Assembly (NCBI RefSeq): GCF_001375555.1
Contig: NZ_CTDZ01000009.1
Location: 1,729,758-1,793,757, forward strand
Length of the DNA: 64,000 nt
DNA from: Numidum massiliense
Lineage (GTDB): Bacteria > Bacillota > Bacilli > Thermoactinomycetales > Novibacillaceae
Reading direction: 5' to 3'
Shown: in pieces, positions 1 to 64,000 of the stretch
How the letters are laid out: every line of letters starts with the position of its first letter
Numbering within the stretch: the first letter of the stretch is position 1
Notes under the pieces: generated by a model
What the model saw: only the letters and a program-made list of their open reading frames with translations
Told to the model about the DNA's origin: nothing
Databases searched by the model: none
Translations under genes and position numbers: made by a program

Positions 1-282
1 GATTAGCGGGGCAAAAACGTGTGGGTAGACGGTGACGATTAGCACCTCGCGGCATATGGTGCGCATTTCGCGAAGTTGGCGTTCGAGCAAAGTATCTTTG
101 CCGAACGGCAACAACGCTTTCACTTGGCCATTCATGCGCCGATTTTGTCCCCCCGCTAAAATGACGCCTGTCATCCCTGCCTGTTTGACAGCCTGCACCG
201 CATCATTAGTATGTGACGAAGTTTCCGCACCTTCCGTATCTAAATCCCGATCATCTACATCCCGATCGATCAAACCGCCCAT
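1..282 (-). CDS. mobA: Molybdenum cofactor guanylyltransferase, N-terminal part
   Basis: Partial gene running off the left edge; only the first 94 codons are present. MobA transfers GMP to molybdopterin to make the guanine dinucleotide form of the cofactor in the cytoplasm. After a roughly 36-residue acidic N-terminal extension, the nucleotide-binding signature of the family is visible: GVILAGGQNRRMNG, then a conserved Lys (KALLPFG), then the LLERQL helix and a VLIVT-like strand. The ATG at 282 follows an AGGAG ribosome binding site. An internal start closer to the GVILAGG motif would give a more usual N-terminus, so the extension may not be translated. Assignment rests on the loop motif; other nucleotidyltransferases share parts of it. 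Confidence 0.8.
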   Translation of the reverse strand, partial: MGGLIDRDVDDRDLDTEGAETSSHTNDAVQAVKQAGMTGVILAGGQNRRMNGQVKALLPFGKDTLLERQLREMRTICREVLIVTVYPHVFAPLI

Positions 283-305
283 CGCCACACCACTCCTCTT
301 TTATG

Positions 306-348
306 AAAAAAAGACCCCTTAGGGTCTTTTTTCGACCCATCAGGGTCG
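306..348 (-). terminator. rnpB terminator
   Basis: Two hairpins lie directly downstream of the RNase P RNA in its direction of transcription. The first reads CGACCC, a 4-nt loop, GGGTCG (333-348). The second is an AAAAAGACCC arm, a 4-nt loop and a GGGTCTTTTT arm (about 308-331), followed by a T run. The second is a standard intrinsic terminator and is nearly symmetrical, so it could work in both directions. Confidence 0.8.
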
Positions 349-362
349 TTTCTGCCGCAAAA

Positions 363-773
363 CGGGAAGTAAACAATAAGCCGAGTTCTGTACTCCTAGC
401 GGTACGCGCGCACGCGGCACGTGCTCCCGCCGTCGGAGCAGTAATCATCTGTCTAGGCCGTACATTGCTGCACGGCTCGAGCGACCAAACCCGGAATCAC
501 TGCGGGCAACAGCTACGACTTAACGTCGTCGATTCCCTATCAGGTCTTGCTCCAAGTGGGGTTTACCTAGCCAGCATGTCTCCATGCTGCTGGTGCGCTC
601 TTACCGCACCGTTGCACCCTTACTCACTAAAAGAGTGAGCGGTTTGTTTCTGTGGCACTATCCTTAGAGTCGCCTCCACCGGCCGTTAACCGGCACCCTG
701 CCCTATGGAGCTCGGACTTTCCTCCCGTGGCGCCTTGCGGTCTGCCACCGGCGATTACTTAGTTTACTTCCCA
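363..773 (-). ncRNA. rnpB: RNase P RNA, B type
   Basis: Catalytic RNA subunit of RNase P, which matures the 5' ends of tRNAs. Read on the minus strand, the 5' end GGGAAGTAAAC pairs with the 3' end GTTTACTTCCC to close helix P1. Inside are the conserved block GGAGGAAAGTCC (P4/CR-I region), the segment CCACAGAAACAAACCGC and the 3' conserved AGAACTCGGCTTA. The length of about 410 nt and the pattern fit the Bacillus (B) type. Translated frames across this region are not genes. The ends are set from the P1 arms and may be off by a few bases. Confidence 0.95.
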
Positions 774-898
774 CCCATTCACTTTCCGATCCGTTCCGTT
801 TGTTCGTTCAGATCCGTTCGCAACCGTCACCCGTGGTTTGCTTCACACACATGTCATCTGTTTACGTGCGACTGACGCGCAATCAAACAGCATTAATG

Positions 899-927
899 AG
901 TATACCACGGGCACGCGGTTCACACAA
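899..927 (-). promoter_or_regulatory. Candidate sigma-A promoter for rnpB
   Basis: On the minus strand TTGTGT (922-927) and TATACT (899-904) are separated by 17 bp. Transcription would start about 115 nt upstream of the mature RNA, implying a 5' leader removed by processing. No better promoter was seen closer to the RNA. Confidence 0.45.
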
Positions 928-959
928 GGGGATTATAGCTGGAAAACGCGGCATGTTCT

Positions 960-2069
960 TCACACGTAGCGAAATGGGTTCGTGTCGATCTTTGACAGCG
1001 ATACGACGGTATCTGTCTTTGCTAGCGCCTCTGCTAACCGATCCCGCATCGGGGCGAGGACGAGGTGCTCGACATGGTGCCCGGGGTCAATGAGAGCGAT
1101 CCCTTCCGCCAACGCGTCGTGGGCAGTATGGTAATCGATATCCCCCGTAATGTATACGTCTGCCCGTTCGCGAACCGCATCGGCTAAATACTTCGTCCCC
1201 ATGCCACCCAACAGCGCCACGCGCCGCACCGTACGCGTAGGGTTGCCGACGACGCGCAACGCCTCTAAGCCGTACGCTTCTTTAACACGCGCAGAAAAAT
1301 CTTTTAGTGTTTCCGCTTTTTCTAGCCGACCGATGCGTCCAAGCCCGAACGTTTTCCCCTTTAGCTCTAACGGGTATAAATCGTAAGCGACTTCTTCATA
1401 CGGATGGGCTGCGAGCATCGCAGCGACGACTGCCCGTTCATTTTCCGCTGTCACGACCGTTTCAAGCCGTATTTCTGCCACGCGCTCGAGGCGGCTAGTA
1501 GAACCGATAAACGGCTCAGCGCCTTCTTCCGGTTGAAACGTCCCTGTTCCGGGTACGTTAAACGTACAGTGACTATATTTGCCGATCCATCCAGCGCCCG
1601 CTGCTCCGAGCGCTTGTAGCACTTCTTCGTGGTGCGTTTCCGGTACGAAGACGACGAGTTTTTTTAACGGCTGTAAGTAGACAGGTGACAGCACGCGTGT
1701 TTGCTGCAGGGATAACCGCGCTGCGAGCACATCGTTCACTCCGTCCGGGGCGACGTCCCAGTTCGTGTGGGCGACATAGACTGCAATATCGTGCTTGATC
1801 AGTTTTTCGTACACCCGCCCGTTGCGCGAATCGATACTAAGCGTCTTTAGCGGGCGAAAGATGACGGCATGGTGGGCGATAATGAGATCGATGTGGTTGC
1901 GGATCGCCTCCTCGACGACTTCCATCGTCACATCGAGCGCTAACATCACCTTTTTTACTTCTTTTTTTAACGTGCCGACTTGTAAGCCGATGCGGTCGCC
2001 TTCGACTGCTAAGTGCGGTGGGACGTATGTATCGAAGATACGTACAATGTTTTCTCCTTGGGCAAACAT
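960..2069 (-). CDS. yqfO: Nif3-like dinuclear metal centre protein YqfO
   Basis: Member of the Nif3/DUF34 family: cytoplasmic toroidal hexamers with a two-metal site and no firmly established reaction, although GTP cyclohydrolase 1 type 2 is often written as the name. Metal-ligand motifs are readable: IIAHHAVIF near residue 70, AHTNWD near 105 and, near the C-terminus, TGDIDYHTAHDA followed by DPGHHVEH. A central insertion of about 100 residues (roughly 125-235) is the PII-like domain typical of Bacillus-length members. The ATG at 2069 has GGAGGAG 8 nt upstream and is preferred over the in-frame TTG at 2087. The gene overlaps the end of trmK by about 60 nt, its usual partner in Bacilli. Confidence 0.9.
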   Translation of the reverse strand: MFAQGENIVRIFDTYVPPHLAVEGDRIGLQVGTLKKEVKKVMLALDVTMEVVEEAIRNHIDLIIAHHAVIFRPLKTLSIDSRNGRVYEKLIKHDIAVYVAHTNWDVAPDGVNDVLAARLSLQQTRVLSPVYLQPLKKLVVFVPETHHEEVLQALGAAGAGWIGKYSHCTFNVPGTGTFQPEEGAEPFIGSTSRLERVAEIRLETVVTAENERAVVAAMLAAHPYEEVAYDLYPLELKGKTFGLGRIGRLEKAETLKDFSARVKEAYGLEALRVVGNPTRTVRRVALLGGMGTKYLADAVRERADVYITGDIDYHTAHDALAEGIALIDPGHHVEHLVLAPMRDRLAEALAKTDTVVSLSKIDTNPFRYV

Positions 2070-2923
2070 GTCATCATCTCCTCCCAATCGGTCATTTGTG
2101 CTTTAATTTGCACCTGTTTGCGGCGCGCCTCTCCGTGCGCTGTGCCCGCCAACTGCTGTAAAATACGCTTGAACTTTGCCATGTCTACTTCTAATTTCGG
2201 CCGTAAGAGCGGGTGACGTTCGGACCACAACAGTGGGCCGATTTCTGTCAGCAGTTCCTCCACATGTGCTTCCCCAAAACACCGTAACCGCTCACTACAA
2301 TTGCCGTTCTCGCGCTGCATCCCACCACTGCTCGCTATCTGTAGCTTTGTGAACGCCTCGCGGTACGGTTGCCGCGCGTCGCCGTGCTCCGCAACTAAGA
2401 TGTCGTAATAGTGTCCGTTTTCGTACACGAGCGCTTCGCATATGAGCTGCCACCGATGCGCAAGCAGCCACTTACGCACCGCCTTGACCGCGACATTCGG
2501 TTGTAACACAAGTCGCTTTGTACGTGATAACACCGCCTGCCCGTTTTGTAAAATGTCGCATATAAGCGGACCGCCCATCCCGGCGATGACGACGGTCGCA
2601 ACTTCCCCAGGCACGAGCGCCGTTAACCCGTCTCCGAGGCGCAGCTCGATCTTAGCGGACAGCCCACTCGCTGCGACGCGCTCCCGGGCAACGTCGTACG
2701 GGCCGCGGCTCACTTCGACGGCGACCGCGCGCGGCACATACCCAGAGGCAAGTAAATGACGCGGTAACAAAGCGTGGTCGGTCCCGATATCAGCTACGGC
2801 TTCCCCCCGTAAGACAAACTCGGCAATTTGCATCAGCCGCTCAGACTTCAACAACGTCAACGTCTCAACTTCCTTTTTCCTCGCTAGCTCGTAGCCTACT
2901 TCTTCGTTAGCTTCTCTGTTCAT
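2009..2923 (-). CDS. trmK: tRNA (adenine-22-N1)-methyltransferase TrmK
   Basis: SAM-dependent Rossmann methyltransferase that makes m1A at position 22 of certain tRNAs. The SAM-binding loop VADIGTDHALLP (near residue 43) and the catalytic-region motif VVIAGMGGPLI (near 115) are family hallmarks, and a C-terminal helical coiled region follows. No good ribosome binding site precedes the ATG at 2923. A TTG at 2860 has AAGGAAG about 8 nt upstream and would begin the protein at LTLLKSERLMQIA, closer to family length. The last 20 or so codons overlap yqfO in another frame, a longer overlap than is typical for the pair. Confidence 0.9.
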   Translation of the reverse strand: MNREANEEVGYELARKKEVETLTLLKSERLMQIAEFVLRGEAVADIGTDHALLPRHLLASGYVPRAVAVEVSRGPYDVARERVAASGLSAKIELRLGDGLTALVPGEVATVVIAGMGGPLICDILQNGQAVLSRTKRLVLQPNVAVKAVRKWLLAHRWQLICEALVYENGHYYDILVAEHGDARQPYREAFTKLQIASSGGMQRENGNCSERLRCFGEAHVEELLTEIGPLLWSERHPLLRPKLEVDMAKFKRILQQLAGTAHGEARRKQVQIKAQMTDWEEMMTCLPKEKTLYVSSIHTSHRT

Positions 2924-3012
2924 GGCGAGCTAGGTTTCGATTACTGTACTTATATTATAACGGAACTCGCGCTTAAGTTAACTACGGAAATGCGCGGGGC
3001 GACTGGGTGAAG

Positions 3013-4557
3013 TTAGAGCGTCTTCTTTTTCGACTTCGGCTCGTCTTTGAAGTACAGCCATTTATCGAAGAACGGTTGTAAATCTTTGTTGCTCACTTCG
3101 GAGGCCGTGCGGATGAAGTCAGCAGTCGTAGCTTCCTTGTCTTTATAGCGCGTAAAATACTCCCGCATCACCGCGATGACCTTCTGTTCGCCAATCTCGT
3201 CGACGAGCGCCCACATCATCGCTGTTGGACGCGCATAGACCATTAAGCCGTACAACTGTTCCGGATAATCGTACACTTTTTGCACCACTGTGAGCCCACT
3301 CTGCTTATTGATGCGCTCACTACCTGCAGCCGCTTGCGCATACATCTCCCGTTCGTCTTTTCCTTCCACTTTCCGCATGTACAACGACTCGGAAAACGAC
3401 GTTAACCCTTCGTCTAACCACGGTTCTTTTACTTGGTCGTTGCCAACCATGCCATACCACCACTGGTGAGCCAACTCGTGCGCGACCACGTTCACTGCCG
3501 GCTGCTCACCATCCTGCATCATGATGCGGTCGACAGAAGTGACAAGACCCGGGTACTCCATCCCAGCGATCCCGTGACCGTGTTCGCCGAGAACGACATC
3601 GATCTCCTCGTAAGGGTAAGTACCGAACGACTCGTTGAAAAAGCGCATCGCTTTTACAGCTGCTTCGTACATCGGCGCAGCGACGTCTTTCATCGCTCCG
3701 CGGTACCACAAATTGACGACCGTATCGCCAACTTTACCGGTCCTCACGCGGTAATCTTTCGTGACGACAGCGGCGAAATCGCGCACGTTACGTTGCTTCA
3801 GCGTCATCTTTTGTGACAGTTTCCGTCTGCCGTCGCCAGGCGCCGTACTAATGACGCGGTACCCTTTCGGCACGCGAAACGTCACTGTAAAATCGGCCAT
3901 TTTCGTATAAAATGGGTCGCCGATCGTCGTGTACCGGTCTTTGTGCCAACCTTCTCTGTCGTAAACGGCGAGCATCGGGTACCACTGCGCCAAAAAGGCA
4001 GTACCCGCAACGTGGTTTAAGCGGCTTCCGCCTTCAGGAAGCTGTACCGTAAACGCCATCTCGACAGTCGCTTTTTTGTGTGCCGGCAGTGGCTCTGCGA
4101 GCACGAGCTTCATTAATGTCTTGTCGATTTCCGGTTTTACCGCCACACCGTTTACGGTGATGTCGCTAACTTTAATGTACCCTTCCTTTTCCGGTGCAGC
4201 CGCCTTATTGTATGACCAGTCTTTAAAGGCGTTCGGAAACAGGTGAAAATATATTTCTGGCCACGTCTCCTGTCCGAGGTTTGGGACGGTCACGCGCTGC
4301 TTTCCGACAAGTTTATAGTTTTTCTCGTCGTATTGTACCTCGATGTCGTAGGCGGGGCGTTCGCGCGATGACCGCACCTCGCTATAGGCAATCGGTACGT
4401 TTTTCTGCACCATCGCCTGCTCGCCGTGTTGTTCACTGCGCACGGCAGAGGTGCCGGCTGTTTGCGGCGTCGGTTCGTCCGTCTGCCAAAACTGGTATAG
4501 CGACACCGTTAAACAGATCATCCCGACGACTAATAGGACGAGATAACGCTTTTTCAC
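3013..4557 (-). CDS. Membrane-anchored M1-family metallopeptidase
   Basis: Zinc aminopeptidase-like enzyme of the gluzincin M1 clan. A basic start followed by a hydrophobic stretch (about residues 5-25) gives an N-terminal signal anchor, so the catalytic part should face outward. The zinc site is HELAHQWWYG with the third ligand Glu in EPWLDEGLTSF about 20 residues later. The substrate-recognition motif, usually GAMEN, reads GMEYPG. The GTG at 4557 (514 aa) is chosen because it begins the signal anchor and AGAGGTGGTG precedes it; the longer frame to 4686 lacks such support. Transcribed alone downstream of the sigA terminator. The substrate cannot be told from sequence. Confidence 0.85.
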   Translation of the reverse strand: MKKRYLVLLVVGMICLTVSLYQFWQTDEPTPQTAGTSAVRSEQHGEQAMVQKNVPIAYSEVRSSRERPAYDIEVQYDEKNYKLVGKQRVTVPNLGQETWPEIYFHLFPNAFKDWSYNKAAAPEKEGYIKVSDITVNGVAVKPEIDKTLMKLVLAEPLPAHKKATVEMAFTVQLPEGGSRLNHVAGTAFLAQWYPMLAVYDREGWHKDRYTTIGDPFYTKMADFTVTFRVPKGYRVISTAPGDGRRKLSQKMTLKQRNVRDFAAVVTKDYRVRTGKVGDTVVNLWYRGAMKDVAAPMYEAAVKAMRFFNESFGTYPYEEIDVVLGEHGHGIAGMEYPGLVTSVDRIMMQDGEQPAVNVVAHELAHQWWYGMVGNDQVKEPWLDEGLTSFSESLYMRKVEGKDEREMYAQAAAGSERINKQSGLTVVQKVYDYPEQLYGLMVYARPTAMMWALVDEIGEQKVIAVMREYFTRYKDKEATTADFIRTASEVSNKDLQPFFDKWLYFKDEPKSKKKTL

Positions 4558-4800
4558 CAAAAAACACCACCTCTGTTTGTTTTCCGTAGTAGCATATACA
4601 ATATCGAACGGTTGTAATCTTCGTTTTAACAATTTATAATGTAAGCCAAACCGTCTGTTAGCGCTTCCAATGCCGTTTACACGCAAAAAAGTCCGATCTC
4701 GTGCGTAGAGCGCTACTTTTCTTCAATTTTCTCACTCATTCTCGATTTGCATGTGCCTGGCAAAAGCGGTAAAATCGTTCATATAGAACAACAAAATTTG

Positions 4801-4832
4801 CAAAAAACGACACCTGCGCTGAACAGGTGTCG
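4801..4832 (-). terminator. sigA terminator
   Basis: On the minus strand CGACACCTG and CAGGTGTCG form a perfect 9-bp stem with a 7-nt loop, followed by six T residues. It lies 32 nt past the sigA stop codon and closes the dnaG-sigA transcript. Confidence 0.9.
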
Positions 4833-4863
4833 TAAAAACTAGACATGTACCTTAAAATGCATC

Positions 4864-5979
4864 TTACTCGAGAAAGTCTTTCAACCGTTTACTGCGACTC
4901 GGATGGCGCAATTTGCGCAGTGCTTTCGCTTCAATTTGTCGGATGCGCTCGCGCGTGACGCCGAACACTTTACCGACTTCTTCTAACGTACGCGTCCGTC
5001 CATCGTCGAGTCCGAAGCGCAAGCGTAACACATTTTCCTCCCGCTCTGTCAGCGTGTCGAGGACGTCTTCCAACTGCTCTTTCAGTAGCTCGTAAGCTGC
5101 CGCATCAGCGGGTGCCTGAACGTCTTGATCCTCGATGAAGTCGCCGAGGTGGGAATCGTCTTCTTCCCCGATTGGCGTTTCGAGCGAGACAGGTTCTTGA
5201 GCAATTTTTTGAATCTCGCGCACTTTTTCTGGTGTCAAGTCCATTTCGGCGCCTATTTCTTCCGGAGTCGGATCGCGCCCTAGTTCTTGCAACAGTTGGC
5301 GATGGATGCGAATCAATTTATTGATCGTTTCTACCATGTGTACGGGAATGCGGATCGTCCGCGCTTGGTCGGCAATCGCCCGCGTGATCGCTTGCCGAAT
5401 CCACCAGGTAGCGTACGTACTAAATTTAAACCCTTTGCGGAAGTCGAATTTCTCGACGGCCTTAATGAGGCCCATGTTTCCCTCTTGGATGAGGTCAAGG
5501 AAGAGCATGCCGCGCCCAACATAACGTTTGGCGATACTAACGACGAGGCGCAAGTTCGCTTCCGCGAGACGCCGTTTCGCGAGCTCGTCTCCTTGTTCGA
5601 TCCGTTTCGCGAGTTCTACCTCTTCTTCCGCCGACAATAAGGGAACACGTCCGATTTCTTTCAAATACATACGTACAGGATCGTTAATTTTAACACCGGG
5701 TGGGACGCTCAGGTCGTCGCTGAGCAGATCGTCCTCATCCTCTTCGTCGTCTTCTTGTTGGTTGCCGTCCACCTCATCTTCATTAATAACGTCGACGCCG
5801 TGTTCACTTAAAAAATCAAAAAACTCGTCCACTTGCTCAGATTCTTGCTCGAAGGGGGAGAGTTTATCCATAATTTCTTTATAAGTCAAAACGCCGCGCT
5901 TTTTACCTAGTTCGAGCAGCTGCTCTTTCGTTTGCTCGAGCGTCAATTCGTCGGCGCTCCCATTCTGGTTATTCGGCAT
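4864..5979 (-). CDS. sigA: Housekeeping RNA polymerase sigma factor SigA (RpoD)
   Basis: Primary sigma-70 factor that directs RNA polymerase to -35/-10 promoters. In order: an N-terminal region 1.1-like part, an acidic Asp/Glu run (about residues 75-90), region 1.2 ([10 protein letters not shown]), region 2 with the core-binding and -10 recognition helices ([31 protein letters not shown]), region 3, and region 4 with the helix-turn-helix [19 protein letters not shown] that reads the -35 box. 371 residues, about the length of the B. subtilis protein. The ATG has GGAGGG upstream. Its start directly follows the dnaG stop with no spacer, the classic macromolecular-synthesis operon arrangement. 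Many sigma-A-like promoters in this window match its expected specificity. Confidence 0.98.
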
Positions 5980-7815
5980 TTACGTTCCCTCCTTCCTTAG
6001 TTTTACCCGTTGTTTTAAACGGATGACTTCTTGCGCGATCTTGACAGCTTCCGCAGCGTTACCCGCTTGTTCGGCTAGTCGCACTTGTCGCCGTTTTTCT
6101 TCCAATTCACGCCGTAACGGGTACGTGCGCACTTGTCTGATGTAGTCTTGAATCTCGAGCTCGCTCACCTCGTGTGCGAGGTCGGTCATCGCTAAGGCGG
6201 AGGCGGCTTTCTGTAACGATTCGTCAGGTAGATAACGAATAAACTGTCCGGTGTCTGGCGAATTTCCTTCAGCGTAAAAGGCATATATATAAGCAGCTAA
6301 CGCTGCATACCCGTCAACATTGAACTCACTGCCAATTTCCTCGCGGATCCTCTCGGCCAAGAGCGGATCACGCATCATCAGGGCGATCAATTGCCGTTCC
6401 GCATTATAATAAGCTGGTTGCAAACGCGTCGATACGACCATACGTTTGGATGTTTTACTATTATTCCACTTGTCGTTTGCTTTATCCCCAAGCTTTTCAT
6501 TTTTTTTGCGCCGGTAATACAAGTGCCGCTGTTCAGTTTTCAACGCCTCGAGAGACAAGTCGTATTTCTTTGCGAGCTGTCGCAAATAGTGATCCCTTTC
6601 TACAGCTGCTGGTAAATCAGTGACGATCTCCAGCGCGGCCTGTACTACCTTCAGCTTCTGATCTTCATCCTTTAAATCTATACCCTTCTCCAGTGCTTGC
6701 AGTTTAAACGCCGTAAAAGGTATCGCGTCCGCAAGTACGTTTTGCCGAAACGCTTCACCGCCGTACTTGCGAATATAGTCGTCGGGGTCGAGGCCGACAG
6801 GCATTTGCGCAATTTTGACGATACACCCTTGCGCTTTCAAAATGTCGAGTCCGCGCAGGACAGCTTCTTCGCCGGCACTGTCTGAGTCGAAACAAATAAT
6901 AACTGTTTCGGCGTTGCGCCGTAAAAGACGCGCCTGCTCTTCGGTCAGCGCAGTTCCGAGTGAGGCGACGCTGTTTTCAATGTTTGCCTCCCAGGCGGTA
7001 ATGACGTCGACATACCCCTCAAACAAGATCGCTTCCCGCTTTTTGCGGATGGCAGAACGCGCACGGTGAATATTGTATAGTATGCAGCGTTTGTTAAAGA
7101 GCGGCGTTTCTGGGCTGTTTAAATATTTCGGCTGACCGTCACCAAAAACCCGTGCACCGAATCCGATGACACGCCCCTGCGTATCTTCGATCGGAAACGT
7201 CACGCGATCGCGAAAGCGATCGTAGTACCCGTTTTTTTTTTGCGAAGCTGTGACGAGGCCTGCTTTTTCTAACAACGTTTCGTCAAAACCGCGTCGCTTT
7301 AAAAAGCGCAGCACGGTGTCCCACGAATCGGGGGCGAGACCTAAGCGGAACTCTGCTTGGACTTCGGACGAGAAACCGCGCGCCGCAAAATATTGGCGCC
7401 CGCGTTCGCCGTAAGCACTCTTCGCCAACACGAAACGGTAAAACTTAGCTGCCAAGTCGAGCGCTTCGTATAGGCGCTGCCGCTCACTCGCCGCTTCTCC
7501 GTCACCCTCGCTCTGTACGTCTGGGATGACGATTCCGGCACGGTCTGCCAATTCGCGAACGGCTTCAGTGAACGTCAATTTTTCCAAATCCATGAGGAAC
7601 GTAAAAATATCGCCACCAGCCCCACAACCAAAGCAGTGAAAGATTTGTTTTTCCGCATCTACCGAAAATGACGGTGTCTTTTCTGCATGGAAGGGACACA
7701 GGCCAAAGTAGTAACGCCCCTTTTTTTTCAGGTGGACGTGCGTACCGGCGAGATCTAAGATGTCGACGTGTTCCCGAACTTGGTTAATGACCTCGTCGGG
7801 AATCAACCCCCTCAT
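5980..7815 (-). CDS. dnaG: DNA primase DnaG
   Basis: Makes RNA primers for the lagging strand. The N-terminal CHC2 zinc-binding domain is clear: CPFHAEKTPSF then CFGCGAGGD (about residues 40-65). The TOPRIM catalytic core follows, with the acidic residues in ILFEGYVDVI and the DSD of ICFDSDSAG near residues 260-312. The last 150 residues form the helicase-interacting domain (PF10410/DnaB-binding type), ending in a basic helix. 611 residues, normal for the family. The ATG at 7815 follows GGAGGGGAAATAA. Translationally abutted to sigA. Confidence 0.97.
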   Translation of the reverse strand: MRGLIPDEVINQVREHVDILDLAGTHVHLKKKGRYYFGLCPFHAEKTPSFSVDAEKQIFHCFGCGAGGDIFTFLMDLEKLTFTEAVRELADRAGIVIPDVQSEGDGEAASERQRLYEALDLAAKFYRFVLAKSAYGERGRQYFAARGFSSEVQAEFRLGLAPDSWDTVLRFLKRRGFDETLLEKAGLVTASQKKNGYYDRFRDRVTFPIEDTQGRVIGFGARVFGDGQPKYLNSPETPLFNKRCILYNIHRARSAIRKKREAILFEGYVDVITAWEANIENSVASLGTALTEEQARLLRRNAETVIICFDSDSAGEEAVLRGLDILKAQGCIVKIAQMPVGLDPDDYIRKYGGEAFRQNVLADAIPFTAFKLQALEKGIDLKDEDQKLKVVQAALEIVTDLPAAVERDHYLRQLAKKYDLSLEALKTEQRHLYYRRKKNEKLGDKANDKWNNSKTSKRMVVSTRLQPAYYNAERQLIALMMRDPLLAERIREEIGSEFNVDGYAALAAYIYAFYAEGNSPDTGQFIRYLPDESLQKAASALAMTDLAHEVSELEIQDYIRQVRTYPLRRELEEKRRQVRLAEQAGNAAEAVKIAQEVIRLKQRVKLRKEGT

Positions 7816-7901
7816 TTATTTCCCCTCCAGTTGTTTTGACGTTTACTTGGTTCGGCAAAAAACCGCTAGCTTTTTTTGGGGGACAAATAATTAGTTTCTA
7901 C

Positions 7902-8000
7902 AAAAAGCGGCTACTTCCTGCTAGAAAAAACATGTTCTAATTGCGCGACTTTTGTCGAACGCGGTAAAAGCATGTAAGGGTAAGGGGTAGCCTCTTTTTG
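7902..8000 (-). terminator. Long hairpin downstream of ccpN-ppsR
   Basis: On the minus strand the outer arms GAGGCTACCCC (about 7984-7994) and GGAAGTAGCC (about 7909-7918) can pair around a roughly 65-nt interior, and the right arm is followed by GCTTTTTG. The interior contains TTCGACAAAAGTCG, which may form a smaller hairpin. It could end the ccpN-ppsR transcript before dnaG. A shorter related hairpin lies at 36883-36926. Confidence 0.45.
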
Positions 8001-8048
8001 GCAAAATTGTCCCTGTAACATTATACGACGGCGAAAGTAAAATAGACG

Positions 8049-8876
8049 CTACTCTTTTGTCAGTCCTTGTCGAATCATATCTAGTATGACGTTTGCCGTT
8101 TCCTCGACGGCTTTCGTCGACACGTTAATGACGTGGCAACCGAGACGTTGCATCACGTCGCGAGAATACGCGAGTTCACTTTCGATGCGCGCCATGTTCG
8201 CGTAATTCGCCTTCGCTGTCAGACCGAGCGCCTTTAACCGCTCTTCGCGAATGCGGTTTAAGTGGTCTGCGTCGATCGTCAGACCGATAATTTTATTGCC
8301 GGGGATGCGGAACAGCTCATCCGGCGGCGGTACTTCCGGTACGAGCGGCACGTTCGCTACCTTTATACGCTTATGGGCAAGATACATCGACAGCGGCGTT
8401 TTTGAGGTGCGCGACACGCCGATTAAGACGACGTCAGCGCGAAGCAATCCACGCGGGTCGCGGCCGTCGTCGTACTTAACTGCAAATTCGATCGCCTCGA
8501 CCTTGCGGAAGTAATCTTCGTCTAACTTTCGGACTAAACCCGGCTCCATTTTCGGCGTACGCTTATAAAGTCCCTCCAGCGCATTCAGCATCGGTCCCAT
8601 AATGTCTACGTGTGAAATGCCCTTCTCGCTGGCGCGGTCGGTCAAGTACGCCTGCAGTTCGGGGACGACGAGTGTAAAGGCAATTAGCGCCCCTTCTTCA
8701 AACGCCGCATCCAATATGTCGTCGATCGCTTCTTTCGAATCGACATACGGTACGCGACGCACATCGGCGTCGCCGCCGTTAAACTGACTCGCCGCTGCCC
8801 GCACGACAAATTCTGCCGTTTCGCCGATCGAATCAGAAATAACGTATATGATTGGTGATTCATGCTTATCGTTCAT
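8049..8876 (-). CDS. ppsR: Pyruvate,phosphate dikinase regulatory protein (DUF299)
   Basis: Bifunctional kinase/pyrophosphorylase family that uses ADP to inactivate, and phosphate to reactivate, PEP synthase or pyruvate,phosphate dikinase. In B. subtilis the homologue YqfL modulates CcpN-dependent control of gluconeogenesis. Visible motifs: ISDSIGETAE near the N-terminus, the P-loop-like GVSRTSKTPLSMYLA near residue 153, and the PLVPEVPPP segment. 275 residues, typical. The start overlaps the ccpN stop by 4 nt (ATGA), so the two are translationally coupled. Whether the target here is a dikinase or only CcpN cannot be told from this window. Confidence 0.92.
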   Translation of the reverse strand: MNDKHESPIIYVISDSIGETAEFVVRAAASQFNGGDADVRRVPYVDSKEAIDDILDAAFEEGALIAFTLVVPELQAYLTDRASEKGISHVDIMGPMLNALEGLYKRTPKMEPGLVRKLDEDYFRKVEAIEFAVKYDDGRDPRGLLRADVVLIGVSRTSKTPLSMYLAHKRIKVANVPLVPEVPPPDELFRIPGNKIIGLTIDADHLNRIREERLKALGLTAKANYANMARIESELAYSRDVMQRLGCHVINVSTKAVEETANVILDMIRQGLTKE

Positions 8877-9526
8877 ACCGTTTCGCGCACCTCCCCCATC
8901 TCCACAAAAGCTTTCGTAATAGTCGTCTTGGTGATGCGCCCGATCACTTCTAACGCGGATTGGGACTCACCTTTTTGCCTGACGACAGGTAAGCTGTCCA
9001 CTTGATACTGCATAATTTTCGCTGCCGCATCGTACAACGTTTCTTCCGCGTGACAGGTGACAATGTTCGGCATGCGCGTCATGACGACGTTAACCGGTAC
9101 TTCCTGTAAATCTTGCCTACCCATCGCCGCCTTTAGCAAGTCTTTGCGCGAGACGACACCCGTTAGGAGTCCGTCCTTGGACACGATATACAGCGTGCCG
9201 ACATCTTCTAAAAACATGTGGCAAATCGCTTCGTAGACGGAAGCCCCTTCCGTCATGACGATCGGCACGGCCTTGTATTCGCCCACTTTCATTTGCCGAA
9301 TATGTTTGGCAAACAACTGTTTACTCGATTTGCCCGTGTAATAGTAGCCGACGCGCGGACGCGCTTCTAAAAAACCAGCCATCGTCAAAATAGCGAGGTC
9401 AGGCCGGAGGGTCGCACGCGTCAGACCGAGTTGCTCGGCAATGTGCTCACCCGTGATCGGGCCGTTTTCTTTCACAATATCGACGATTTGTCGCTGTCGA
9501 TTCGACAGTTCGATAGTCGCCACCAC
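8873..9526 (-). CDS. ccpN: CcpN-type repressor: HTH plus tandem CBS domains
   Basis: Control catabolite protein of gluconeogenic genes; in B. subtilis it represses gapB and pckA in glycolytic conditions. The N-terminal winged helix-turn-helix (about residues 5-60; QRQIVDIVKENGPITGEHIAEQ then LTRATLRPDLAIL) is followed by two CBS domains (about residues 80-140 and 145-210) that sense adenine nucleotides. Start is GTG at 9526 or the adjacent GTG at 9523; GGAAGG lies just upstream. Overlaps ppsR by 4 nt. Its targets gapB and pckA are not in the window. Confidence 0.9.
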   Translation of the reverse strand: MVATIELSNRQRQIVDIVKENGPITGEHIAEQLGLTRATLRPDLAILTMAGFLEARPRVGYYYTGKSSKQLFAKHIRQMKVGEYKAVPIVMTEGASVYEAICHMFLEDVGTLYIVSKDGLLTGVVSRKDLLKAAMGRQDLQEVPVNVVMTRMPNIVTCHAEETLYDAAAKIMQYQVDSLPVVRQKGESQSALEVIGRITKTTITKAFVEMGEVRETV

Positions 9527-9638
9527 CTTCCGGTACGAACAATAAAAGATCGTGCAAGGAGGCAGAGCAGATTTGCAACTGCCTGCCTAAAGTTCTAGGC
9601 GGAAATCTCCCTCACACGTTCATGACGCGAGAACACAG

Positions 9639-11729
9639 CTATGACGCAAGGACGATTGCGTTAAACTGGGCGAAGCGACCGACTAGTTCGGCGACAGCGG
9701 CAAGTAGGGCGAGTCGGTTACTTCGCACTGCCTCGTCGTCGACCATCACCATGACATCGTCAAAAAAGTGGTGAATGTCCGTTTCTAGCGCGGCGATGGC
9801 ACCGTACATCGCGTCAGCGTCCTGCGCCGCGAGCGCGTGCTCGTACCCGTTCTTCGCCGTGTAAAACGCCGCAGCCAACCGTCGCTCCGCTTCGTGTTCA
9901 AACAGAGTCTCGGAATAAGCTGTCCCCGCTTTTCCCACTTTCGCCGCCAAATGATCGACGCGGGTAAAAGCTTCCACCGTCCGCTTAAACGACTCCCCTT
10001 GCGCCGCTGTTTCCAGCCGTTTTGCCTTTGCGACAATCAATCCGGGCCGCATCTCAGCAGTTCCTCCGAGCACGGCATCGATCACATCGTAGCGGATCCC
10101 TTCACTTTGCAGCGCATGCTTCAACCGCTGGCGGAAAAAGCTCGCGAGCTCTTCCGCTACGTCGCTGCGTGCTCGCCCGAGCCTGTCCGCTTCTACTAAC
10201 GCGTCTAACGCGAGCGCAAACAGCTCTTCTAAGGACACGTCCACGTCTAGCGAACGCAAGATTTGCACGATGCCCGTCGCTTGCCTGCGTAGGGCGTACG
10301 GGTCTTGGGAGCCGGTCGGGACGATCCCGATGCCAAAACAAGCGGCGACCGTATCGATTTTGTCCGCTAACGCGACGGTCTGACCGGCAGCCGTCGCCGG
10401 CAAAACGTCGCCTGTAAACCGCGGCAAATAGTGTTCAAAAATACCTTTAGCCACCGCCGGATCCTCTCCGGCGAGCGCGGCGTACCGCTCGCCCATGCGG
10501 CCTTGCAGTTCGGGAAACTCGTTCACCATATGCGTTTCTAAATCGAACTTGCACAGTTCAGCGGTCTGCAGCGCCGCTGCTTTATCTTGCGGCGAGAGGT
10601 GCAACCGATCCGCTAACCCGGCGGCTATTCGGCGCACGCGGCGCACTTTGTCTGCGATCGTGCCGAGCGCTTCGTGAAAAACGACGTGCGTCAGCTTTTC
10701 GTTATAAAAGCTAGGCGACCGTTTTTTATCTTCCTCGTAGAAAAAGCGAGCATCGGCGAGGCGAGCCGAAAGTACTTTCTCATTCCCTTTCACGACGTTG
10801 GCGAGCGCCCCTCGTCCACCGTTCCGCACCGTAATAAAATGCGGCAACAAGTCGCCCTGCGGCGATTTCACTGGGAAATAGCGTTGATGTTCGCGCATCG
10901 ACGTAATGAGCACATCTTCCGGCAGTTCGAGATAAGCGGCGTCAAACGCCCCCGCCACAGCCGTCGGGTACTCGACGAGAAACGTCACTTCTTCGAGCAG
11001 CTGTTCGTCGATCGGAATATCCCACGCGTTTTCCGCAGCCAATTGTTGTAACTGTTCGCGGATCATCGCTTTCCGTTCTGCAGCACTGACGATCACCGTC
11101 TCGTCTCTCAACACTTGTACGTAGTCACTCGCTGTCGGTAAACTCGCTTCCGACCCGAGAAAGCGGTGGCCGTACGTGATGTTGCCTGCTTTGACGCCAG
11201 CTATTTCCAAGGAAATAACGTCGGAACCGAACATCGCCACTAACCAGCGAATCGGACGGACGAAACGAAACGAGTTGTCCCCCCAGCGCATATTTTTAGG
11301 GAAGGTGAGCGAAGTGACGATTTCTTGAAAACCGGCAGCGAGTAACTCCTCCGTCGCGCGGCCCGCTTGTTTTTTGCGCGCGAAGACGTATTCTTCGCCC
11401 TTGTATTCTTGGAAAAACAACTGCTCCGGCACAACTCCTTGCCCACGGGCAAAACCTAACGCCGCTTTCGTCCACCCGTCGTCGTTCACGGCAATGCGCT
11501 TCGCCGGTCCGCGTGCCTCTTCTTCTAAATCGGCTTGTCGCTCGGCGGTGCCTTTTACGATTACCGCGAGGCGCCGCGGAGTCCCGTACCAAGTGACAGA
11601 GTCGTAAGCGATGCGCGCCTCCTCCAGCCACTTTTCCAGTTTTTGTTGCAGTTGTTCCGCAGCTTGCCGTACAAAGCGGGCAGGTACTTCCTCCAATCCG
11701 ATTTCGAGTAACACATCGCGTTTACTCAC
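9639..11729 (-). CDS. glyS: Glycine--tRNA ligase beta subunit
   Basis: Beta chain of the heterotetrameric bacterial glycyl-tRNA synthetase, which binds tRNA-Gly and supports catalysis by the alpha chain. The N-terminus has the family start ([16 protein letters not shown]), a central HD-like region ([31 protein letters not shown] near residue 470, cited in part) and a C-terminal anticodon-binding helical domain ending in a [17 protein letters not shown]-type segment. Two in-frame GTG codons are possible; the second, at 11729, sits 8 nt after AAAGGGGG and is preferred (696 aa). Overlaps the glyQ 3' end by 8 nt. Controlled by the glycine T-box upstream of glyQ. Confidence 0.96.
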
Positions 11730-12606
11730 CGCGCTCACCCCCTTTTAACATTGGAAACCCTAGCTGTTCCCGCGCGTCATAGTACGTTTTGGCACACTTG
11801 CGCGCCAAGTCGCGCACGCGCGAAATGTAGCCGGTGCGCTCCGTCACACTAATTGCGCCGCGCGCGTCGAGCAAGTTAAAGGCGTGGGAGCACTTCAGTA
11901 CATAGTCGTAAGCGGCGAACACTAAATCAGCTTCTAGCGCACGTGCTGCCTCGCGTTCGTAGATGGCAAACAACTGGAACAGCGTATCCGTGTCCGACAC
12001 TTCAAACGTATATTTCGAATGCTCGTATTCCGGCTGTTTAAAGACGTCGCCGTACGTCACGCCTTCGACCCACTCGAGGTCAAACACATTGTCTTTGTCT
12101 TGAATGTACGAGGCGAGACGTTCTAATCCGTACGTAATTTCCGCTGACACGGGACGGGCGTCGAGGCCGCCGACTTGTTGGAAATACGTAAACTGCGTAA
12201 TTTCCATCCCGTCGAGCCACACTTCCCAGCCGAGTCCCCAAGCCCCGAGCGTCGGCGCTTCCCAGTTGTCTTCGACAAAGCGAATGTCGTGCTTAAGCGG
12301 GTCGATGCCGAGCTCTTTTAAGCTATCTAAGTAAAGCTCTTGCACGTTGTCGGGCGAAGGTTTTAAGATGACTTGAAATTGGTGGTGCTGGTACAGGCGG
12401 TTCGGGTTTTCTCCGTAGCGCCCGTCGCCCGGCCGCCGCGACGGTTCGACATACGCGACGTTCCACGGTTCCGGTCCGATCGAACGTAAAAACGTGTGCG
12501 GGCTCATCGTCCCCGCACCTTTTTCCACATCGTACGGTTGCATGACGATGCAGCTTTGTTTCGCCCAGAAAGTTTGTAATTGTAAAATCATCTGTTGAAA
12601 GTTCAT
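11722..12606 (-). CDS. glyQ: Glycine--tRNA ligase alpha subunit
   Basis: Catalytic subunit of the alpha2-beta2 glycyl-tRNA synthetase: a class II core that makes glycyl-AMP. Characteristic segments include [20 protein letters not shown] near residue 22, [20 protein letters not shown] and [10 protein letters not shown] (motif 2 region), and [19 protein letters not shown]. 294 residues from the ATG at 12606, which has GGGAGG 7 nt upstream; a GTG two codons earlier is less well placed. First gene of glyQS, behind a T-box leader and about 150 nt after the leader terminator. Confidence 0.97.
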
Positions 12607-12754
12607 GGGCACACCTCCCTAGCGTTCTTGGTGTCACAAACGCATGCGTGTCGCTGGCACAGCCGTCCACCGTCAGAAAGATTTCGTGCCGCTGGCCGAG
12701 TGCCACTAACGTCGTGTCAGTCGTGTCATAAAGGAAGCAATGATGAAGGAAGCA

Positions 12755-13003
12755 CAAAAACGTCCCTACGCTACAATAGGGATCGTTGTAGCGTAGGGAC
12801 GGGAGTTTCCCGCGGTTCCACCCTACTTGGTTTGCCATGCTAGCACACCGGCTCAGCATATGTAAACCCGCCTTGATTTCCGTTCATCGCTCCAGGCCGC
12901 CCTTCACCGTGCTAGAGACCGGGCTTGCACCGTCCCCGGTTCGCTACTTCTCCTCACTAACGATTACTCCTGCCCGTCATCGCGAATTCAATTTAAATAC
13001 TTG
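12755..13003 (-). promoter_or_regulatory. Glycine T-box leader with terminator
   Basis: Riboswitch-like leader that senses uncharged tRNA-Gly by base pairing. The conserved T-box GGTGGAACCGCG lies at 12811-12822. It is followed by an intrinsic terminator with a perfect 15-bp stem (12762-12776 with 12786-12800) and a TTTTTG tract. Stem I holds the usual CCGGGGACGGTGCAAGCCCGG element. A candidate GGC glycine specifier lies in the GAAGGGCGGCC segment around 12893-12902, an approximate placement. The transcript start is inferred from the promoter at 13010-13038. Confidence 0.93.
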
Positions 13004-13009
13004 TAACGT

Positions 13010-13038
13010 AGTATATATAAACTGACAGGCCTTGTCAA
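13010..13038 (-). promoter_or_regulatory. glyQS promoter
   Basis: Near-consensus sigma-A promoter on the minus strand: TTGACA (13033-13038), 17-bp spacer, TATACT (13010-13015). It drives the T-box leader. The ISLre2 target duplication begins only 8 bp upstream of the -35 box, so the insertion kept the core promoter but replaced everything further upstream. Confidence 0.9.
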
Positions 13039-13046
13039 GGAGGGCT

Positions 13047-13054
13047 TTACTCGC
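13047..13054. repeat. Left target-site duplication of the ISLre2-type element
   Basis: TTACTCGC directly abuts the left end of the insertion sequence and is repeated exactly at 14671-14678 next to the right end. Confidence 0.85.
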
Positions 13055-14670
13055 GTATGTGTCAAGCTTTACTCGACGACCTTACAGGATCAAGGATTTA
13101 AAGACCTAAATATGTCATTCCCTAACGTTCACTTGTTGTCCGCCCTTGAGGAGTTAACTCTTCAAGGACGGCGATTAACCACCTTATCCAAATACCCAAT
13201 AGCACTTGAAGCTGATGCGGCACCTACTTGGATCCTGCCAACTTGAACCCCAATGTGATCCGACTTACCTATTCGCCTCGCATGGCGTTTTAGTTTTTGT
13301 GTCACTTGGCGGTTGGGCCAGACAGTTAATAATGCCTGTCTCAACGTCCCATTGGTAACGCCTTGTTGTACTTTGGCGATGGCTTGAGCCCCTTCTTCAC
13401 TCCAGTACATGCCACGACGTTTCATGCGGTATGCCAGACGTCTCTGGTTCGATTCCATGCATCCCATCCTACGAGCATTTTTTGGCACGTCTGGACTAAC
13501 CTCACGCCAGTCGCAGAGGATCTCCCAGTGCCCTTCAAGATACTTCTGCATGTTCTCGATACGCTTTTCCTCTCGCTCCGTCTCTGCATTTCCCTGTGCC
13601 GTATCAATCACCGCTTTAAACCTATCCTTATTTTTTTCGGATATTGCCTTTTCAATTTGAGGAATGAGCCTTGGCTGGCGGCTCAACCCGCGACGAATAC
13701 TCCTCTTTACGTGAAAAGGATCCAATTGGCGGACAACCGATGTCGCTTCAGAAAAGGTATTTTGAACGCGTTCCTCAGAGATCCATGAAGCCGCATCCGC
13801 ATTAGTCGCCACATGTGTATGTGAGAGATCCCAACGATGTCGAATCGCTGCATAACCTATTTCCCAAAAGTCATCCACCGATTCAACGGTAGAAAAGACG
13901 TGACGATCTGTTAACGAGACACGCTGTCCGTTTTGCTCCCACCCGGTATAGGCAAGCATATTTTTGATCTCTATTCCTTTGCCTCTCCCTTTGACGTATA
14001 AGCCATCTGCTTCGCAATATAAGTGCTTAACGGACGGAGAGTTAGGAATTACCGTATCCTCAAAAATTCGATCCCTTTTTTCAGCATCCATGACAGCTTG
14101 AGCTTCACCTGCTTCTTTTACTAAGCGCTGAAACGTCGTATGGCTGATCGTTATACCGGCAAGTTTTTGCGTGACCTCTGAGGCGAGGCGGTAGGTCATT
14201 CCCGGCGCTGCAGCTAACTCTGCTCCGAGCATCATAAGGTCTGGGCTGTATCTTTTACGGCGTTTTAAACCGATTGCCTCATCGACAGGGTAATGTGCGT
14301 TTCCGTTTCGGTCGTACATCAAGTGGCGTTTATAGGACACTGTCCCAAAAAAACTGGTGAACTCCCGGCTGTCCAATCGCTCACTTTTCCAACCGTATTT
14401 TTCCTTGTAATGCGTCGTCATCATCTGATCGAGCTGCTCCAAAAATTCTCCGAACAGATCAGCCATCACTTCCATCAGGCGAATACGTAAGCTTTCCCAA
14501 AACGACAACATATCTGTAGACTGTTCCAAGATAGTAGCGATTTCTGGTATAATGGTTTTCAAGGAAGACCTCTCCTTTCGTGGTGGTTAGGAGTACTATT
14601 TAGGTCTTCCTTTTCTATATTCTCCCTCCAAATTCCTGCTAAAACCCTTCGAGAGAAATGTTACACATAC
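13055..14670 (-). mobile_element. Complete ISLre2-family insertion sequence
   Basis: 1616-bp element carrying one transposase gene. The ends begin with the inverted repeat GTATGTGT followed by imperfect similarity. It is flanked by exact 8-bp direct repeats TTACTCGC at 13047-13054 and 14671-14678. Intact ends, an intact transposase and unmutated target duplications point to recent insertion. It sits between the glyQS promoter and a truncated gene remnant. Confidence 0.9.
13162..14562 (-). CDS. ISLre2-type (UPF0236) transposase
   Basis: 466-residue intact transposase. Features of the ISLre2/UPF0236 family include an N-terminal helical part, the segment GTVSYKRHLMYDRNG, the central LYCEADGLYVKGRGKG with the first acidic residue, DRHVFSTVESVDDFWE, the segment HTHVATNADAASWI and the conserved LDPFHVKRSI. 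The C-terminus carries MGCMESNQRRLAYRMKRRG, where the conserved Glu and basic residues lie. Full family length, with no stop or frameshift seen. It is read toward glyQS, so transcripts leaving the element could enter the glyQS leader. Confidence 0.93.
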   Translation of the reverse strand: MKTIIPEIATILEQSTDMLSFWESLRIRLMEVMADLFGEFLEQLDQMMTTHYKEKYGWKSERLDSREFTSFFGTVSYKRHLMYDRNGNAHYPVDEAIGLKRRKRYSPDLMMLGAELAAAPGMTYRLASEVTQKLAGITISHTTFQRLVKEAGEAQAVMDAEKRDRIFEDTVIPNSPSVKHLYCEADGLYVKGRGKGIEIKNMLAYTGWEQNGQRVSLTDRHVFSTVESVDDFWEIGYAAIRHRWDLSHTHVATNADAASWISEERVQNTFSEATSVVRQLDPFHVKRSIRRGLSRQPRLIPQIEKAISEKNKDRFKAVIDTAQGNAETEREEKRIENMQKYLEGHWEILCDWREVSPDVPKNARRMGCMESNQRRLAYRMKRRGMYWSEEGAQAIAKVQQGVTNGTLRQALLTVWPNRQVTQKLKRHARRIGKSDHIGVQVGRIQVGAASASSAIGYLDKVVNRRP

Positions 14671-14678
14671 TTACTCGC
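14671..14678. repeat. Right target-site duplication of the ISLre2-type element
   Basis: TTACTCGC, identical to 13047-13054, directly follows the right inverted repeat. Confidence 0.85.
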
Positions 14679-14690
14679 TCGAGGAAGGCG

Positions 14691-14996
14691 TTACTTGTAT
14701 TTTTTTAAGACATCTTTCTTTATGGTGTTGTATTTGTCGATGGCCTCTCCTTCATCAGCGACAAAATCGTACGGCTTAAGATCGGCCAGCGCTTTAAAAC
14801 TGGTGACTTCTCCTTTATACGCTTCTTTTTCACTGTATTTTCCATAGCCTAATGAAACGATGGCAAACCCATCCGGTTCATCCGTACGGTTCAAAAACAG
14901 GATGTATTCATCGCGATAGACGGCTAGGGTGCAGTGCAACACGACAAACGTCGTACCGCCCTCCTCTTCCCCAGCCGTACAATGATTGCAATAGGG
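14691..14996 (-). pseudogene. 3' remnant of an unrecognised protein gene
   Basis: An open frame runs from directly after the tcyP stop codon to 14691, in the same frame as tcyP. It encodes about 100 residues without a convincing start: a GTG at 14942 gives 83 aa but its nearest purine-rich site is about 18 nt away. The text includes VYRDEYILFLNRTDEPDGF and VSLGYGKYSEKEAYKG. This resembles the conserved C-terminal half of small secreted or lipoprotein families with a 'GEEYILFL...GKY' pattern, whose N-terminal signal region would be missing here. The gene may have been cut by a rearrangement next to tcyP. An intact short gene is possible but less likely. Confidence 0.45.
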
Positions 14997-16391
14997 TTAA
15001 GACAATCCCGCGGTCGGCTGTTGCTGCAAAGACGTATAGCATTCGCCGTCTAATTGCTTGGTCGCTTTACTCGTGAGCAGGCCGGCAGTCATGCTGCCGC
15101 TGACGTTGAGTGCCGTCCGCCCCATGTCGATCAACGGCTCGATCGAGATGAGCAATCCGGCGAGGGCGACAGGCATATTCAACGTCGACAGGACGATTAG
15201 CGCTGCAAACGTCGCCCCTCCGCCCACGCCCGCTACGCCAAAGGAACTTAGCGCGACGACGACGACTAACGTCGCCAAGAACGAAAGGCTTAACGGGTTG
15301 ATATCGACGGTTGGCGCGATCATGACCGCGAGCATCGCCGGATAAATCCCTGCGCAGCCATTTTGCCCGATCGTGAGCCCAAATGACCCGGCAAAGTTGG
15401 CGATCCCTTCGGGCACGCCTAACTGTTCATGTTGTGCCTTAATGTTTAGCGGTAACGTCGCCGCACTCGAGCGGGACGTAAAGGCGAAGGTGAGTACCGG
15501 AATCACTTTTTTCACGTACGTGAGTGGGTTTAACCCCGACAGTGAGAGGAGGAGTATGTGCACAGCAAACATCAGTAGCAGCGCGACGTAAGAGGCGACG
15601 ACGAACTTTCCTAATTGCCAAATCGCATTTAAATCGCTCGTCGCTGCTACTCGTGTCATTAAGGCGAGCACGCCGTACGGCGTGAGGCGAATGACGAGAG
15701 TGACGACGCGCATGACGAGCGCATGCACCGCTTCCGTCATTTTGGCAATCATTTCAGCCTGTTCAGGCTGCTTTCTCTTCACACCTAAGAAAGCAATGCC
15801 TAAAAAGGCGGCAAAAATGACGACGGCGATCGTCGAAGTCGGCCGTGCGCCTGTGAAATCGAGAAACGGGTTTCCCGGAAGTAGCGACACGATACGCTCT
15901 GGTGTCGATAGGTTTTCGAGATCGCCGAGATTTTTTTCTAGTTGTTCGGCGCGAGCGATCTCCGCTTCCCCTTGCTGAATGTCGACAGCTTGTAAGTCGA
16001 AAGCGAGGGAAGTGCCGATGCCGATCATGGCGGCAATCGCTGTCGTGCCGATGAGAATACCGACGATTAACCCGCCGATTTTGCCGATGTTACCCGAAAG
16101 TTGCGATTTAGTAAAAGCCGTCAGGATGGAAATAAACACGAGCGGCATGACGAGCATTTGCAGCAACGTCACATAACCGTTCCCGACAATGTTGAACCAG
16201 TCGACCGACGTTGTCATAACTTTAGATGCCGAACCGTACACATACTGTAGCGCGAGTCCGAAGGCGATACCTAACCCTAACCCACTAAACACGCGCGTTG
16301 AAAACGACCGATGTTTCCTTTGCATCACATATAAGACAGAAATAAGCCCGAGTAAGATTAAAATATTGACGATAATTAATACAGCTGTCAT
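14997..16391 (-). CDS. tcyP: L-cystine symporter TcyP
   Basis: Dicarboxylate/amino acid:cation symporter family (PF00375) membrane protein, closest by pattern to the B. subtilis cystine uptake protein TcyP. About nine hydrophobic segments are visible. The re-entrant-loop signatures TFAFTSRSSAATLPLN (near residue 305) and SFGVAGVGGGATFAALIVLS (near 405) are typical of the TcyP branch. The ATG at 16391 has GGAGGTGAACATTCA upstream and is preferred over the longer frame. 464 aa, normal length. It has its own promoter. The C-terminus abuts a gene remnant in the same frame after a TAA stop. Confidence 0.88.
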   Translation of the reverse strand: MTAVLIIVNILILLGLISVLYVMQRKHRSFSTRVFSGLGLGIAFGLALQYVYGSASKVMTTSVDWFNIVGNGYVTLLQMLVMPLVFISILTAFTKSQLSGNIGKIGGLIVGILIGTTAIAAMIGIGTSLAFDLQAVDIQQGEAEIARAEQLEKNLGDLENLSTPERIVSLLPGNPFLDFTGARPTSTIAVVIFAAFLGIAFLGVKRKQPEQAEMIAKMTEAVHALVMRVVTLVIRLTPYGVLALMTRVAATSDLNAIWQLGKFVVASYVALLLMFAVHILLLSLSGLNPLTYVKKVIPVLTFAFTSRSSAATLPLNIKAQHEQLGVPEGIANFAGSFGLTIGQNGCAGIYPAMLAVMIAPTVDINPLSLSFLATLVVVVALSSFGVAGVGGGATFAALIVLSTLNMPVALAGLLISIEPLIDMGRTALNVSGSMTAGLLTSKATKQLDGECYTSLQQQPTAGLS

Positions 16392-16419
16392 TGAATGTTC
16401 ACCTCCACGATTAGTTTCA

Positions 16420-16448
16420 ATCCTAATACCATTAATCCGATATGTCAA
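16420..16448 (-). promoter_or_regulatory. tcyP promoter
   Basis: TTGACA (16443-16448), 17 bp, TAGGAT (16420-16425) on the minus strand, about 25 nt before the ribosome binding site. In B. subtilis tcyP is repressed by CymR; no CymR site was identified with confidence here. Confidence 0.75.
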
Positions 16449-16468
16449 GTGTGAATTAGCTTAATAAA

Positions 16469-16497
16469 GAAAAAGAGGCCCCCGGATAAAGGCTTCT
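16469..16497 (-). terminator. Possible recO-distal terminator
   Basis: An imperfect hairpin reads AGAAGC, a 12-nt loop, GCCTCT on the minus strand and is followed by a TTTTTC tract. It has one mismatch. It lies downstream of recO and of the 15-bp repeats and just upstream of the tcyP promoter. Confidence 0.4.
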
Positions 16498-16539
16498 TCA
16501 TGGTACGTCTCTTCATGGTACGTCTCTTCATGGTACGTC
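16495..16539. repeat. 15-bp tandem repeat, three copies
   Basis: TCTTCATGGTACGTC is repeated three times without mismatch (16495, 16510, 16525) between recO and tcyP. Confidence 0.95.
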
Positions 16540-16552
16540 TTGATCGCCGGAT

Positions 16553-17302
16553 TCACTCGTTCTCAAACTGCAACATCTGTTCCAGAAACTGCCGCGATTT
16601 TAAATAAAGGTCCGTATGATAGTCTATATAGGCGCGCATGGCGCGCTCTAGTTGTCGTTTCGTCTCTTCTTTCACGCGAATATCGCCGAGGCGGTCGATA
16701 TCAAAATATAAAAAAAGCCGCAACAGCCGCTGCGAAGCCGGGGATAACGTAAGTCCTTGCGGGTCGTGCTGACGGCAATCGAGACAGAGAAAGCCGCCTT
16801 TGGCCGCGCTGAACGTATACGGGCGATCGGTCGCGCCGCAGTGGACACACGCTTCTAATTGTGGGCGGTAACCAGATAAGGCGAGCAGTTTCAACTCAAA
16901 AATGCGGCACAAAATGTCCGCATCCTTCCCTTCCTGCAACGATAACAAAATTTTTTCTAACAGATGGAATAAGTAACCGTTCGGTTCCGCGTCTTCCGTC
17001 ATCTTTTCGAGTAATTCGACGATATAGGCGGCGTACGACATCGTCAGAATGTCTTCGTGCAGCGAATGAAACGTATGAATCGTTTCCCCTTGATTGAGAT
17101 TCCCCATGCCGCGGCCAGCAAAATAAAGGTACTGACCGTGAGTCAGTACTTGTGTCACCCCACGCAGACGGCTTTGTGCTTTCTTTGCTCCGCGCGCCAT
17201 GAGGGCAATTTTGCCGTGTTCGCGCGTGTACAAAACGACAATTTTGTTTGCTTCGCCGTAGTCTCGCGTGCGAATGACGATCCCTTCCGTTTTGACGAGC
17301 AT
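16553..17302 (-). CDS. recO: DNA repair protein RecO
   Basis: Loads RecA and anneals single strands in the RecFOR recombination pathway. The N-terminal OB-fold is clear (KTEGIVIRTRDYGEANKIV and the ARGAKK segment). A central helical domain and a four-cysteine zinc site follow: CVHCG near residue 150 and CLDC near 172. 249 aa from the ATG at 17302, which has AGAGGA 5 nt upstream; the longer frame to 17425 is not typical of the family. It follows yqzL and era, as in Bacilli. Confidence 0.95.
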   Translation of the reverse strand: MLVKTEGIVIRTRDYGEANKIVVLYTREHGKIALMARGAKKAQSRLRGVTQVLTHGQYLYFAGRGMGNLNQGETIHTFHSLHEDILTMSYAAYIVELLEKMTEDAEPNGYLFHLLEKILLSLQEGKDADILCRIFELKLLALSGYRPQLEACVHCGATDRPYTFSAAKGGFLCLDCRQHDPQGLTLSPASQRLLRLFLYFDIDRLGDIRVKEETKRQLERAMRAYIDYHTDLYLKSRQFLEQMLQFENE

Positions 17303-17423
17303 AACAATCCTCTTTCTAACGTTCAAGCAATATTGCGCGAGCCGGATAACACAGCTTCGCGCTCCATGACAACACACGAACGGGAATGTAGCTTCTCGTT
17401 CCAAATCGAGGCGGCGGATTGGC

Positions 17424-17499
17424 ATCTAGCCCCGCAGTCCACGGGAAAGCTGCGGATCGGGATCCAGCCCCGCAGTCCATGAGAAAACTGCGAATCGGG
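17424..17499. repeat. 38-bp tandem duplication between yqzL and recO
   Basis: Two adjacent imperfect copies of a 38-bp unit, sharing AGCCCCGCAGTCCA and AATCGGG/GATCGGG blocks, fill part of the roughly 210-bp space between yqzL and recO. No gene was seen in that space. Confidence 0.85.
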
Positions 17500-17514
17500 A
17501 TCCGCAACCGCTTC

Positions 17515-17661
17515 TCAAGGTTTAAGCAGTGGCCCAGGATCCGGATCCGTTTTTTCCTCAGCCTGATCTTGTACGTTTTCTGTTTCGAGTGAGTCTTTGT
17601 ACAGCAAGTACGTATCGATATTACCGGTAGCGCGAAACACATTCCAAATAAAATCGTGCAC
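17515..17661 (-). CDS. yqzL: YqzL-family small protein
   Basis: 48-residue protein beginning MHDFIWNVFRATGNIDTYLL and ending in an acidic, Pro-rich tail. The start matches the short YqzL family found between era and recO in Bacillus genomes, here in the same position. The function of the family is not known. A GTG at 17661 is taken as start with AAGGA about 9 nt upstream; an in-frame GTG two codons earlier is also possible. It is too short for routine ORF lists, which is the main reason it could be missed. Confidence 0.85.
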   Translation of the reverse strand: MHDFIWNVFRATGNIDTYLLYKDSLETENVQDQAEEKTDPDPGPLLKP

Positions 17662-17766
17662 ACTCACTCTTCCTTTCTCCCTTAAGTCCTCTTTAGTTAT
17701 TAAAATTAACCGCAGCGACGCGACCTATTCGTTGGAAAAATTGTCAATCGACGGTCGTACGTCCTT

Positions 17767-18675
17767 TCAGTCGCGGTCGCTAAAGCCTAACTGCTGTAAC
17801 ACGCGAGCCTCGTTACGCCAATTTTGCTTTACTTTTACCCATAAGTCAAGATAAACAGGCGACCCTAACAGCCGTTCGACGTCTTGCCGCGCCTCGCGGC
17901 CGACATCTTTCAGCATTTGCCCCTGTTTGCCGATGATAATACCCTTTTGTGACGGACGCTCCGTAAAGACGGTGGCACGCACGTACACCGTCCCGCGCCG
18001 ATCGTCGCGCCGTTCCATATCTTCGATGACGACCGCAATCGAATGCGGAATTTCTTCGTGCGTCTTGAACAATATTTTTTCGCGAATGAGTTCAGCGACG
18101 ATGAACTGTTCCGGGTGATCGGTCACCATTTCTTCTGGGTAATATTTCGGACCTTCGGGCAAGCGCGCATAAATTTGCTCGACAACCGTTCGTAAGTTCG
18201 TTTCCTGTAGCGCCGAGATCGGAATGACTTCGGCAAAAGAAAGCGCGTGGCGGTACCGATCGATAAACGGTAGCAGCGCATCCGGCCGAGTGCGGTCAAT
18301 TTTGTTGACGAGTAAAAAAACAGGCGTATCGACTTGTTTTAGCGCGTCGATAATGTAAGCGTCCCCCGCGCCGAAGGGTTGCTCGGCATCGACGACCCAG
18401 CAAATTAAATCGACCTCTTTTAACGTCGTCAGCGCCGTTTTCACCATATAATCGCCTAACCGCGATTTCGGTTTGTGGATCCCGGGCGTATCGAGGAAGA
18501 TGATTTGTCCGGTGTCATCCGTGTACACCCCTTGAATTCGGTTGCGCGTCGTCTGTGGTTTGTTGGACATAATCGCGACTTTTTGGCCGATGATCGCGTT
18601 CATTAGCGTCGATTTTCCGACGTTCGGTCGTCCGATTAAGGCAACAAAGCCGGAGCGCGTCTTATCGTGTGCCAT
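17767..18675 (-). CDS. era: Ribosome-assembly GTPase Era
   Basis: Essential GTPase that binds the 3' end of 16S rRNA and assists 30S maturation. The G1 loop GRPNVGKS, the G2 region [10 protein letters not shown]3 DTPG, G4 NKID and G5 (ISALQ) are all present in the first 165 residues. The C-terminal KH domain holds [15 protein letters not shown] near residue 240. 302 aa, usual length. The start overlaps the cdd stop by 14 nt, so the two are likely translated from one message. Confidence 0.98.
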
Positions 18676-19060
18676 CTAGTGCCTCCTGCGTAAAAGAGAA
18701 AGGTAACAGTTCAGAAATCGTCGTTTCGCGCACGTCTCCCTTTAAGTTTGCCAAATAAACGGGGACATTAGGCGCACAAAATTCTGCCAACACTTGCCGG
18801 CAGGCGCCGCACGGGGATACAGGGTCATTCGTATCGGCAATGACGGCAACAGCGGCAATTTGTCGTTCGCCTCTCGATACCGCTTTAAAAATAGCGGTCC
18901 GCTCGGCACAGTTCGTCAATCCGTACGACGCGTTTTCGATGTTACACCCGCTAACGATTTCCCCGTTTGGCAAAAGCAGCGCTGCGCCGACGGGAAAGCG
19001 CGAATACGGGACGTATGCCCGCCCCCTTGCTTCTTTTGCTGCTGCGATTAATTGTTCCAT
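18662..19060 (-). CDS. cdd: Cytidine deaminase
   Basis: Small tetrameric pyrimidine-salvage enzyme converting cytidine and deoxycytidine to the uridine forms. The zinc site is clear: [20 protein letters not shown] with Cys, Glu and the ERTA general-acid context, then [12 protein letters not shown] with the two further Cys ligands. 132 aa, typical. An AAAGGATG site precedes the ATG. It lies directly upstream of era with a 14-nt overlap. Confidence 0.97.
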
Positions 19061-19148
19061 CCGTTTAACATCCTTTCCCGTGACTTTCAGCTCTCGCTGT
19101 ATTTTCGTTGACTTTTTTACTTATTTGCTATGTCCATGATGTGCTCTT

Positions 19149-19892
19149 TCACGATTTCCGTTTCCACATGCTTTTTTTCTCAGGTTCGCCTTGCGTGCGA
19201 GCCGGTAAACCGTCGTTAAGTATCACCTGTCCGTTTTTGTTCCAAGAAGGCACGACGACCCCGCCGGACACGATGTACTTGAGCCCGTCTTCTACCTTCA
19301 TGTCGAGATAAATGACATCTTCGACCGGAACGAGGACGAGCCAGCCAGAAGTCGGGTTCGGTGTCGTCGGTAAGAATATGTTTACCATTTTTTGGCCTGT
19401 CTTGTCAACTATTTCGTCGCTCGTCTCTCCCGTCAAAAAACCGACGGTATACACCCCTTTGCGCGGGTACTCGACGAGCGCAACGCGTTGAAAAGACGCC
19501 TTCTCGCGGACGAAGGCGTTAACGACTTGGTTGACTGTCGAATACACTTGTCGGGCGATCGGAATACTGGAAAACACTTTTTCGGTAATTTGTAACATCC
19601 GTTTACCGAAGAAGCTCTTCGTCGCCATCCCGAGCAAGATGAGCAAGATGACCGTCAACAGCAAGCCGATCCCGGGAATGTATTCGATCGTGAACCCTTT
19701 CAGATGCAACGGAAACTCGACCCCGGGGATCAACCCGATCAAAAAATTAACGAACAACCCTAAAATCGGGTCGACGATATGAAAGAGTAACTTCAGCACG
19801 TAAATCGTAGCCACCGCTGGCAAAGAAACGACTAGGCCGACAAATAAATAATCGCGCATTTTTTTCAGCATATGTTGGGTAGAATCTTTCAT
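19149..19892 (-). CDS. DUF502-family membrane protein
   Basis: 247-residue integral membrane protein of the DUF502 family. Two long hydrophobic segments (about residues 15-37 and 65-90) are followed by a soluble region with the family signatures RQVYSTVNQVVNAF, VALVEYPRKGVYTVGFLT and VNIFLPTTPNPTSGWLVLVP. Function is unknown; some plant relatives are linked to stress signalling, which says little here. The ATG at 19892 has AGGAAG upstream; the longer frame to 20069 overlaps dgkA and is rejected. It sits between dgkA and cdd, which are adjacent in B. subtilis, so it is an insertion in the usual gene order. Confidence 0.85.
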   Translation of the reverse strand: MKDSTQHMLKKMRDYLFVGLVVSLPAVATIYVLKLLFHIVDPILGLFVNFLIGLIPGVEFPLHLKGFTIEYIPGIGLLLTVILLILLGMATKSFFGKRMLQITEKVFSSIPIARQVYSTVNQVVNAFVREKASFQRVALVEYPRKGVYTVGFLTGETSDEIVDKTGQKMVNIFLPTTPNPTSGWLVLVPVEDVIYLDMKVEDGLKYIVSGGVVVPSWNKNGQVILNDGLPARTQGEPEKKSMWKRKS

Positions 19893-19903
19893 CGACGCAC
19901 TTC

Positions 19904-20611
19904 CTATACTAGATTTAACATAATGCCTATGACCGTGAAGACTCCGCCGACGGCGGCGCCCCACAAGACCGAAGGTATGTCTTGCGGTTTTAATAAGCGG
20001 CCCCCGATTAACAGGATGGAGAGGACGGTCACTAACACGGCGACGATGACGTGAAATGTCAGCCACCACACGGTGAGCACGATCGATACAGCGAGCGCAC
20101 TCTGTAAACTCGGATTAATGCCTAGCCCTTTCACGTTGGCGCGTGCCTTAAGTAACATCGTGGCGAACAACACCATACCGAGCACGAGCGACACACTGAC
20201 ATCGCGGTCGTACACACGCGGCAACGCATGTTGCAAAAAGTCGAGAATGTATGGAATGAAGACGATGAGACCGATCGCCAAGGCGAGGCCTGCTGTAAGA
20301 AAGACAGCGCCTGCCGCAACGTCTTTGGCCACTTTCGCCAGCGGGTGGTATTTAGTCGTCACTAAATCGACGACTGCTTCTAACGCGGTATTAAATAGCT
20401 CCGCCACGATCACGAGCGTAATCGCAATGAACAGTAAAAGCGCCTCAAATCGATTGACCCCGAATAGCAAACTTAACACCATCACCGCGAGTGCGGCGCT
20501 GAAGTGAATGCGCAAGTTGCGCTCTGTGGCGAGCGCGTGGACGATGCCTTCAATCGCACATTTGAAACTTTCTAGTAAGTTGCGCGTAGGCCCATTTCCT
20601 CCTCCTTGCAC
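19904..20611 (-). CDS. dgkA: DgkA-type lipid kinase fused to a PAP2-like membrane domain
   Basis: The first 120 residues are a small prokaryotic diacylglycerol/undecaprenol kinase. It has the ERNLRIHFSAA segment, membrane helices and the catalytic signature VAELFNTALEAVVDL followed by AKDVAAGAVFL. The remaining 110 residues add about four more hydrophobic segments. They resemble a PAP2 phosphatase core, but where PAP2 enzymes have PSGH this protein reads PSLQSALAVSI, and the later conserved His position reads LLKPQDIPSVLWGAAVGG. The extra domain is therefore probably catalytically dead, an inference by eye. GTG start with GGAGG 4 nt upstream. Confidence 0.85.
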   Translation of the reverse strand: MQGGGNGPTRNLLESFKCAIEGIVHALATERNLRIHFSAALAVMVLSLLFGVNRFEALLLFIAITLVIVAELFNTALEAVVDLVTTKYHPLAKVAKDVAAGAVFLTAGLALAIGLIVFIPYILDFLQHALPRVYDRDVSVSLVLGMVLFATMLLKARANVKGLGINPSLQSALAVSIVLTVWWLTFHVIVAVLVTVLSILLIGGRLLKPQDIPSVLWGAAVGGVFTVIGIMLNLV

Positions 20612-20629
20612 GTTACCTCCCCCCTATAG

Positions 20630-21094
20630 TTACCGGGTGAGACCGATCGCGGCAAGTACGTCCTCTTGTCGCCTAAACATCTGTTTCTCCTCGGCTTCTG
20701 TTTGGTGATCGTACCCAAGTAAATGGAGAAATCCGTGCGTCGTGAGAAACGCTAGCTCCCGCTCGAGCGAGTGCCCGTAGCTTTCGGCTTGTTCCTTTGC
20801 CCGTGGTAGTGAAATAACGATATCTCCTAACAACGGCGCGACGCCGCTCTCTTCCGGCAGCGGGAAATCGTCGCCCTGTGGAAAAGAGAGGACGTCCGTC
20901 GGCCGATCAACTTGCCGATACGCCTCGTTTAACGCGTGGATGCGCGCGTCGTCGACGAGCGTCACTGACACTTCGCCCGCTTGGACACGCTCCATCGTCG
21001 CCGTCTGCGCGATCGCCGTACGAATGAGCGCGGTGAAGCGGTCGGGAACCGATACGCTTTCTTGTTCGTTGTTAATATGGACTGTGATTGACAT
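20630..21094 (-). CDS. ybeY: Endoribonuclease YbeY
   Basis: Zinc-dependent RNase involved in 16S rRNA 3'-end maturation and ribosome quality control. The signature HGFLHLLGYDH (H-x3-H-x5-H) is near residue 125, preceded by the conserved LNEAYRQVDRPTDVLSFP segment. 154 aa, normal. Its ATG overlaps the pgpH stop (TAATG), indicating coupling. Confidence 0.97.
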   Translation of the reverse strand: MSITVHINNEQESVSVPDRFTALIRTAIAQTATMERVQAGEVSVTLVDDARIHALNEAYRQVDRPTDVLSFPQGDDFPLPEESGVAPLLGDIVISLPRAKEQAESYGHSLERELAFLTTHGFLHLLGYDHQTEAEEKQMFRRQEDVLAAIGLTR

Positions 21095-23229
21095 TACGCG
21101 TGTTTCGCTCCCTTTACCGGCATCTCTTCCGGGTATTCAATGCGTTGGTGAAAAATACCATTAAGCGTTTCTAGTATCGATTTTCCGATCAGATCCAACT
21201 CTTTCAACGTAATATCACACTCATCGAACTGACCGTCCTCTAAACGGTCGCGAATAATTTTGCGCACGAGTGCTTCGATGCGAGACGGCGTCGGCCGGCC
21301 GATCGAACGAACGGCAGCTTCGACGCTGTCGGCGATGTTGACGATCGCCGCCACTTTAGACTGCGGTTTCGGACCAGGGTAACGGAAGTCTTCTTCCAAC
21401 ACTTGCGCCCCGTCTTCTTGCTTCATCGCCTTGTAGTAAAAAAACTTTAAAAGCGTCGTGCCGTGATGCTGCTCCGCGATATCTAGGATCGGTTTCGGAA
21501 TGTTCGCTTCGCGTAGTATTTCCACCCCGTCGCGCACGTGACTAATGATAATCGTCTTGCTCAAGTGCGCCGAAATTTTGTCGTGTGGGTTATCGCCGTG
21601 CACTTGATTTTCGATAAAAAACTGGGCGCGCTTCGTTTTGCCTAAGTCGTGGTAGTACGCCCCGACACGCGCGAGTAAACCATCCGCACCGATCGCTTCG
21701 GCGGCAGCTTCCGCCAAATTGCCGACGATGACACTGTGGTGGTACGTCCCTGGCGTCTCGATGAGCAACTTGCGCAACAACGGTTGGTTCGGATTCGCCA
21801 GTTCGAGTAGTTTCATCGACGATAAAATACCGAACGCCGCTTCAAAAAACGGCAACAAACCGAGCGTAAGCACGGCAGCGAGGATCCCGCCCCCGACACC
21901 GAAGCCGATCGATTTAAAAATATCTTCCCAACTGTATCCGCTCGTCGAGAGCATAAAGATCGCACTGATCGGCAATACGTTGAGAGCAGAGACGAGTAAA
22001 CCTGCCCGTAACACCGAACTTCGCTGGCGCGCATTGTGCAGAGCAAACGCCCCCGTGGAACAAGCGATGAGCGTGTACAGGCCGAAACGAAAGTCGAACA
22101 GCACCCGTCCTTCCGGGTTGAACATCATCGCGGCAAACACACTAAACACAATCCCAGCGAATAAGGCGAGACGCACGTCAATAAGTACGGCGATGAGCAT
22201 CGATCCGAGTGCGACAGGGGCGATGTAGCCAAAGTAACTCGTCTCTACAGTTTGCCCTAAACTGACGAATTTCATAGTCCCCAAATTGAGAGCAATAATG
22301 AGTACGAGCATGGACAACCGCGTGTTGTCGAGCGTGAAACTATGTTTAGCGGTATGAATGGAGAAGTATAAAAAAGCGAGCATCAGCATTATAAATAAAG
22401 CGAGGCCCACATACGGCCAAATATTTTTCGCGTCGTTCAGCAGCCCTAATTCGGTCAGTTGCCGATACTGCTGCTGCGTAATGAGCTCCCCTTTAAAGAC
22501 GATCGGGTCACCGCGGTTAATGCGCACCGGTTCGACGCTATCTGCTGCGGCCTGACGCATCGCTTCCGTTTTCGCCTTGTCGTACACGATGTTGACGACG
22601 ATCGCCTGGCGCGCGACTTCCCGCGCCACAAAACGGGCGTTGCTGCCTAAATTAGACGTGACGAGTTGCTGGTCAATCCGTTTTTTCGCTTCATCGCCTT
22701 CTTGCTCGTTGACGCCGCTACTCATAACGTCTTGTACAACCCGTCGCGTCATCGCCTGCGTCGTCACGAGTTCGTCTCCAGAAATGCGCACCATTTTTAA
22801 TAGTACTTCGTCGGACAGATCAAACGCTGCACGGTCGGCAATGTTCTCGATCCGCTCCCGTTCTGTCAGCGCCTTATCATCGACGTTGCGCCGCGCATCG
22901 ATAAAGAGACGATTGATTTTTTCGACTTGATTCGTCGTCACTTGCTCATCGATTTTGTGTTGCAAGGGGACGGTGGCAGCCGCTTCGCTGCGCGCTTCTT
23001 CGGTCGCCTTCTCGTCAATGCGGTCGACCGGGGCGACAATCGTTTCCGGGCTCTCCGACCCTTCGGACAACTCGTACCTCTCTGGTAGGACGTTCCCGAT
23101 TAGCAAAGCGTACATACAAATGCCTAGCAAAACGTACAAGGAAAACTTGACCCGTAAGCTTGTATTCCAGTAGCCTGGAAGGCGCCACGGACGAGTTCTT
23201 TTCGCTAAGCGTTTACCTTTTGCGTCCAT
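21094..23229 (-). CDS. pgpH: 7TM-HD domain phosphodiesterase PgpH
   Basis: Membrane cyclic-di-AMP phosphodiesterase of the 7TM receptor-HD family (YqfF in B. subtilis). An N-terminal signal anchor is followed by an extracellular 7TMR-HDED domain (about residues 50-270), then seven hydrophobic helices (about 280-480). A cytoplasmic HD domain follows with GTYHHSVIVGNLAE, YYHDLGK, the ISAHLSKTIIISHVRDG stretch and the ADSVEAAVRS motif. 711 aa, typical. Coupled to ybeY. The catalytic histidines and aspartates appear intact. Confidence 0.95.
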   Translation of the reverse strand: MDAKGKRLAKRTRPWRLPGYWNTSLRVKFSLYVLLGICMYALLIGNVLPERYELSEGSESPETIVAPVDRIDEKATEEARSEAAATVPLQHKIDEQVTTNQVEKINRLFIDARRNVDDKALTERERIENIADRAAFDLSDEVLLKMVRISGDELVTTQAMTRRVVQDVMSSGVNEQEGDEAKKRIDQQLVTSNLGSNARFVAREVARQAIVVNIVYDKAKTEAMRQAAADSVEPVRINRGDPIVFKGELITQQQYRQLTELGLLNDAKNIWPYVGLALFIMLMLAFLYFSIHTAKHSFTLDNTRLSMLVLIIALNLGTMKFVSLGQTVETSYFGYIAPVALGSMLIAVLIDVRLALFAGIVFSVFAAMMFNPEGRVLFDFRFGLYTLIACSTGAFALHNARQRSSVLRAGLLVSALNVLPISAIFMLSTSGYSWEDIFKSIGFGVGGGILAAVLTLGLLPFFEAAFGILSSMKLLELANPNQPLLRKLLIETPGTYHHSVIVGNLAEAAAEAIGADGLLARVGAYYHDLGKTKRAQFFIENQVHGDNPHDKISAHLSKTIIISHVRDGVEILREANIPKPILDIAEQHHGTTLLKFFYYKAMKQEDGAQVLEEDFRYPGPKPQSKVAAIVNIADSVEAAVRSIGRPTPSRIEALVRKIIRDRLEDGQFDECDITLKELDLIGKSILETLNGIFHQRIEYPEEMPVKGAKHA

Positions 23230-23242
23230 CCGTTTACGCTCC

Positions 23243-24202
23243 TTATACCCCCTGCTCGGCTGAGGCGTACGCTTCGATAATTTTTTGCACTAACGAGTGG
23301 CGCACCACATCTTCTTGCCCCAAATGAATAAAGGACACGCCGTCCACGGATTGCAAAATTCGCTCCGCTTCGACGAGACCGGACGATTTGCCCCGGGGCA
23401 AATCGACTTGCGTCACATCGCCGGTGATCGCCATTTTCGAACCGAAACCTAAGCGCGTCAAAAACATTTTCATCTGTTCAGGTGTCGTATTTTGCGCTTC
23501 GTCTAAAATGATAAAACTGTCCTCTAGCGTACGGCCACGCATATAAGCGAGTGGGGCTATTTCGATCACTTTCCGTTCAAACAGCTTGTTCACTTGCTCA
23601 ACACCTAGCACAAAGTACAACCCGTCGTACAGCGGACGTAAATACGGGTCAACTTTTTCTTGTAAATCTCCAGGGAGGAACCCGAGATTCTCCCCTGCTT
23701 CGACAGCGGGGCGCGTCAGCACGAGTCGCTTTACTTTGTTTTGCTTTAACGCCATGACCGCAAACACGACAGCAAGCAACGTTTTCCCCGTTCCCGCGGG
23801 ACCGATGCCGAAGACGATGTCATGTTTTTTCAGAGCCGAGATGTAGCGACGTTGTCCTAACGATTTAGCCCGAATGACTTTTCCTCTATATGTTACCCCG
23901 ATCTCGTCGTCAAACAAATCCAGTAATTCGTGTACTTTTCCACTGTGTGCGAGTTCGAGGGCGTAGCGCACATCGCGTTCCGTAAGCGTTATCCCTTGCC
24001 TGACGAGAGTCAATAAGACGTTGAACAAATCCTCTAACGCTTCCTGTTCACCCTTCTCTCCGTAAATGAGCAAATGCCCTTCGCGCATAACAATACGTGT
24101 ATCCGTACGCTCTTCGATAATTTTTAAAAACTGGTCGTGTGGACCGAACAGCGCCTGCCCGTCTGACGCGTCGTCCAAATGCATTTTCAATACTGCGGTC
24201 AT
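23243..24202 (-). CDS. phoH: PhoH-like ATPase
   Basis: PhoH family P-loop protein of uncertain role, probably RNA-related. An N-terminal KH-like region is followed by the Walker A loop GIGPAGTGKTLLAV near residue 135, LTRPAVEAGENLGFLPGDL, the Walker B-like FIILDEAQNTTPEQMKMFLTR and the TGDVTQVDLPRG motif. 319 aa, usual. It overlaps yqfD by 4 nt (ATGA), and the yqfC-yqfD-phoH-pgpH-ybeY order is that of Bacilli. Confidence 0.95.
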   Translation of the reverse strand: MTAVLKMHLDDASDGQALFGPHDQFLKIIEERTDTRIVMREGHLLIYGEKGEQEALEDLFNVLLTLVRQGITLTERDVRYALELAHSGKVHELLDLFDDEIGVTYRGKVIRAKSLGQRRYISALKKHDIVFGIGPAGTGKTLLAVVFAVMALKQNKVKRLVLTRPAVEAGENLGFLPGDLQEKVDPYLRPLYDGLYFVLGVEQVNKLFERKVIEIAPLAYMRGRTLEDSFIILDEAQNTTPEQMKMFLTRLGFGSKMAITGDVTQVDLPRGKSSGLVEAERILQSVDGVSFIHLGQEDVVRHSLVQKIIEAYASAEQGV

Positions 24203-25434
24203 GTATCGTCCTCACTTTTCTGTATAAAAATTGGTTCAGGTTGCGCGATGTTCTCCCATACGGTAAATAAAATCTTTAACTCCACTTTACCACCGTTCAC
24301 TTCTTTCTGCAAAATCTTTACTGCTTTTATTTCGCCGTCCGGGCCCAATTTTGCTAACACGTCGTCGCGCGCCCGCGCAAGCGCCAATTGCTCCGCTTCA
24401 CGCGCTGTCAACTGCTCGCGTCGTTGCTCCGTTTCCATACGTTCCTCTTCAACGAGGCCGAACGGCAGTTTCCACCCTCGTATATACAACGTTTTAGACC
24501 GCTGAATCGTTTCATATCTGTCAAACGGAATGTCGTCGAAAAACGGAATGTACAGTGGCCAGCTGCCAATGTAAGGATAATGGGTCGTATCGCGGTTACC
24601 GGTGTACACTTTGTGCGTCTGCACGAGGGGGACAGACGCTGTCGTCTCATACCATGTCTCCCCGATGACGGCGCCTCGCGCCCCGACAATATCCGCTATG
24701 CCCCCGTCTTCGTCATCACCGCCGCTGCCGTAAATACCGGATACGAGCCGCTCCCCTTTGCGTACCGTTTGATTGTATTCGACGAGGATGCGTCCCGTCT
24801 CGACTTCGGACAAATCGACGATCGTCGCGGATCGCTTTGCCACTAAGTCATAGGGGCCGCGCGGTGCTTTCGCCTCGTCTTCCGCCGCTTTTTTCTTTTC
24901 CACGACGGTAATGATCGCCTTCGTCCCCTGCACGTGAAAGCCAACCCACGAAGCGTCACTCAGTCCGAGCGTCAGCTGCCGTTGAATCGCTTCATTCGTC
25001 GCGAGGCGAAACTGAAACTGGCCGCGGTAGACACCTACTTCGTTCGCCAGCCGGGCAATTTCTTTTTCCGGGATCGCCTCGTTACCGTGTATTTCGACGC
25101 TCCAAATCATGTTACTCGCTATGAAAAGGCTGACGAGACACGCGATCAACCCAATGACGAAAAACGACCGATTTTGTACGCGACTCAAAATGAACGGAAG
25201 GCCATGCTTTTCTAAAATAGTCACCTTCGCTCCAGCAGCGCGCACGACGTGCCGAAAGCGTTTAAAGTCGTGCGCGAACAGGCAAAAAACGGCATGTCCC
25301 TTTTTTTTCCATTCTATGTCCCATATAGCGATGCCCGCCGTCTGCGTCTCGTTGATGAGTGCGCTAATGTTACCCTGCCGCAGTTCGATCATCACGTATC
25401 CCCGCAGAAGCTGTACAAAGTTATTTTGCTGCAC
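24199..25434 (-). CDS. yqfD: Sporulation protein YqfD
   Basis: Membrane protein needed for efficient sporulation, expressed in the mother cell under sigma-E in B. subtilis. It has an N-terminal soluble part (LLRGYVMIELRQGNISALIN), one strong membrane helix (FFVIGLIACLVSLFIAS near residue 93), a POTRA-like region with the EIHGNEAIPEKEIARL segment, and a C-terminal globular domain ending in an acidic tail. 411 aa, normal for the family. GTG start with GAGGAG upstream. It follows yqfC after a gap of 63 nt. Confidence 0.92.
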   Translation of the reverse strand: MQQNNFVQLLRGYVMIELRQGNISALINETQTAGIAIWDIEWKKKGHAVFCLFAHDFKRFRHVVRAAGAKVTILEKHGLPFILSRVQNRSFFVIGLIACLVSLFIASNMIWSVEIHGNEAIPEKEIARLANEVGVYRGQFQFRLATNEAIQRQLTLGLSDASWVGFHVQGTKAIITVVEKKKAAEDEAKAPRGPYDLVAKRSATIVDLSEVETGRILVEYNQTVRKGERLVSGIYGSGGDDEDGGIADIVGARGAVIGETWYETTASVPLVQTHKVYTGNRDTTHYPYIGSWPLYIPFFDDIPFDRYETIQRSKTLYIRGWKLPFGLVEEERMETEQRREQLTAREAEQLALARARDDVLAKLGPDGEIKAVKILQKEVNGGKVELKILFTVWENIAQPEPIFIQKSEDDT

Positions 25435-25497
25435 GGTCGTTCGCTCCTCTTGTCCTTTTGTCCGGTAGTTCTATTTATGAGTGTCTGCCAGTACCTT

Positions 25498-25782
25498 TTA
25501 CGTACGTGAGAACGACACGTCTGTAATCTTACCCTCGACAAAGACGTCTTCTTTAGATATCGTGCGGATGCGCAATTTTTCCCCGACGATTTTCAGTTCT
25601 CCTTCGATTAGTCGTAGGCGCAATTCGCTCTCGGAGAAATGGACGACGCCTCGATGGTTTTCGATCGTCATTTGCAACGGACCGATTAGCGTCACGCGGG
25701 GGAGGTTCAACACCACATCTTTCGGTAAGTCGAACAATTCCGCTGTTAATTTACGCATGTTTTGTCCGATGAATCGCATCAT
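25498..25782 (-). CDS. yqfC: Sporulation protein YqfC
   Basis: 94-residue YabP/YqfC family protein, known as a sporulation gene of unknown mechanism. The conserved centre reads DLPKDVVLNLPRVTLIGPLQ followed by VHFSESELRLRLIEGELKIVGEKL, matching the short beta-rich family fold. Two adjacent ATG codons are possible starts, with GGGGGG upstream. First gene of the yqfC-yqfD-phoH run. Confidence 0.9.
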   Translation of the reverse strand: MMRFIGQNMRKLTAELFDLPKDVVLNLPRVTLIGPLQMTIENHRGVVHFSESELRLRLIEGELKIVGEKLRIRTISKEDVFVEGKITDVSFSRT

Positions 25783-25831
25783 CCCATTCCCCCCGTCGTT
25801 TACACATATGCTTGTATGGCAAAAAATATGA

Positions 25832-25857
25832 AAGGAGCGACAAAGAGTCGCTCCTAA
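25832..25857 (-). terminator. Terminator of the spore protein gene
   Basis: AGGAGCGAC, 5-nt loop, GTCGCTCCT forms a strong stem. On the minus strand it is followed by TTCATATTTTTTGCC. It lies about 30 nt past the stop codon of the small acid-soluble spore protein gene and separates it from yqfC. Confidence 0.85.
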
Positions 25858-25888
25858 ACGTTACCAAAAATATAAAATTTTTATACCG

Positions 25889-26077
25889 TTACTTGTGCAG
25901 CTGTTGTTGTGCTTGCCGGACGAGTCGCTTCGTAATTTCACCACCGACTGATCCGTTGGCGCGGGACGTACTGTCTGCGCCGAGGTTCACGCCAAATTCG
26001 GAAGCGATTTCCATTTTAAACTGGTCGATCACTTGCGATGCGCCCTGTACGAGCAATCGATTTGACGAACGCGGCAT
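25889..26077 (-). CDS. Alpha/beta-type small acid-soluble spore protein
   Basis: 62-residue DNA-binding protein that coats and protects spore DNA. Signature features: the GPR protease recognition site MEIASEFGV in the middle and the C-terminal [19 protein letters not shown] of the alpha/beta family. The ATG at 26077 has GGAGGTGAGAAC upstream and is preferred over the longer frame to 26101. A protease that would degrade it on germination (gpr) lies at 50516-51652. The gene has its own terminator and a sigma-G-like -10 box upstream. Confidence 0.96.
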
Positions 26078-26078
26078 A

Positions 26079-26127
26079 GTTCTCACCTCCTGTCTGTACA
26101 CTTAGTATGGGTTCGGGAGGTGAGAAC
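26079..26127 (-). promoter_or_regulatory. Inverted repeat hiding the spore protein RBS, with a sigma-G-like -10 box in its loop
   Basis: GTTCTCACCTCC and GGAGGTGAGAAC form a perfect 12-bp inverted repeat (26079-26090 with 26116-26127) with a 25-nt loop. The gene-proximal arm contains the Shine-Dalgarno sequence of the spore protein gene. The loop holds CATACTA (26103-26109, minus strand), which fits the sigma-G/sigma-F -10 pattern. No convincing -35 was found. A transcript started from this -10 would lack the upstream arm; a read-through transcript would contain both. Confidence 0.6.
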
Positions 26128-26161
26128 ATAAGACTCAATTGTTGACTAGAAAGGGAAAATG

Positions 26162-26998
26162 TTACGGTCGACCTTGTGGAGAAGGCGGTTGGTGCGGCCG
26201 CTTTGCGCGCGGGCTCCCGAGTATTTCCGCCCACACCACACCTTGCCTTGCGGCGCGACGGTCAAATCGAAAGGCGGCGTGTTCAGTAGTACGCGCCCCC
26301 GTGCGACGCCTATGGCGAGGCTCGCTCGGCTGTTCATGCTGTTTACGCACGTGTTCCAACTGCTCGCGTACCTGTTCATACTGCTCACGCATCTCTTCGT
26401 ACGCTTGTTTAAGCTCCATTTCCCGCTCTTCGTTCGCCGTACGCCCTACCTGTCGTTCGCGCGTAATCTCGCGCGTGGCAGACTCGACCTCTTCCATCAG
26501 CTCTTGGAACAAATTCCGTTTTTTCGGCTGTTGCTCCCGGCTCGCGCGTGACAGTTCAGGTGACGCCGGCACGCGCTGCGCGGGTTGGCTAGGATGACTC
26601 GGGTTACCGTGGTTACTGGGATGTACTGGGTTACTGGGGGAGTCTGGGTAACCGTAGTTACTCGGAGAACCGGAGTGAGTAGGATCACTCGGTTGATGCA
26701 TCCGCCCGTCCCTCTGTTCGTCCTGCCACCGCTCGCGCGCGACGTGTCGCGCTTTTTCTTCCGCGTCTTCATCGTCGTCCTCTTCAAACCATCGCTCCAC
26801 GTCGGCATCGTCGTCTTGGGCATCGTTTTCTTCCCGCTCGCGCAAAGGACGATTTTCTGCCGCAGGGTGTTGGTGTTGCCGACTGCCTTTCTGTTGCACG
26901 GACGATCGACCGAACACATTAAATATAAAAATGAGCGCAAAGAGAATGAAGGGCCAAAACCTTGAGACTGTGTCAAATAATTCGTCCACGTGAACCAC
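26162..26998 (-). CDS. Unrecognised membrane-anchored coiled-coil protein
   Basis: 278 residues, third gene of the nfeD-floA cluster, 10 bp after floA, in the position occupied by yqfB in B. subtilis. One N-terminal membrane helix (about residues 13-30) is followed by an acidic charged region, a Pro/Ser/Asn/His-rich stretch (about 100-140) with loose repeats such as PSNHGNPSHPSQP, a charged coiled coil (about 155-225) and a basic tail with VVWAEILGSPRAKRPHQ, which looks like a conserved docking motif. No enzyme domain was seen. Start is GTG at 26998 or 26989. A role in the flotillin/NfeD membrane-stress system is an inference from position only. Confidence 0.65.
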   Translation of the reverse strand: MVHVDELFDTVSRFWPFILFALIFIFNVFGRSSVQQKGSRQHQHPAAENRPLREREENDAQDDDADVERWFEEDDDEDAEEKARHVARERWQDEQRDGRMHQPSDPTHSGSPSNYGYPDSPSNPVHPSNHGNPSHPSQPAQRVPASPELSRASREQQPKKRNLFQELMEEVESATREITRERQVGRTANEEREMELKQAYEEMREQYEQVREQLEHVRKQHEQPSEPRHRRRTGARTTEHAAFRFDRRAARQGVVWAEILGSPRAKRPHQPPSPQGRP

Positions 26999-27008
26999 CC
27001 GCCCTTAC

Positions 27009-27998
27009 TTAAGAAGTACTGCCGGGGCCACCGTCGTCATCGCGGCCGATCGCCTCCCGCATGCTCGTATCTGCGATCACATTTTTCATGTTGTAATAAT
27101 CCATCACACCTAATTTGCCTTTACGCAAGGCGTCAGCCATCGCCAGCGGAATTTCCGCTTCTTGTTCGACGACCTTCGAGCGCATTTCTTCGACGCGCGC
27201 TTTCATTTCTTGCTCTTTCGCGACGGCCATCGCCCGCCGCTCTTCCGCTTTCGCTTGCGCAATGCGCTTATCGGCTTCTGCCTGGTCTGTTTGCAGCTTC
27301 GCCCCGATGTTTTTACCGATGTCGACGTCGGCGATATCGATAGACAGTATTTCAAAAGCTGTACCGGAGTCTAACCCTTTTTGCAGCACGGTATTCGAAA
27401 TGAGGTCCGGATTTTCTAACACGACTTTATGACTTTCCGCCGAACCGTTCGTGGTGACGATCCCTTCACCGACGCGGGCAATGATCGTCTCTTCACCTGC
27501 CCCCCCGACTAAACGGTCAATGTTGGCGCGAACCGTCACGCGGGCACGCACGATCACTTCGATCCCGTCTTTAGCGACGGCAGACACTTTCGGCGTTTCG
27601 ATGACGCGTGGGTTAACGCTCATCTGCACCGCCTGTAACACGTCGCGCCCAGCCAAGTCGATCGCCGCCGCCCGCATAAACGGGAGGTCGATATCGGCCC
27701 GCTGTGCCGCGACGAGGGCGTCGACGACGCGGTCGACGTTACCGCCAGCTAAATAGTGCGTCTCCAATTGGTTAATTGTAATGTCTAGCCCTGCTTTAGA
27801 CGCCTTAATTAACGGGTTAATGATACGCGCCGGAGAAATACGTCTGAGGCGCATCCCGATGAGCGTAAAGATCCCCACTTTTACGCCTGAAGCGAGTGCA
27901 GAAATCCACAACCTGACAGGGACGAAGGTAAAGAGGATCGCCAACACGATAAAAGCGACGACTCCGAGAAAAACAACACTTATTACACTAGCATCCAT
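27009..27998 (-). CDS. floA: Flotillin-like protein FloA
   Basis: Membrane microdomain scaffold (YqfA in B. subtilis). An N-terminal hydrophobic hairpin (about residues 5-28) anchors the protein. It is followed by an SPFH-like region with [20 protein letters not shown] and [21 protein letters not shown], and a C-terminal coiled coil rich in Ala/Glu/Arg (about 225-290). 329 aa, normal. The ATG at 27998 has AGGAGG 7 nt upstream. Downstream of nfeD in the same operon, behind a sigma-W-type promoter. Confidence 0.96.
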
Positions 27999-28022
27999 CA
28001 AAAAGCCTCCTTGTCACTTCCT

Positions 28023-29354
28023 TTATTGTGAATCGTCGGCCGACCGGCGGACGACGACCTTGGTACCATCGACGGCAACGACGACAACGGGTTCGCCTTG
28101 CGGAATAAAACTGCCGTCACTGACGACATCGATCCGCTGTGTCTCAAACTTTGCAGCGCCAGCGGGACGGAGGGGCGTCACCGTCTGCCCTTGTTTCCCC
28201 AATAAATCTTTATGCGGCGAGGCCGCAACGTAGCCAGCTTCGTTGTCTTGTTTTTCCGTCAACACAAATTTGCGCCACGCCCCCTTCCCCCCGAACAGGC
28301 GGATGACGACGAACAGAACGACGAGAGCGACGAGCAGCGCACCGGACAAGGCGATCAATACATACACGGAATCGTACGCAGCGCGCGCGATTCCGGTGCC
28401 GAGCGAGATGATCCCAAGGATACCGAACAGGCCGAATCCGGGTACGAATAGCTCGACGACAAGGAGCACAATGCCGATGACGAATAGGACAAACGTTTCC
28501 GCACCGGCGAATCCAGCGATGAAGTGCCCGAAAAAATAAAGGGCGAACGCCGTCACGCCAATGCCGCCGGCAATGCCGAAGCCAGGGGTAAACAACTCGA
28601 CAGCAATGCCGACTAAACCGATCGTAAACAAAATCGGGATAACGAACGGACTAGTCAGAAAACGCGCTACCTTTTCCGCCAAAGTCAAGTCCGTCTTCAC
28701 GATCTTCGCCTGTGGCAAGCCGATCGTATCGAGCACGTCCGCTTCTTCGTCAGCAAGCCGATCCGCTATGTTTAATTTTACTGCTTGTTCCGCCGATAAG
28801 CTAATGAGACTCCCTTTTTCTTTCAGCCCTTTAATGACGACGTTACGGTCGACCATTCCGGCGGCAATATCGCCGTCGCGGCCGTTCGCCTCGGCTGCGC
28901 TGCGCATTTTTGAACTCCAGGCGGCCACTGTTTTCGGATCGGCGGCCTCGCCGGAAATTAAACGCGGTTCGGCTGCCCCGATCGCACTGTCTTTCGTCAT
29001 GACAATCGTGGGGGCGTTTAGGGCGATGTAGGCACCGGCAGAAATCGCTTCACCGCGAATGAAGACAGTAACCGGTACGGGGGAGCGAGCAATTAATTGC
29101 CCGATGTCTAGCGCTGCACCTACTTCGCCGCCGAGCGTGCGCATTTCGACGACGATCGCTGCGGCAGATGCCTCTTGTGCTTCTTGGAACGTACGTGTTA
29201 AGTACGTCGTCAACCCTTGTTCAATCGTATTGTTTAGCGGAATCCAATAAACCGTCTCCGCCTTGCCCTCTTGCTCAGCAGCTTGTACGCCACCCATCGC
29301 CAAGCCGGAAAAAAGGAGCAAGCATAAACAGATGAAAATAGTCGTTTTTCGCAC
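28023..29354 (-). CDS. nfeD: NfeD-family membrane serine protease-like protein
   Basis: Long-form NfeD (YqeZ type), the usual partner of flotillins. Order: signal peptide (about residues 1-25), a ClpP-class periplasmic protease domain with VVEMRTLGGEVGAALDIGQL and ISAGAYIALNAP (catalytic Ser region), a block of about five membrane helices (about 225-360), and a C-terminal OB-fold NfeD domain (GKQGQTVTPLRPAGAAKF, then [15 protein letters not shown]). The GTG at 29354 has GGGGGAG upstream and starts the signal peptide. 443 aa. In B. subtilis this operon belongs to the sigma-W regulon, and a matching promoter lies upstream. Confidence 0.95.
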   Translation of the reverse strand: MRKTTIFICLCLLLFSGLAMGGVQAAEQEGKAETVYWIPLNNTIEQGLTTYLTRTFQEAQEASAAAIVVEMRTLGGEVGAALDIGQLIARSPVPVTVFIRGEAISAGAYIALNAPTIVMTKDSAIGAAEPRLISGEAADPKTVAAWSSKMRSAAEANGRDGDIAAGMVDRNVVIKGLKEKGSLISLSAEQAVKLNIADRLADEEADVLDTIGLPQAKIVKTDLTLAEKVARFLTSPFVIPILFTIGLVGIAVELFTPGFGIAGGIGVTAFALYFFGHFIAGFAGAETFVLFVIGIVLLVVELFVPGFGLFGILGIISLGTGIARAAYDSVYVLIALSGALLVALVVLFVVIRLFGGKGAWRKFVLTEKQDNEAGYVAASPHKDLLGKQGQTVTPLRPAGAAKFETQRIDVVSDGSFIPQGEPVVVVAVDGTKVVVRRSADDSQ

Positions 29355-29389
29355 GCCACTCCCCCTCGCCCGTACCACGTATTACGTAT

Positions 29390-29415
29390 TACGTTTCATA
29401 TGACGCAAGGTTTCA
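29390..29415 (-). promoter_or_regulatory. Sigma-W-type promoter of nfeD-floA
   Basis: On the minus strand TGAAAC (29410-29415) and CGTA (29390-29393) are separated by 16 bp, matching the published sigma-W consensus TGAAAC-N16-CGTA exactly. It lies about 35 nt upstream of the nfeD start. The B. subtilis counterpart operon is sigma-W controlled. Confidence 0.8.
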
Positions 29416-29478
29416 CTTTCTTTAAACGGGAATATATAAAAAGGACGGCAGTTAATGTGACACAATACAAAGTGGACA

Positions 29479-29510
29479 AAATTAAAACGGAGAGTGGCCT
29501 GCCTCTCCGT
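29479..29510 (-). terminator. Terminator after rpsU-yqeY
   Basis: ACGGAGAG, 8-nt loop, CTCTCCGT forms an 8-bp stem (29487-29494 with 29503-29510). On the minus strand TTTTAATTTT follows it. It lies 14 nt beyond the yqeY stop. Confidence 0.85.
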
Positions 29511-29524
29511 CGATGTCAAAAAAG

Positions 29525-29968
29525 TTAGCTCAGCGCTTCTTGTACGAGGCGATTGACTAGTTTGCCGTCTGCTCGCCCCTTAACTTGCGGCATGAGTGCG
29601 GCCATTACTTTCCCCATATCTGCTTTGGAACGCGCCCCTGTGGCTTGAATCGTGTCTTGCACGAGGAGCCGGAGCTGTTCTTCACTCAACTGCTCGGGTA
29701 AATACCGCTTTAAAATATCGATTTCCCGCTCGGTCTTAGCGGTGAGGTCGGCCCGTCCTGCCTTCGAAAATTCGCGGAGGGAATCGTTTCGCTGTTTCAA
29801 TTCCTTAGCGAGTATCTCCGTCACTTCGGCGTCGCTAAGTGGCTGACCGCGGTCAATTTGGGCGTTATTAATGGCAGCGCGTACCATGCGAATGACACTT
29901 AACGTGTCCTTGTCTTTCGCCTTCATCGCCGCTTTCATGTCTTCAACTAATCGATCCGCTAATGACAA
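29525..29968 (-). CDS. yqeY: GatB/YqeY domain protein
   Basis: 147-residue helical protein of the YqeY family, related to the tail domain of the GatB amidotransferase subunit that contacts tRNA. Signatures: the N-terminal SLADRLVEDMKAAMKAKD, LSVIRMVRAAINNAQ and the C-terminal DMGKVMAALMPQVKGRADGK. The precise role is unknown. TTG start with AGGGGGT upstream. Immediately downstream of rpsU, as in Bacilli. Confidence 0.93.
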   Translation of the reverse strand: MSLADRLVEDMKAAMKAKDKDTLSVIRMVRAAINNAQIDRGQPLSDAEVTEILAKELKQRNDSLREFSKAGRADLTAKTEREIDILKRYLPEQLSEEQLRLLVQDTIQATGARSKADMGKVMAALMPQVKGRADGKLVNRLVQEALS

Positions 29969-29981
29969 CAGAGCTTACCCC

Positions 29982-30155
29982 CTAATACTTGCGCTTGCGA
30001 GCCGCTTCAGCTTTCTTCTTCCGTTTCACACTCGGCTTATCGTAGTACGATCTTTTCCTCACTTCCGACATAACGCCGGACTTAGAGCATGACCTCTTAA
30101 AGCGGCGAAGGGCACTATCTAATGACTCGTTTTTTCGAACGCGTGTTTCAGCCAT
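29982..30155 (-). CDS. rpsU: 30S ribosomal protein S21
   Basis: 57-residue basic ribosomal protein near the platform of the 30S subunit. The text [20 protein letters not shown] and the Arg/Lys-rich C-terminus ([14 protein letters not shown]) are typical. The ATG at 30155 has GGAGGG upstream; the longer frame to 30233 is leader sequence. Followed after 13 nt by yqeY. Confidence 0.97.
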
Positions 30156-30282
30156 TTTATTCCCTCCCTCCGTGGGAACCGTATAAAGAGAGACAATACG
30201 AACTTCTAGTTCTCTCACTACCCGCTTCCGCAAACTTCAACCTTTATTATAATCTGAAATAAAATTGGGTGTCAACAACCGC

Positions 30283-30627
30283 TTAGCCTGGCGGCCATCC
30301 GAGATGGCGCCCGCCTAATAAGTGATAGTGCAAGTGGTCGACCGTTTGCCCCCCCTCATTGCCACAGTTGTTGACGAGGCGAAAGCCTTTTTCAGCTATG
30401 CCTAAATCGCGCGCCAATTGCCCAGCTGTGCGGTGAATCGCCCCGATGAGCGGCAACTGCTCCTCGGCGACGTGCAGCGCAGAGGCGATGTGCACTTTCG
30501 GAATGATCAAGACGTGCACCGGTGCGGCTGGCGAAATATCTTCGAAAGCAAGCACTTCCTCATCCTCGTATACTTTCTTACTCGGCAATTCACCGGCCAC
30601 GATTTTGCAAAAGATGCAATCACTCAC
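30283..30627 (-). CDS. HIT-family nucleotide hydrolase
   Basis: Histidine-triad protein of the Hint/HinT type, which hydrolyses adenosine phosphoramidates and related nucleotides. The N-terminal CIFCKIVAGELPSKKVYED and the triad HLHYHLLGGRHLGWPPG near the C-terminus are intact. 114 aa, as expected. GTG start with GAGGGGGT upstream. The physiological substrate is not deducible from sequence. Confidence 0.95.
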   Translation of the reverse strand: MSDCIFCKIVAGELPSKKVYEDEEVLAFEDISPAAPVHVLIIPKVHIASALHVAEEQLPLIGAIHRTAGQLARDLGIAEKGFRLVNNCGNEGGQTVDHLHYHLLGGRHLGWPPG

Positions 30628-30740
30628 AAAAATACCCCCTCTCGTTATGGGGAGTATACCACAATTTGGGACGGGGAGGAAATGAGGCGTATGCGATTTT
30701 CCGCGGCAACGACTTAAAGCGGTCGTTCACAGCGCGCAAC

Positions 30741-31811
30741 TTACGTGTAACTGCGGAGCTCGCGCAACAAAAAGCGGCGCCGCTTCCAGACGTAAGCAGC
30801 TAACAATTGGCGCTCTTTGTCTAACAAGTGGTCAATGTCATAAGGCTCGCCCTCATAACGGGCAATTTCTGGACGGACGCGTGCCATTAGCTGATCGATT
30901 TTGGGCATGAGAACGTGTGGTGCAAGTGTCCTTGTTAGTATGTCAGTCATAAACTGCACGTAATACGCTTTAAACTCAGGCACGGATAACACGCGTTCCG
31001 TCAGGCGGTTGTAACCGCACAGCGGCACATAATGCGATGACAGCGGTTCGCCGTAGCAATCTCTACCCCAAGTTCCGTCGTAGTCCCACGGAATGATCCA
31101 CCACTTTTTTTTGACAGGGTGAAAGTATAGCGCGTAATTGTGAATAAATCCATCGACGTTGCTCGTTAAGACGACACCCGCTAACCAGCGCAAATAATGT
31201 TTAACCGCAACGTTTTGCACGAGAAACGCTTTGAGACTGCCTTCATCTACCGTATTGAGTTGCCAAATAAACCGAGCCAACCGTTGCCATGCCTCGCGGC
31301 TATGCCTTACTTTTAGCTCATAACCGTCTGTCATCTTTTTTTTCAGTACGGGTTTGTCGTCCCCGTAGCGGAGACTGAAGTTGGCCCGGTTGTCTATCGC
31401 ATAAAAAATATCCCCGCGCGGTAAGCGGCGACGCTTTAAAAACGATTGGTCGACCGACTCTAGTAACGTGTATACGCCGAGCGCAGCGCCGTTCAGGCTG
31501 ACCGTGACATGTGTTGCCCGCGGCGACAACACGTTCATTTTGAGAAACGAATCAAACGACAGTTTACTGCGAATCGCCGACGGGTCGACAAAGTCGGCGT
31601 TCAAGTGCGATTCACGTCGCTCTCCCCGAATGTAGAACGATTTTTTGGTGTAGCTACGCGTGTGTGCGCCACGGTATTTGAGTCTGATCGCTTCTGTGGC
31701 GACACCGGTTTTTAAGTATGCGGGGACGGTCTTTTCTGCCCAAATATTTTCGTTTAACGCCATTAAGTGCTGCGGTGCGACGAACAGCGCGTAACGTGGA
31801 AGGGCATGCAC
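30741..31811 (-). CDS. cotH: CotH-type spore coat protein kinase
   Basis: CotH-family atypical kinase; in B. subtilis CotH phosphorylates Ser-rich repeat coat proteins such as CotB and CotG and is needed for outer coat assembly. Features: an early RLKYRGAHTRSYTKKSFYI segment (nucleotide-binding loop region), YTLLESVDQSFLKRR, SNVDGFIHNYALYFHPVKKK and the metal-binding PWDYDGTWGRD near residue 260. 356 aa from the GTG at 31811, which has GGAGG 11 nt upstream; longer frames reach 31880. A sigma-K-like promoter lies just upstream, and a basic Ser/Pro/His-rich protein gene is divergently arranged. Confidence 0.88.
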   Translation of the reverse strand: MHALPRYALFVAPQHLMALNENIWAEKTVPAYLKTGVATEAIRLKYRGAHTRSYTKKSFYIRGERRESHLNADFVDPSAIRSKLSFDSFLKMNVLSPRATHVTVSLNGAALGVYTLLESVDQSFLKRRRLPRGDIFYAIDNRANFSLRYGDDKPVLKKKMTDGYELKVRHSREAWQRLARFIWQLNTVDEGSLKAFLVQNVAVKHYLRWLAGVVLTSNVDGFIHNYALYFHPVKKKWWIIPWDYDGTWGRDCYGEPLSSHYVPLCGYNRLTERVLSVPEFKAYYVQFMTDILTRTLAPHVLMPKIDQLMARVRPEIARYEGEPYDIDHLLDKERQLLAAYVWKRRRFLLRELRSYT

Positions 31812-31845
31812 GAGACAAACCACCTCCGGAAATGAAACCTCAATA

Positions 31846-31873
31846 CAGAGTATGTCCGGCTTTGTCCCGGAGT
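31846..31873 (-). promoter_or_regulatory. Candidate sigma-K promoter of cotH
   Basis: On the minus strand an AC dinucleotide (31872-31873) lies 17 bp from CATACTCTG (31846-31854), close to the sigma-K pattern AC-N16/17-CATANNNTA with one mismatch. It is about 35 nt upstream of the chosen cotH start. Confidence 0.45.
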
Positions 31874-31908
31874 GTTGCACAACAGACCATTTTTATCACA
31901 GGCTTATA

Positions 31909-31935
31909 ACGTTTTTTAGTGGGACACATATAATA
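31909..31935 (+). promoter_or_regulatory. Candidate sigma-K promoter of the divergent coat-protein-like gene
   Basis: AC (31909-31910), 16 bp, CATATAATA (31927-31935) matches the sigma-K consensus AC-N16/17-CATANNNTA. It lies 38 bp before the start codon at 31974. The TATAAT inside could also be read as a sigma-A -10, but no matching -35 was seen. Confidence 0.55.
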
Positions 31936-31973
31936 CACCATCATGATCACTTGCCCGAGAGGAGTGAACACCT

Positions 31974-32459
31974 TTGGTCAAAAAAACGACGTCACACGCT
32001 AAACTACGCCAGCTCATTCGCAAAATGATTGTCGAGGAGCTCGATAAGGTTCTACGGTCACACGATCCGCGTCACGTCTCGGAAAGCTCCGGGGGCATTA
32101 ATTTGGATCCCCGTTTCTCCACAGGGCACTACATGAGAGAGTCGGTACCGTTCCCGAAAGACCATGTACCTTTTCCACACTCGGAGCGCCCACGGCGTTC
32201 GTCAAGACGTCCGCATCGATCGGCGGGCAAAAAAAGACCCGAACGCCACCGCGAGTTACCGCAACATCCACACATTTCGTCGCCCAAACCGTTTGAATCC
32301 AAGCCGTTTACCTCGCTGCCGCATATGTCTCCGTGGGGTGCAGGTGGCTGGGGGCCGGGGCTGCAAGGTAACGAGATACAACCACCTATTGGCAGTCAGC
32401 CATATTTTAACAGCTTGCAACCGTATCCCCAGCAACACCCGGAGGAAAACAACAAATAG
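31974..32459 (+). CDS. Basic Ser/Pro/His-rich protein, candidate spore coat protein
   Basis: 161 residues, not recognised as a known family. The first 28 residues form a charged helix (KLRQLIRKMIVEELDKVLR). The middle is Ser/Arg/His-rich (RPRRSSRRPHRSAGKKRPE, about residues 72-92), and the C-terminal half is low-complexity with Pro, Gly, Gln, Ser and Asn, ending PQQHPEENNK. There is no signal peptide or membrane helix. TTG start at 31974 with AGGAG 9 nt upstream. It is divergent from cotH with a sigma-K-like promoter between. In B. subtilis cotG, a CotH substrate, is also next to cotH. A role as coat protein and CotH target is inferred from composition and position only. Confidence 0.65.
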   Translation: MVKKTTSHAKLRQLIRKMIVEELDKVLRSHDPRHVSESSGGINLDPRFSTGHYMRESVPFPKDHVPFPHSERPRRSSRRPHRSAGKKRPERHRELPQHPHISSPKPFESKPFTSLPHMSPWGAGGWGPGLQGNEIQPPIGSQPYFNSLQPYPQQHPEENNK

Positions 32460-32557
32460 CACCGCCACACTGTTTACGGGACGCTCTGTTGTCCTAAAAT
32501 AAGTCATGCTCGTACGCCTCACACCATATCGTTTAAGTATGGTGGAGGTGTAGAAGG

Positions 32558-33481
32558 ATGCGGGAAATTGTCATTCCGCTAGCGACGGGATTAGCGATTT
32601 TTTTATTCGGGATGCAAGTATTGCGCCTCGGGCTCGCCCGCCTGACTGGTAATCGATTGCAAAAGTGGCTATACCAGTTTACGCAAACGCCGTTCATCGG
32701 TTTTTTGACCGGGTTAGTCGCTACTGTCGTCCTACAGAGTAGCAGTGCGGTCACCGTAATCATCATCGGCTTTATCAATACGAAAGTGATGCGGTTTTCC
32801 CAGACGATCGGGCTGTTGCTCGGCACGAATGTCGGTACGTGTGTGACGACAGAACTACTCGCTGTCTCCATCGAAAAACACGCCCTGTTCCTTCTACTCA
32901 CAGGTGTCGCCTGTCTCGTCCTCCCATGGGCTAATCTCCGCTTTATCGGGCTCGCCGTCGCCGGTCTCGGCTGTATTTTTCTCGGGATGCAAGCGATGGC
33001 GAGCGTCGCCGGTTCGTTCGAGCGAATCGGCTTTTTCGACTTTGTGTCCACGTCGAATAGCACGCTCGCGGGCGTACTCATCGGCACGTTGTTCTCGGCC
33101 GTCATTCAAAGCAGTAGTGCCACGATCGCCTTAATGATGGGCTTGTATCACGCGCATGCCGTGACGCTGCCGTTTGCCCTCGCCGTCGTGCTAGGTAGCA
33201 ATGTCGGGACGTGCGTGACCGCTTGGATCGCCGCTGTCGGCGGCGATCGTGAAGGTAAACAAATCGCGCTCGCCCACTTGCTCATTAACGCCGTCGGCCT
33301 GCTCGCCTTTTACCCGCTGACGCCGTACATCGCCGATTGGCTCGGCGGTACGACACTCACTCGCTATGCGCAAGTGGCCCACTTTCAAACCGGGTTTAAC
33401 GCAATCTCCGCGCTGCTGTTGTTACCGTTCAGTCACGCCCTCGCCCGCTTCGTGGGCCGCCTGCTCCCGACTTCATCTTAA
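32558..33481 (+). CDS. yqeW: Na/Pi cotransporter family protein
   Basis: Integral membrane protein of the Na+-dependent phosphate symporter family. It has the duplicated core signature: QSSSAVTVIIIGF near residue 60 and QSSSATIALMMGL near 188, each followed by a GTNVGTCVT- or GSNVGTCVT-type motif (near 88 and 216). About eight hydrophobic segments are visible. 307 aa, the length of the YqeW type without the C-terminal PhoU-like tail. GGAGGTG precedes the ATG. One of the few plus-strand genes. The transported ion has not been proven for this subfamily. Confidence 0.9.
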   Translation: MREIVIPLATGLAIFLFGMQVLRLGLARLTGNRLQKWLYQFTQTPFIGFLTGLVATVVLQSSSAVTVIIIGFINTKVMRFSQTIGLLLGTNVGTCVTTELLAVSIEKHALFLLLTGVACLVLPWANLRFIGLAVAGLGCIFLGMQAMASVAGSFERIGFFDFVSTSNSTLAGVLIGTLFSAVIQSSSATIALMMGLYHAHAVTLPFALAVVLGSNVGTCVTAWIAAVGGDREGKQIALAHLLINAVGLLAFYPLTPYIADWLGGTTLTRYAQVAHFQTGFNAISALLLLPFSHALARFVGRLLPTSS

Positions 33482-33605
33482 CGAATTAACGCGAAAAAAA
33501 GTAAATGACTCATCCTACCCTCGTTCCTGGTGGCGGTACATGGGAGCCTAAGCTACACACATCGCACGGGATCACGCACTGTATGGACTCACGTGCCACA
33601 CGAGA

Positions 33606-34298
33606 TCAATAACTACCGTTGTCCGCTCCGCCTCCGGCCTTGTCGCTGCCGCTGACGATCGACACGCCGGCACTCGCTCCGAGACGCGTCGCCCCTGCCG
33701 CGAGCATCGCTTCCGCCGTTGCCAAGTCGCGAATGCCACCCGACGCTTTCACACCTAACCGCTCCCCGACTGTCTCGCGCATAAGCTTAACGTCGGAGAC
33801 AGTCGCCCCACCGTGGCCAAACCCGGTCGACGTCTTCACAAAGTGCGCCCCCGCTTCTTTCGCGAGCTTGCAAGCGAGCCGTTTTTCCTCATCGGTTAAT
33901 AACCCCGTTTCGATGATGACTTTCACGATCGCTTTCCAGTGCGAAGCGCGTACGACAGCGGCGATGTCCTCTTTCACCTGTTCCGTCAATCCCGACTTTA
34001 ACCAACCGATATTGATCACCATATCGATTTCGGTCGCCCCGTTTTCTAGCGCGTCATTCGTCTCACTCACTTTGCTCGCTGTCGTCGCCGCGCCTAACGG
34101 AAAGCCAATGACCGTGCACACTTTCACTTCAGACCCTTTAAGCCTTGCCGCACAGCGGGCGACCCAACACGGGTTGACGCACACGGAAGCAAAGCCGTGC
34201 GCCAGCGCTTCATCGCACAGCGCATCGATTTGGGCTGCAGTGGCCTCTGGTTTTAACAATGTATGGTCGATCGTTCTAGCAAGCGATGCTTTCGTCAT
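33606..34298 (-). CDS. deoC: Deoxyribose-phosphate aldolase
   Basis: Class I aldolase splitting 2-deoxyribose-5-phosphate into glyceraldehyde-3-phosphate and acetaldehyde in deoxynucleoside catabolism. Motifs: [10 protein letters not shown] at the start, [28 protein letters not shown], and the Schiff-base Lys in [14 protein letters not shown] near residue 155, with a second Lys in VKASGGIR. 230 aa, typical. GAGGAG upstream of the ATG. No other deo genes are adjacent. Confidence 0.96.
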
Positions 34299-34326
34299 GT
34301 CGCAATTCTCCTCACTTCACAATGAT

Positions 34327-34433
34327 GGTATGAGTCACTTATAAGGTACGAGACACCTAGTCGGTAAGAGTCGCATCTCAAATAGTATGAGTCACTCAAA
34401 AAGTATGAGACTCCCACATCGCATGAGTTACTC
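34327..34433. repeat. Degenerate tandem repeat between the Nudix gene and deoC
   Basis: About six diverged copies of a 16-22-bp unit around GTATGAGTCACT fill the interval and run over the last codon of the Nudix gene. Unit lengths vary, so this is an old or variable array rather than a perfect one. No promoter could be told apart from the repeats. Confidence 0.7.
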
Positions 34434-34871
34434 AGTTTGTCTGAGCAACTCGAGGGCACGAGCTAACACAGCGTCGTTGTTACCGTACCCCGCTTGGCGC
34501 TGCCGCTCCCGCGCAGCTGCAGGGGAAAACCACGCCACCTGTTTAATTTCTTCGAGTTGCGGCCGAATCTCTCCCGCCTTGCTCGCAACTAAATAGTAGT
34601 GCACTTCTTTGTCGACCGTACCGCACAAGGGTTTGTCATAGGCGTAGCGGACAATTGTTAGCGGCTGCACAATTTCTCCCGTCACGCCCGTTTCTTCTTG
34701 AATTTCCCTTAGGGCTGTTTCAGGCGGCGTTTCACCAGCTTCTCGCTTTCCTTTCGGAAAGGTCCAGTGTCCGTACTGATCCTCGATCAACAGGAGTTCT
34801 AACCGATCGTCCCGATCGTCCACGCGTCTGTAAACGACCCCTCCTGCGGCTACTTCTTTGTTCGCTGCCAT
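34428..34871 (-). CDS. Nudix hydrolase
   Basis: 147-residue Nudix-fold pyrophosphohydrolase. The Nudix box is complete: G-x5-E-x7-REIQEETGV (GKREAGETPPETALREIQEE, residues about 53-75). The N-terminus AAGGVVYRR and WTFPKGK fit the Ap4A/NTP-type subfamily. The ATG at 34871 has GGAGGGAAACG upstream and is preferred over the frame to 34928. The substrate is not deducible. The stop codon lies inside a short repeat array. Confidence 0.9.
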   Translation of the reverse strand: MAANKEVAAGGVVYRRVDDRDDRLELLLIEDQYGHWTFPKGKREAGETPPETALREIQEETGVTGEIVQPLTIVRYAYDKPLCGTVDKEVHYYLVASKAGEIRPQLEEIKQVAWFSPAAARERQRQAGYGNNDAVLARALELLRQTE

Positions 34872-34940
34872 CGTTTCCCTCCACTCATTCCACAATGATA
34901 CCATATTTTTCGCGATAATCGACGTCACTAGGGTGACAAT

Positions 34941-36410
34941 CTATGACACACCCCAAAACTTTCCAACCACTTCTCGCTGCACGTCGGGGCGCTTCCGCCC
35001 GGTCATTAAACTGACGGCGACGTAAGCAACTAAGGAGAGCAACACCGGTAAGACGACCGTGTGCATTTCGAGTGGATTCGGCCACAGCTGGTCAAACAAA
35101 ATGTAAGAGGTGACACCGGTCGCCATCGACGCGAGAGCCCCGTACGCATTCCCTTTCCTCCAGTATAGCCCTAACACGACCGGCCAAATAAACGCTGCTT
35201 CTAGCCCGCCAAACGCAAACAAGTTGAGCCAAATTAACAGATCCGGAGGCTGAATCGCCAGTGAGACGACTAATAGCCCGATGACGGCCGTCACGGACAT
35301 ACTCATCCGCTTCACTGTCACTGCACTCGCCTCAGGCCGAATATAGTTCAAATAAACGTCTTTCACAACAGAGGAGCTCACTAAGAGCAACAATGAATCG
35401 ACCGTAGACATGACCGCTGCTAGCGGCGCAGCCAACACGATCCCCGCGAGCCACGCTGGCAACACGTGAAGCGTGATGAGCGGCATCACGTCGTCCGGCT
35501 CGGCGATGTTTGGTATAACCGCACGGGCAAAAACGCCTGTTAAGTGCATGCCGAGCATAATAAAACCGACGACGACCGTGCCGATGACCATGGCGCGGTG
35601 CATGGCCCGCGCATTGCGGTAAGACATCGCCCGCACCGCCACTTGCGGTAACCCGACGACACCGACGCCGACGAGAATCCAAAACGAAGACACGTATAGT
35701 GGCGTCAGCTGGCCATCCGCGCCAAAGGGGGTCAACAAGTTCGGGTTTTGCGCTTGTAAGTCGGCCATAATATTCGTTACACCGCCTCCGGCGACGACGG
35801 TGCCGACTAAAATAATGAGCGTGCCAAAAAACATGACCGTTCCTTGCATCGCATCCGTTAACGCCACGGCGCGAAACCCGCCGACAATGACGTACACGAG
35901 CACAGAAACGGCAAAGACGAACAGCGCCGACTGATAAGAAAGCCCCGTGAACGACGCCACGAGCCGCGCCCCGCCGACCCACTGCGCCGCCATCGCCGAG
36001 AACAGAAAGATGACGATGGAAAGGGCGGAAAGAATGACGACCCACTTATGGCGGTAACGCGCCTTCAAAAAGTCGATTAACGTGACGGCGTTAATTTTGC
36101 GCGAGACGATCGCAAACTTCTTCCCCAACACGGCGAGCGTAAAATAGCCGGTCACGAGCTGCGCCATCGCGAGCAGAACCCAACCGAGCCCCGTCTGATA
36201 GGCCACTCCCGGCCCGCCGATAAAACTGCTCGCACTGCCGTATGTCGCGACCATCGTCATCGCCAACACGAAGCCGCCTAATTCGCGGCTACCGATAAAA
36301 TAGTCTTGTAAAAAGTCCGGCACCCGCACCCGCAAACGCGACGCATAAAAGCCGACGCCAAAGACGGCGATGAGGAAGATGAGGAGCGGGATGATCACTG
36401 GCCACTTCAT
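34941..36410 (-). CDS. panF: Sodium/pantothenate symporter
   Basis: Sodium:solute symporter family (SSF) membrane protein with about 13 hydrophobic segments over 489 residues. The segments DYFIGSRELGGFVLAMTMVA, ATYGSASSFIGGPG and GLPQVAVRAMSYRN fit the PanF branch. The gene is directly coupled (ATGA overlap) to a YhdT-family gene, the arrangement known for panF in E. coli. Pantothenate specificity is therefore likely but inferred from subfamily and context. Confidence 0.87.
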   Translation of the reverse strand: MKWPVIIPLLIFLIAVFGVGFYASRLRVRVPDFLQDYFIGSRELGGFVLAMTMVATYGSASSFIGGPGVAYQTGLGWVLLAMAQLVTGYFTLAVLGKKFAIVSRKINAVTLIDFLKARYRHKWVVILSALSIVIFLFSAMAAQWVGGARLVASFTGLSYQSALFVFAVSVLVYVIVGGFRAVALTDAMQGTVMFFGTLIILVGTVVAGGGVTNIMADLQAQNPNLLTPFGADGQLTPLYVSSFWILVGVGVVGLPQVAVRAMSYRNARAMHRAMVIGTVVVGFIMLGMHLTGVFARAVIPNIAEPDDVMPLITLHVLPAWLAGIVLAAPLAAVMSTVDSLLLLVSSSVVKDVYLNYIRPEASAVTVKRMSMSVTAVIGLLVVSLAIQPPDLLIWLNLFAFGGLEAAFIWPVVLGLYWRKGNAYGALASMATGVTSYILFDQLWPNPLEMHTVVLPVLLSLVAYVAVSLMTGRKRPDVQREVVGKFWGVS

Positions 36411-36706
36411 TCGTCCCCACCCCCGTCGTCAAACGGAATCTCCTGAAACAAAAAGTGCACGACGATATAGACGAGCACCGCAAACACGACAAAGCCGATA
36501 ATACAACTGTAAAAGAACCAGTCCGGAAACCCGAGGGTAAACGTGTACGCCGCGACAGGTTTGCTCCCCAACCCGTAAGCAAACCCATACCACCACGCGA
36601 AGTTCAATAGCGCGAGGATCACCCCGATAAGTGCTTCTCTATTTGCTATTTTGTAGCGTGGGTCTTCGGGAATAGAATCGTACGGCTGCTTGTGGAAATC
36701 CGCCAT
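36407..36706 (-). CDS. yhdT: YhdT family (DUF997) small membrane protein
   Basis: 99-residue protein with two membrane helices (about residues 25-45 and 62-88) and a soluble acidic C-terminus. The motifs DPRYKIANREALIGVILALL and FAWWYGFAYGLGS are characteristic of the family. Overlaps panF by 4 nt, and it always seems to accompany panF; it may assist the transporter, but no function is proven. AGGGGG lies upstream of the ATG. Confidence 0.88.
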   Translation of the reverse strand: MADFHKQPYDSIPEDPRYKIANREALIGVILALLNFAWWYGFAYGLGSKPVAAYTFTLGFPDWFFYSCIIGFVVFAVLVYIVVHFLFQEIPFDDGGGDE

Positions 36707-36882
36707 AATAGCAATCCCCCTCTCCTTGGAAAATATGTAACGACACTTACACTATTTTACCACGTTCGCTCTGTGCGAGGCTAAGTTTGCTAAGTGCGGA
36801 CGGGCCTTTTCATCGCTCATCGCAACAGTTAATAACAGGCGAAAGATGACCGGATGACCGAGGAAAATTCCGTCACATAGCG

Positions 36883-36926
36883 AAAAGACTACTTCCTGCG
36901 AAAAAAACACGCATTGGAAGTAGCCT
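36883..36926 (-). terminator. Terminator after mtaB
   Basis: On the minus strand GGCTACTTCC-AATGCG, a T-rich loop and CGCAGGAAGTAGTC form a long stem, followed by TTTT. It lies about 35 nt beyond the mtaB stop. It shares CTACTTCCTGC and the adjacent A/T run with the hairpin at 7902-8000. Confidence 0.7.
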
Positions 36927-36958
36927 CTCCCTTCAAAAGATGCATTTGAACGCCGACG

Positions 36959-38293
36959 CTAACCGCCGACAACTCGGTCGAAGTCGCGCACGAATGTCCC
37001 AAACGAGTACTCCTTGCCCGGCTTGTCCAGACGCACCTTGCACAGTTTGCCGACGAGCGATTCGTTCGCCGGAAAGACGAGTTTCAAATAGTTGTCGCTA
37101 TGCCCTTCGTACAAGCCGCTTTCCGGATCCTCTTTATACGGCTGTTCCGGGATCACTTCGAGTACGTCGTTTTGGAACTTGGCCGCATACGCCTCGCTCA
37201 GTCGCTCGGACAAGGCGATTAAGCGCTGCACACGTGCGTTCTTCACTTCCTCGTCGATTTGGTCCGTCATGCGCGCGGCCGGCGTACCGGTGCGCATCGA
37301 GTACGGGAAGACGTGCAGTTCGGCAAAGTTAATTTCTTCGATGAAGCGGTACGTGTTTTCAAACATCTCGTCCGTCTCGCCGGGAAAGCCGACGATAATG
37401 TCGGACGTAACCGCGAGATCAGGCAACGCTTGGCGAATCTTAGCGATCTTGTCGCGGTACTCAGCAACCGTATATTTACGGCGCATCCGCTTCAGCACCG
37501 CATCGTCCCCCGCCTGCAGCGGGATGTGCAAGTGGCGGCACATTTTGTCGGATTCGCCAAGTACCTCTAACACGCGCTCGTCGATTTGGCTCGCCTCGAT
37601 CGAGCTGATGCGGATCCGTTTCAGCCCGTCGATTGTATCTAAATCCCACAACAGGTCGGCGAGCTTGTAGTCCTCAAAATCCTCACCGTAACCGCCAGTA
37701 TGAATGCCGGTAAGGACGATCTCTTTGTAGCCGGCGTCTACTAACTGGCGCGCCTGCTTTAACACGTTCTCGGGCTTGCGGCTTCGCATTAAGCCGCGCG
37801 ACCAAGGGATAATGCAAAAAGTACAAAAATTATTGCATCCTTCTTGTATTTTTAACGAGGCACGCGTGCGCTCCGAGTAGGCGGGCACGTCGAGCTCTTC
37901 GAATTCGCGGTTTTTCATAATATTTTTCACCGCGTTGACCGGTTGGCGGCGGGCGCGGTGTTCTTCGATGTGCGTGAGCAGTTGATCGCGCCCTTGCGTC
38001 CCGACGACGACGTCGACCCCCGGGATTGCCAAAATATCACCGGGCGACGTTTGCGCGTAACAGCCCGTCACGGCAACGACCGCATCGGGATTGCGGCGTA
38101 CCGCGCGGCGAATCGTTTGCCGACTCTTTTTGTCCCCCGTGTTCGTCACCGTACACGTGTTAATGACGTACACATCCGCCTTCGCTTCGAAGTCGACTTT
38201 TTCATAGCCGGCGCGTTTAAACAGTTGCCACATCGCATCTGTTTCATAGTGGTTGACTTTGCATCCTAACGTGTGAAAGGCAACCCTTTGCAT
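36959..38293 (-). CDS. mtaB: tRNA t6A37 methylthiotransferase MtaB
   Basis: Radical-SAM enzyme adding the 2-methylthio group to t6A37 in tRNAs decoding ANN codons. The N-terminal UPF0004 domain with its Cys ligands (NTCTVTNTGDKKSRQ, VTGCYAQ) is followed by the radical-SAM CNNFCTFCIIPWSRG (C-x3-C-x2-C, near residue 153) and a C-terminal TRAM domain. 444 aa, as in YqeV. AAAGGAG upstream of the ATG. It follows prmA with a 176-bp gap, which in B. subtilis is occupied by rsmE. Confidence 0.95.
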   Translation of the reverse strand: MQRVAFHTLGCKVNHYETDAMWQLFKRAGYEKVDFEAKADVYVINTCTVTNTGDKKSRQTIRRAVRRNPDAVVAVTGCYAQTSPGDILAIPGVDVVVGTQGRDQLLTHIEEHRARRQPVNAVKNIMKNREFEELDVPAYSERTRASLKIQEGCNNFCTFCIIPWSRGLMRSRKPENVLKQARQLVDAGYKEIVLTGIHTGGYGEDFEDYKLADLLWDLDTIDGLKRIRISSIEASQIDERVLEVLGESDKMCRHLHIPLQAGDDAVLKRMRRKYTVAEYRDKIAKIRQALPDLAVTSDIIVGFPGETDEMFENTYRFIEEINFAELHVFPYSMRTGTPAARMTDQIDEEVKNARVQRLIALSERLSEAYAAKFQNDVLEVIPEQPYKEDPESGLYEGHSDNYLKLVFPANESLVGKLCKVRLDKPGKEYSFGTFVRDFDRVVGG

Positions 38294-38469
38294 CGAACCA
38301 CTCCTTTCCTCGGTTGTTATCTATTGCACGTGTTGTATGCACTACGTATGTTATACTTTTTGTACGTTCCGTACGTTTCGTGCGCGTCTTGGTAAGTTCC
38401 AAGCGATGCTCCCATTCATTCGCAACCGATACCCCTCTTGATAAGATTCCGGGGTACATCTTCCTAATT

Positions 38470-39411
38470 TTATCGTTTTTGCGCGGTAATCGCTACCCAA
38501 TCGTCTTGGTAGATTGTTTCCACAATGCGAAACTGGTGTGCCTCGAGGGCCTCGGTGACGAGTCGCTCCTTTGCCTCGATAATGCCAGACATAATGTAAT
38601 AGCCGCCTGGTTTAAGGACACGTGCGGCATCGCCGACGAACTGCAGGATGACTTCCGCTAAAATATTAGCCAGCGCAATGTCAAAGGGTCCTTCGACACC
38701 GTGCAATAAATCGTTTTGGCGCACTGCAACCTGTGCCTCGGCACCGTTCGTACGGACGTTTTCCCGCGTCACCTCTACAGCGACATCGTCGACGTCGAGC
38801 GCGAGTACGCTGGCCGTACCGAGCTTCGCCGCCGCAATGCTGAGGATCCCGCTGCCGCAACCGACGTCGACGACCCGTTCCCCACCTTGTACGATTTTTT
38901 CTAACGAGCGAAGGACGAGTGCTGTTGAAGGGTGAGTGCCCGTACCGAACGCCATTCCCGGGTCGAGTTCGATGACAATGTCGCCAGAGTGCGGCGGTTC
39001 GTACGCTTCCCAAGTCGGCTTCACGATCAGTTTCTCCGCGAGGCGCGTCGGCTTATAATATTTTTTCCAGGCGGACTCCCAGTCGCGCGGATCGACTTCG
39101 TTAACGGTAACCGTACCCGGACCGATGTCCAAATCGTAAGCGACTAACCCGGCGACGCGCGCGGTGACATTCTCCACCGTTTCCGCCAAGTTGCTGCCGA
39201 GCGGCAAATACGCTTTTAAAATGACACCTTCAGACGGGTAATCTTCGACGTTCAACTCATATATTTCGCCGTACGACGCCTCCCACTCCCGCTCTGGGAG
39301 CGCCGAATCTTCGATGACGACACCTTTCGCCCCCGCCTCGTACAAAATGTTCGCCGCCGCCTCTTGCGCTTCGTGCCCGATATGAACACAAATTTCAGCC
39401 CATTTCGTCAT
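38470..39411 (-). CDS. prmA: Ribosomal protein L11 methyltransferase
   Basis: SAM-dependent enzyme trimethylating ribosomal protein L11. The N-terminal substrate-recognition domain is followed by the linker DPGMAFGTGTHPSTALVLR, the SAM-binding VVDVGCGSGILSIAAAKLG and the catalytic-region NILAEVIL. 313 aa from the ATG at 39411, which has AGGAGTGGG upstream. Part of the heat-shock operon tail after dnaJ, as in Bacillus. Confidence 0.96.
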   Translation of the reverse strand: MTKWAEICVHIGHEAQEAAANILYEAGAKGVVIEDSALPEREWEASYGEIYELNVEDYPSEGVILKAYLPLGSNLAETVENVTARVAGLVAYDLDIGPGTVTVNEVDPRDWESAWKKYYKPTRLAEKLIVKPTWEAYEPPHSGDIVIELDPGMAFGTGTHPSTALVLRSLEKIVQGGERVVDVGCGSGILSIAAAKLGTASVLALDVDDVAVEVTRENVRTNGAEAQVAVRQNDLLHGVEGPFDIALANILAEVILQFVGDAARVLKPGGYYIMSGIIEAKERLVTEALEAHQFRIVETIYQDDWVAITAQKR

Positions 39412-39593
39412 CGTCCCACTCCTTATTGCGATTAAGCCACTCAAAATACGTTCCCATAAGATCGCGCGTGATCACATGTCACTCGCTGCTCCACTATTTA
39501 GAAGCTGTACGTCAAACGTATGCCGCTTGTGCGCTTTAACCGCTGTGTTTGCTCCACTCCAATCGGAAACACGCACACACGCACTAACGCATA

Positions 39594-40721
39594 TCAATCA
39601 CCGGTAAATGCCCGCTTCATTCGCTCAAAAAAACCGACGTCTTCCCCGTGCGCCTTCTCGCCGCCCACATCCGCAAACTCGCGTAATAAGTCTTTCTGTT
39701 TCTCGGACAGACGTGTCGGTGTGACGACGACGACCTTCACGTGCTGGTCACCTTGCCCGTAACCGCGAATGCGCGGCACACCTTTATTGCGCAAGCGGAA
39801 GTATGTGTCCGTCTGCGTACCGGCAGGTACTTTCAGCTTTACGCGCCCGTGCAGAGTCGGCACTTCGATTTCATCGCCGAGTGCCGCCTGGACAAACGTG
39901 AGTGGCACTTCGCAGTAAATGTCGTCCCCTTGCCGTTCAAAAAACTCGTGCGGTTCGACGTGAATCACAATGTATAGATCGCCCGGCGGCCCACCGTTTA
40001 CGCCGGCTTCTCCTTCACCGGAGATGCGCAGGCGCGCCCCGTCGTCGACGCCAGCCGGAACTTTCACGTTGATTTTCTTACGCTTGTTCACTTGACCAGA
40101 ACCGTGACATGTCGAACACTTTTCTTTAATAATTTTCCCTTGCCCGTTACAGTTTTGACAGACGCGACGGTTGACAATGCGACCGAACGGCGTGTTTTGC
40201 ACCATTTCTTGCTGTCCCGTCCCGCGACAGACCGAACACGTCTCCGGGTTTGTCCCCGGCTTCGCACCACTGCCGTGACACGTCGCACACGTCTCCGTAC
40301 GCGGAATTTCAATATCTATTTCTTTACCGAAAACCGCATCTTTAAACGCGACCGTCATATTGTATTGTAAATCGGCACCTTGTCGTGGGGCGTTCGGGTT
40401 TTGTCGCCGCCCACCACCGCCGAAAAACATATCGAAAATGTCGCCGAACCCGCCGAAGTCACCCGCTCCGCCAAAGCCACCGCCGTCACCAAATGCTGCG
40501 TTCGGATCAGCGTGTCCGAATTGGTCGTAGTTCGCTTTCGCTTGCGGGTCGCTCAACACGTCGTACGCTTCTTTAACTTCCTTAAATTTCTCTTCTGCAT
40601 CTGGCGCTTTATTCACGTCAGGGTGATACTTGCGCGCCAGTTTGCGGTACGCTTTTTTAATCTCCTCGGGAGATGCCTCTTGACCGACACCTAATACTTC
40701 GTAGTAGTCTCGTTTACTCAC
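39594..40721 (-). CDS. dnaJ: Chaperone protein DnaJ
   Basis: Hsp40 co-chaperone stimulating DnaK. Order: J domain with the HPD motif (KYHPDVNK, residues about 5-70), a Gly/Phe-rich linker, a zinc-finger domain of four CxxCxGxG repeats ([32 protein letters not shown]; about 140-220) and the C-terminal peptide-binding domains. 375 aa, type I DnaJ. GTG start with GGGGTGAGG upstream. It follows dnaK after 295 nt. Confidence 0.97.
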
Positions 40722-40770
40722 AACCTCACCCCTTACTAAAAAAATGCCGCTTCAGACAGACGAAAGTACC

Positions 40771-40797
40771 GACCACATTGACCACACTGACCACACC
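40771..40797. repeat. 9-bp tandem repeat between dnaJ and dnaK
   Basis: Three imperfect copies of GACCACATT/GACCACACT/GACCACACC, plus a partial fourth, lie in the dnaK-dnaJ spacer. No gene was seen in the roughly 295-bp spacer apart from this repeat and a hairpin at 40952-40989. Confidence 0.85.
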
Positions 40798-40951
40798 GAC
40801 ATTCGCCCCATTGTACACCGTCTTTCTCGCCCCACCGGACACTGCTCCCTGCTGCCTGCTCCACACACGTTGCTCGTCTCCCGACGCTTGCAGGGGGCCG
40901 CCAACCATGCACATCGCTTGGCACTCGCCCTTAGGACCCTAAACGGCGGAA

Positions 40952-40989
40952 GACGGTCAAAGCCTAAACTAGCCCCGGCTTTAACCGTC
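40952..40989 (-). terminator. Intercistronic hairpin between dnaK and dnaJ
   Basis: GACGGTTAAAGCC and GGCTTTGACCGTC form a 13-bp stem with one mismatch and a 12-nt loop on the minus strand. No T tract follows, so it is more likely a processing or partial termination element that lowers dnaJ relative to dnaK. Confidence 0.5.
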
Positions 40990-41016
40990 CCGAGAAAAAT
41001 GCCTTATATTGTTAAC

Positions 41017-42873
41017 TTATTTTTTCTCGTCGCCCTTCTCGTCCTTCACTTCTTCGAAATCAGCGTCGACGACGTTGTCGTCCGCCTTTCCGCCAGTTGC
41101 TCCTTGCTCCTCGTTCCCTTGGCTCGCTTGCGCTTGCTGTGCGGCTTGCTCATACAATTTCACGGACAACTGCTGTACGACTTCTTGCAGTTCGTCTTTT
41201 GCCTTCTTAATCGCTTCGGAGTCGTCGCCTTCGAGCGCTTTTTTCAATTGCTCTTTCGCGTCTTCCGCTTTTTTCTTCTCCGCTTCGTCCACTTTGTCGC
41301 CGAGGTCTTTCAGCGTTTTTTCCGTCGCAAAAATGAGTTGGTCCGCTTCGTTGCGCAATTCTACTTTTTCGCGTCGCTGTTGGTCTTCTTCCGCGTGCGC
41401 TTCCGCATCTTTGATCATTTGGTCAATTTCTTCGTCGCTCAAGCCGCTCGACGACGTAATCGTAATTTTTTGGCTCTTACCTGTACCCAAGTCTTTCGCC
41501 GACACGTTGACGATGCCGTTCGCGTCAATGTCAAACGACACTTCGATTTGCGGAACGCCGCGCGGTGCCGGTGGGATATCGGTCAGTTGGAAGCGTCCGA
41601 GCGTCTTGTTGCCCGCCGCCATTTGCCGCTCCCCTTGCAGCACGTGAATATCAACCGACGTCTGATTGTCTGCTGCCGTCGAGAAAGTTTGCGACTTACT
41701 CGTCGGAATCGTCGTATTGCGTTCGATCAGCTTCGTAAATACGCCGCCCAGCGTTTCGATCCCGAGGGATAGCGGCGTGACGTCTAACAGTACGACGTCT
41801 TTCACCTCGCCGGCTAAAACGCCCGCTTGCACAGCAGCCCCGAGGGCGACGACTTCGTCCGGGTTGACGCCTTTGTGCGGTTCTTGTCCCGTTAACTTCT
41901 TAATCGCTTCTTGTACCGCCGGAATGCGCGTCGAGCCGCCGACCAAAATGACGCGGTCGATGTCGTTCGGCTGAAGGCCCGCATCGCTAAGCGCCCGCCG
42001 AGTAGGTCCCATCGTCCGCTCCACGAGGTCACTGGTCAACTCCTCGAATTTCGCGCGAGTCAAGGTGACCTGTAAGTGCTTCGGTCCGGTGGCGTCAGCC
42101 GTAATAAAGGGCAGCGAAATGTCGGTCGTCAGGACGCCGGACAGGTCTTTCTTCGCTTTTTCCGCCGCGTCTTTCAACCGCTGCGTCGCCATGTTGTCCT
42201 TACCCAAATCGATGCCGTGTTCTTTTTTGAACTCTTCCACCAAGTAATCGATGATGGCGTCGTCGAAATCGTCGCCACCTAGTTTGTTGTCACCGCTCGT
42301 CGCCTTAACTTCGAAAAAGCCGTCGCCCAATTCGAGAATCGACACGTCAAACGTCCCGCCACCTAAGTCAAAGACGAGAATCGTCTGATCTTCGCCTTTT
42401 TCTAACCCGTAAGCGAGTGCTGCAGCCGTCGGTTCGTTGACGATGCGCTCCACTTCGAGGCCAGCAATGCGTCCGGCGTCTTTCGTCGCTTGCCGCTGGC
42501 TGTCGTTAAAATAGGCCGGTACGGTAATAACGGCCTTCGTCACCGTTTCACCTAAGTACGCTTCCGCGTCAGATTTTAGTTTTTGCAAAATCATCGCCGA
42601 AAGCTCTTGCGGCGTATAGTCTTTTCCTTCGATTGTCTTCTTGAAGTTCGAGCCCATGTGGCGCTTAATCGACATGACAGTGTTGTCTGGGTTCGTAATC
42701 GCCTGCCGCTTCGCCAATTCACCGACTAACCGTTCACCGTCTTTGGAGAAGCCGATGACAGACGGTGTCGTACGGTTCCCTTCCGGGTTCGGAATGACGA
42801 CTGCTTCGCCGCCTTCCATAACTGCTACACACGAGTTTGTCGTTCCTAAGTCAATTCCGATCGCTTTACTCAT
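41017..42873 (-). CDS. dnaK: Chaperone protein DnaK
   Basis: Hsp70 chaperone. The N-terminal ATPase has [29 protein letters not shown] and [13 protein letters not shown]; the substrate-binding domain begins after the linker [15 protein letters not shown]. The C-terminus is a helical lid ending in an acidic/basic tail without the EEVD of eukaryotes. 618 aa from the ATG at 42873; a TTG three codons earlier lies closer to GGAGGTAA, so the start is uncertain by three residues. Second structural gene after grpE. Confidence 0.98.
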
Positions 42874-42968
42874 CGTGTTCAATTACCTCCTCGTCGTTCC
42901 ACCCAATAAAAATGTCTTCTTTAAACGTTCGGTTACTTCCCTTTAGTTGCGTCCTTTAATTGCGTCGT

Positions 42969-43712
42969 TTAGTTACTTACTTTAACCATCGCTGGCCGGA
43001 TGACCCGATCCTTCAATTGGTAGCCTTTTTGAAACTCTTCTACGACGATCCCGGGCTCGTGCTCATCGCTTGCCACTTGCATGACCGCCTCGTGAAACTC
43101 GGGGTTAAACGGTTCGCCGACCGCGGCGATCGGCGCTAAGCCTTCCGCTGCTAAAATGTCTAATATTTGCCGGTTTACCATTTTCACTCCTTCGAGGAGC
43201 CCACTCGCGTCGGTCGCGTTCGCGTCTTTCCCGGCGGCAATCGCTCGCTCCAAATTGTCGAGCGCGGGCAGAAGCCCTTTGACCACGGGAAGTGCGGCGT
43301 ATTTAAGCAATTCTTCTTTTTCTTTGCGCGTACGGCGGCGGAAGTTTTCCAAATCTGCCTGTGCCCGCAACTGCTGGTTTTTCGCCTCAGTTAGTTGTGC
43401 GGTTAGCTGTGTCACTTGCTCTTTAAGCTCTCTCACTTCGGCATCAGCATCAGCATCACCACCGGCATGCGTCGCACATGCGTCGGAAGCGTCTTTGCGT
43501 GTTGCTTCCGCTGCAGTTTCCTCAACATTTTCATCGGCGCCAGTAGCGCCCGCGCTAGTCGCACCATTAGAGGGCGCACGGTTACCGCCTCGAGCGTCGT
43601 CTTCTATATGATCGTCAGGGGTAGTGGCAGTCGTCTCTTCTGCATTTATTTCTACCCCTTTTGTCGCGTTAGAATCCGCATGTAATGGTGTATCTCGCAT
43701 TTGTTCGTCCAC
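42969..43712 (-). CDS. grpE: Nucleotide exchange factor GrpE
   Basis: Releases ADP from DnaK. The C-terminal half shows the long coiled coil (EVRELKEQVTQLTAQLTEA onward) and the beta domain signature with NPEFHEAVMQ and the KGYQLKDRVIRPAMVKVS end. The first 90 residues are an unusually long acidic, Ala/Thr-rich, low-complexity extension. 247 aa, longer than most. GTG start with GGGGGTG upstream. Part of hrcA-grpE-dnaK-dnaJ. Confidence 0.96.
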   Translation of the reverse strand: MDEQMRDTPLHADSNATKGVEINAEETTATTPDDHIEDDARGGNRAPSNGATSAGATGADENVEETAAEATRKDASDACATHAGGDADADAEVRELKEQVTQLTAQLTEAKNQQLRAQADLENFRRRTRKEKEELLKYAALPVVKGLLPALDNLERAIAAGKDANATDASGLLEGVKMVNRQILDILAAEGLAPIAAVGEPFNPEFHEAVMQVASDEHEPGIVVEEFQKGYQLKDRVIRPAMVKVSN

Positions 43713-43809
43713 GTACTTTCACCCCCTGCTTAAAGTACACATTATAGCGACAGTCCGTCGCCAACACTTTTTGAACATTTGTTTAACAATTATATATGTA
43801 AATGAGCAT

Positions 43810-43836
43810 AGTTAGTGGGGATTCACCCCACTAACT
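43810..43836 (-). other. Hairpin between hrcA and grpE
   Basis: AGTTAGTGGGG, 5-nt loop, CCCCACTAACT is a perfect 11-bp stem in the hrcA-grpE spacer with no T tract after it. In B. subtilis the dnaK operon mRNA is processed between hrcA and grpE, leaving a stable downstream message. This element is a candidate for such a stability or processing site. Confidence 0.6.
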
Positions 43837-43950
43837 GCTCATTAACACACTTTTTTTGCCTCTGCGCTCGAAGGGTGCGCAAGAAAAAAATCCTCATAAA
43901 CTGCTCGTCGCCCAGTCCATCGTGACACAGCGCATTCGTGACACACTATG

Positions 43951-44982
43951 TTACGACTGATCGGTTAAGTGGCGCACAATGTTGTTAAAATCGCGTGACA
44001 AAAAGTCCATCAGCCCGATGAGGCGCCCGTAGTCCATCCGCGTCGGGCCGAGGACACCGATACTGCCGACGCGTTCGCCCGATAATACGTAAGATGCGGT
44101 AATGATGCTACAATGACTCACTGCCTCAAGTTCGTTTTCCTGCCCAATCGTCACTTGGACACCTAGCTCTTCGGCGTCGAACAAACGGACAACCGTATGT
44201 TGATCTTCTAACAAGTCGTATAAAAGCTTAATTTTATCGATATCGCGAAATTCAGGCTGCGACATTAAGTTCGTCGCGCCCCCCATGTAGACGCGCTCGC
44301 CGTCGTCAGCTGTAATCATTTGCTCCACCATTTGTAACAGTAGTTCATAGCGCTCCGTGTAACGGGATAGCTCTTTCGCAATTTCCGAGTACATCTTCGC
44401 GCGAATGAGGTGCAGCGGAACCCCGGCAAGTTTCTCGTTAAGAATGTTGACTAACATTTCCAACTCACTCGCCGACGCGTGTTCGGGAATGATGACGCGC
44501 TGTTTATCGACGTGCCCGGTATCGGTGACTAAAATCGCCACCGCTAAGCGATCAGATAGTGGGATCAACTGCATATGCTTCAATTTATTTTGAAACACTT
44601 CCGGCCCGAGCACAATCGCCGTGTAATTCGTCAAGTGCGAGACGATGACGGCCGTCTGTTGGAACACGTGTTCAATTTCATTAATACGTTCCGCAAAATA
44701 CGTCCGGATCGTTTCCGAGTCTTTCTTACTCACTTTACGGGGTTTCACTAAATAATCGACATAATAACGGTAACCTGTATTAGTCGGGATTCTCCCGGCG
44801 GAAGCGTGCGGTTGCTCCAAATAGCCCATTTCTTCCAAGTCCGCCATCTCATTGCGGACTGTTGCCGCACTGTAGCCGACGTTCGCGTGCTTGGAAATAG
44901 TGCGCGAACCGACGGGTTCCGCGTATTGAATAAAGTTTTCCACTACGGCAGCAAGAATTTGCTGTTGGCGTGCGGTTAGCAT
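43951..44982 (-). CDS. hrcA: Heat-inducible transcription repressor HrcA
   Basis: Represses class I heat-shock operons by binding CIRCE; activity depends on GroE. The N-terminal winged helix (LTARQQQILAAVVENFIQ, ATVRNEMADLEEMGYLEQPH) is followed by the GRIPTNTGYRYYVDYL motif and the C-terminal dimerisation/GAF-like region ending with VGSIGVLGPTRMDYGRLIGL. 343 aa. Its own promoter region carries CIRCE, so it is autoregulated. Confidence 0.97.
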   Translation of the reverse strand: MLTARQQQILAAVVENFIQYAEPVGSRTISKHANVGYSAATVRNEMADLEEMGYLEQPHASAGRIPTNTGYRYYVDYLVKPRKVSKKDSETIRTYFAERINEIEHVFQQTAVIVSHLTNYTAIVLGPEVFQNKLKHMQLIPLSDRLAVAILVTDTGHVDKQRVIIPEHASASELEMLVNILNEKLAGVPLHLIRAKMYSEIAKELSRYTERYELLLQMVEQMITADDGERVYMGGATNLMSQPEFRDIDKIKLLYDLLEDQHTVVRLFDAEELGVQVTIGQENELEAVSHCSIITASYVLSGERVGSIGVLGPTRMDYGRLIGLMDFLSRDFNNIVRHLTDQS

Positions 44983-44998
44983 GTTCTCACCCCGCTTG

Positions 44999-45025
44999 TT
45001 AGCACTCTCGCTAATCGAGTGCTAA
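44999..45025 (-). promoter_or_regulatory. CIRCE operator
   Basis: TTAGCACTC-N9-GAGTGCTAA, a perfect match to the CIRCE consensus, located 16 nt upstream of the hrcA start. It is the binding site for HrcA and, in mRNA form, may also affect message stability. Confidence 0.97.
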
Positions 45026-45063
45026 AGCTTTAACATAAACGTACCAAAACAGGCGTGCGGTTG

Positions 45064-46209
45064 TCAATAAGAAAGAAAGCGGGCGAACACCTCATTGCCC
45101 CACAACAGCCCATTTTCGGTCAAGCGGACACCTTTAGGCGTACGTATGAGCCAGCCTTTCTGGACTAACGCAGCAATTTCTGCACCGTAAACATCCGTCA
45201 ATTCTGTCTCGAATCGCTGCCGAAAGCGGGCAAATGAGACGCCTTCCGCCAACCTGAGCCCGAGCATCATCGTATTCTCGATGTCTTCTTGCCGCGTTAC
45301 TTCGTATTGCTCGACGCGCGGCAGAAGCCCTCCCGCGAGCGTTTGAATGTACTGTTTGACTCCGCGCGCATTTGCATACCTCTGCCCGTTCGTATACGCG
45401 TGTGCCCCGACGCCGAACCCGTAGTACGGCTCATTGAACCAATACGTCAAATTGTGCTTGCTCTCATACCCTTTTTGGCTAAAATTACTAATTTCATACT
45501 GGAAATATCCCGCCTCTCGCATGCGCTGACGGACGAGCTGATACATGTCGTATTCCTCGTCATCGGAAGGGAGCGGCAGCTTCCCTTGTTGTTGTAACGT
45601 AAAAAAGCGGGTGTTTTGTTCCACTTTTAACGCATAGGCGGAAAAGTGTTGTACTCCTAGGTCCAGTGCGACATCGAGTGTGCTCTGCATATGCTTAACC
45701 GTTTGCTGCGGTAAGCCGAACATTAAATCGAGGGACACGTTAGTGAACCCAGCCCGTTTCGCTTCTCCGAGGCTGTGGAAGACAGCCTCGGCGTCGTGGT
45801 CGCGACCGATCGCAGTAAGCAGTTGTTCGTTAAACGACTGCGCGCCAAAACTGAGGCGGTTGACGCCGCCTGCGCGCATCACCGCCAGTTTTTCCGCATC
45901 GACTGTCCCCGGGTTCGCTTCCATCGTAAATTCCAACTGTGCCGCCCGCTGGGGAAAGTGCCGCTCGACAATATTTAAAAAACGCGTCAGCTGTGCCGCC
46001 GTGAGCACTGTCGGAGTCCCGCCGCCGACGAAGATCGTCTCGATCGGAGCTGCAGCCGGCTCCACGGCCAGCGTAGCGCTCATTTCTTGTTCCAACGCGT
46101 CTAAATAAGCGTCAATCGGTTGGTTTTTCGCCGTATATGTCGCAAAATCACAATAAAAACATTTATGCGCACAAAACGGAATATGGATATAAACAGCTTT
46201 CGCCTGCAT
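45064..46209 (-). CDS. hemW: Radical SAM heme chaperone HemW
   Basis: Formerly annotated as HemN-like coproporphyrinogen oxidase. The cluster motif reads CAHKCFYCDF; true HemN has a further Cys directly after (CxxxCxxCxC), so this is the HemW type that binds and delivers heme. GGGTPT, SFGAQSFNEQLL and the HemN C-terminal domain region are present. 381 aa, typical. It lies between lepA and hrcA, its usual place in Bacilli. Confidence 0.93.
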   Translation of the reverse strand: MQAKAVYIHIPFCAHKCFYCDFATYTAKNQPIDAYLDALEQEMSATLAVEPAAAPIETIFVGGGTPTVLTAAQLTRFLNIVERHFPQRAAQLEFTMEANPGTVDAEKLAVMRAGGVNRLSFGAQSFNEQLLTAIGRDHDAEAVFHSLGEAKRAGFTNVSLDLMFGLPQQTVKHMQSTLDVALDLGVQHFSAYALKVEQNTRFFTLQQQGKLPLPSDDEEYDMYQLVRQRMREAGYFQYEISNFSQKGYESKHNLTYWFNEPYYGFGVGAHAYTNGQRYANARGVKQYIQTLAGGLLPRVEQYEVTRQEDIENTMMLGLRLAEGVSFARFRQRFETELTDVYGAEIAALVQKGWLIRTPKGVRLTENGLLWGNEVFARFLSY

Positions 46210-46304
46210 CGCCCTCGCTCGTTTCTACATAGGGGATTCCTGTTTGATTTAAACGTTACCGACCATGGCAGTTTCACATATGGCAAACGTATGGCAAATA
46301 GTGC

Positions 46305-48113
46305 TCACTTGTTATCGTCCATCTTTAACACGGCCATAAACGCTTCTTGCGGCACTTCGACACTGCCGACGGACTTCATTCGCTTCTTACCTTCTTTTTG
46401 TTTCTCCAGCAGTTTCCGTTTGCGCGAAATATCGCCGCCGTAACATTTGGCGAGCACGTTTTTACGCAAGGCGCGAATCGTTTCCCGGGCAATAATCTTC
46501 TGCCCGATCGCCGCTTGCACCGGTATTTCGAACTGTTGCCGCGGAATTAGTTCCCGCAGCTTGTCGACGAGAGCGCGTCCACGGTAGTATGCCTTGTCGC
46601 TGTGGACGATCGACGACAGCGCGTCGACAACTTCCCCGTTCAACAAAATGTCCATCTTCACGAGCTTCGATGGCCGATTGCCGATCAGTTCATAATCGAA
46701 GGAGGCGTACCCTTTCGTACTCGACTTCAACTGGTCGAAAAAATCGAACACGATTTCCGAGAGCGGTAACTCGTAAACGATGTTCACGCGGGTTTCGTCC
46801 AAGTACTGCATGTCGACAAAGTTGCCGCGCTTTCCTTGTGCCAGCTCCATGACCGCACCGACGAAATCGCTTGGCACCATAATACTCGCCTTCACATATG
46901 GCTCCTCGACTTGTTCGATCTCCTGCGTCGGCGGCATGTGTGACGGGTTGTCAATCTGGATGACTTCTCCCGTCGTTTTCGTCACTTCGTACACGACACT
47001 CGGCGCCGTCGTAATGAGCGGAATATTGTATTCGCGTTCAAGGCGTTCTTGAATAATTTCCATGTGCAAGAGACCTAAAAAGCCGCAGCGAAACCCGAAC
47101 CCGAGTGCAGACGACGTCTCCGGCTCATAGCGGAGGGAGGCGTCGTTTAGCTCCAATTTTTCTAATGCTTCGCGCAAATCGTTGTAGTCGTTGCTGTCGA
47201 CGGGATACAGCCCGCAAAATACCATCGGGTTCATCCGTTGGTATCCGGGCAGCGGTTCGGCGGCGGGTCGCGCCGCATCGGTCATCGTGTCGCCGACGCG
47301 CGTATCGCCGACCGTTTTAATGCCCCCGATGACGAACCCGACGTCGCCGCTCGACAGTTCCTCCACCGCGACCGGGTGCGGGGTAAACATCCCGACTTCG
47401 TCGACAGTAAACTGTTTACCCGTCGCCATCATTTCGATGGTCATTCCCTTTTTTATCACACCGTCGACGACGCGAATATACGTAATGACGCCGCGGTAAG
47501 AATCGTACACCGAATCGAAAATGAGTGCCTTCAACGGCTCGTCCGCTGAACCTGCTGGCGGTGGAATTTTTTGTACAATCTGTTCTAAAATGTCTTCTGT
47601 CCCGATGCCAGTTTTGGCCGACGCGAGCACGGCGTCGCTGGCGTCGAGACCGATGACGTCCTCGATTTCTTGCCGCACGCGTTCTGGCTCCGCACTCGGC
47701 AAGTCGATTTTATTGATGACTGGAACAATTTCTAAATCCGAATCGATCGCCAAATAGACGTTGGCGAGCGTCTGCGCTTCAATGCCCTGCGCCGCGTCGA
47801 CGACGAGCAGCGCCCCTTCACAAGCGGCTAAGCTGCGCGACACTTCGTAACTGAAGTCGACGTGCCCCGGGGTGTCTATTAGATTGAGTTCGTACAGTTC
47901 CCCGTCTTGTGCCCGGTACTTTAGTCGTACCGTCTGCAGCTTAATCGTGATGCCCCTCTCCCGCTCCAAATCCATCGTATCGAGCACCTGCTCCGACATT
48001 TCCCGCTCAGTCAGTGCCCCCGTATGTTGCAACAACCGATCGGCAAGTGTCGATTTACCGTGATCGATATGTGCAATAATCGAAAAGTTTCGTATGTTGC
48101 TCTGTTTCTTCAT
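46305..48113 (-). CDS. lepA: Elongation factor 4 (LepA)
   Basis: Ribosome-bound translational GTPase related to EF-G but lacking domain IV, linked to ribosome assembly and back-translocation. G1 [16 protein letters not shown]3 DTPGHVDF, G4 NKIDLP are present, and the unique C-terminal domain ends [20 protein letters not shown]. 602 aa. GGAGGG upstream of the ATG. It has its own promoter 40-70 nt upstream. Confidence 0.98.
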
Positions 48114-48151
48114 GTCGTCCCTCCAACTACCGATCCAACCATATGAAACGT

Positions 48152-48180
48152 ATTATATCAATAGTGGGGAACTGCTTCAA
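48152..48180 (-). promoter_or_regulatory. lepA promoter
   Basis: TTGAAG (48175-48180), 17 bp, TATAAT (48152-48157) on the minus strand, about 38 nt before the lepA start. Confidence 0.8.
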
Positions 48181-48237
48181 TCGGGCGGCTACCTTTTTGT
48201 ACCGCCTCTGTGGCCAACAACACAATATCCACAATAT

Positions 48238-48273
48238 AAAAAAAGCACATGCTTCACCCTACGGGCGACGTGC
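48238..48273 (-). terminator. Terminator upstream of lepA
   Basis: On the minus strand GCACGT-CGCCC pairs with GGGTG-A-AGCATGTGC through a bulged stem with a 3-nt loop, followed by seven T residues. It lies between yqxA and lepA and ends either the gpr-spoIIP-yqxA transcript or a short separate transcript. Confidence 0.75.
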
Positions 48274-48339
48274 GTATGCCAGTACTTTAACGACTGACGG
48301 CGCTTGCAGCATACCATCCTTCATCGTCATTTGCTTCAT
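48259..48339 (-). other. Possible short peptide or small RNA between yqxA and lepA
   Basis: The 320-bp gap between yqxA and lepA holds a TATAAT box at 48357-48362 (minus strand) with a poor -35 and, about 115 nt later, the terminator at 48238-48273. Between them an unsupported 26-codon frame (MKQMTMKDGMLQAPSVVKVL start) ends inside the terminator stem. There is no clear ribosome binding site. It may be a leader, a small RNA or nothing. Confidence 0.25.
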
Positions 48340-48434
48340 GCTTCGGCCATTGTGCGATTATAGCATTTGCTTCATTCCATCAATAGTAACTCATAAGTAA
48401 GTTATCGACTAGTAGGTAATTGGCGTGCATTTAG

Positions 48435-48893
48435 TTATAACAAGCTGTCGACCAATTCGACGAAACGATCCGCTGTTCGCCGCACACCCCATTCTAGCGC
48501 CGCGCCGATGTCATTTCCTAGTTGCGATAGCATATTGCCACTCGGTTCGCTATTTTTTGTGTTAGATGTGCGTTCGCGCGGCGCTTCCGTCCCATCCCCA
48601 GATAAGTCCTGTCCCTTGCCTTGCCTTTGGCTCCTAGAACGACCGCTTGATTCGTTTTGCTGGACGTTGTGACTTTTTAACGGCGCAGTGGTTGCTTCAA
48701 CGAGGTGAGGCGATTCCACCACCTCGACGATGCGCGGCGTCCCATCCTTTTTCGCGGCTAGCCCTGTTTCCCCGCCGTCCGCAATTCGCGCCGTTGTGGC
48801 CGATTGCATGTTTTGCTCTGTCCACTCGCTGCCGAGGTACGCGCCACACCCAAGTGCCGCGGTCAATAGTATTAACTGCACAAGTATACGCAT
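48435..48893 (-). CDS. yqxA: YqxA-like (DUF3679) small secreted or membrane protein
   Basis: 152 residues. An N-terminal hydrophobic segment (MRILVQLILLTAALGCGAYLG) acts as a signal anchor, and the C-terminal LSQLGNDIGAALEWGVRRTA matches the short family found between spoIIP and lepA in Bacillus. The middle is low-complexity and Ser/Gly-rich and longer than usual. The ATG at 48893 is chosen; GGGAGGGG lies upstream. The function is unknown; position suggests a sporulation role. Confidence 0.7.
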   Translation of the reverse strand: MRILVQLILLTAALGCGAYLGSEWTEQNMQSATTARIADGGETGLAAKKDGTPRIVEVVESPHLVEATTAPLKSHNVQQNESSGRSRSQRQGKGQDLSGDGTEAPRERTSNTKNSEPSGNMLSQLGNDIGAALEWGVRRTADRFVELVDSLL

Positions 48894-48927
48894 CGCACTT
48901 ACTCGCCCCCCCTCCCTAGATTGAAGC

Positions 48928-49054
48928 GTGCACACGGATGACTTTCATAGGGTGCACACGGGCTAGCCTCGCAGCGTGCACACAGGCTGCCTCGCCACGT
49001 GCACTCAGGTTACGTCACCACGTACACTCAGATTACGTCACCACGTGCACGCCG
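48928..49054. repeat. 23-24-bp tandem repeat between spoIIP and yqxA
   Basis: Six diverging units, each beginning GTGCACAC or GTGCACTC, start at 48928, 48952, 48976, 48999, 49022 and 49045. The last three are the most alike (GTGCACTCAGGTTACGTCACC type). They fill almost the whole interval. Confidence 0.92.
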
Positions 49055-49137
49055 CCTACCTTCTCAAAAACATTGCCCCTAGTGACTGCTTGTTCATCTC
49101 TAGGGCTGTTCCCGTGACCGCCCAATAATCGGAACCA

Positions 49138-50304
49138 CTACTTTTTCGCATCGACCGCAGCCGCGTCCCAATATATTTCTGCGAACGCCTCTGCTAAGGC
49201 GCGGGCAGAGCGGTTCAATTCTTCGAACGTGTTATCGACACCGCCCACCTCGATCAACACACCTCGCGGCGACAAGTTCTGGTTGTACACCCCGTCGACT
49301 CCTTCACCGCCCGACATGTATACGCCGCGGGAAAGGCCGGGGTACAGTTTCTGCAGCTGCTCGTGATATTTTTTTGCCAGCTTATAGTTTTCCTCGAACT
49401 TCGGATGATCGGTGCCGACGACGAACATCGTCCGCGCATATTTTTTACCTGCGATCGTCGCTAATGTCTTATCGCGGCGCTGCGAATCGCGGTGAATGTC
49501 GATAAAATACTGTAAATGTTTATCGTTTTTCATCGCTGTTTGGACTGTTTTTCCCGATTCGGTGTAATAAAGCGGTGCATCGACGTAGTCGTAACTTTTC
49601 GTCGAAACTTTTGTCCCGATCCCGAGCTTTTCCAGTTCTTTGGCAAATTGTTGTCCAACTTTCGTAATGTTTTTCTCTGGGTGAAAAGAAAGGTCGGGGT
49701 TCTTCGTTTTTAAATACGGCAAAAACGACTCGTACCAATGCGTGTGATAGATAAATACCCTTTTTTTACCGCCCGTCGTCTGTTTCGGTGCGGTTTTCTT
49801 TTTATCGTCGTCGTGTTCTTTGTCGGGCTTGTCCTGATCTGTGACGTCTTCTTTTAAAGCAGGCGGTTTCATCCCCGGCGCCGGTGGCGGCGACTCAATC
49901 GGTGCATCCGTATAGTCGATCCCGTCCCCTTTGATCATAAATTCCCCGTCAAACACAGCAAAACCGGGCAGCTCGCGCCCGAGGAAACTGCGCGGATCTT
50001 CCGGGTTGACACTCGTCAACATTTGCAAAAACACGCTCGACACGGATAGTTTTTCCGCGTCGGGAACGCTTGTCGACAACAGCGGAACTTCTTGGCCCAT
50101 CACACTGATTAATGTATTTGCAGAAAAACTCGATGTCCACTTGCCGAGTTTCGACGTCGGGTTAATGCGCTTATCCGCTTGAAACATCGTAATGATCCCG
50201 AGAAACACAAATACGAACGCCGTCCCGATACAAAGCATGACAAACGTGCGGCGCATCGCCGGGCCAGTAGCATTTATAGTGATTGATCGAAACGTTGGGC
50301 GCAT
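49138..50304 (-). CDS. spoIIP: Stage II sporulation protein P
   Basis: Membrane-anchored amidase/endopeptidase that, with SpoIID and SpoIIM, drives septal peptidoglycan thinning during engulfment. One N-terminal helix (FVMLCIGTAFVFVFLGIIT), a Pro/Asp/Lys-rich linker (about residues 130-175), and a zinc amidase domain with VFIYHTHWYESF, YFIDIHRDS and SPRGVLIEVGGVDNT carrying the ligand His and the catalytic Glu. 388 aa. GGGAGAG upstream of the ATG. In B. subtilis it is sigma-E dependent. Confidence 0.96.
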   Translation of the reverse strand: MRPTFRSITINATGPAMRRTFVMLCIGTAFVFVFLGIITMFQADKRINPTSKLGKWTSSFSANTLISVMGQEVPLLSTSVPDAEKLSVSSVFLQMLTSVNPEDPRSFLGRELPGFAVFDGEFMIKGDGIDYTDAPIESPPPAPGMKPPALKEDVTDQDKPDKEHDDDKKKTAPKQTTGGKKRVFIYHTHWYESFLPYLKTKNPDLSFHPEKNITKVGQQFAKELEKLGIGTKVSTKSYDYVDAPLYYTESGKTVQTAMKNDKHLQYFIDIHRDSQRRDKTLATIAGKKYARTMFVVGTDHPKFEENYKLAKKYHEQLQKLYPGLSRGVYMSGGEGVDGVYNQNLSPRGVLIEVGGVDNTFEELNRSARALAEAFAEIYWDAAAVDAKK

Positions 50305-50432
50305 GGCGGTTCTCTCCCTTAATAAGCTTGTCTACATATGCCATATGTATGAACTTGTCCAAGGGAGTAGAACCGTTGCCCACGATTTGCCAAGTCGGCG
50401 TTCGGTCGTGTTCTGTCACGTTCCGATCGCGC

Positions 50433-50470
50433 CATGTGGGGGCGCCTCATGTGGGGGCGCCTCATGCGGG
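50433..50470. repeat. 15-bp tandem repeat between gpr and spoIIP
   Basis: CATGTGGGGGCGCCT occurs twice exactly (50433, 50448), followed by a partial third copy CATGCGGG. It lies in the 211-bp gpr-spoIIP spacer, where no gene was seen. Confidence 0.92.
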
Positions 50471-50515
50471 TGGCTGCCCCAGCCCACGTCTCGCGATCGC
50501 AAACCGGAGTGTCAA

Positions 50516-51652
50516 CTAATGCGTGTACGCGGCCACGTTTTCCGCCTTCACCGCCTGGTGTAGGGCACAATTGAGTCCGGTCGCGAGCACGTTACTGATG
50601 TCCTCGATAAATGCGTCGACTTCTTTCGGCGTCACGATGAGATTTTGTCCGAGCGGGCGAAGTACTTCGCTAATGAGTTGCCGTTTCTCGTCTGGGCTGA
50701 GCGTGCCGACCATGCCCATCATTTTACTGCGCGTCTCCGGCGGCACTTCCTGCGCCTCGAGTTGCGCAACCGTCGGCCGATTGTACGGATCGAGTGGGTT
50801 GGCCGGCTTCGTCTGCGTCATTTCCCGGTTAACGTTAGCAAGGACATAATCAATCGTGTCGTGCGCGATCGTTGCCGCGTCGACGACCGTCGGAACGCCG
50901 ATCGCGAGGACAGGCACACCGAGCGTTTCTCGCGTGAGCGCCTTGCGTTTATTGCCGATCCCCGAGCCCGGGTTAATCCCGGTGTCAGCCACTTGAATCG
51001 TCGTGTTCACCCGTCTAAGCGCCCGTGAAGCGAGCGAGTCGAGCGCAACGACGACGTCCGGCTTCGTGCGTTCCACGAGTCCGAACACGATCTCACTCGT
51101 TTCGATCCCTGTCGTCCCGAGCACCCCCGGCGCGAGCGCACTGACCGGACGGTAACCGTCCTCGACTCGCTCTGGCATGAGCTCGAACAAGTGCCGCGTC
51201 ACGAGGATGTTATTGATGACGGACGGACCGAGTGCGTCGGCGGTGACGCGGCGGTTGCCGAGCCCGATCACGAGCACTTTCGCATTGACGTCAATCCCCG
51301 CTTGCGCCAAAAACTGCTCAAACTCATCGGCGAATTTTAATGCGACACGGTGTTGTAACTCAGAGTCTTTATTGCGTAATCCAGGCACTTCGAGCGTTAA
51401 ATATTTCCCCGGCAGTTTACCGAGTGCTTGCCCGCCGCGCTCATTGTCAATCGTAATCCAACTGACGTGAATGCCGTCTTCTTCGTACGCTTCACTCGTC
51501 ACTCCCGGTATTTCACCGTCACGCCGTGCCGCACCGTCGCTCTCATCGGTACTGTCCCTCCCGTAACCGTACGTTGTGCGTGCCATTTCGTGTGCTTCCA
51601 GTGCAAGGTCAGTTCTAACATCGAAGGAACTAAGGTCGATTCGTTGATCCAT
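50516..51652 (-). CDS. gpr: GPR endopeptidase
   Basis: Aspartic-type protease, made as a zymogen, that degrades small acid-soluble proteins on germination. The N-terminal IDLSSFDVRTDLALEA carries the autoprocessing region, and the core has VLVIGLGNRRVTADALGP, VSALAPGVLGTTGIETSEI, DVVVALDSLASR and NPGSGIGNKRKALTRETLG. 378 aa from the ATG at 51652, which has AGGAG 7 nt upstream. A matching substrate with the site EIASEF is at 25889-26077. Followed by spoIIP. Confidence 0.97.
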   Translation of the reverse strand: MDQRIDLSSFDVRTDLALEAHEMARTTYGYGRDSTDESDGAARRDGEIPGVTSEAYEEDGIHVSWITIDNERGGQALGKLPGKYLTLEVPGLRNKDSELQHRVALKFADEFEQFLAQAGIDVNAKVLVIGLGNRRVTADALGPSVINNILVTRHLFELMPERVEDGYRPVSALAPGVLGTTGIETSEIVFGLVERTKPDVVVALDSLASRALRRVNTTIQVADTGINPGSGIGNKRKALTRETLGVPVLAIGVPTVVDAATIAHDTIDYVLANVNREMTQTKPANPLDPYNRPTVAQLEAQEVPPETRSKMMGMVGTLSPDEKRQLISEVLRPLGQNLIVTPKEVDAFIEDISNVLATGLNCALHQAVKAENVAAYTH

Positions 51653-51684
51653 CTCGTTTCTCCTTTTCATTTTTACGCGTTAGT

Positions 51685-51782
51685 ACGACTGTCTTATTTC
51701 CGTTATCGCTAACATCATCTGGTTACGACTGCCATATTTCCGTTATTGCTAACATCATCCCGTTGCTACTGCCATATTTCTA
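51685..51782. repeat. 40-bp tandem repeat upstream of gpr
   Basis: Two close copies of a 40-bp unit (51685-51724 and 51725-51764; ACGACTGTCTTATTTCCGTT and GCTAACATCATC blocks) and a partial third begin about 30 nt upstream of the gpr start. More diverged CTGCCATATTTC- and CTGTCTTACGCC-like fragments continue to about 51920. The 396-bp gpr-rpsT gap holds only these repeats and the rpsT promoter. Confidence 0.88.
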
Positions 51783-51971
51783 TTTTTACTGTCTTACGCC
51801 TATTAACAAACTCATGACCACCGGTATTACTGCATGTTTTCTGATATTGCTGCCTTGCGCCTGTCCTGACTGTCCTAGTTCCCATCTTGGTATCGCACGT
51901 TGATTACCGTTGTCTTACTCCCATTTTTGCCATAACGAGGCGAATTTTATGCAAGATCACCGCCCATACGC

Positions 51972-52000
51972 TTGCAAATGAAGAATACGCGTGATAGACT
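51972..52000 (+). promoter_or_regulatory. rpsT promoter
   Basis: TTGCAA (51972-51977), 17 bp, TAGACT (51995-52000), about 35 nt before the rpsT ribosome binding site. Confidence 0.75.
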
Positions 52001-52048
52001 TATCATGTTGTTTTACTGACACGCACTTATTAGTCGGAGGTGAATGGT

Positions 52049-52312
52049 ATGCCTAACATTAAATCAGCGATCAAACGAGTAAAAACGAACGAAAAAATTC
52101 GTGCGCTTCAAACGTCGCAAAAATCTGCGCTGCGCTCCTCGATTAAATCGTTTCAACAAACGTTAGAAAACGGCAGTGCCGAAGAAGCAAAAGCTGCACT
52201 CGTAAAAACACAAAAGCAGTTAAATCAAGCTGCTGCTAAAGGTTTAATCCATAAAAATGCTGCTGCGCGCAAGTTGTCGCGTCTGGCGAAACAACTGAAC
52301 AACGCCCAGTAG
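52049..52312 (+). CDS. rpsT: 30S ribosomal protein S20
   Basis: 87-residue helical ribosomal protein binding the 5' domain of 16S rRNA. MPNIKSAIKRVKTNEKIRAL at the start and the GLIHKNAAARKLSRLAKQLN end are diagnostic. The ATG at 52049 has GGAGGTGAATGG upstream. It is convergent with trpS; a bidirectional terminator separates them. Confidence 0.98.
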   Translation: MPNIKSAIKRVKTNEKIRALQTSQKSALRSSIKSFQQTLENGSAEEAKAALVKTQKQLNQAAAKGLIHKNAAARKLSRLAKQLNNAQ

Positions 52313-52322
52313 TTAAAAAAAA

Positions 52323-52348
52323 CGACCCACCGCGCGGGTCGCTTTTTT
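52323..52348. terminator. Terminator between rpsT and trpS
   Basis: CGACCC, 7-nt loop, GGGTCG followed by CTTTTTT on the plus strand, and preceded by a run of seven A residues that becomes a T tract on the minus strand. It can stop both rpsT and trpS transcripts. Confidence 0.9.
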
Positions 52349-52444
52349 ATTTGCCGTACATATATACGGTCAATTGGCCGACTAGTATCTTCAGGACGCG
52401 TCTAGTACGCGTCGTCCATCAATCCATTAACGCTTGCTTCTCTG

Positions 52445-53461
<1,017 letters not shown>

Positions 53462-53477
53462 TCACATTTGATAAAAA

Positions 53478-53909
53478 ATAAAAAAACTCCCCATCCCGAA
53501 AGGGACGAGAAGTTTGTCTCGCGGTACCACCCTCGTTCGTTTTTCCGGACGTTGCGCCGCATACTCCCTCGCGAAAAATACTAGACACCCCGCGGCTACC
53601 TCAAATCCGCCCAAGGGGCATACCCGCCCGAAAAAACGCACTTCAGGACATAACGGTTTCACCGGTCCACGACTGCTTAAACAGTGAGCTGGCGGTTAAC
53701 ATTGACGATTACAGCGATCACGCCGCCCTCACCAACGATTCACGCAACTTGCCACCTGCCGCTCATTGGCGCGGCGCAGTCGTCGACAGCTCCCGAATTC
53801 CAATTCCCGTCAGTGTCGCGCTAGCTTTCCACCGGCTGCTAGCTCTCTGAAGCCGACTCGTCTGAGCGGTACTAAGATCCGTTCACCACTTTTTAGCATA
53901 TGGAGATTT
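53478..53909 (-). promoter_or_regulatory. Tryptophan T-box leader with terminator
   Basis: The T-box GGTGGTACCGCG lies at 53520-53531. It is followed by a 13-bp stem with G-U pairs (53485-53497 with 53502-53514) and a T-rich tail. Upstream is a stem I with GAGAGCTAGCAGCCGGTGGAAAGC (about 53824-53847, cited only as key residues). A UGG tryptophan specifier candidate is at 53800-53802 in GAATTGGAATTC. At about 430 nt it is a long T-box with a large stem II/III region. The ends are inferred from the promoter and terminator. Confidence 0.9.
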
Positions 53910-53915
53910 TGCTCT

Positions 53916-53944
53916 AGTGTACTTTGTTCACATGTGGATGTCAA
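53916..53944 (-). promoter_or_regulatory. trpS promoter overlapping the holA stop codon
   Basis: TTGACA (53939-53944), 17 bp, TACACT (53916-53921) on the minus strand. The TGA of TTGACA is the holA stop codon. Confidence 0.88.
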
Positions 53945-54972
53945 CTGGCGCGCGTAAAGTTGTTGAAACTGAGTAAGTACCATTCGACAGCGAGGGTCTT
54001 TTCTTTTTGCCCCGACTTAATCGCGTAATCTGTCCGACTCGCCTCTAGCAACAACTGTTCGAGTGCACGATCAGAAAAGCGCCCCGCTTGTGCCGCAGCG
54101 ATCTTTACTGGGTACGGATGCACGCCTAACACTTTAGCGATTTGCGGCTGTGCGTAGCCTTGGGCACTCAGTGTCTTCACCTGCATCATCATCCGCAACT
54201 GCCGCGCAATGAGAGATAATATTTTTAACGGTTCCTCCCGTTTTTTTAACAGGTCATAAAAAATGCTGAGGGCGCCGTCCACCGCTTTTTTACCTAAGCA
54301 ATCGATCAGTTTGAACACATCTTCTTCCAACGTACGCGGCACCATCGTCTCTACGAGCTCGGGAGTTACAGTCCCCCCTGCGCCAGCGTGCGTCGCCAGC
54401 TTCACGCACTCTTGGTGTAGCGTCCCCAACTCAGTGCCGATGCGCTGCACGAGCTGTTCTGCCGCGCGGGGGTCAATTTTTGCCTTGTGCTGGGCGATCT
54501 CTGCTTGTACCCACTTGACGAGCTCTCGCGGCCGCAAAGGCGCAAACGGGACGACTGTCCCCTTCTTTTTCAGCTGTTTCACAAGCTTTTTACGCTCGTC
54601 GAGCTTGGCGTGAGCCACAGTGAGTACGACGACCGCACTACCCAGAGGTTGTTCCGCATACGTAGCGAGGGCATCGATTGCGTGCTTGACGTCGCTTTTG
54701 CCGCGCACGCCGGTGAGAAACCACGCATTGCGCCCGACGACAAGGCGCTTATCTCCCATAAACGGCAGCGTTTCTGCCTCTTGTACGAGCCGTTCGACCG
54801 GTTCCTGCTCCAAATCGTACGCCGCGTAATTAAAGTCGTCCATCCCATCGCTTAATACGTATGCTTGAAGCTGTTTGATCAGCTCTTCCTGTAAGTACGT
54901 CTCTGTGCCGTAAAAAACGTACAGCGGCGAAAACTTTCGCTGCCTAATTTGTTTCACGATCTTGTCATACAT
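53941..54972 (-). CDS. holA: DNA polymerase III subunit delta
   Basis: Clamp-loader subunit that opens the sliding clamp. AAA+-like fold with SPLYVFYGTETYLQEELIKQ near the N-terminus, TLPFMGDKRLVVGRN and a C-terminal collar domain (ILSLIARQLRMMMQVK and HPYPVKIAAAQAGRFS). 343 aa from the ATG at 54972. The ribosome binding site is weak (GGATGTGG). It follows comEC, as in Bacilli (YqeN). Its stop codon lies inside the trpS -35 box. Confidence 0.93.
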   Translation of the reverse strand: MYDKIVKQIRQRKFSPLYVFYGTETYLQEELIKQLQAYVLSDGMDDFNYAAYDLEQEPVERLVQEAETLPFMGDKRLVVGRNAWFLTGVRGKSDVKHAIDALATYAEQPLGSAVVVLTVAHAKLDERKKLVKQLKKKGTVVPFAPLRPRELVKWVQAEIAQHKAKIDPRAAEQLVQRIGTELGTLHQECVKLATHAGAGGTVTPELVETMVPRTLEEDVFKLIDCLGKKAVDGALSIFYDLLKKREEPLKILSLIARQLRMMMQVKTLSAQGYAQPQIAKVLGVHPYPVKIAAAQAGRFSDRALEQLLLEASRTDYAIKSGQKEKTLAVEWYLLSFNNFTRAS

Positions 54973-55131
54973 CGCTTGCACCACATCCGATCCACACAAT
55001 CTTTCTTCGCTTGTCCTTTTTATCGCGCAAACTGCAATGAATAAAAACGTTCAACGTTGCGAATTGGGGTCGATCCTCTTTAATATTCATACACACGGTG
55101 ACTAGTTACTATTCAGTTTACCATGTACGCG

Positions 55132-57852
55132 TCATCTTCGCCCGGAAAAATCAGACGTCGAGAGGGTAGGGACGATCTCTAGCTCCCCCGAGCGCGCCAC
55201 GCGGCACACGATCGCCCCTTGCCAATCTGTGCGAAACATCCCCACCCCCGCCTGCTGAAGCCGCGCGACAACGTCTGGATGCGGATGGTTGTACCGATTG
55301 TTAATCCCCGCTGACAGGATGGCGATGCGCGGTCTAAGCTTTTGTACTAAAGTCTCCCCCGTCGACGTTTTACTGCCGTGGTGGCCCGCCTTTAGCACGT
55401 CGACGGGCGGGACGTCCCAAGCGTCCAGCATTGCCTCCTCCGCTTCGACATCGGCATCCCCCGTCAACAAAAAGGATCGCCCCGCGAACGCCAACCGCAC
55501 GATCACTGACTGTGCGTTGCGCTCGTCCGTTCGCAACACCTGCGGGTTAGCCTGCACAAATTGCCAGTATAGACCGCGCTCCAGTTCCCAACCCACGCCA
55601 CTCGCGGCGCGGTACACCGGCACATTTTTCGCTTCTAATGCCTGCATCAATTGCGTCTCTACTGTGGATGGCTCGCTCGTGTCAGGCCCACGTACAAAAT
55701 GGCGCACGGGGACCGCTTCCACAATCGCCTGCATGCCCCCGATATGATCAGCGTCGCCGTGACTCATAACGAGGTAATCGATGGTGCGAATGCCGCGGTG
55801 GCGCAAATACGGGATGACGACCTGTTTGCCCGCATCGAACGGGTTACGGCGCTCTCGCCACCCTCCCGTACCGAATAGTGCCTTCGGTCCCGCATCGTAC
55901 ACAATCGTCTGCCGCTGCGGCGTCTCGACGACGACGGCATCTCCTTGACCGACATCGAGAAACGTCACCGTTAGCGGCCGATCCCCCCACGGTAACGGAT
56001 TGTAAGCGAGCCACACGACCAACAGAAAGGCGAATGACGCGAACGCACGACGCCAGCAGGCGAGCACGAGTGGGCGCTGTAACCCGTACACGTACAACGC
56101 ATACAGCGCGACAAAATACACGCCAATCCACCAAAGCGGCGGCGTCGCCCATACGAGGTGAAATTCTTCCCACGCAGCAAACTGATCAGCGAGCGCTAGC
56201 ACACCCGTCACGACTAACGCGTTGAACTGTGCGAGCAAAGAGGCCAGCGGTACTGCAACCGCTGCCATCAATACCGTTAAAAATGCGAGCGGAATGACGA
56301 CCACGCTTACAACGGGCACGACAATTGCGTTCGCCAACCCAGATAGAAGAGAAAATTCATTGAAGTAGTATATAATTAAAGGAAAGGAACACAGTTGTGC
56401 GATGAGCGTTGTAGCGAGTGTTTGCCGCAATACGAGTGGCCCGAACGCCAACCGTTCACTTAAAACTGGCACGCCGACGACGATGGCGACCGTAATGGCG
56501 AAGGATAATTGAAAGCCCGCTTCAAACAGCCAATACGGGTTCCACAGCAACATCGCCGCCCCCGCAAGCGCGAGAAAATGCAGACTGTCCTTCCACTGCC
56601 GCCAGACAATGGTGAGCAACACGAGCCCACCGACGATTGCCGCCCGTACGACCGGCGTACCCGCCCCAGTCAACAAGGCATACATCGGTAAAAACAGTAG
56701 CGCACAAAGTGCAGCCCGTTCCCGCGTCATCCCAAACCACTTTAACCCACCGTAACAGAGAGCCACGACGATCCCGACATGCAAACCGGAAATGGCGAGC
56801 AAATGGAGCAAGCCTAACGTCGCAAACTGCCGCTCGACAAGCGGGTCGACCGCCTGTCGCTCTCCGAGAATCATGCCGCGCACGAGTCCGGCGACCGGTT
56901 CGTCGTAAACGGCGGCAATGCGTTTACTCAAAAAGTTACGCAAGCTGTCTAACGGGCGCAACCAATGAAATCCGGAGGAGAGGCGCTCAACGTCCTCGAG
57001 CGTGTCCACTTTGGCGGTCCAGTGCACGTGCTGGCGGTACAAATAGGTGCGGTAATCGAAAGCGCCGGGGTTGCGCGCTTGCGGCGGCTGTTGCAACACA
57101 ACTGTCATGCCGATACGGTTGCCGCGCTGGAGCGTTTGCGCCGTTTGTACGTCGGCGGGGCGCTTGACGGTGAGGCGGACGACAACTTTCTCCCCACCTG
57201 TTGCGGTGGGGGATACGATAGCCGCAGGCGTAGTGGCAACAGGCGGGGTGACAGCAGGCGGGATGACAACAGGCGGGAGTGCAGCAGGCGTAGTTGCAAC
57301 AGGCGTAGTTGCAACAGGCGGGGGTGCAACAGGCGAGGTTTCCGCATGGAGGGTTGTGTCAGGCCAGGTTGCAGCTCGGGCATGGGGGCTTTCGCTAGGC
57401 GGTCGATTGTCCAATATTGACCGGTTTTCGCCCCATTGCCACGTCTCGCTCCTCAACGTGAATTGCACCCGGTTGCCGTCAATTGTAACTGGGGAAGCGA
57501 TCTGACCGACAAGATAGCCGCGAAGTTCCACTGGATGAGTAGGTGATAGATGATTCGCTGATGGATCTTGAGCCGCTGAACGATCTGTTGACGCGGGTGC
57601 TGGCGGCTGTTCAGCTGACCAGACCGATCGGTTGTGGTCATCGACCCACGTCATATAGGTGGCCGCCATCAAAATAGCCGCAAGAAAGAGAAACGGTTGA
57701 AATCCGCTCCACCGCCAGTAGACCCACCACCCGCCAACCGCGATCACGAGAAGTGACACTGCAAGGAGCCATGCAAACGGTAGCCAACCGTGCGCGCCTC
57801 CCCACAGTCCAATGACCCATCCGGCAGTCCAAACGACCGACCACCTACGCAT
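55132..57852 (-). CDS. comEC: DNA uptake channel protein ComEC
   Basis: Membrane channel for transforming DNA. Order: two N-terminal helices, an OB-fold DUF4131 region (about residues 100-300), the competence domain with about ten helices (GMILGERQAVDPLVERQFA, then LHLLAISGLHVGIVVALCYG) and a C-terminal metallo-beta-lactamase-like nuclease domain with FLDVGQGDAVVVETP, MSHGDADHIGGM and LKAGHHGSKTS. 906 aa, longer than usual because of a Pro/Val/Ala/Thr-rich insertion of about 45 residues. The ATG at 57852 has GGGAGGGTC upstream. comEA and comEB are not adjacent. Confidence 0.95.
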   Translation of the reverse strand: MRRWSVVWTAGWVIGLWGGAHGWLPFAWLLAVSLLVIAVGGWWVYWRWSGFQPFLFLAAILMAATYMTWVDDHNRSVWSAEQPPAPASTDRSAAQDPSANHLSPTHPVELRGYLVGQIASPVTIDGNRVQFTLRSETWQWGENRSILDNRPPSESPHARAATWPDTTLHAETSPVAPPPVATTPVATTPAALPPVVIPPAVTPPVATTPAAIVSPTATGGEKVVVRLTVKRPADVQTAQTLQRGNRIGMTVVLQQPPQARNPGAFDYRTYLYRQHVHWTAKVDTLEDVERLSSGFHWLRPLDSLRNFLSKRIAAVYDEPVAGLVRGMILGERQAVDPLVERQFATLGLLHLLAISGLHVGIVVALCYGGLKWFGMTRERAALCALLFLPMYALLTGAGTPVVRAAIVGGLVLLTIVWRQWKDSLHFLALAGAAMLLWNPYWLFEAGFQLSFAITVAIVVGVPVLSERLAFGPLVLRQTLATTLIAQLCSFPLIIYYFNEFSLLSGLANAIVVPVVSVVVIPLAFLTVLMAAVAVPLASLLAQFNALVVTGVLALADQFAAWEEFHLVWATPPLWWIGVYFVALYALYVYGLQRPLVLACWRRAFASFAFLLVVWLAYNPLPWGDRPLTVTFLDVGQGDAVVVETPQRQTIVYDAGPKALFGTGGWRERRNPFDAGKQVVIPYLRHRGIRTIDYLVMSHGDADHIGGMQAIVEAVPVRHFVRGPDTSEPSTVETQLMQALEAKNVPVYRAASGVGWELERGLYWQFVQANPQVLRTDERNAQSVIVRLAFAGRSFLLTGDADVEAEEAMLDAWDVPPVDVLKAGHHGSKTSTGETLVQKLRPRIAILSAGINNRYNHPHPDVVARLQQAGVGMFRTDWQGAIVCRVARSGELEIVPTLSTSDFSGRR
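57230..57334. repeat. 15-bp tandem repeat inside comEC, seven copies
   Basis: Seven adjacent 15-bp units (57230 onward at 15-bp steps), each ending GCAACAGGC, GCAGCAGGC or a one-base variant, encode a PPVAT/TPVAT/TPAAL-type pentapeptide repeat. A multiple of three keeps the frame, so copy-number change would alter protein length only. Confidence 0.95.
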
Positions 57853-58015
57853 GACCCTCCCACGCTCCTTTTGCGGAAACTTACCTCTTAAATACTTATA
57901 ACTATCTTTTAAACACCTATTAGGGGATATCTCCTGACACTCGTACTTTCTACAAGCCGCATATTTCCAAACAGCGTTCGATGAAAGCAAAGTATGAAAG
58001 TTAAAGTTTCTTGAG

Positions 58016-58231
58016 TTACGCTTCTTCCTGACAGATCATGGCAAGGTTGCCCTCCAGATCAGAAAGCGTGAAACAAGCCACGCCACCGTGGCGCTCGTTA
58101 TTATGCACGTTCACGCAGCGGCAGACCGAGAAGTTCGCTGTACCACACCGCAGCGCGCCGCAAGTCCGTATCATGGACAAAAACAGTCGCTATCTCGTGT
58201 TGAAGCGGGTGGATCGAGCTGTGCAAGCCAT
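58016..58231 (-). pseudogene. Broken VOC (glyoxalase-like) family gene
   Basis: Two pieces of a vicinal-oxygen-chelate protein are readable on the minus strand. The N-terminal part has IATVFVHDTDLRRAAVWYSE then LLGLPLRERA and two stop codons in a row. The C-terminal part in another frame reads NNERHGGVACFTLSDLEGNL then AMICQEEA and a stop. The middle of the protein, normally about 60-80 residues, is missing. This is a decayed gene with an internal deletion. The start is unclear. Confidence 0.75.
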
Positions 58232-58283
58232 CGTTTCAACCCCTTACGATTGTCGGTTCATTCGATAAGTTAGGTGAGCACAT

Positions 58284-58793
58284 TCACTTACCCTCCTTAT
58301 TTTTGGGGGAAATCGGGAAATACAGGTCAATCTCGGAATCTGGATCGCTCGCGTCCCGGTAGCGCTGGTCATAAAACTCAAACCCATACATGCCATCATA
58401 TACATAGTCAGCCGTTGGCAGCCAAGAGTTCCAAAAATAATCGAACCCTTCCCCCAATCCATCCAGCATTCCCCGGTAAGTAACGACCGCATAAAGCGAA
58501 GCCGCGACCTCGACAGAGATCAATCCTTCAGGAAGGTGTTCGAACGAGTGAACGCCAACGCCGGCGATGTAGGTAAACGGGTCGCCCGGTTTAGACTCTG
58601 GGGTATGGTGAATTAGCCCATAACCGCGGTGTCCAACTTGATGAGAGATTTCGCCGGTACGCGCATTTACCCGATCCCACAGCTTGGCAATAGCGTTCTC
58701 CGACAGCTTCTCATCCATGCCTAATTGTACTTGCTCCTGAATGCCCACCACTCGAAAGACAGGCTTATGGACGAGCTTCGTTTCAATGATCAT
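58284..58793 (-). CDS. GyrI-like / AraC effector-binding domain protein
   Basis: 169 residues forming a single GyrI-like small-molecule-binding fold, without a DNA-binding domain. Visible elements: KLVHKPVFRVVGIQEQ at the start, IAKLWDRVNAR, YGLIHHTPESKPGDPFTYIAGV, SVEVAASLYAVVTYRG with the family's typical phenylalanine/tyrosine pattern, and SEIDLYFPI at the end. Such stand-alone proteins bind or degrade hydrophobic cyanide- or drug-like compounds in some cases; the ligand here is unknown. AGGAGG lies about 10 nt upstream of the ATG. The promoter lies 200 nt upstream. Confidence 0.82.
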   Translation of the reverse strand: MIIETKLVHKPVFRVVGIQEQVQLGMDEKLSENAIAKLWDRVNARTGEISHQVGHRGYGLIHHTPESKPGDPFTYIAGVGVHSFEHLPEGLISVEVAASLYAVVTYRGMLDGLGEGFDYFWNSWLPTADYVYDGMYGFEFYDQRYRDASDPDSEIDLYFPISPKNKEGK

Positions 58794-59139
58794 ACGTCAT
58801 CTTAACCTCCTTCACATGTTTGAGCTTCTTCACTTGCACGCATACAAAGAACATCGGGACGTCCTGACAAGGTTTGCGGGTCTGAGCGACGATCTAGTAC
58901 TACACACATTCGACGTTGCCTCAGATATTCCTTCTAACCGGAACTAACCCGAAAAATGAACGTCTAGGTCATGGTTGCCGTGATCTCAGTTCTAATATAA
59001 CAGAACAAACGTTCCGTTTCAATAGCAATCATAATAAGTTTCGGAAAAATTAATTCTCATCGGTTTCTAATCTTCTTCACAGAATGTACTCAGAATGGAT
59101 AGTTATCGTTAACATAGAAACAGATGGGAGGTGAGACAT
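58794..59139. other. Intergenic region between the GyrI-like gene and the VTC gene
   Basis: The 346-bp region holds the promoter/operator at 58994-59022 and a purine-rich ribosome binding site for the VTC gene at its right end. A short plus-strand open stretch (about 58818-58946) encodes text slightly like the start of a DinB-type protein, but it has no start signal and ends early, so it is not called as a gene. No other feature was seen. Confidence 0.6.
58994..59022 (-). promoter_or_regulatory. Promoter with palindromic operator upstream of the GyrI-like gene
   Basis: TTGAAA (59017-59022), 17 bp, TATATT (58994-58999) on the minus strand. The spacer is almost filled by the palindrome ACNGAAC-GTTT-GTTCNGT (59000-59017), a typical position for a repressor site. 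The regulator is not encoded nearby. Confidence 0.65.
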
Positions 59140-59901
59140 ATGGCCATTGAAATCTTCAGAAGGAGGGAACAAAAATATTTGCTGACACGCGAACAATACG
59201 CGCAGTTAGTCCACCACATGTCCCCCTTTATGCGTCCCGATCAACATGGCAAAGAGGGATGTTATACGGTGACGAGTCTGTACTTTGACAGCTGGGATCA
59301 AACGATATACTTCGAAACGAAGAACAAGTTAAAATTCCGTCAGAAACTTCGTTTACGAGTATACGACGACGCAGACATCTTTAGCGATGCCTTTTTTGAG
59401 GTTAAGCAAAAACATAAAAGTGTCGTCAACAAGCGAAGGATCGTCCTTCCACTCAAGGAGGCTTATCATTATTTGACCAATGGGACAAATAGTGCCTTTG
59501 AGAACTATCATCCATCCAATCCACAAGGTCTGCGCGAAATTCACCATTTCAAGCAACTATACGAATTGGAGCCTGAGATGGTCGTCAGTTATAACCGGCA
59601 CGCCCTACATTGTAAGGACGATCCCGATTTAAGAGTGACGTTTGATTCGAATTTACGTTGCCGTAGAGAGGATCTACGGGTTGACCACGGCCCGTATGGC
59701 GATAACTTTGTTGACCCTAACGTCATCATTTTGGAAGTGAAAGTAAGCCACAGTGTCCCCTTATGGTTGACACGGATGTTACAAAATCTTAATTGCGAGC
59801 AAAAAAGTATATCAAAATTTTGCACAAGTATGGAGTTACTAAAACCAGAAGTCGTTCCAAATGAAGTCGCAAAAGAACTTATGAAAATAGGGAGTATGTA
59901 A
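59140..59901 (+). CDS. VTC-domain polyphosphate polymerase-like protein
   Basis: 253 residues forming a CYTH/VTC tunnel fold. Charged motifs that line the tunnel in yeast Vtc4 are recognisable: EQKYLL, TSLYFDSWDQ, KFRQKLRLRVYDD, FFEVKQKHKSVVNKRR, SYNRHAL, LRVTFD and ILEVKV, then SISKFC near the end. Bacterial VTC proteins are usually linked to DUF4956 membrane proteins, as here (1-nt gap). Polyphosphate synthesis is plausible but not proven for this branch. The ATG at 59140 has GGGAGGTGAGACAT upstream. The gene is visibly richer in A and T than the core block. Confidence 0.85.
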   Translation: MAIEIFRRREQKYLLTREQYAQLVHHMSPFMRPDQHGKEGCYTVTSLYFDSWDQTIYFETKNKLKFRQKLRLRVYDDADIFSDAFFEVKQKHKSVVNKRRIVLPLKEAYHYLTNGTNSAFENYHPSNPQGLREIHHFKQLYELEPEMVVSYNRHALHCKDDPDLRVTFDSNLRCRREDLRVDHGPYGDNFVDPNVIILEVKVSHSVPLWLTRMLQNLNCEQKSISKFCTSMELLKPEVVPNEVAKELMKIGSM

Positions 59902-59902
59902 A

Positions 59903-60586
59903 ATGGATTTAATTAATGAGCTCTTCACATTTAATGCTGCAAAAAACGAACCAACTCTTTTAATGAGTTTAGTGGCAATGATCCTAGCCACCGTTCTGAG
60001 TTTAATCATTACGAAGGTATACCAAATCACATTTACTGGTGAGCGGTATTCACAAGCGTTCGTGCACACTATTATTATGATGAGCGTTATCATATCTGTG
60101 GTGATGAATGTTGTCAGTGGGAATGCAGGTGTCGCTTTCGGGTTATTTGCCGTATTTTCCTTGATTCGTTTTCGAAGTGCCGTAACTAACGCGAAGGATA
60201 TCGCCTACATTTTTTTCGGGCTTTGCGTGGGCATGACATGCGGCTTATATCATTTTGGCTTAGCGGTTATGTTGACCTTATTTTCCTGCGCCATTTTTTA
60301 CCTCATACATAAATTAAATTACGGTAAAGGAAGAAACACACAAATTTTAAAGGTAACAGTACCAGAAAACTTAAACTATGAAAATATGTTAGATGAAGTA
60401 TTTAAGACGTATACGGAGCATCATGTCTTGCGGCAAATTGAGACGACAAATCTCGGGACGATGATTTTGTATACGTATGCGATTCGCAGTAAAAATAGTA
60501 CAAAAGACAAAGAATTACTGGACCGCATTCGTGAAAAAAATGCCAATCTTAAAGTCTCCATTTCCTATTTACCGAGTGAAGAGTAA
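59903..60586 (+). CDS. DUF4956 membrane protein
   Basis: 227 residues with four hydrophobic helices (about residues 18-40, 52-75, 80-100 and 105-130) and a soluble C-terminal domain. The text VFSLIRFRSAVTNAKDIAYIFFGLC matches the DUF4956 core (cited in two pieces: FSLIRFRSA and NAKDIAYIF). Directly downstream of the VTC gene with 1 nt between them, a widespread pairing. It probably anchors the VTC protein at the membrane; this is an inference from co-occurrence. Confidence 0.87.
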   Translation: MDLINELFTFNAAKNEPTLLMSLVAMILATVLSLIITKVYQITFTGERYSQAFVHTIIMMSVIISVVMNVVSGNAGVAFGLFAVFSLIRFRSAVTNAKDIAYIFFGLCVGMTCGLYHFGLAVMLTLFSCAIFYLIHKLNYGKGRNTQILKVTVPENLNYENMLDEVFKTYTEHHVLRQIETTNLGTMILYTYAIRSKNSTKDKELLDRIREKNANLKVSISYLPSEE

Positions 60587-60656
60587 TCACGTGAATTTAT
60601 AAAGTTAAGGGCAATCAAGTTAACCCCCGCTAACCTGTAAGGGACAGCTTTTCACA

Positions 60657-60702
60657 AATAAACACCTCCCTCATTCGTACGCGAATGTAGGAGGTGTTTA
60701 TT
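60657..60702. terminator. Bidirectional terminator between DUF4956 and PepSY genes
   Basis: AATAAACACCTCC and GGAGGTGTTTATT form a perfect 13-bp stem. The interior has its own small stem CATTCG-TACG-CGAATG. A/T-rich flanks on both sides give T tracts in either direction, as needed between convergent genes. Confidence 0.9.
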
Positions 60703-60752
60703 GATGCGTATTTATTGAAGCGTGTCTATTGTGGCGTGTTTATTGATGCGTG
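60697..60752. repeat. 14-bp tandem repeat after the terminator
   Basis: Four copies of TTTATTGATGCGTG with few changes (60697, 60711, 60725, 60739) begin inside the right terminator arm and run toward the PepSY gene. Confidence 0.92.
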
Positions 60753-60793
60753 TTCATTTTTTCGTTCAATTGTTTTGATCGTTTAATCGTCGG

Positions 60794-61615
60794 CTAATCG
60801 TCGGCGTCGTCATCATCTTCTTCAAAAGTGACGGAAAGGATTTCACCAGTGTACGCCTGAACAATGACAGTGGCCTCTTTTCCTTTTGTTTCAATGTCTA
60901 TTTCGTATACATACGAACCGTCACTTTCTTCGAGTTCAATGTCATCAATGACGCCTTTCACCTTCGATAACGCGATTTGCTTTGCCTTCTCGGGGGATAT
61001 TTTATTTTTTGGCGTTGCTTTTTCGTTGTGCCGCGATTGGCCCTCTCGATCGTTCTGTTCGGTAGAATAAAATAAAACGTCCCCAGTATTTCCGTCAATC
61101 GTCAGCTCGACTTGCCCTTCCGCACCTTTGCCGTGAACGGTATAAACCGGTCTCCCCTTTTCGTTTTTCTGTTCAATTTTTGTAATTTTCCCGTTTCCTT
61201 TTATGCGATCTAGGGCGATTTGTTTCGCCTGGCGGTCATCGATTTTAGGCCGCGGCAATTTTTCGTCTGGTGATCCTTTTTTCTTTGCTTTAGTCCCCGC
61301 ATCAGTCCCCGCATCTTTAGTCCCCGCAAATTTCTTAACGAGTTCAAGACTCAAAACATCCCCAGTTTGCTTGTCAAGCTGCACATTGTATGCTCCGAAA
61401 GTATTTTCCATGTAAATGTCATAAACATCTCCATCACTGGCAATTTTCTTTACGTTGCCGGCATACATCGTTTCTACTACCGTCACTGCCTCTGCCTCAG
61501 TTATCGTTTGTTTCTTTTGCGCAGCCATCAATTGCCTAGCACCGATCGCAATCCCGGTAACTAACAATAGGCCAATCAGCATGGCCAACCATTTCTTTTT
61601 TATGTGAGACTTCAT
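60794..61615 (-). CDS. Secreted PepSY-repeat protein
   Basis: 273 residues. One N-terminal membrane anchor (about residues 9-28) is followed by three PepSY-like units (about 38-95, 125-185 and 200-270), each ending with a TGDVLSLE-, TGDVLFYS- or TGEILSVTFE-type strand. Units two and three begin DRQAKQIALDRIKG and PEKAKQIALSKVKG. The C-terminus is acidic. PepSY domains inhibit proteases or act as sensors next to two-component systems; here the gene follows the histidine kinase by 47 nt. GGGGGG upstream of the ATG. Confidence 0.82.
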   Translation of the reverse strand: MKSHIKKKWLAMLIGLLLVTGIAIGARQLMAAQKKQTITEAEAVTVVETMYAGNVKKIASDGDVYDIYMENTFGAYNVQLDKQTGDVLSLELVKKFAGTKDAGTDAGTKAKKKGSPDEKLPRPKIDDRQAKQIALDRIKGNGKITKIEQKNEKGRPVYTVHGKGAEGQVELTIDGNTGDVLFYSTEQNDREGQSRHNEKATPKNKISPEKAKQIALSKVKGVIDDIELEESDGSYVYEIDIETKGKEATVIVQAYTGEILSVTFEEDDDDADD

Positions 61616-61662
61616 GTGAGACCCCCCAACGTCAGACGTACAGTACGTTTAGCACGTCATTA

Positions 61663-63015
61663 TTAATTATTGCTTAGAGCCGGAAAGATTACCGTCACTT
61701 TTGTTCCTACGCCTTCAACACTTTCCAGCTTAATGGATCCTTGGTGTACATCAACAATTTGTTTAGCAATCGCCAGTCCCAATCCCGTCCCACCGGTTGT
61801 GCGACTTCTTGCCTTGTCCACTCGGAAAAAACGGTCAAAGACGTGTGCCACCTCGTCTTCTGGAATGCCGATGCCGTGATCGTGCACTGCAAAAAACACG
61901 TGCTCCCCTTCTCTGCCGACTTGCACTTCGATCGCTTCTGAGCTGTATTTCCATGCATTATCCAAAAAAATAAACAAGAGTTGCTTCAGCTTTGACTCAT
62001 CTGCTCGGGTGCGTACGTGCTTGCCGGATGCTTCAATGTGTACCTCCCGGTGGTACGTATTTTCGAATATCCGGCCTACATTTTCGCAAAGTTCTACTAG
62101 ATCGACGCTTGAGTATTTTACGTTCAAGTCTTCGTCGCTTTCTGCTAGCTGCAACATTTGAGTCGTCATTTCTTTCATCCGAACGGTTTCCGAATGAATG
62201 GCATCAATTGCTTCCTCCAAAACCTCCGGCTTTTTCATTCCCCACCGCTTCAGTAGGCTTGCATAGCTTTCGATCACGGTCAACGGCGTTTTCAATTCAT
62301 GCGACGCATCGGAAACAAATGCCCGTTGTTTTTCGAAGTTGTCCTCAAGGATGTCCATCGTGTGATTAAAGGTGTGCGCCATTTTATGCAATTCATCTTG
62401 TTGCTTTTCGCGTAAGGGGATTTTCTTGAATGTGCCACTTTGTTGAATATCGTTCATCGTATGAATCATGGAGTTGATCGGCCTCAATAAAATATTACCT
62501 AACAGTCGTCCCCCTAGTATTGAGGGGATCATCACCACAAAAAAGGCGATCGCTAATACCACCTTCAACACATTCAAGTTATTCCCAATCTCATGTAGGT
62601 TTTCGGTAACTTCTAATGTGACGACCCGCCCATCATTCCAAATAATCGGAACAGATACGACGCCGTAAGTTTCCCCCTTGACCTTTTGAAGACCAGTCGA
62701 TTGAGACGATTGGAATTTAGGCGCAAGATCGGTCATTTCTGTGCTTTTTGTCGCTGTTAAGATCGGCTGGGAATGTCGGTTAACGACGCGGATCATGCCA
62801 TTCGCAGGCAAATAAGCCCGCAGTAAATCCGCCGGGGCAACGTTGTTTCCCGGATTTACGGCAGTGGCGATGTTTTTCGTTTGACTCATCATGCGATTCA
62901 GCTCACTGTCCGTTGCGATTTTATAAAACAAAAAATAAATGGAAATGTTGACAATGAGCAAGATGACGAGTAACCAAGCTGTAGAGAAGAGATAAATCAA
63001 TCGGCGGAGAGTCAT
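61663..63015 (-). CDS. Membrane sensor histidine kinase
   Basis: 450 residues of the HisKA/HATPase type. First helix about residues 13-33, extracellular sensor domain to about 150, second helix about 155-178, HAMP about 180-232, then the phospho-acceptor box FVSDASHELKTPLTVIESY near residue 245, N-box LLFIFLDNAWKYSSEAI and G-boxes DHGIGIPEDE and GGTGLGLAIAKQIVD. All catalytic motifs are intact. Pairs with the downstream PepSY gene and the upstream response regulator, which is broken by an IS. Confidence 0.93.
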   Translation of the reverse strand: MTLRRLIYLFSTAWLLVILLIVNISIYFLFYKIATDSELNRMMSQTKNIATAVNPGNNVAPADLLRAYLPANGMIRVVNRHSQPILTATKSTEMTDLAPKFQSSQSTGLQKVKGETYGVVSVPIIWNDGRVVTLEVTENLHEIGNNLNVLKVVLAIAFFVVMIPSILGGRLLGNILLRPINSMIHTMNDIQQSGTFKKIPLREKQQDELHKMAHTFNHTMDILEDNFEKQRAFVSDASHELKTPLTVIESYASLLKRWGMKKPEVLEEAIDAIHSETVRMKEMTTQMLQLAESDEDLNVKYSSVDLVELCENVGRIFENTYHREVHIEASGKHVRTRADESKLKQLLFIFLDNAWKYSSEAIEVQVGREGEHVFFAVHDHGIGIPEDEVAHVFDRFFRVDKARSRTTGGTGLGLAIAKQIVDVHQGSIKLESVEGVGTKVTVIFPALSNN

Positions 63016-63044
63016 TCGTTATTGCCCCTTGTTATTGCCTCTTG

Positions 63045-63518
63045 TTATTGCCCCTTTAATGTGTATCCCACGCCACGTACCGTATGAATAAGCGGCATTG
63101 CAAAACCTTCGTCTATTTTTTTCCTCAAGTAGCGAATATACACATCAACCACATTTGTATCCCCGTAATAATCAAATCCCCATACATTGGACAAAATTTG
63201 CTCTCTTGTTAATACTTGTCTTTCATTTTTCATTAAATAAATGAGCAAATCAAACTCGCGAGGCGTTAGGTCGATCGTTTGCTTTCCCTTCGTCACTTCT
63301 CGCGTTTTTTCGTTGACCGTGAGGTCTTCCACTTTAAGTATGCCCTCATGGGCTTTCCGTGTAACCGCGTGGCGCATTCGTAAGCACGCGCGAATTCGCG
63401 CGAGAAGCTCCTCAATTTCAAAAGGTTTCGAGACGTAATCGTTCGCCCCTTGGTCAAGGCCGCTCACCTTATCGGGAGTCGAATCCCTTGCTGTTAAAAG
63501 GATCACAGGCGTTGTATC
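63045..63518 (-). pseudogene. OmpR-type response regulator truncated by an IS21-type element
   Basis: The remaining 155 or so codons start within the receiver domain at TDTTPVILLTARDS and continue through the conserved Lys (DYVSKPFEIEELLARIRA) to a complete winged helix (LTPREFDLLIYLMKNERQVL, YIRYLRKKID, TVRGVGYTLKG). The first 75 or so residues, with the acidic pocket and the phospho-acceptor Asp, are cut off where the IS end begins at about 63519. The GTG at 63506 could start translation of a fragment, but it would not be phosphorylatable. The missing part may lie beyond the element outside the window. Confidence 0.88.
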
Positions 63519-64000
63519 TGTTTAGTGCAAAATAGAAATGGAGCAAAACGCAACTTAAAAATCCCGCATTGAGCTGGAAAACGAAAAGACCATTGCCAGC
63601 ACCCCAATTAATTACTACCCTCTAATTGACGGCAATCAGTTAGAGGAGGAAAACACGAGGTGTTGACAATGGTTCACGTTCACTATATCAAGTCTTTATA
63701 CGAAAGGGAAGGGCTATCTTTACGAGAAATTCAGCGGCGAACAACACACGACTTCAAAACGATTAAAAAGTACATCGACATGGAGGATTGGAATGAAACT
63801 CCGAAGCGGAAACCGCGTCGATCCAAACTGGATCCCTACAAGGAGACGATCGACGATTGGCTAGAGGGCGACTTAAAAGCTCCGCGTAAACAGAAGCATA
63901 CTGCGCGACGCGTCTATGAACGCCTTAAGGAAATGCACGGTGAGGCCTTCAATGTATCGCTAAGGACCGTTCAGTACTACGTTGCCAAGAAGAAGACAGC
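63519..64000 (+). mobile_element. IS21-family insertion sequence, left end
   Basis: The response-regulator reading frame stops matching at 63519, where a TGTTTAGTGCAAAATAG end begins. A hairpin (CCTCTAA...TTAGAGG, about 63617-63645) and then an istA-type gene follow. The element continues past the right edge, so the other end and the target duplication cannot be seen; the boundary could be off by a few bases. Confidence 0.82.
63669..64000 (+). CDS. istA: IS21-type transposase IstA, N-terminal part
   Basis: The first 110 codons are present. The N-terminal helix-turn-helix is clear (VHVHYIKSLYEREGLSLREI, then TIKKYI), followed by a basic linker (KRKPRRSKLD), the segment YKETIDDWLEGDLKAPRKQ and HTARRVYERLKEMHG, and SLRTVQYYVAKKK, all typical of IstA before the DDE core, which lies outside the window. 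The ATG at 63669 follows GAGGT by 7 nt. The helper ATPase gene istB would be expected to the right. Confidence 0.9.
   Translation, partial: MVHVHYIKSLYEREGLSLREIQRRTTHDFKTIKKYIDMEDWNETPKRKPRRSKLDPYKETIDDWLEGDLKAPRKQKHTARRVYERLKEMHGEAFNVSLRTVQYYVAKKKT

Follow-up and report, generated by a model that had tools for sequence, protein, structure and literature searches.

The cotH kinase gene in the 64-kb stretch of DNA analyzed here (the window) faces a gene for a 161-aa, low-complexity basic protein (P161), which raises the question of whether this protein is a spore-coat partner of the kinase or its neighbor by chance. In B. subtilis, phosphorylation of the basic protein CotG is known to depend on CotH (PMC7821199, PMC9765600). 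In line with these studies, cotH in Bacilli was usually found divergent from a CotG-like gene: approximately 23 of the 30 cotH loci inspected in this class had a divergent gene encoding a short head followed by a low-complexity tail. CotG-like proteins have been described as non-homologous between species (PMC9765600). Below, the order denotes the host order (n = 42 genomes), G000 is the window's own genome, and G001 represents another genus of the same family (the sister genus).

The kinase gene, already named as cotH in the preliminary description, is intact. In a profile search its product matched PF08757 over the full length of the model (208 bits against a cut-off of 23.8, model positions 1–322), and it also matched B. 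cereus CotH 5jd9 (Table 1). The NxDG and PWDYD stretches, 23 residues apart, are preserved (SNVDGFIHNY and IIPWDYDGTWGRD in the alignment with 5jd9), and we take their Asp residues to be catalytic in CotH. No other PF08757 protein is encoded in the host genome, and a contig scan with CotH as the query gave a sole match, in one remote MAG. Translation likely begins at GTG 31811 rather than at 31880, which leaves a gap of 162 bp to the P161 start; the same divergent arrangement was found in the sister genus.

Table 1. Features of the cotH–P161 region, in positions of the window.
Feature	Position	Strand	Basis or remark
HIT-family protein (putative, name read from HIT-like sequence), left border of the conserved slot	30283..30627	-	Synteny
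cotH kinase, 356 aa, GTG start	30741..31811	-	PF08757 E=3e-61; 5jd9 E=3.5e-86
Ribosome-binding site of cotH, GGAGGTGG	31820..31827	-	Sequence; 8-nt spacing to GTG 31811
Weak sigma-K/sigma-E-like box before cotH, AC-N17-CATACTCTG	31846..31873	-	-10-like part kept in sister genus, -35 not
Sigma-K-like promoter of P161, AC-N16-CATATAATA	31909..31935	+	Conserved upstream of 36/39 family members
Ribosome-binding site of P161, AGGAG	31960..31964	+	Sequence
P161, 161-aa basic disordered protein of an order-wide family	31974..32459	+	TTG start; homologues in 41/42 order genomes
N-terminal head of P161, amphipathic helix HAKLRQLIRKMIVEELDKVLRS, residues 8–29	31995..32060	+	AF2; conserved in family and in f12 cotH-divergent proteins
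Ser-Arg/His block ERPRRSSRRPHRSAGKKRPERHRE, residues 71–94, candidate phosphorylation site	32184..32255	+	Sequence
Na/Pi symporter of the yqeW type, bordering the slot on the right	32558..33481	+	NF037997 E=4e-83; downstream in 39/39 loci

P161 has a pI of 10.3, a net charge of +11 and a KRH content of 24%. A single-sequence AF2 prediction gave the helix listed in Table 1 (pLDDT 84–93 over residues 11–30) and an unstructured remainder. The protein matched no model in Pfam or NCBIfam, and no tandem repeats were found by TRF down to score 30. A full-length search in 150 relatives recovered one clear relative, in the sister genus (47% over 98 aa); there, too, the gene is divergent from cotH, with the Na/Pi gene downstream. 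The conserved part of this pair comprised the N-terminus and a DPRFSTGHY stretch; the Ser-Arg/His block, to which the preliminary description had drawn attention, is present in P161 but is not kept as such in this nearest homologue.

Since the full-length search reached only the sister genus, an N-terminal profile was needed. A profile of the first 63 residues matched many frames of 100–200 aa in the order, and a 16-row profile built for the family matched 41 of the 42 order genomes with E-values down to 1e-38, as opposed to two weak matches among approximately 360 Bacilli outside the order. Extra-order matches of the full-length and 63-residue searches at E-values of 1e-3 to 0.1 were discarded as mostly low-complexity sequences or interrupted frames. 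The idea that the P161 frame is a chance ORF, suggested by its low complexity and non-ATG start, is refuted by this conservation and has virtually nothing left to recommend it: homologues are in frame across the order and carry a Shine-Dalgarno sequence and start codon in 41 of the 42 genomes. P161 is thus a genuine gene, and the preliminary description was right to place one divergently from cotH. Family members share an LRxLIRKMVxEEL-like head (LRxLIRKMxxEEL) and mostly a proline-rich tail, and no Pfam or NCBIfam model covers them. Most also have a W-A-x-F-G (W-x-FG) motif and a C-terminal PPFIP-like motif, neither of which was detected in the two cotH-adjacent members. One genome, G020, contains a second copy outside the HIT–Na/Pi slot (G020:C1:1592500-1602500), with a Ser/Lys/Arg-rich tail; no cotH was found in that genome.

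The promoter region was compared over 39 loci, with the second G020 copy left out. The pattern AC-N16/17-CATANNNT, in which CATANNNT is CATANNNTA with the last A relaxed, occurred upstream of the start in 36 of the 39 members, which are related and hence do not represent 39 independent events; in 200 dinucleotide shuffles the mean was 0.86 and the maximum 4, and the reverse strand gave 0. The exact pattern AC-N16/17-CATANNNTA preceded 23 of the 39. Because this exact pattern occurs four times in the window, neither the P161 box nor the cotH box is significant by itself; it is conservation in 36 of 39 loci, against a shuffle maximum of 4, that makes the P161 box significant. Sigma-K-like boxes had been reported on both sides of the intergenic region. 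Both are where they were described, and the one before P161 is conserved throughout the order, but the cotH-side box is the weaker of the two: in the sister genus its -10-like part (CATACGGTA, for CATACTCTG in the window) is retained, and the AC is absent at the correct distance.

The bases that vary among the promoters are the three middle ones, which are unspecified in the sigma-K consensus (CATATAAT, CATAGGAT, CATACACT, CATATGAT), and this choice of variable positions argues against sigma-A. This bears on the possibility that P161 is a vegetative accessory of the downstream Na/Pi symporter, expressed from the TATAAT inside CATATAATA. The symporter gene does follow in all 39 loci, and TATAAT occurs in several members, including that of the host. 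Other members, however, have CATAGGAT, CATACACT, CATATGAT or CATATACT, which keep CATA and T rather than TATAAT and have an AC at 16/17, the pattern of sigma-K; moreover, relatives of P161 that are divergent from cotH in a distant family (f12, see below) have a coat-like character, being either rich in repeats or strongly basic. We therefore regard this explanation as quite improbable. The host has an intact SigK (372 bits against a cut-off of 299), and together with the order-wide promoter conservation this supports the sigma-K-type control proposed earlier for the 161-aa gene, whose product is probably made late in spore formation. Downstream, an inverted repeat (CACCATA-N9-TATGGTG, 32522–32550) runs into the ribosome-binding site of the symporter gene, and G001 carries a similar one (CACCATATGTTGGTAGTATGGTG); translational control is a possible function.

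The gene has a fixed position ahead of the Na/Pi symporter gene. In 35 of the 39 loci the upstream, divergent HIT gene directly adjoins the P161 family gene; cotH lies between the two in G000 and G001 only (2/39), G032 has a 3.4-kb interval there, and no HIT gene was seen upstream of the family gene in G003. It had been proposed to test whether homologues always neighbor cotH. They do not: the gene is present in 41 of the 42 order genomes and cotH in three, in two of which, from sister genera, the genes adjoin. In the third, G015, cotH lies on a separate contig, where its small neighbor genes are different ones; several that follow it share a TNxNINII motif and are likely another set of coat proteins. 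A CotB search of the order with a CotB-like query from f12 was uninformative because it also missed G260, a control bearing cotH and cotG.

Since other members of the order lack cotH beside the gene, the core function of the family cannot be that of a kinase substrate. P161 could alternatively be a coat protein specific to the order, controlled by sigma-K and functionally unconnected to CotH, beside which cotH came to lie by chance in one lineage; the adjacency in just 2 of 39 loci, the conservation of the family without cotH, the lack of repeats in P161 and the non-conserved Ser block are all as this explanation would predict. The net charge of the proteins points the other way. Among 40 family members, the two highest values, +11 and +8, belong to exactly the two beside cotH, the others ranging from -7 to +6, although this correlation amounts to one event because the two come from sister genera.

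Further evidence came from f12, a family far from the host order in the MtaB tree. Three of its genomes (G226, G412 and G242) encode basic proteins divergent from cotH that carry a P161-type head (LxxLIRxIVxEEL). In G242 a 55-aa basic protein adjoins cotH, and the same cotB-like cluster encodes an (SDGKHK)n protein at a distance of approximately 5 kb. Profile A5 contained only this G242 pair from f12, so that its best other matches among 41 genomes, in G412 (E=7e-7) and G226 (E=1.5e-6), were found blind; both matched proteins have K/H/S repeats and are immediately divergent from cotH. When the order-family head profile was compared with that of f12, hhalign gave a probability of 96.7 and a score of 39, vs. 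a maximum of 18 in 200 column shuffles. Similarity to conventional CotG heads was weak (hhalign probability 19), with 2 of 200 column shuffles scoring higher. The window CotH, although a full-length PF08757 member, differs from other CotH kinases in branching deeply among the CotHs of Bacilli, together with three from f12. In the unrooted CotH tree the window CotH, that of G001 and the three from f12 are separated from all others (95/85); a fourth f12 CotH, that of G377, falls elsewhere, and its partner bears a head of the conventional type.

The blind matches and the grouping of the kinases provide independent support for a CotH partnership. A distant family has a common head opposite cotH in three of its genomes, their kinases group with that of the window, and P161-family proteins are most basic exactly where cotH adjoins; these observations speak against chance, and we consider an accidental neighborhood rather unlikely. 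Counting against the partnership, a helix of 20 residues can arise by convergence. The f12 proteins resemble P161 in their N-terminal helix, basic character and divergence from cotH; they differ in that most have K/H/S tandem repeats, and those of G242 sit in a cotB-like/sigK cluster, whereas P161 is encoded between the HIT and Na/Pi genes. That region of G242 (C1:986000-1000000) is a compact outer-coat cluster containing the sigma factor gene itself, an uninterrupted sigK-like gene beside a run of cotB-like genes (one with DUF6897), cotH and the genes for two basic proteins with LIR heads. In three genera of f12, the gene divergent from cotH is preceded by a nearly identical leader, GGTACCAAATTGTATGTAGGAGG. 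A similar helix, LKNIIREIIQEELQSF, forms the C-terminus of a cupin protein of G075 (3833–4294 in its locus); given this protein, the LIR head may be either a coat-associated module able to move between proteins or a product of convergence.

With B. subtilis CotG and CotG-like proteins (including ExsB), P161 shares its divergence from cotH, basic character, predicted disorder, short N-terminal module with a low-complexity tail, and sigma-K-like promoter. It appears to differ in its N-terminal head, and it differs in having no tandem repeats and in a far lower charge: +11, compared to +57 for CotG and +20 for the B. licheniformis protein (PMC9765600). Its family also differs in being conserved order-wide without CotH. 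Because the defining tandem repeats are absent, P161 was not classified as CotG-like. The CotG-like relation to CotH envisaged in the preliminary description is thus supported as regards the head common to f12 cotH-divergent proteins and the highest charge beside cotH, but not as regards repeats. P161 probably works like a CotG-like protein in this lineage. CotG needs no phosphorylation for assembly when its repeats carry less charge (PMC9765600), a parallel to the mostly neutral, weakly basic or acidic family members of genomes without cotH.

On balance, we moderately favor the view that P161 is a late-sporulation coat protein and a CotG-type partner of CotH in this lineage, and that its family mostly persists without the kinase. 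P161 would be produced late in the mother cell under sigma-K and located in the spore coat, where its conserved amphipathic helix would act in assembly or docking and the rest would be a disordered, fast-varying tail. In the lineage in which the gene is paired with cotH, the tail is basic and contains Ser, most likely making P161 a CotG-type partner; CotH would phosphorylate tail serines, thereby balancing charge and allowing coat assembly. In the rest of the order, where the kinase is absent from the locus, the protein has the same helix and mostly a less basic tail with W-x-FG. Its underlying coat role would thus be independent of CotH.

cotH may have been lost in most of the order or recruited in this lineage. 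The MtaB tree does not settle at its base whether family f1 is sister to the remainder of the order, and one loss of cotH is therefore not separable from several. We tentatively put forward, as a possibility still short of being probable, that proteins with an LIR head form a new class of CotH partners, defined by that head. The ancestral pair of cotH and partner gene would have survived in f12 and here, whereas most other members of the order would have lost the kinase but retained its onetime substrate, with a tail that was subsequently no longer strongly basic. A head common to two distant families would provide one line along which CotG-like proteins could be traced. What appeared as one low-complexity ORF belongs to an order-wide, mostly single-copy sporulation gene family lacking a Pfam or NCBIfam model, and this family offers a natural experiment on coat phosphorylation, in which the same protein occurs with and without a neighboring kinase.
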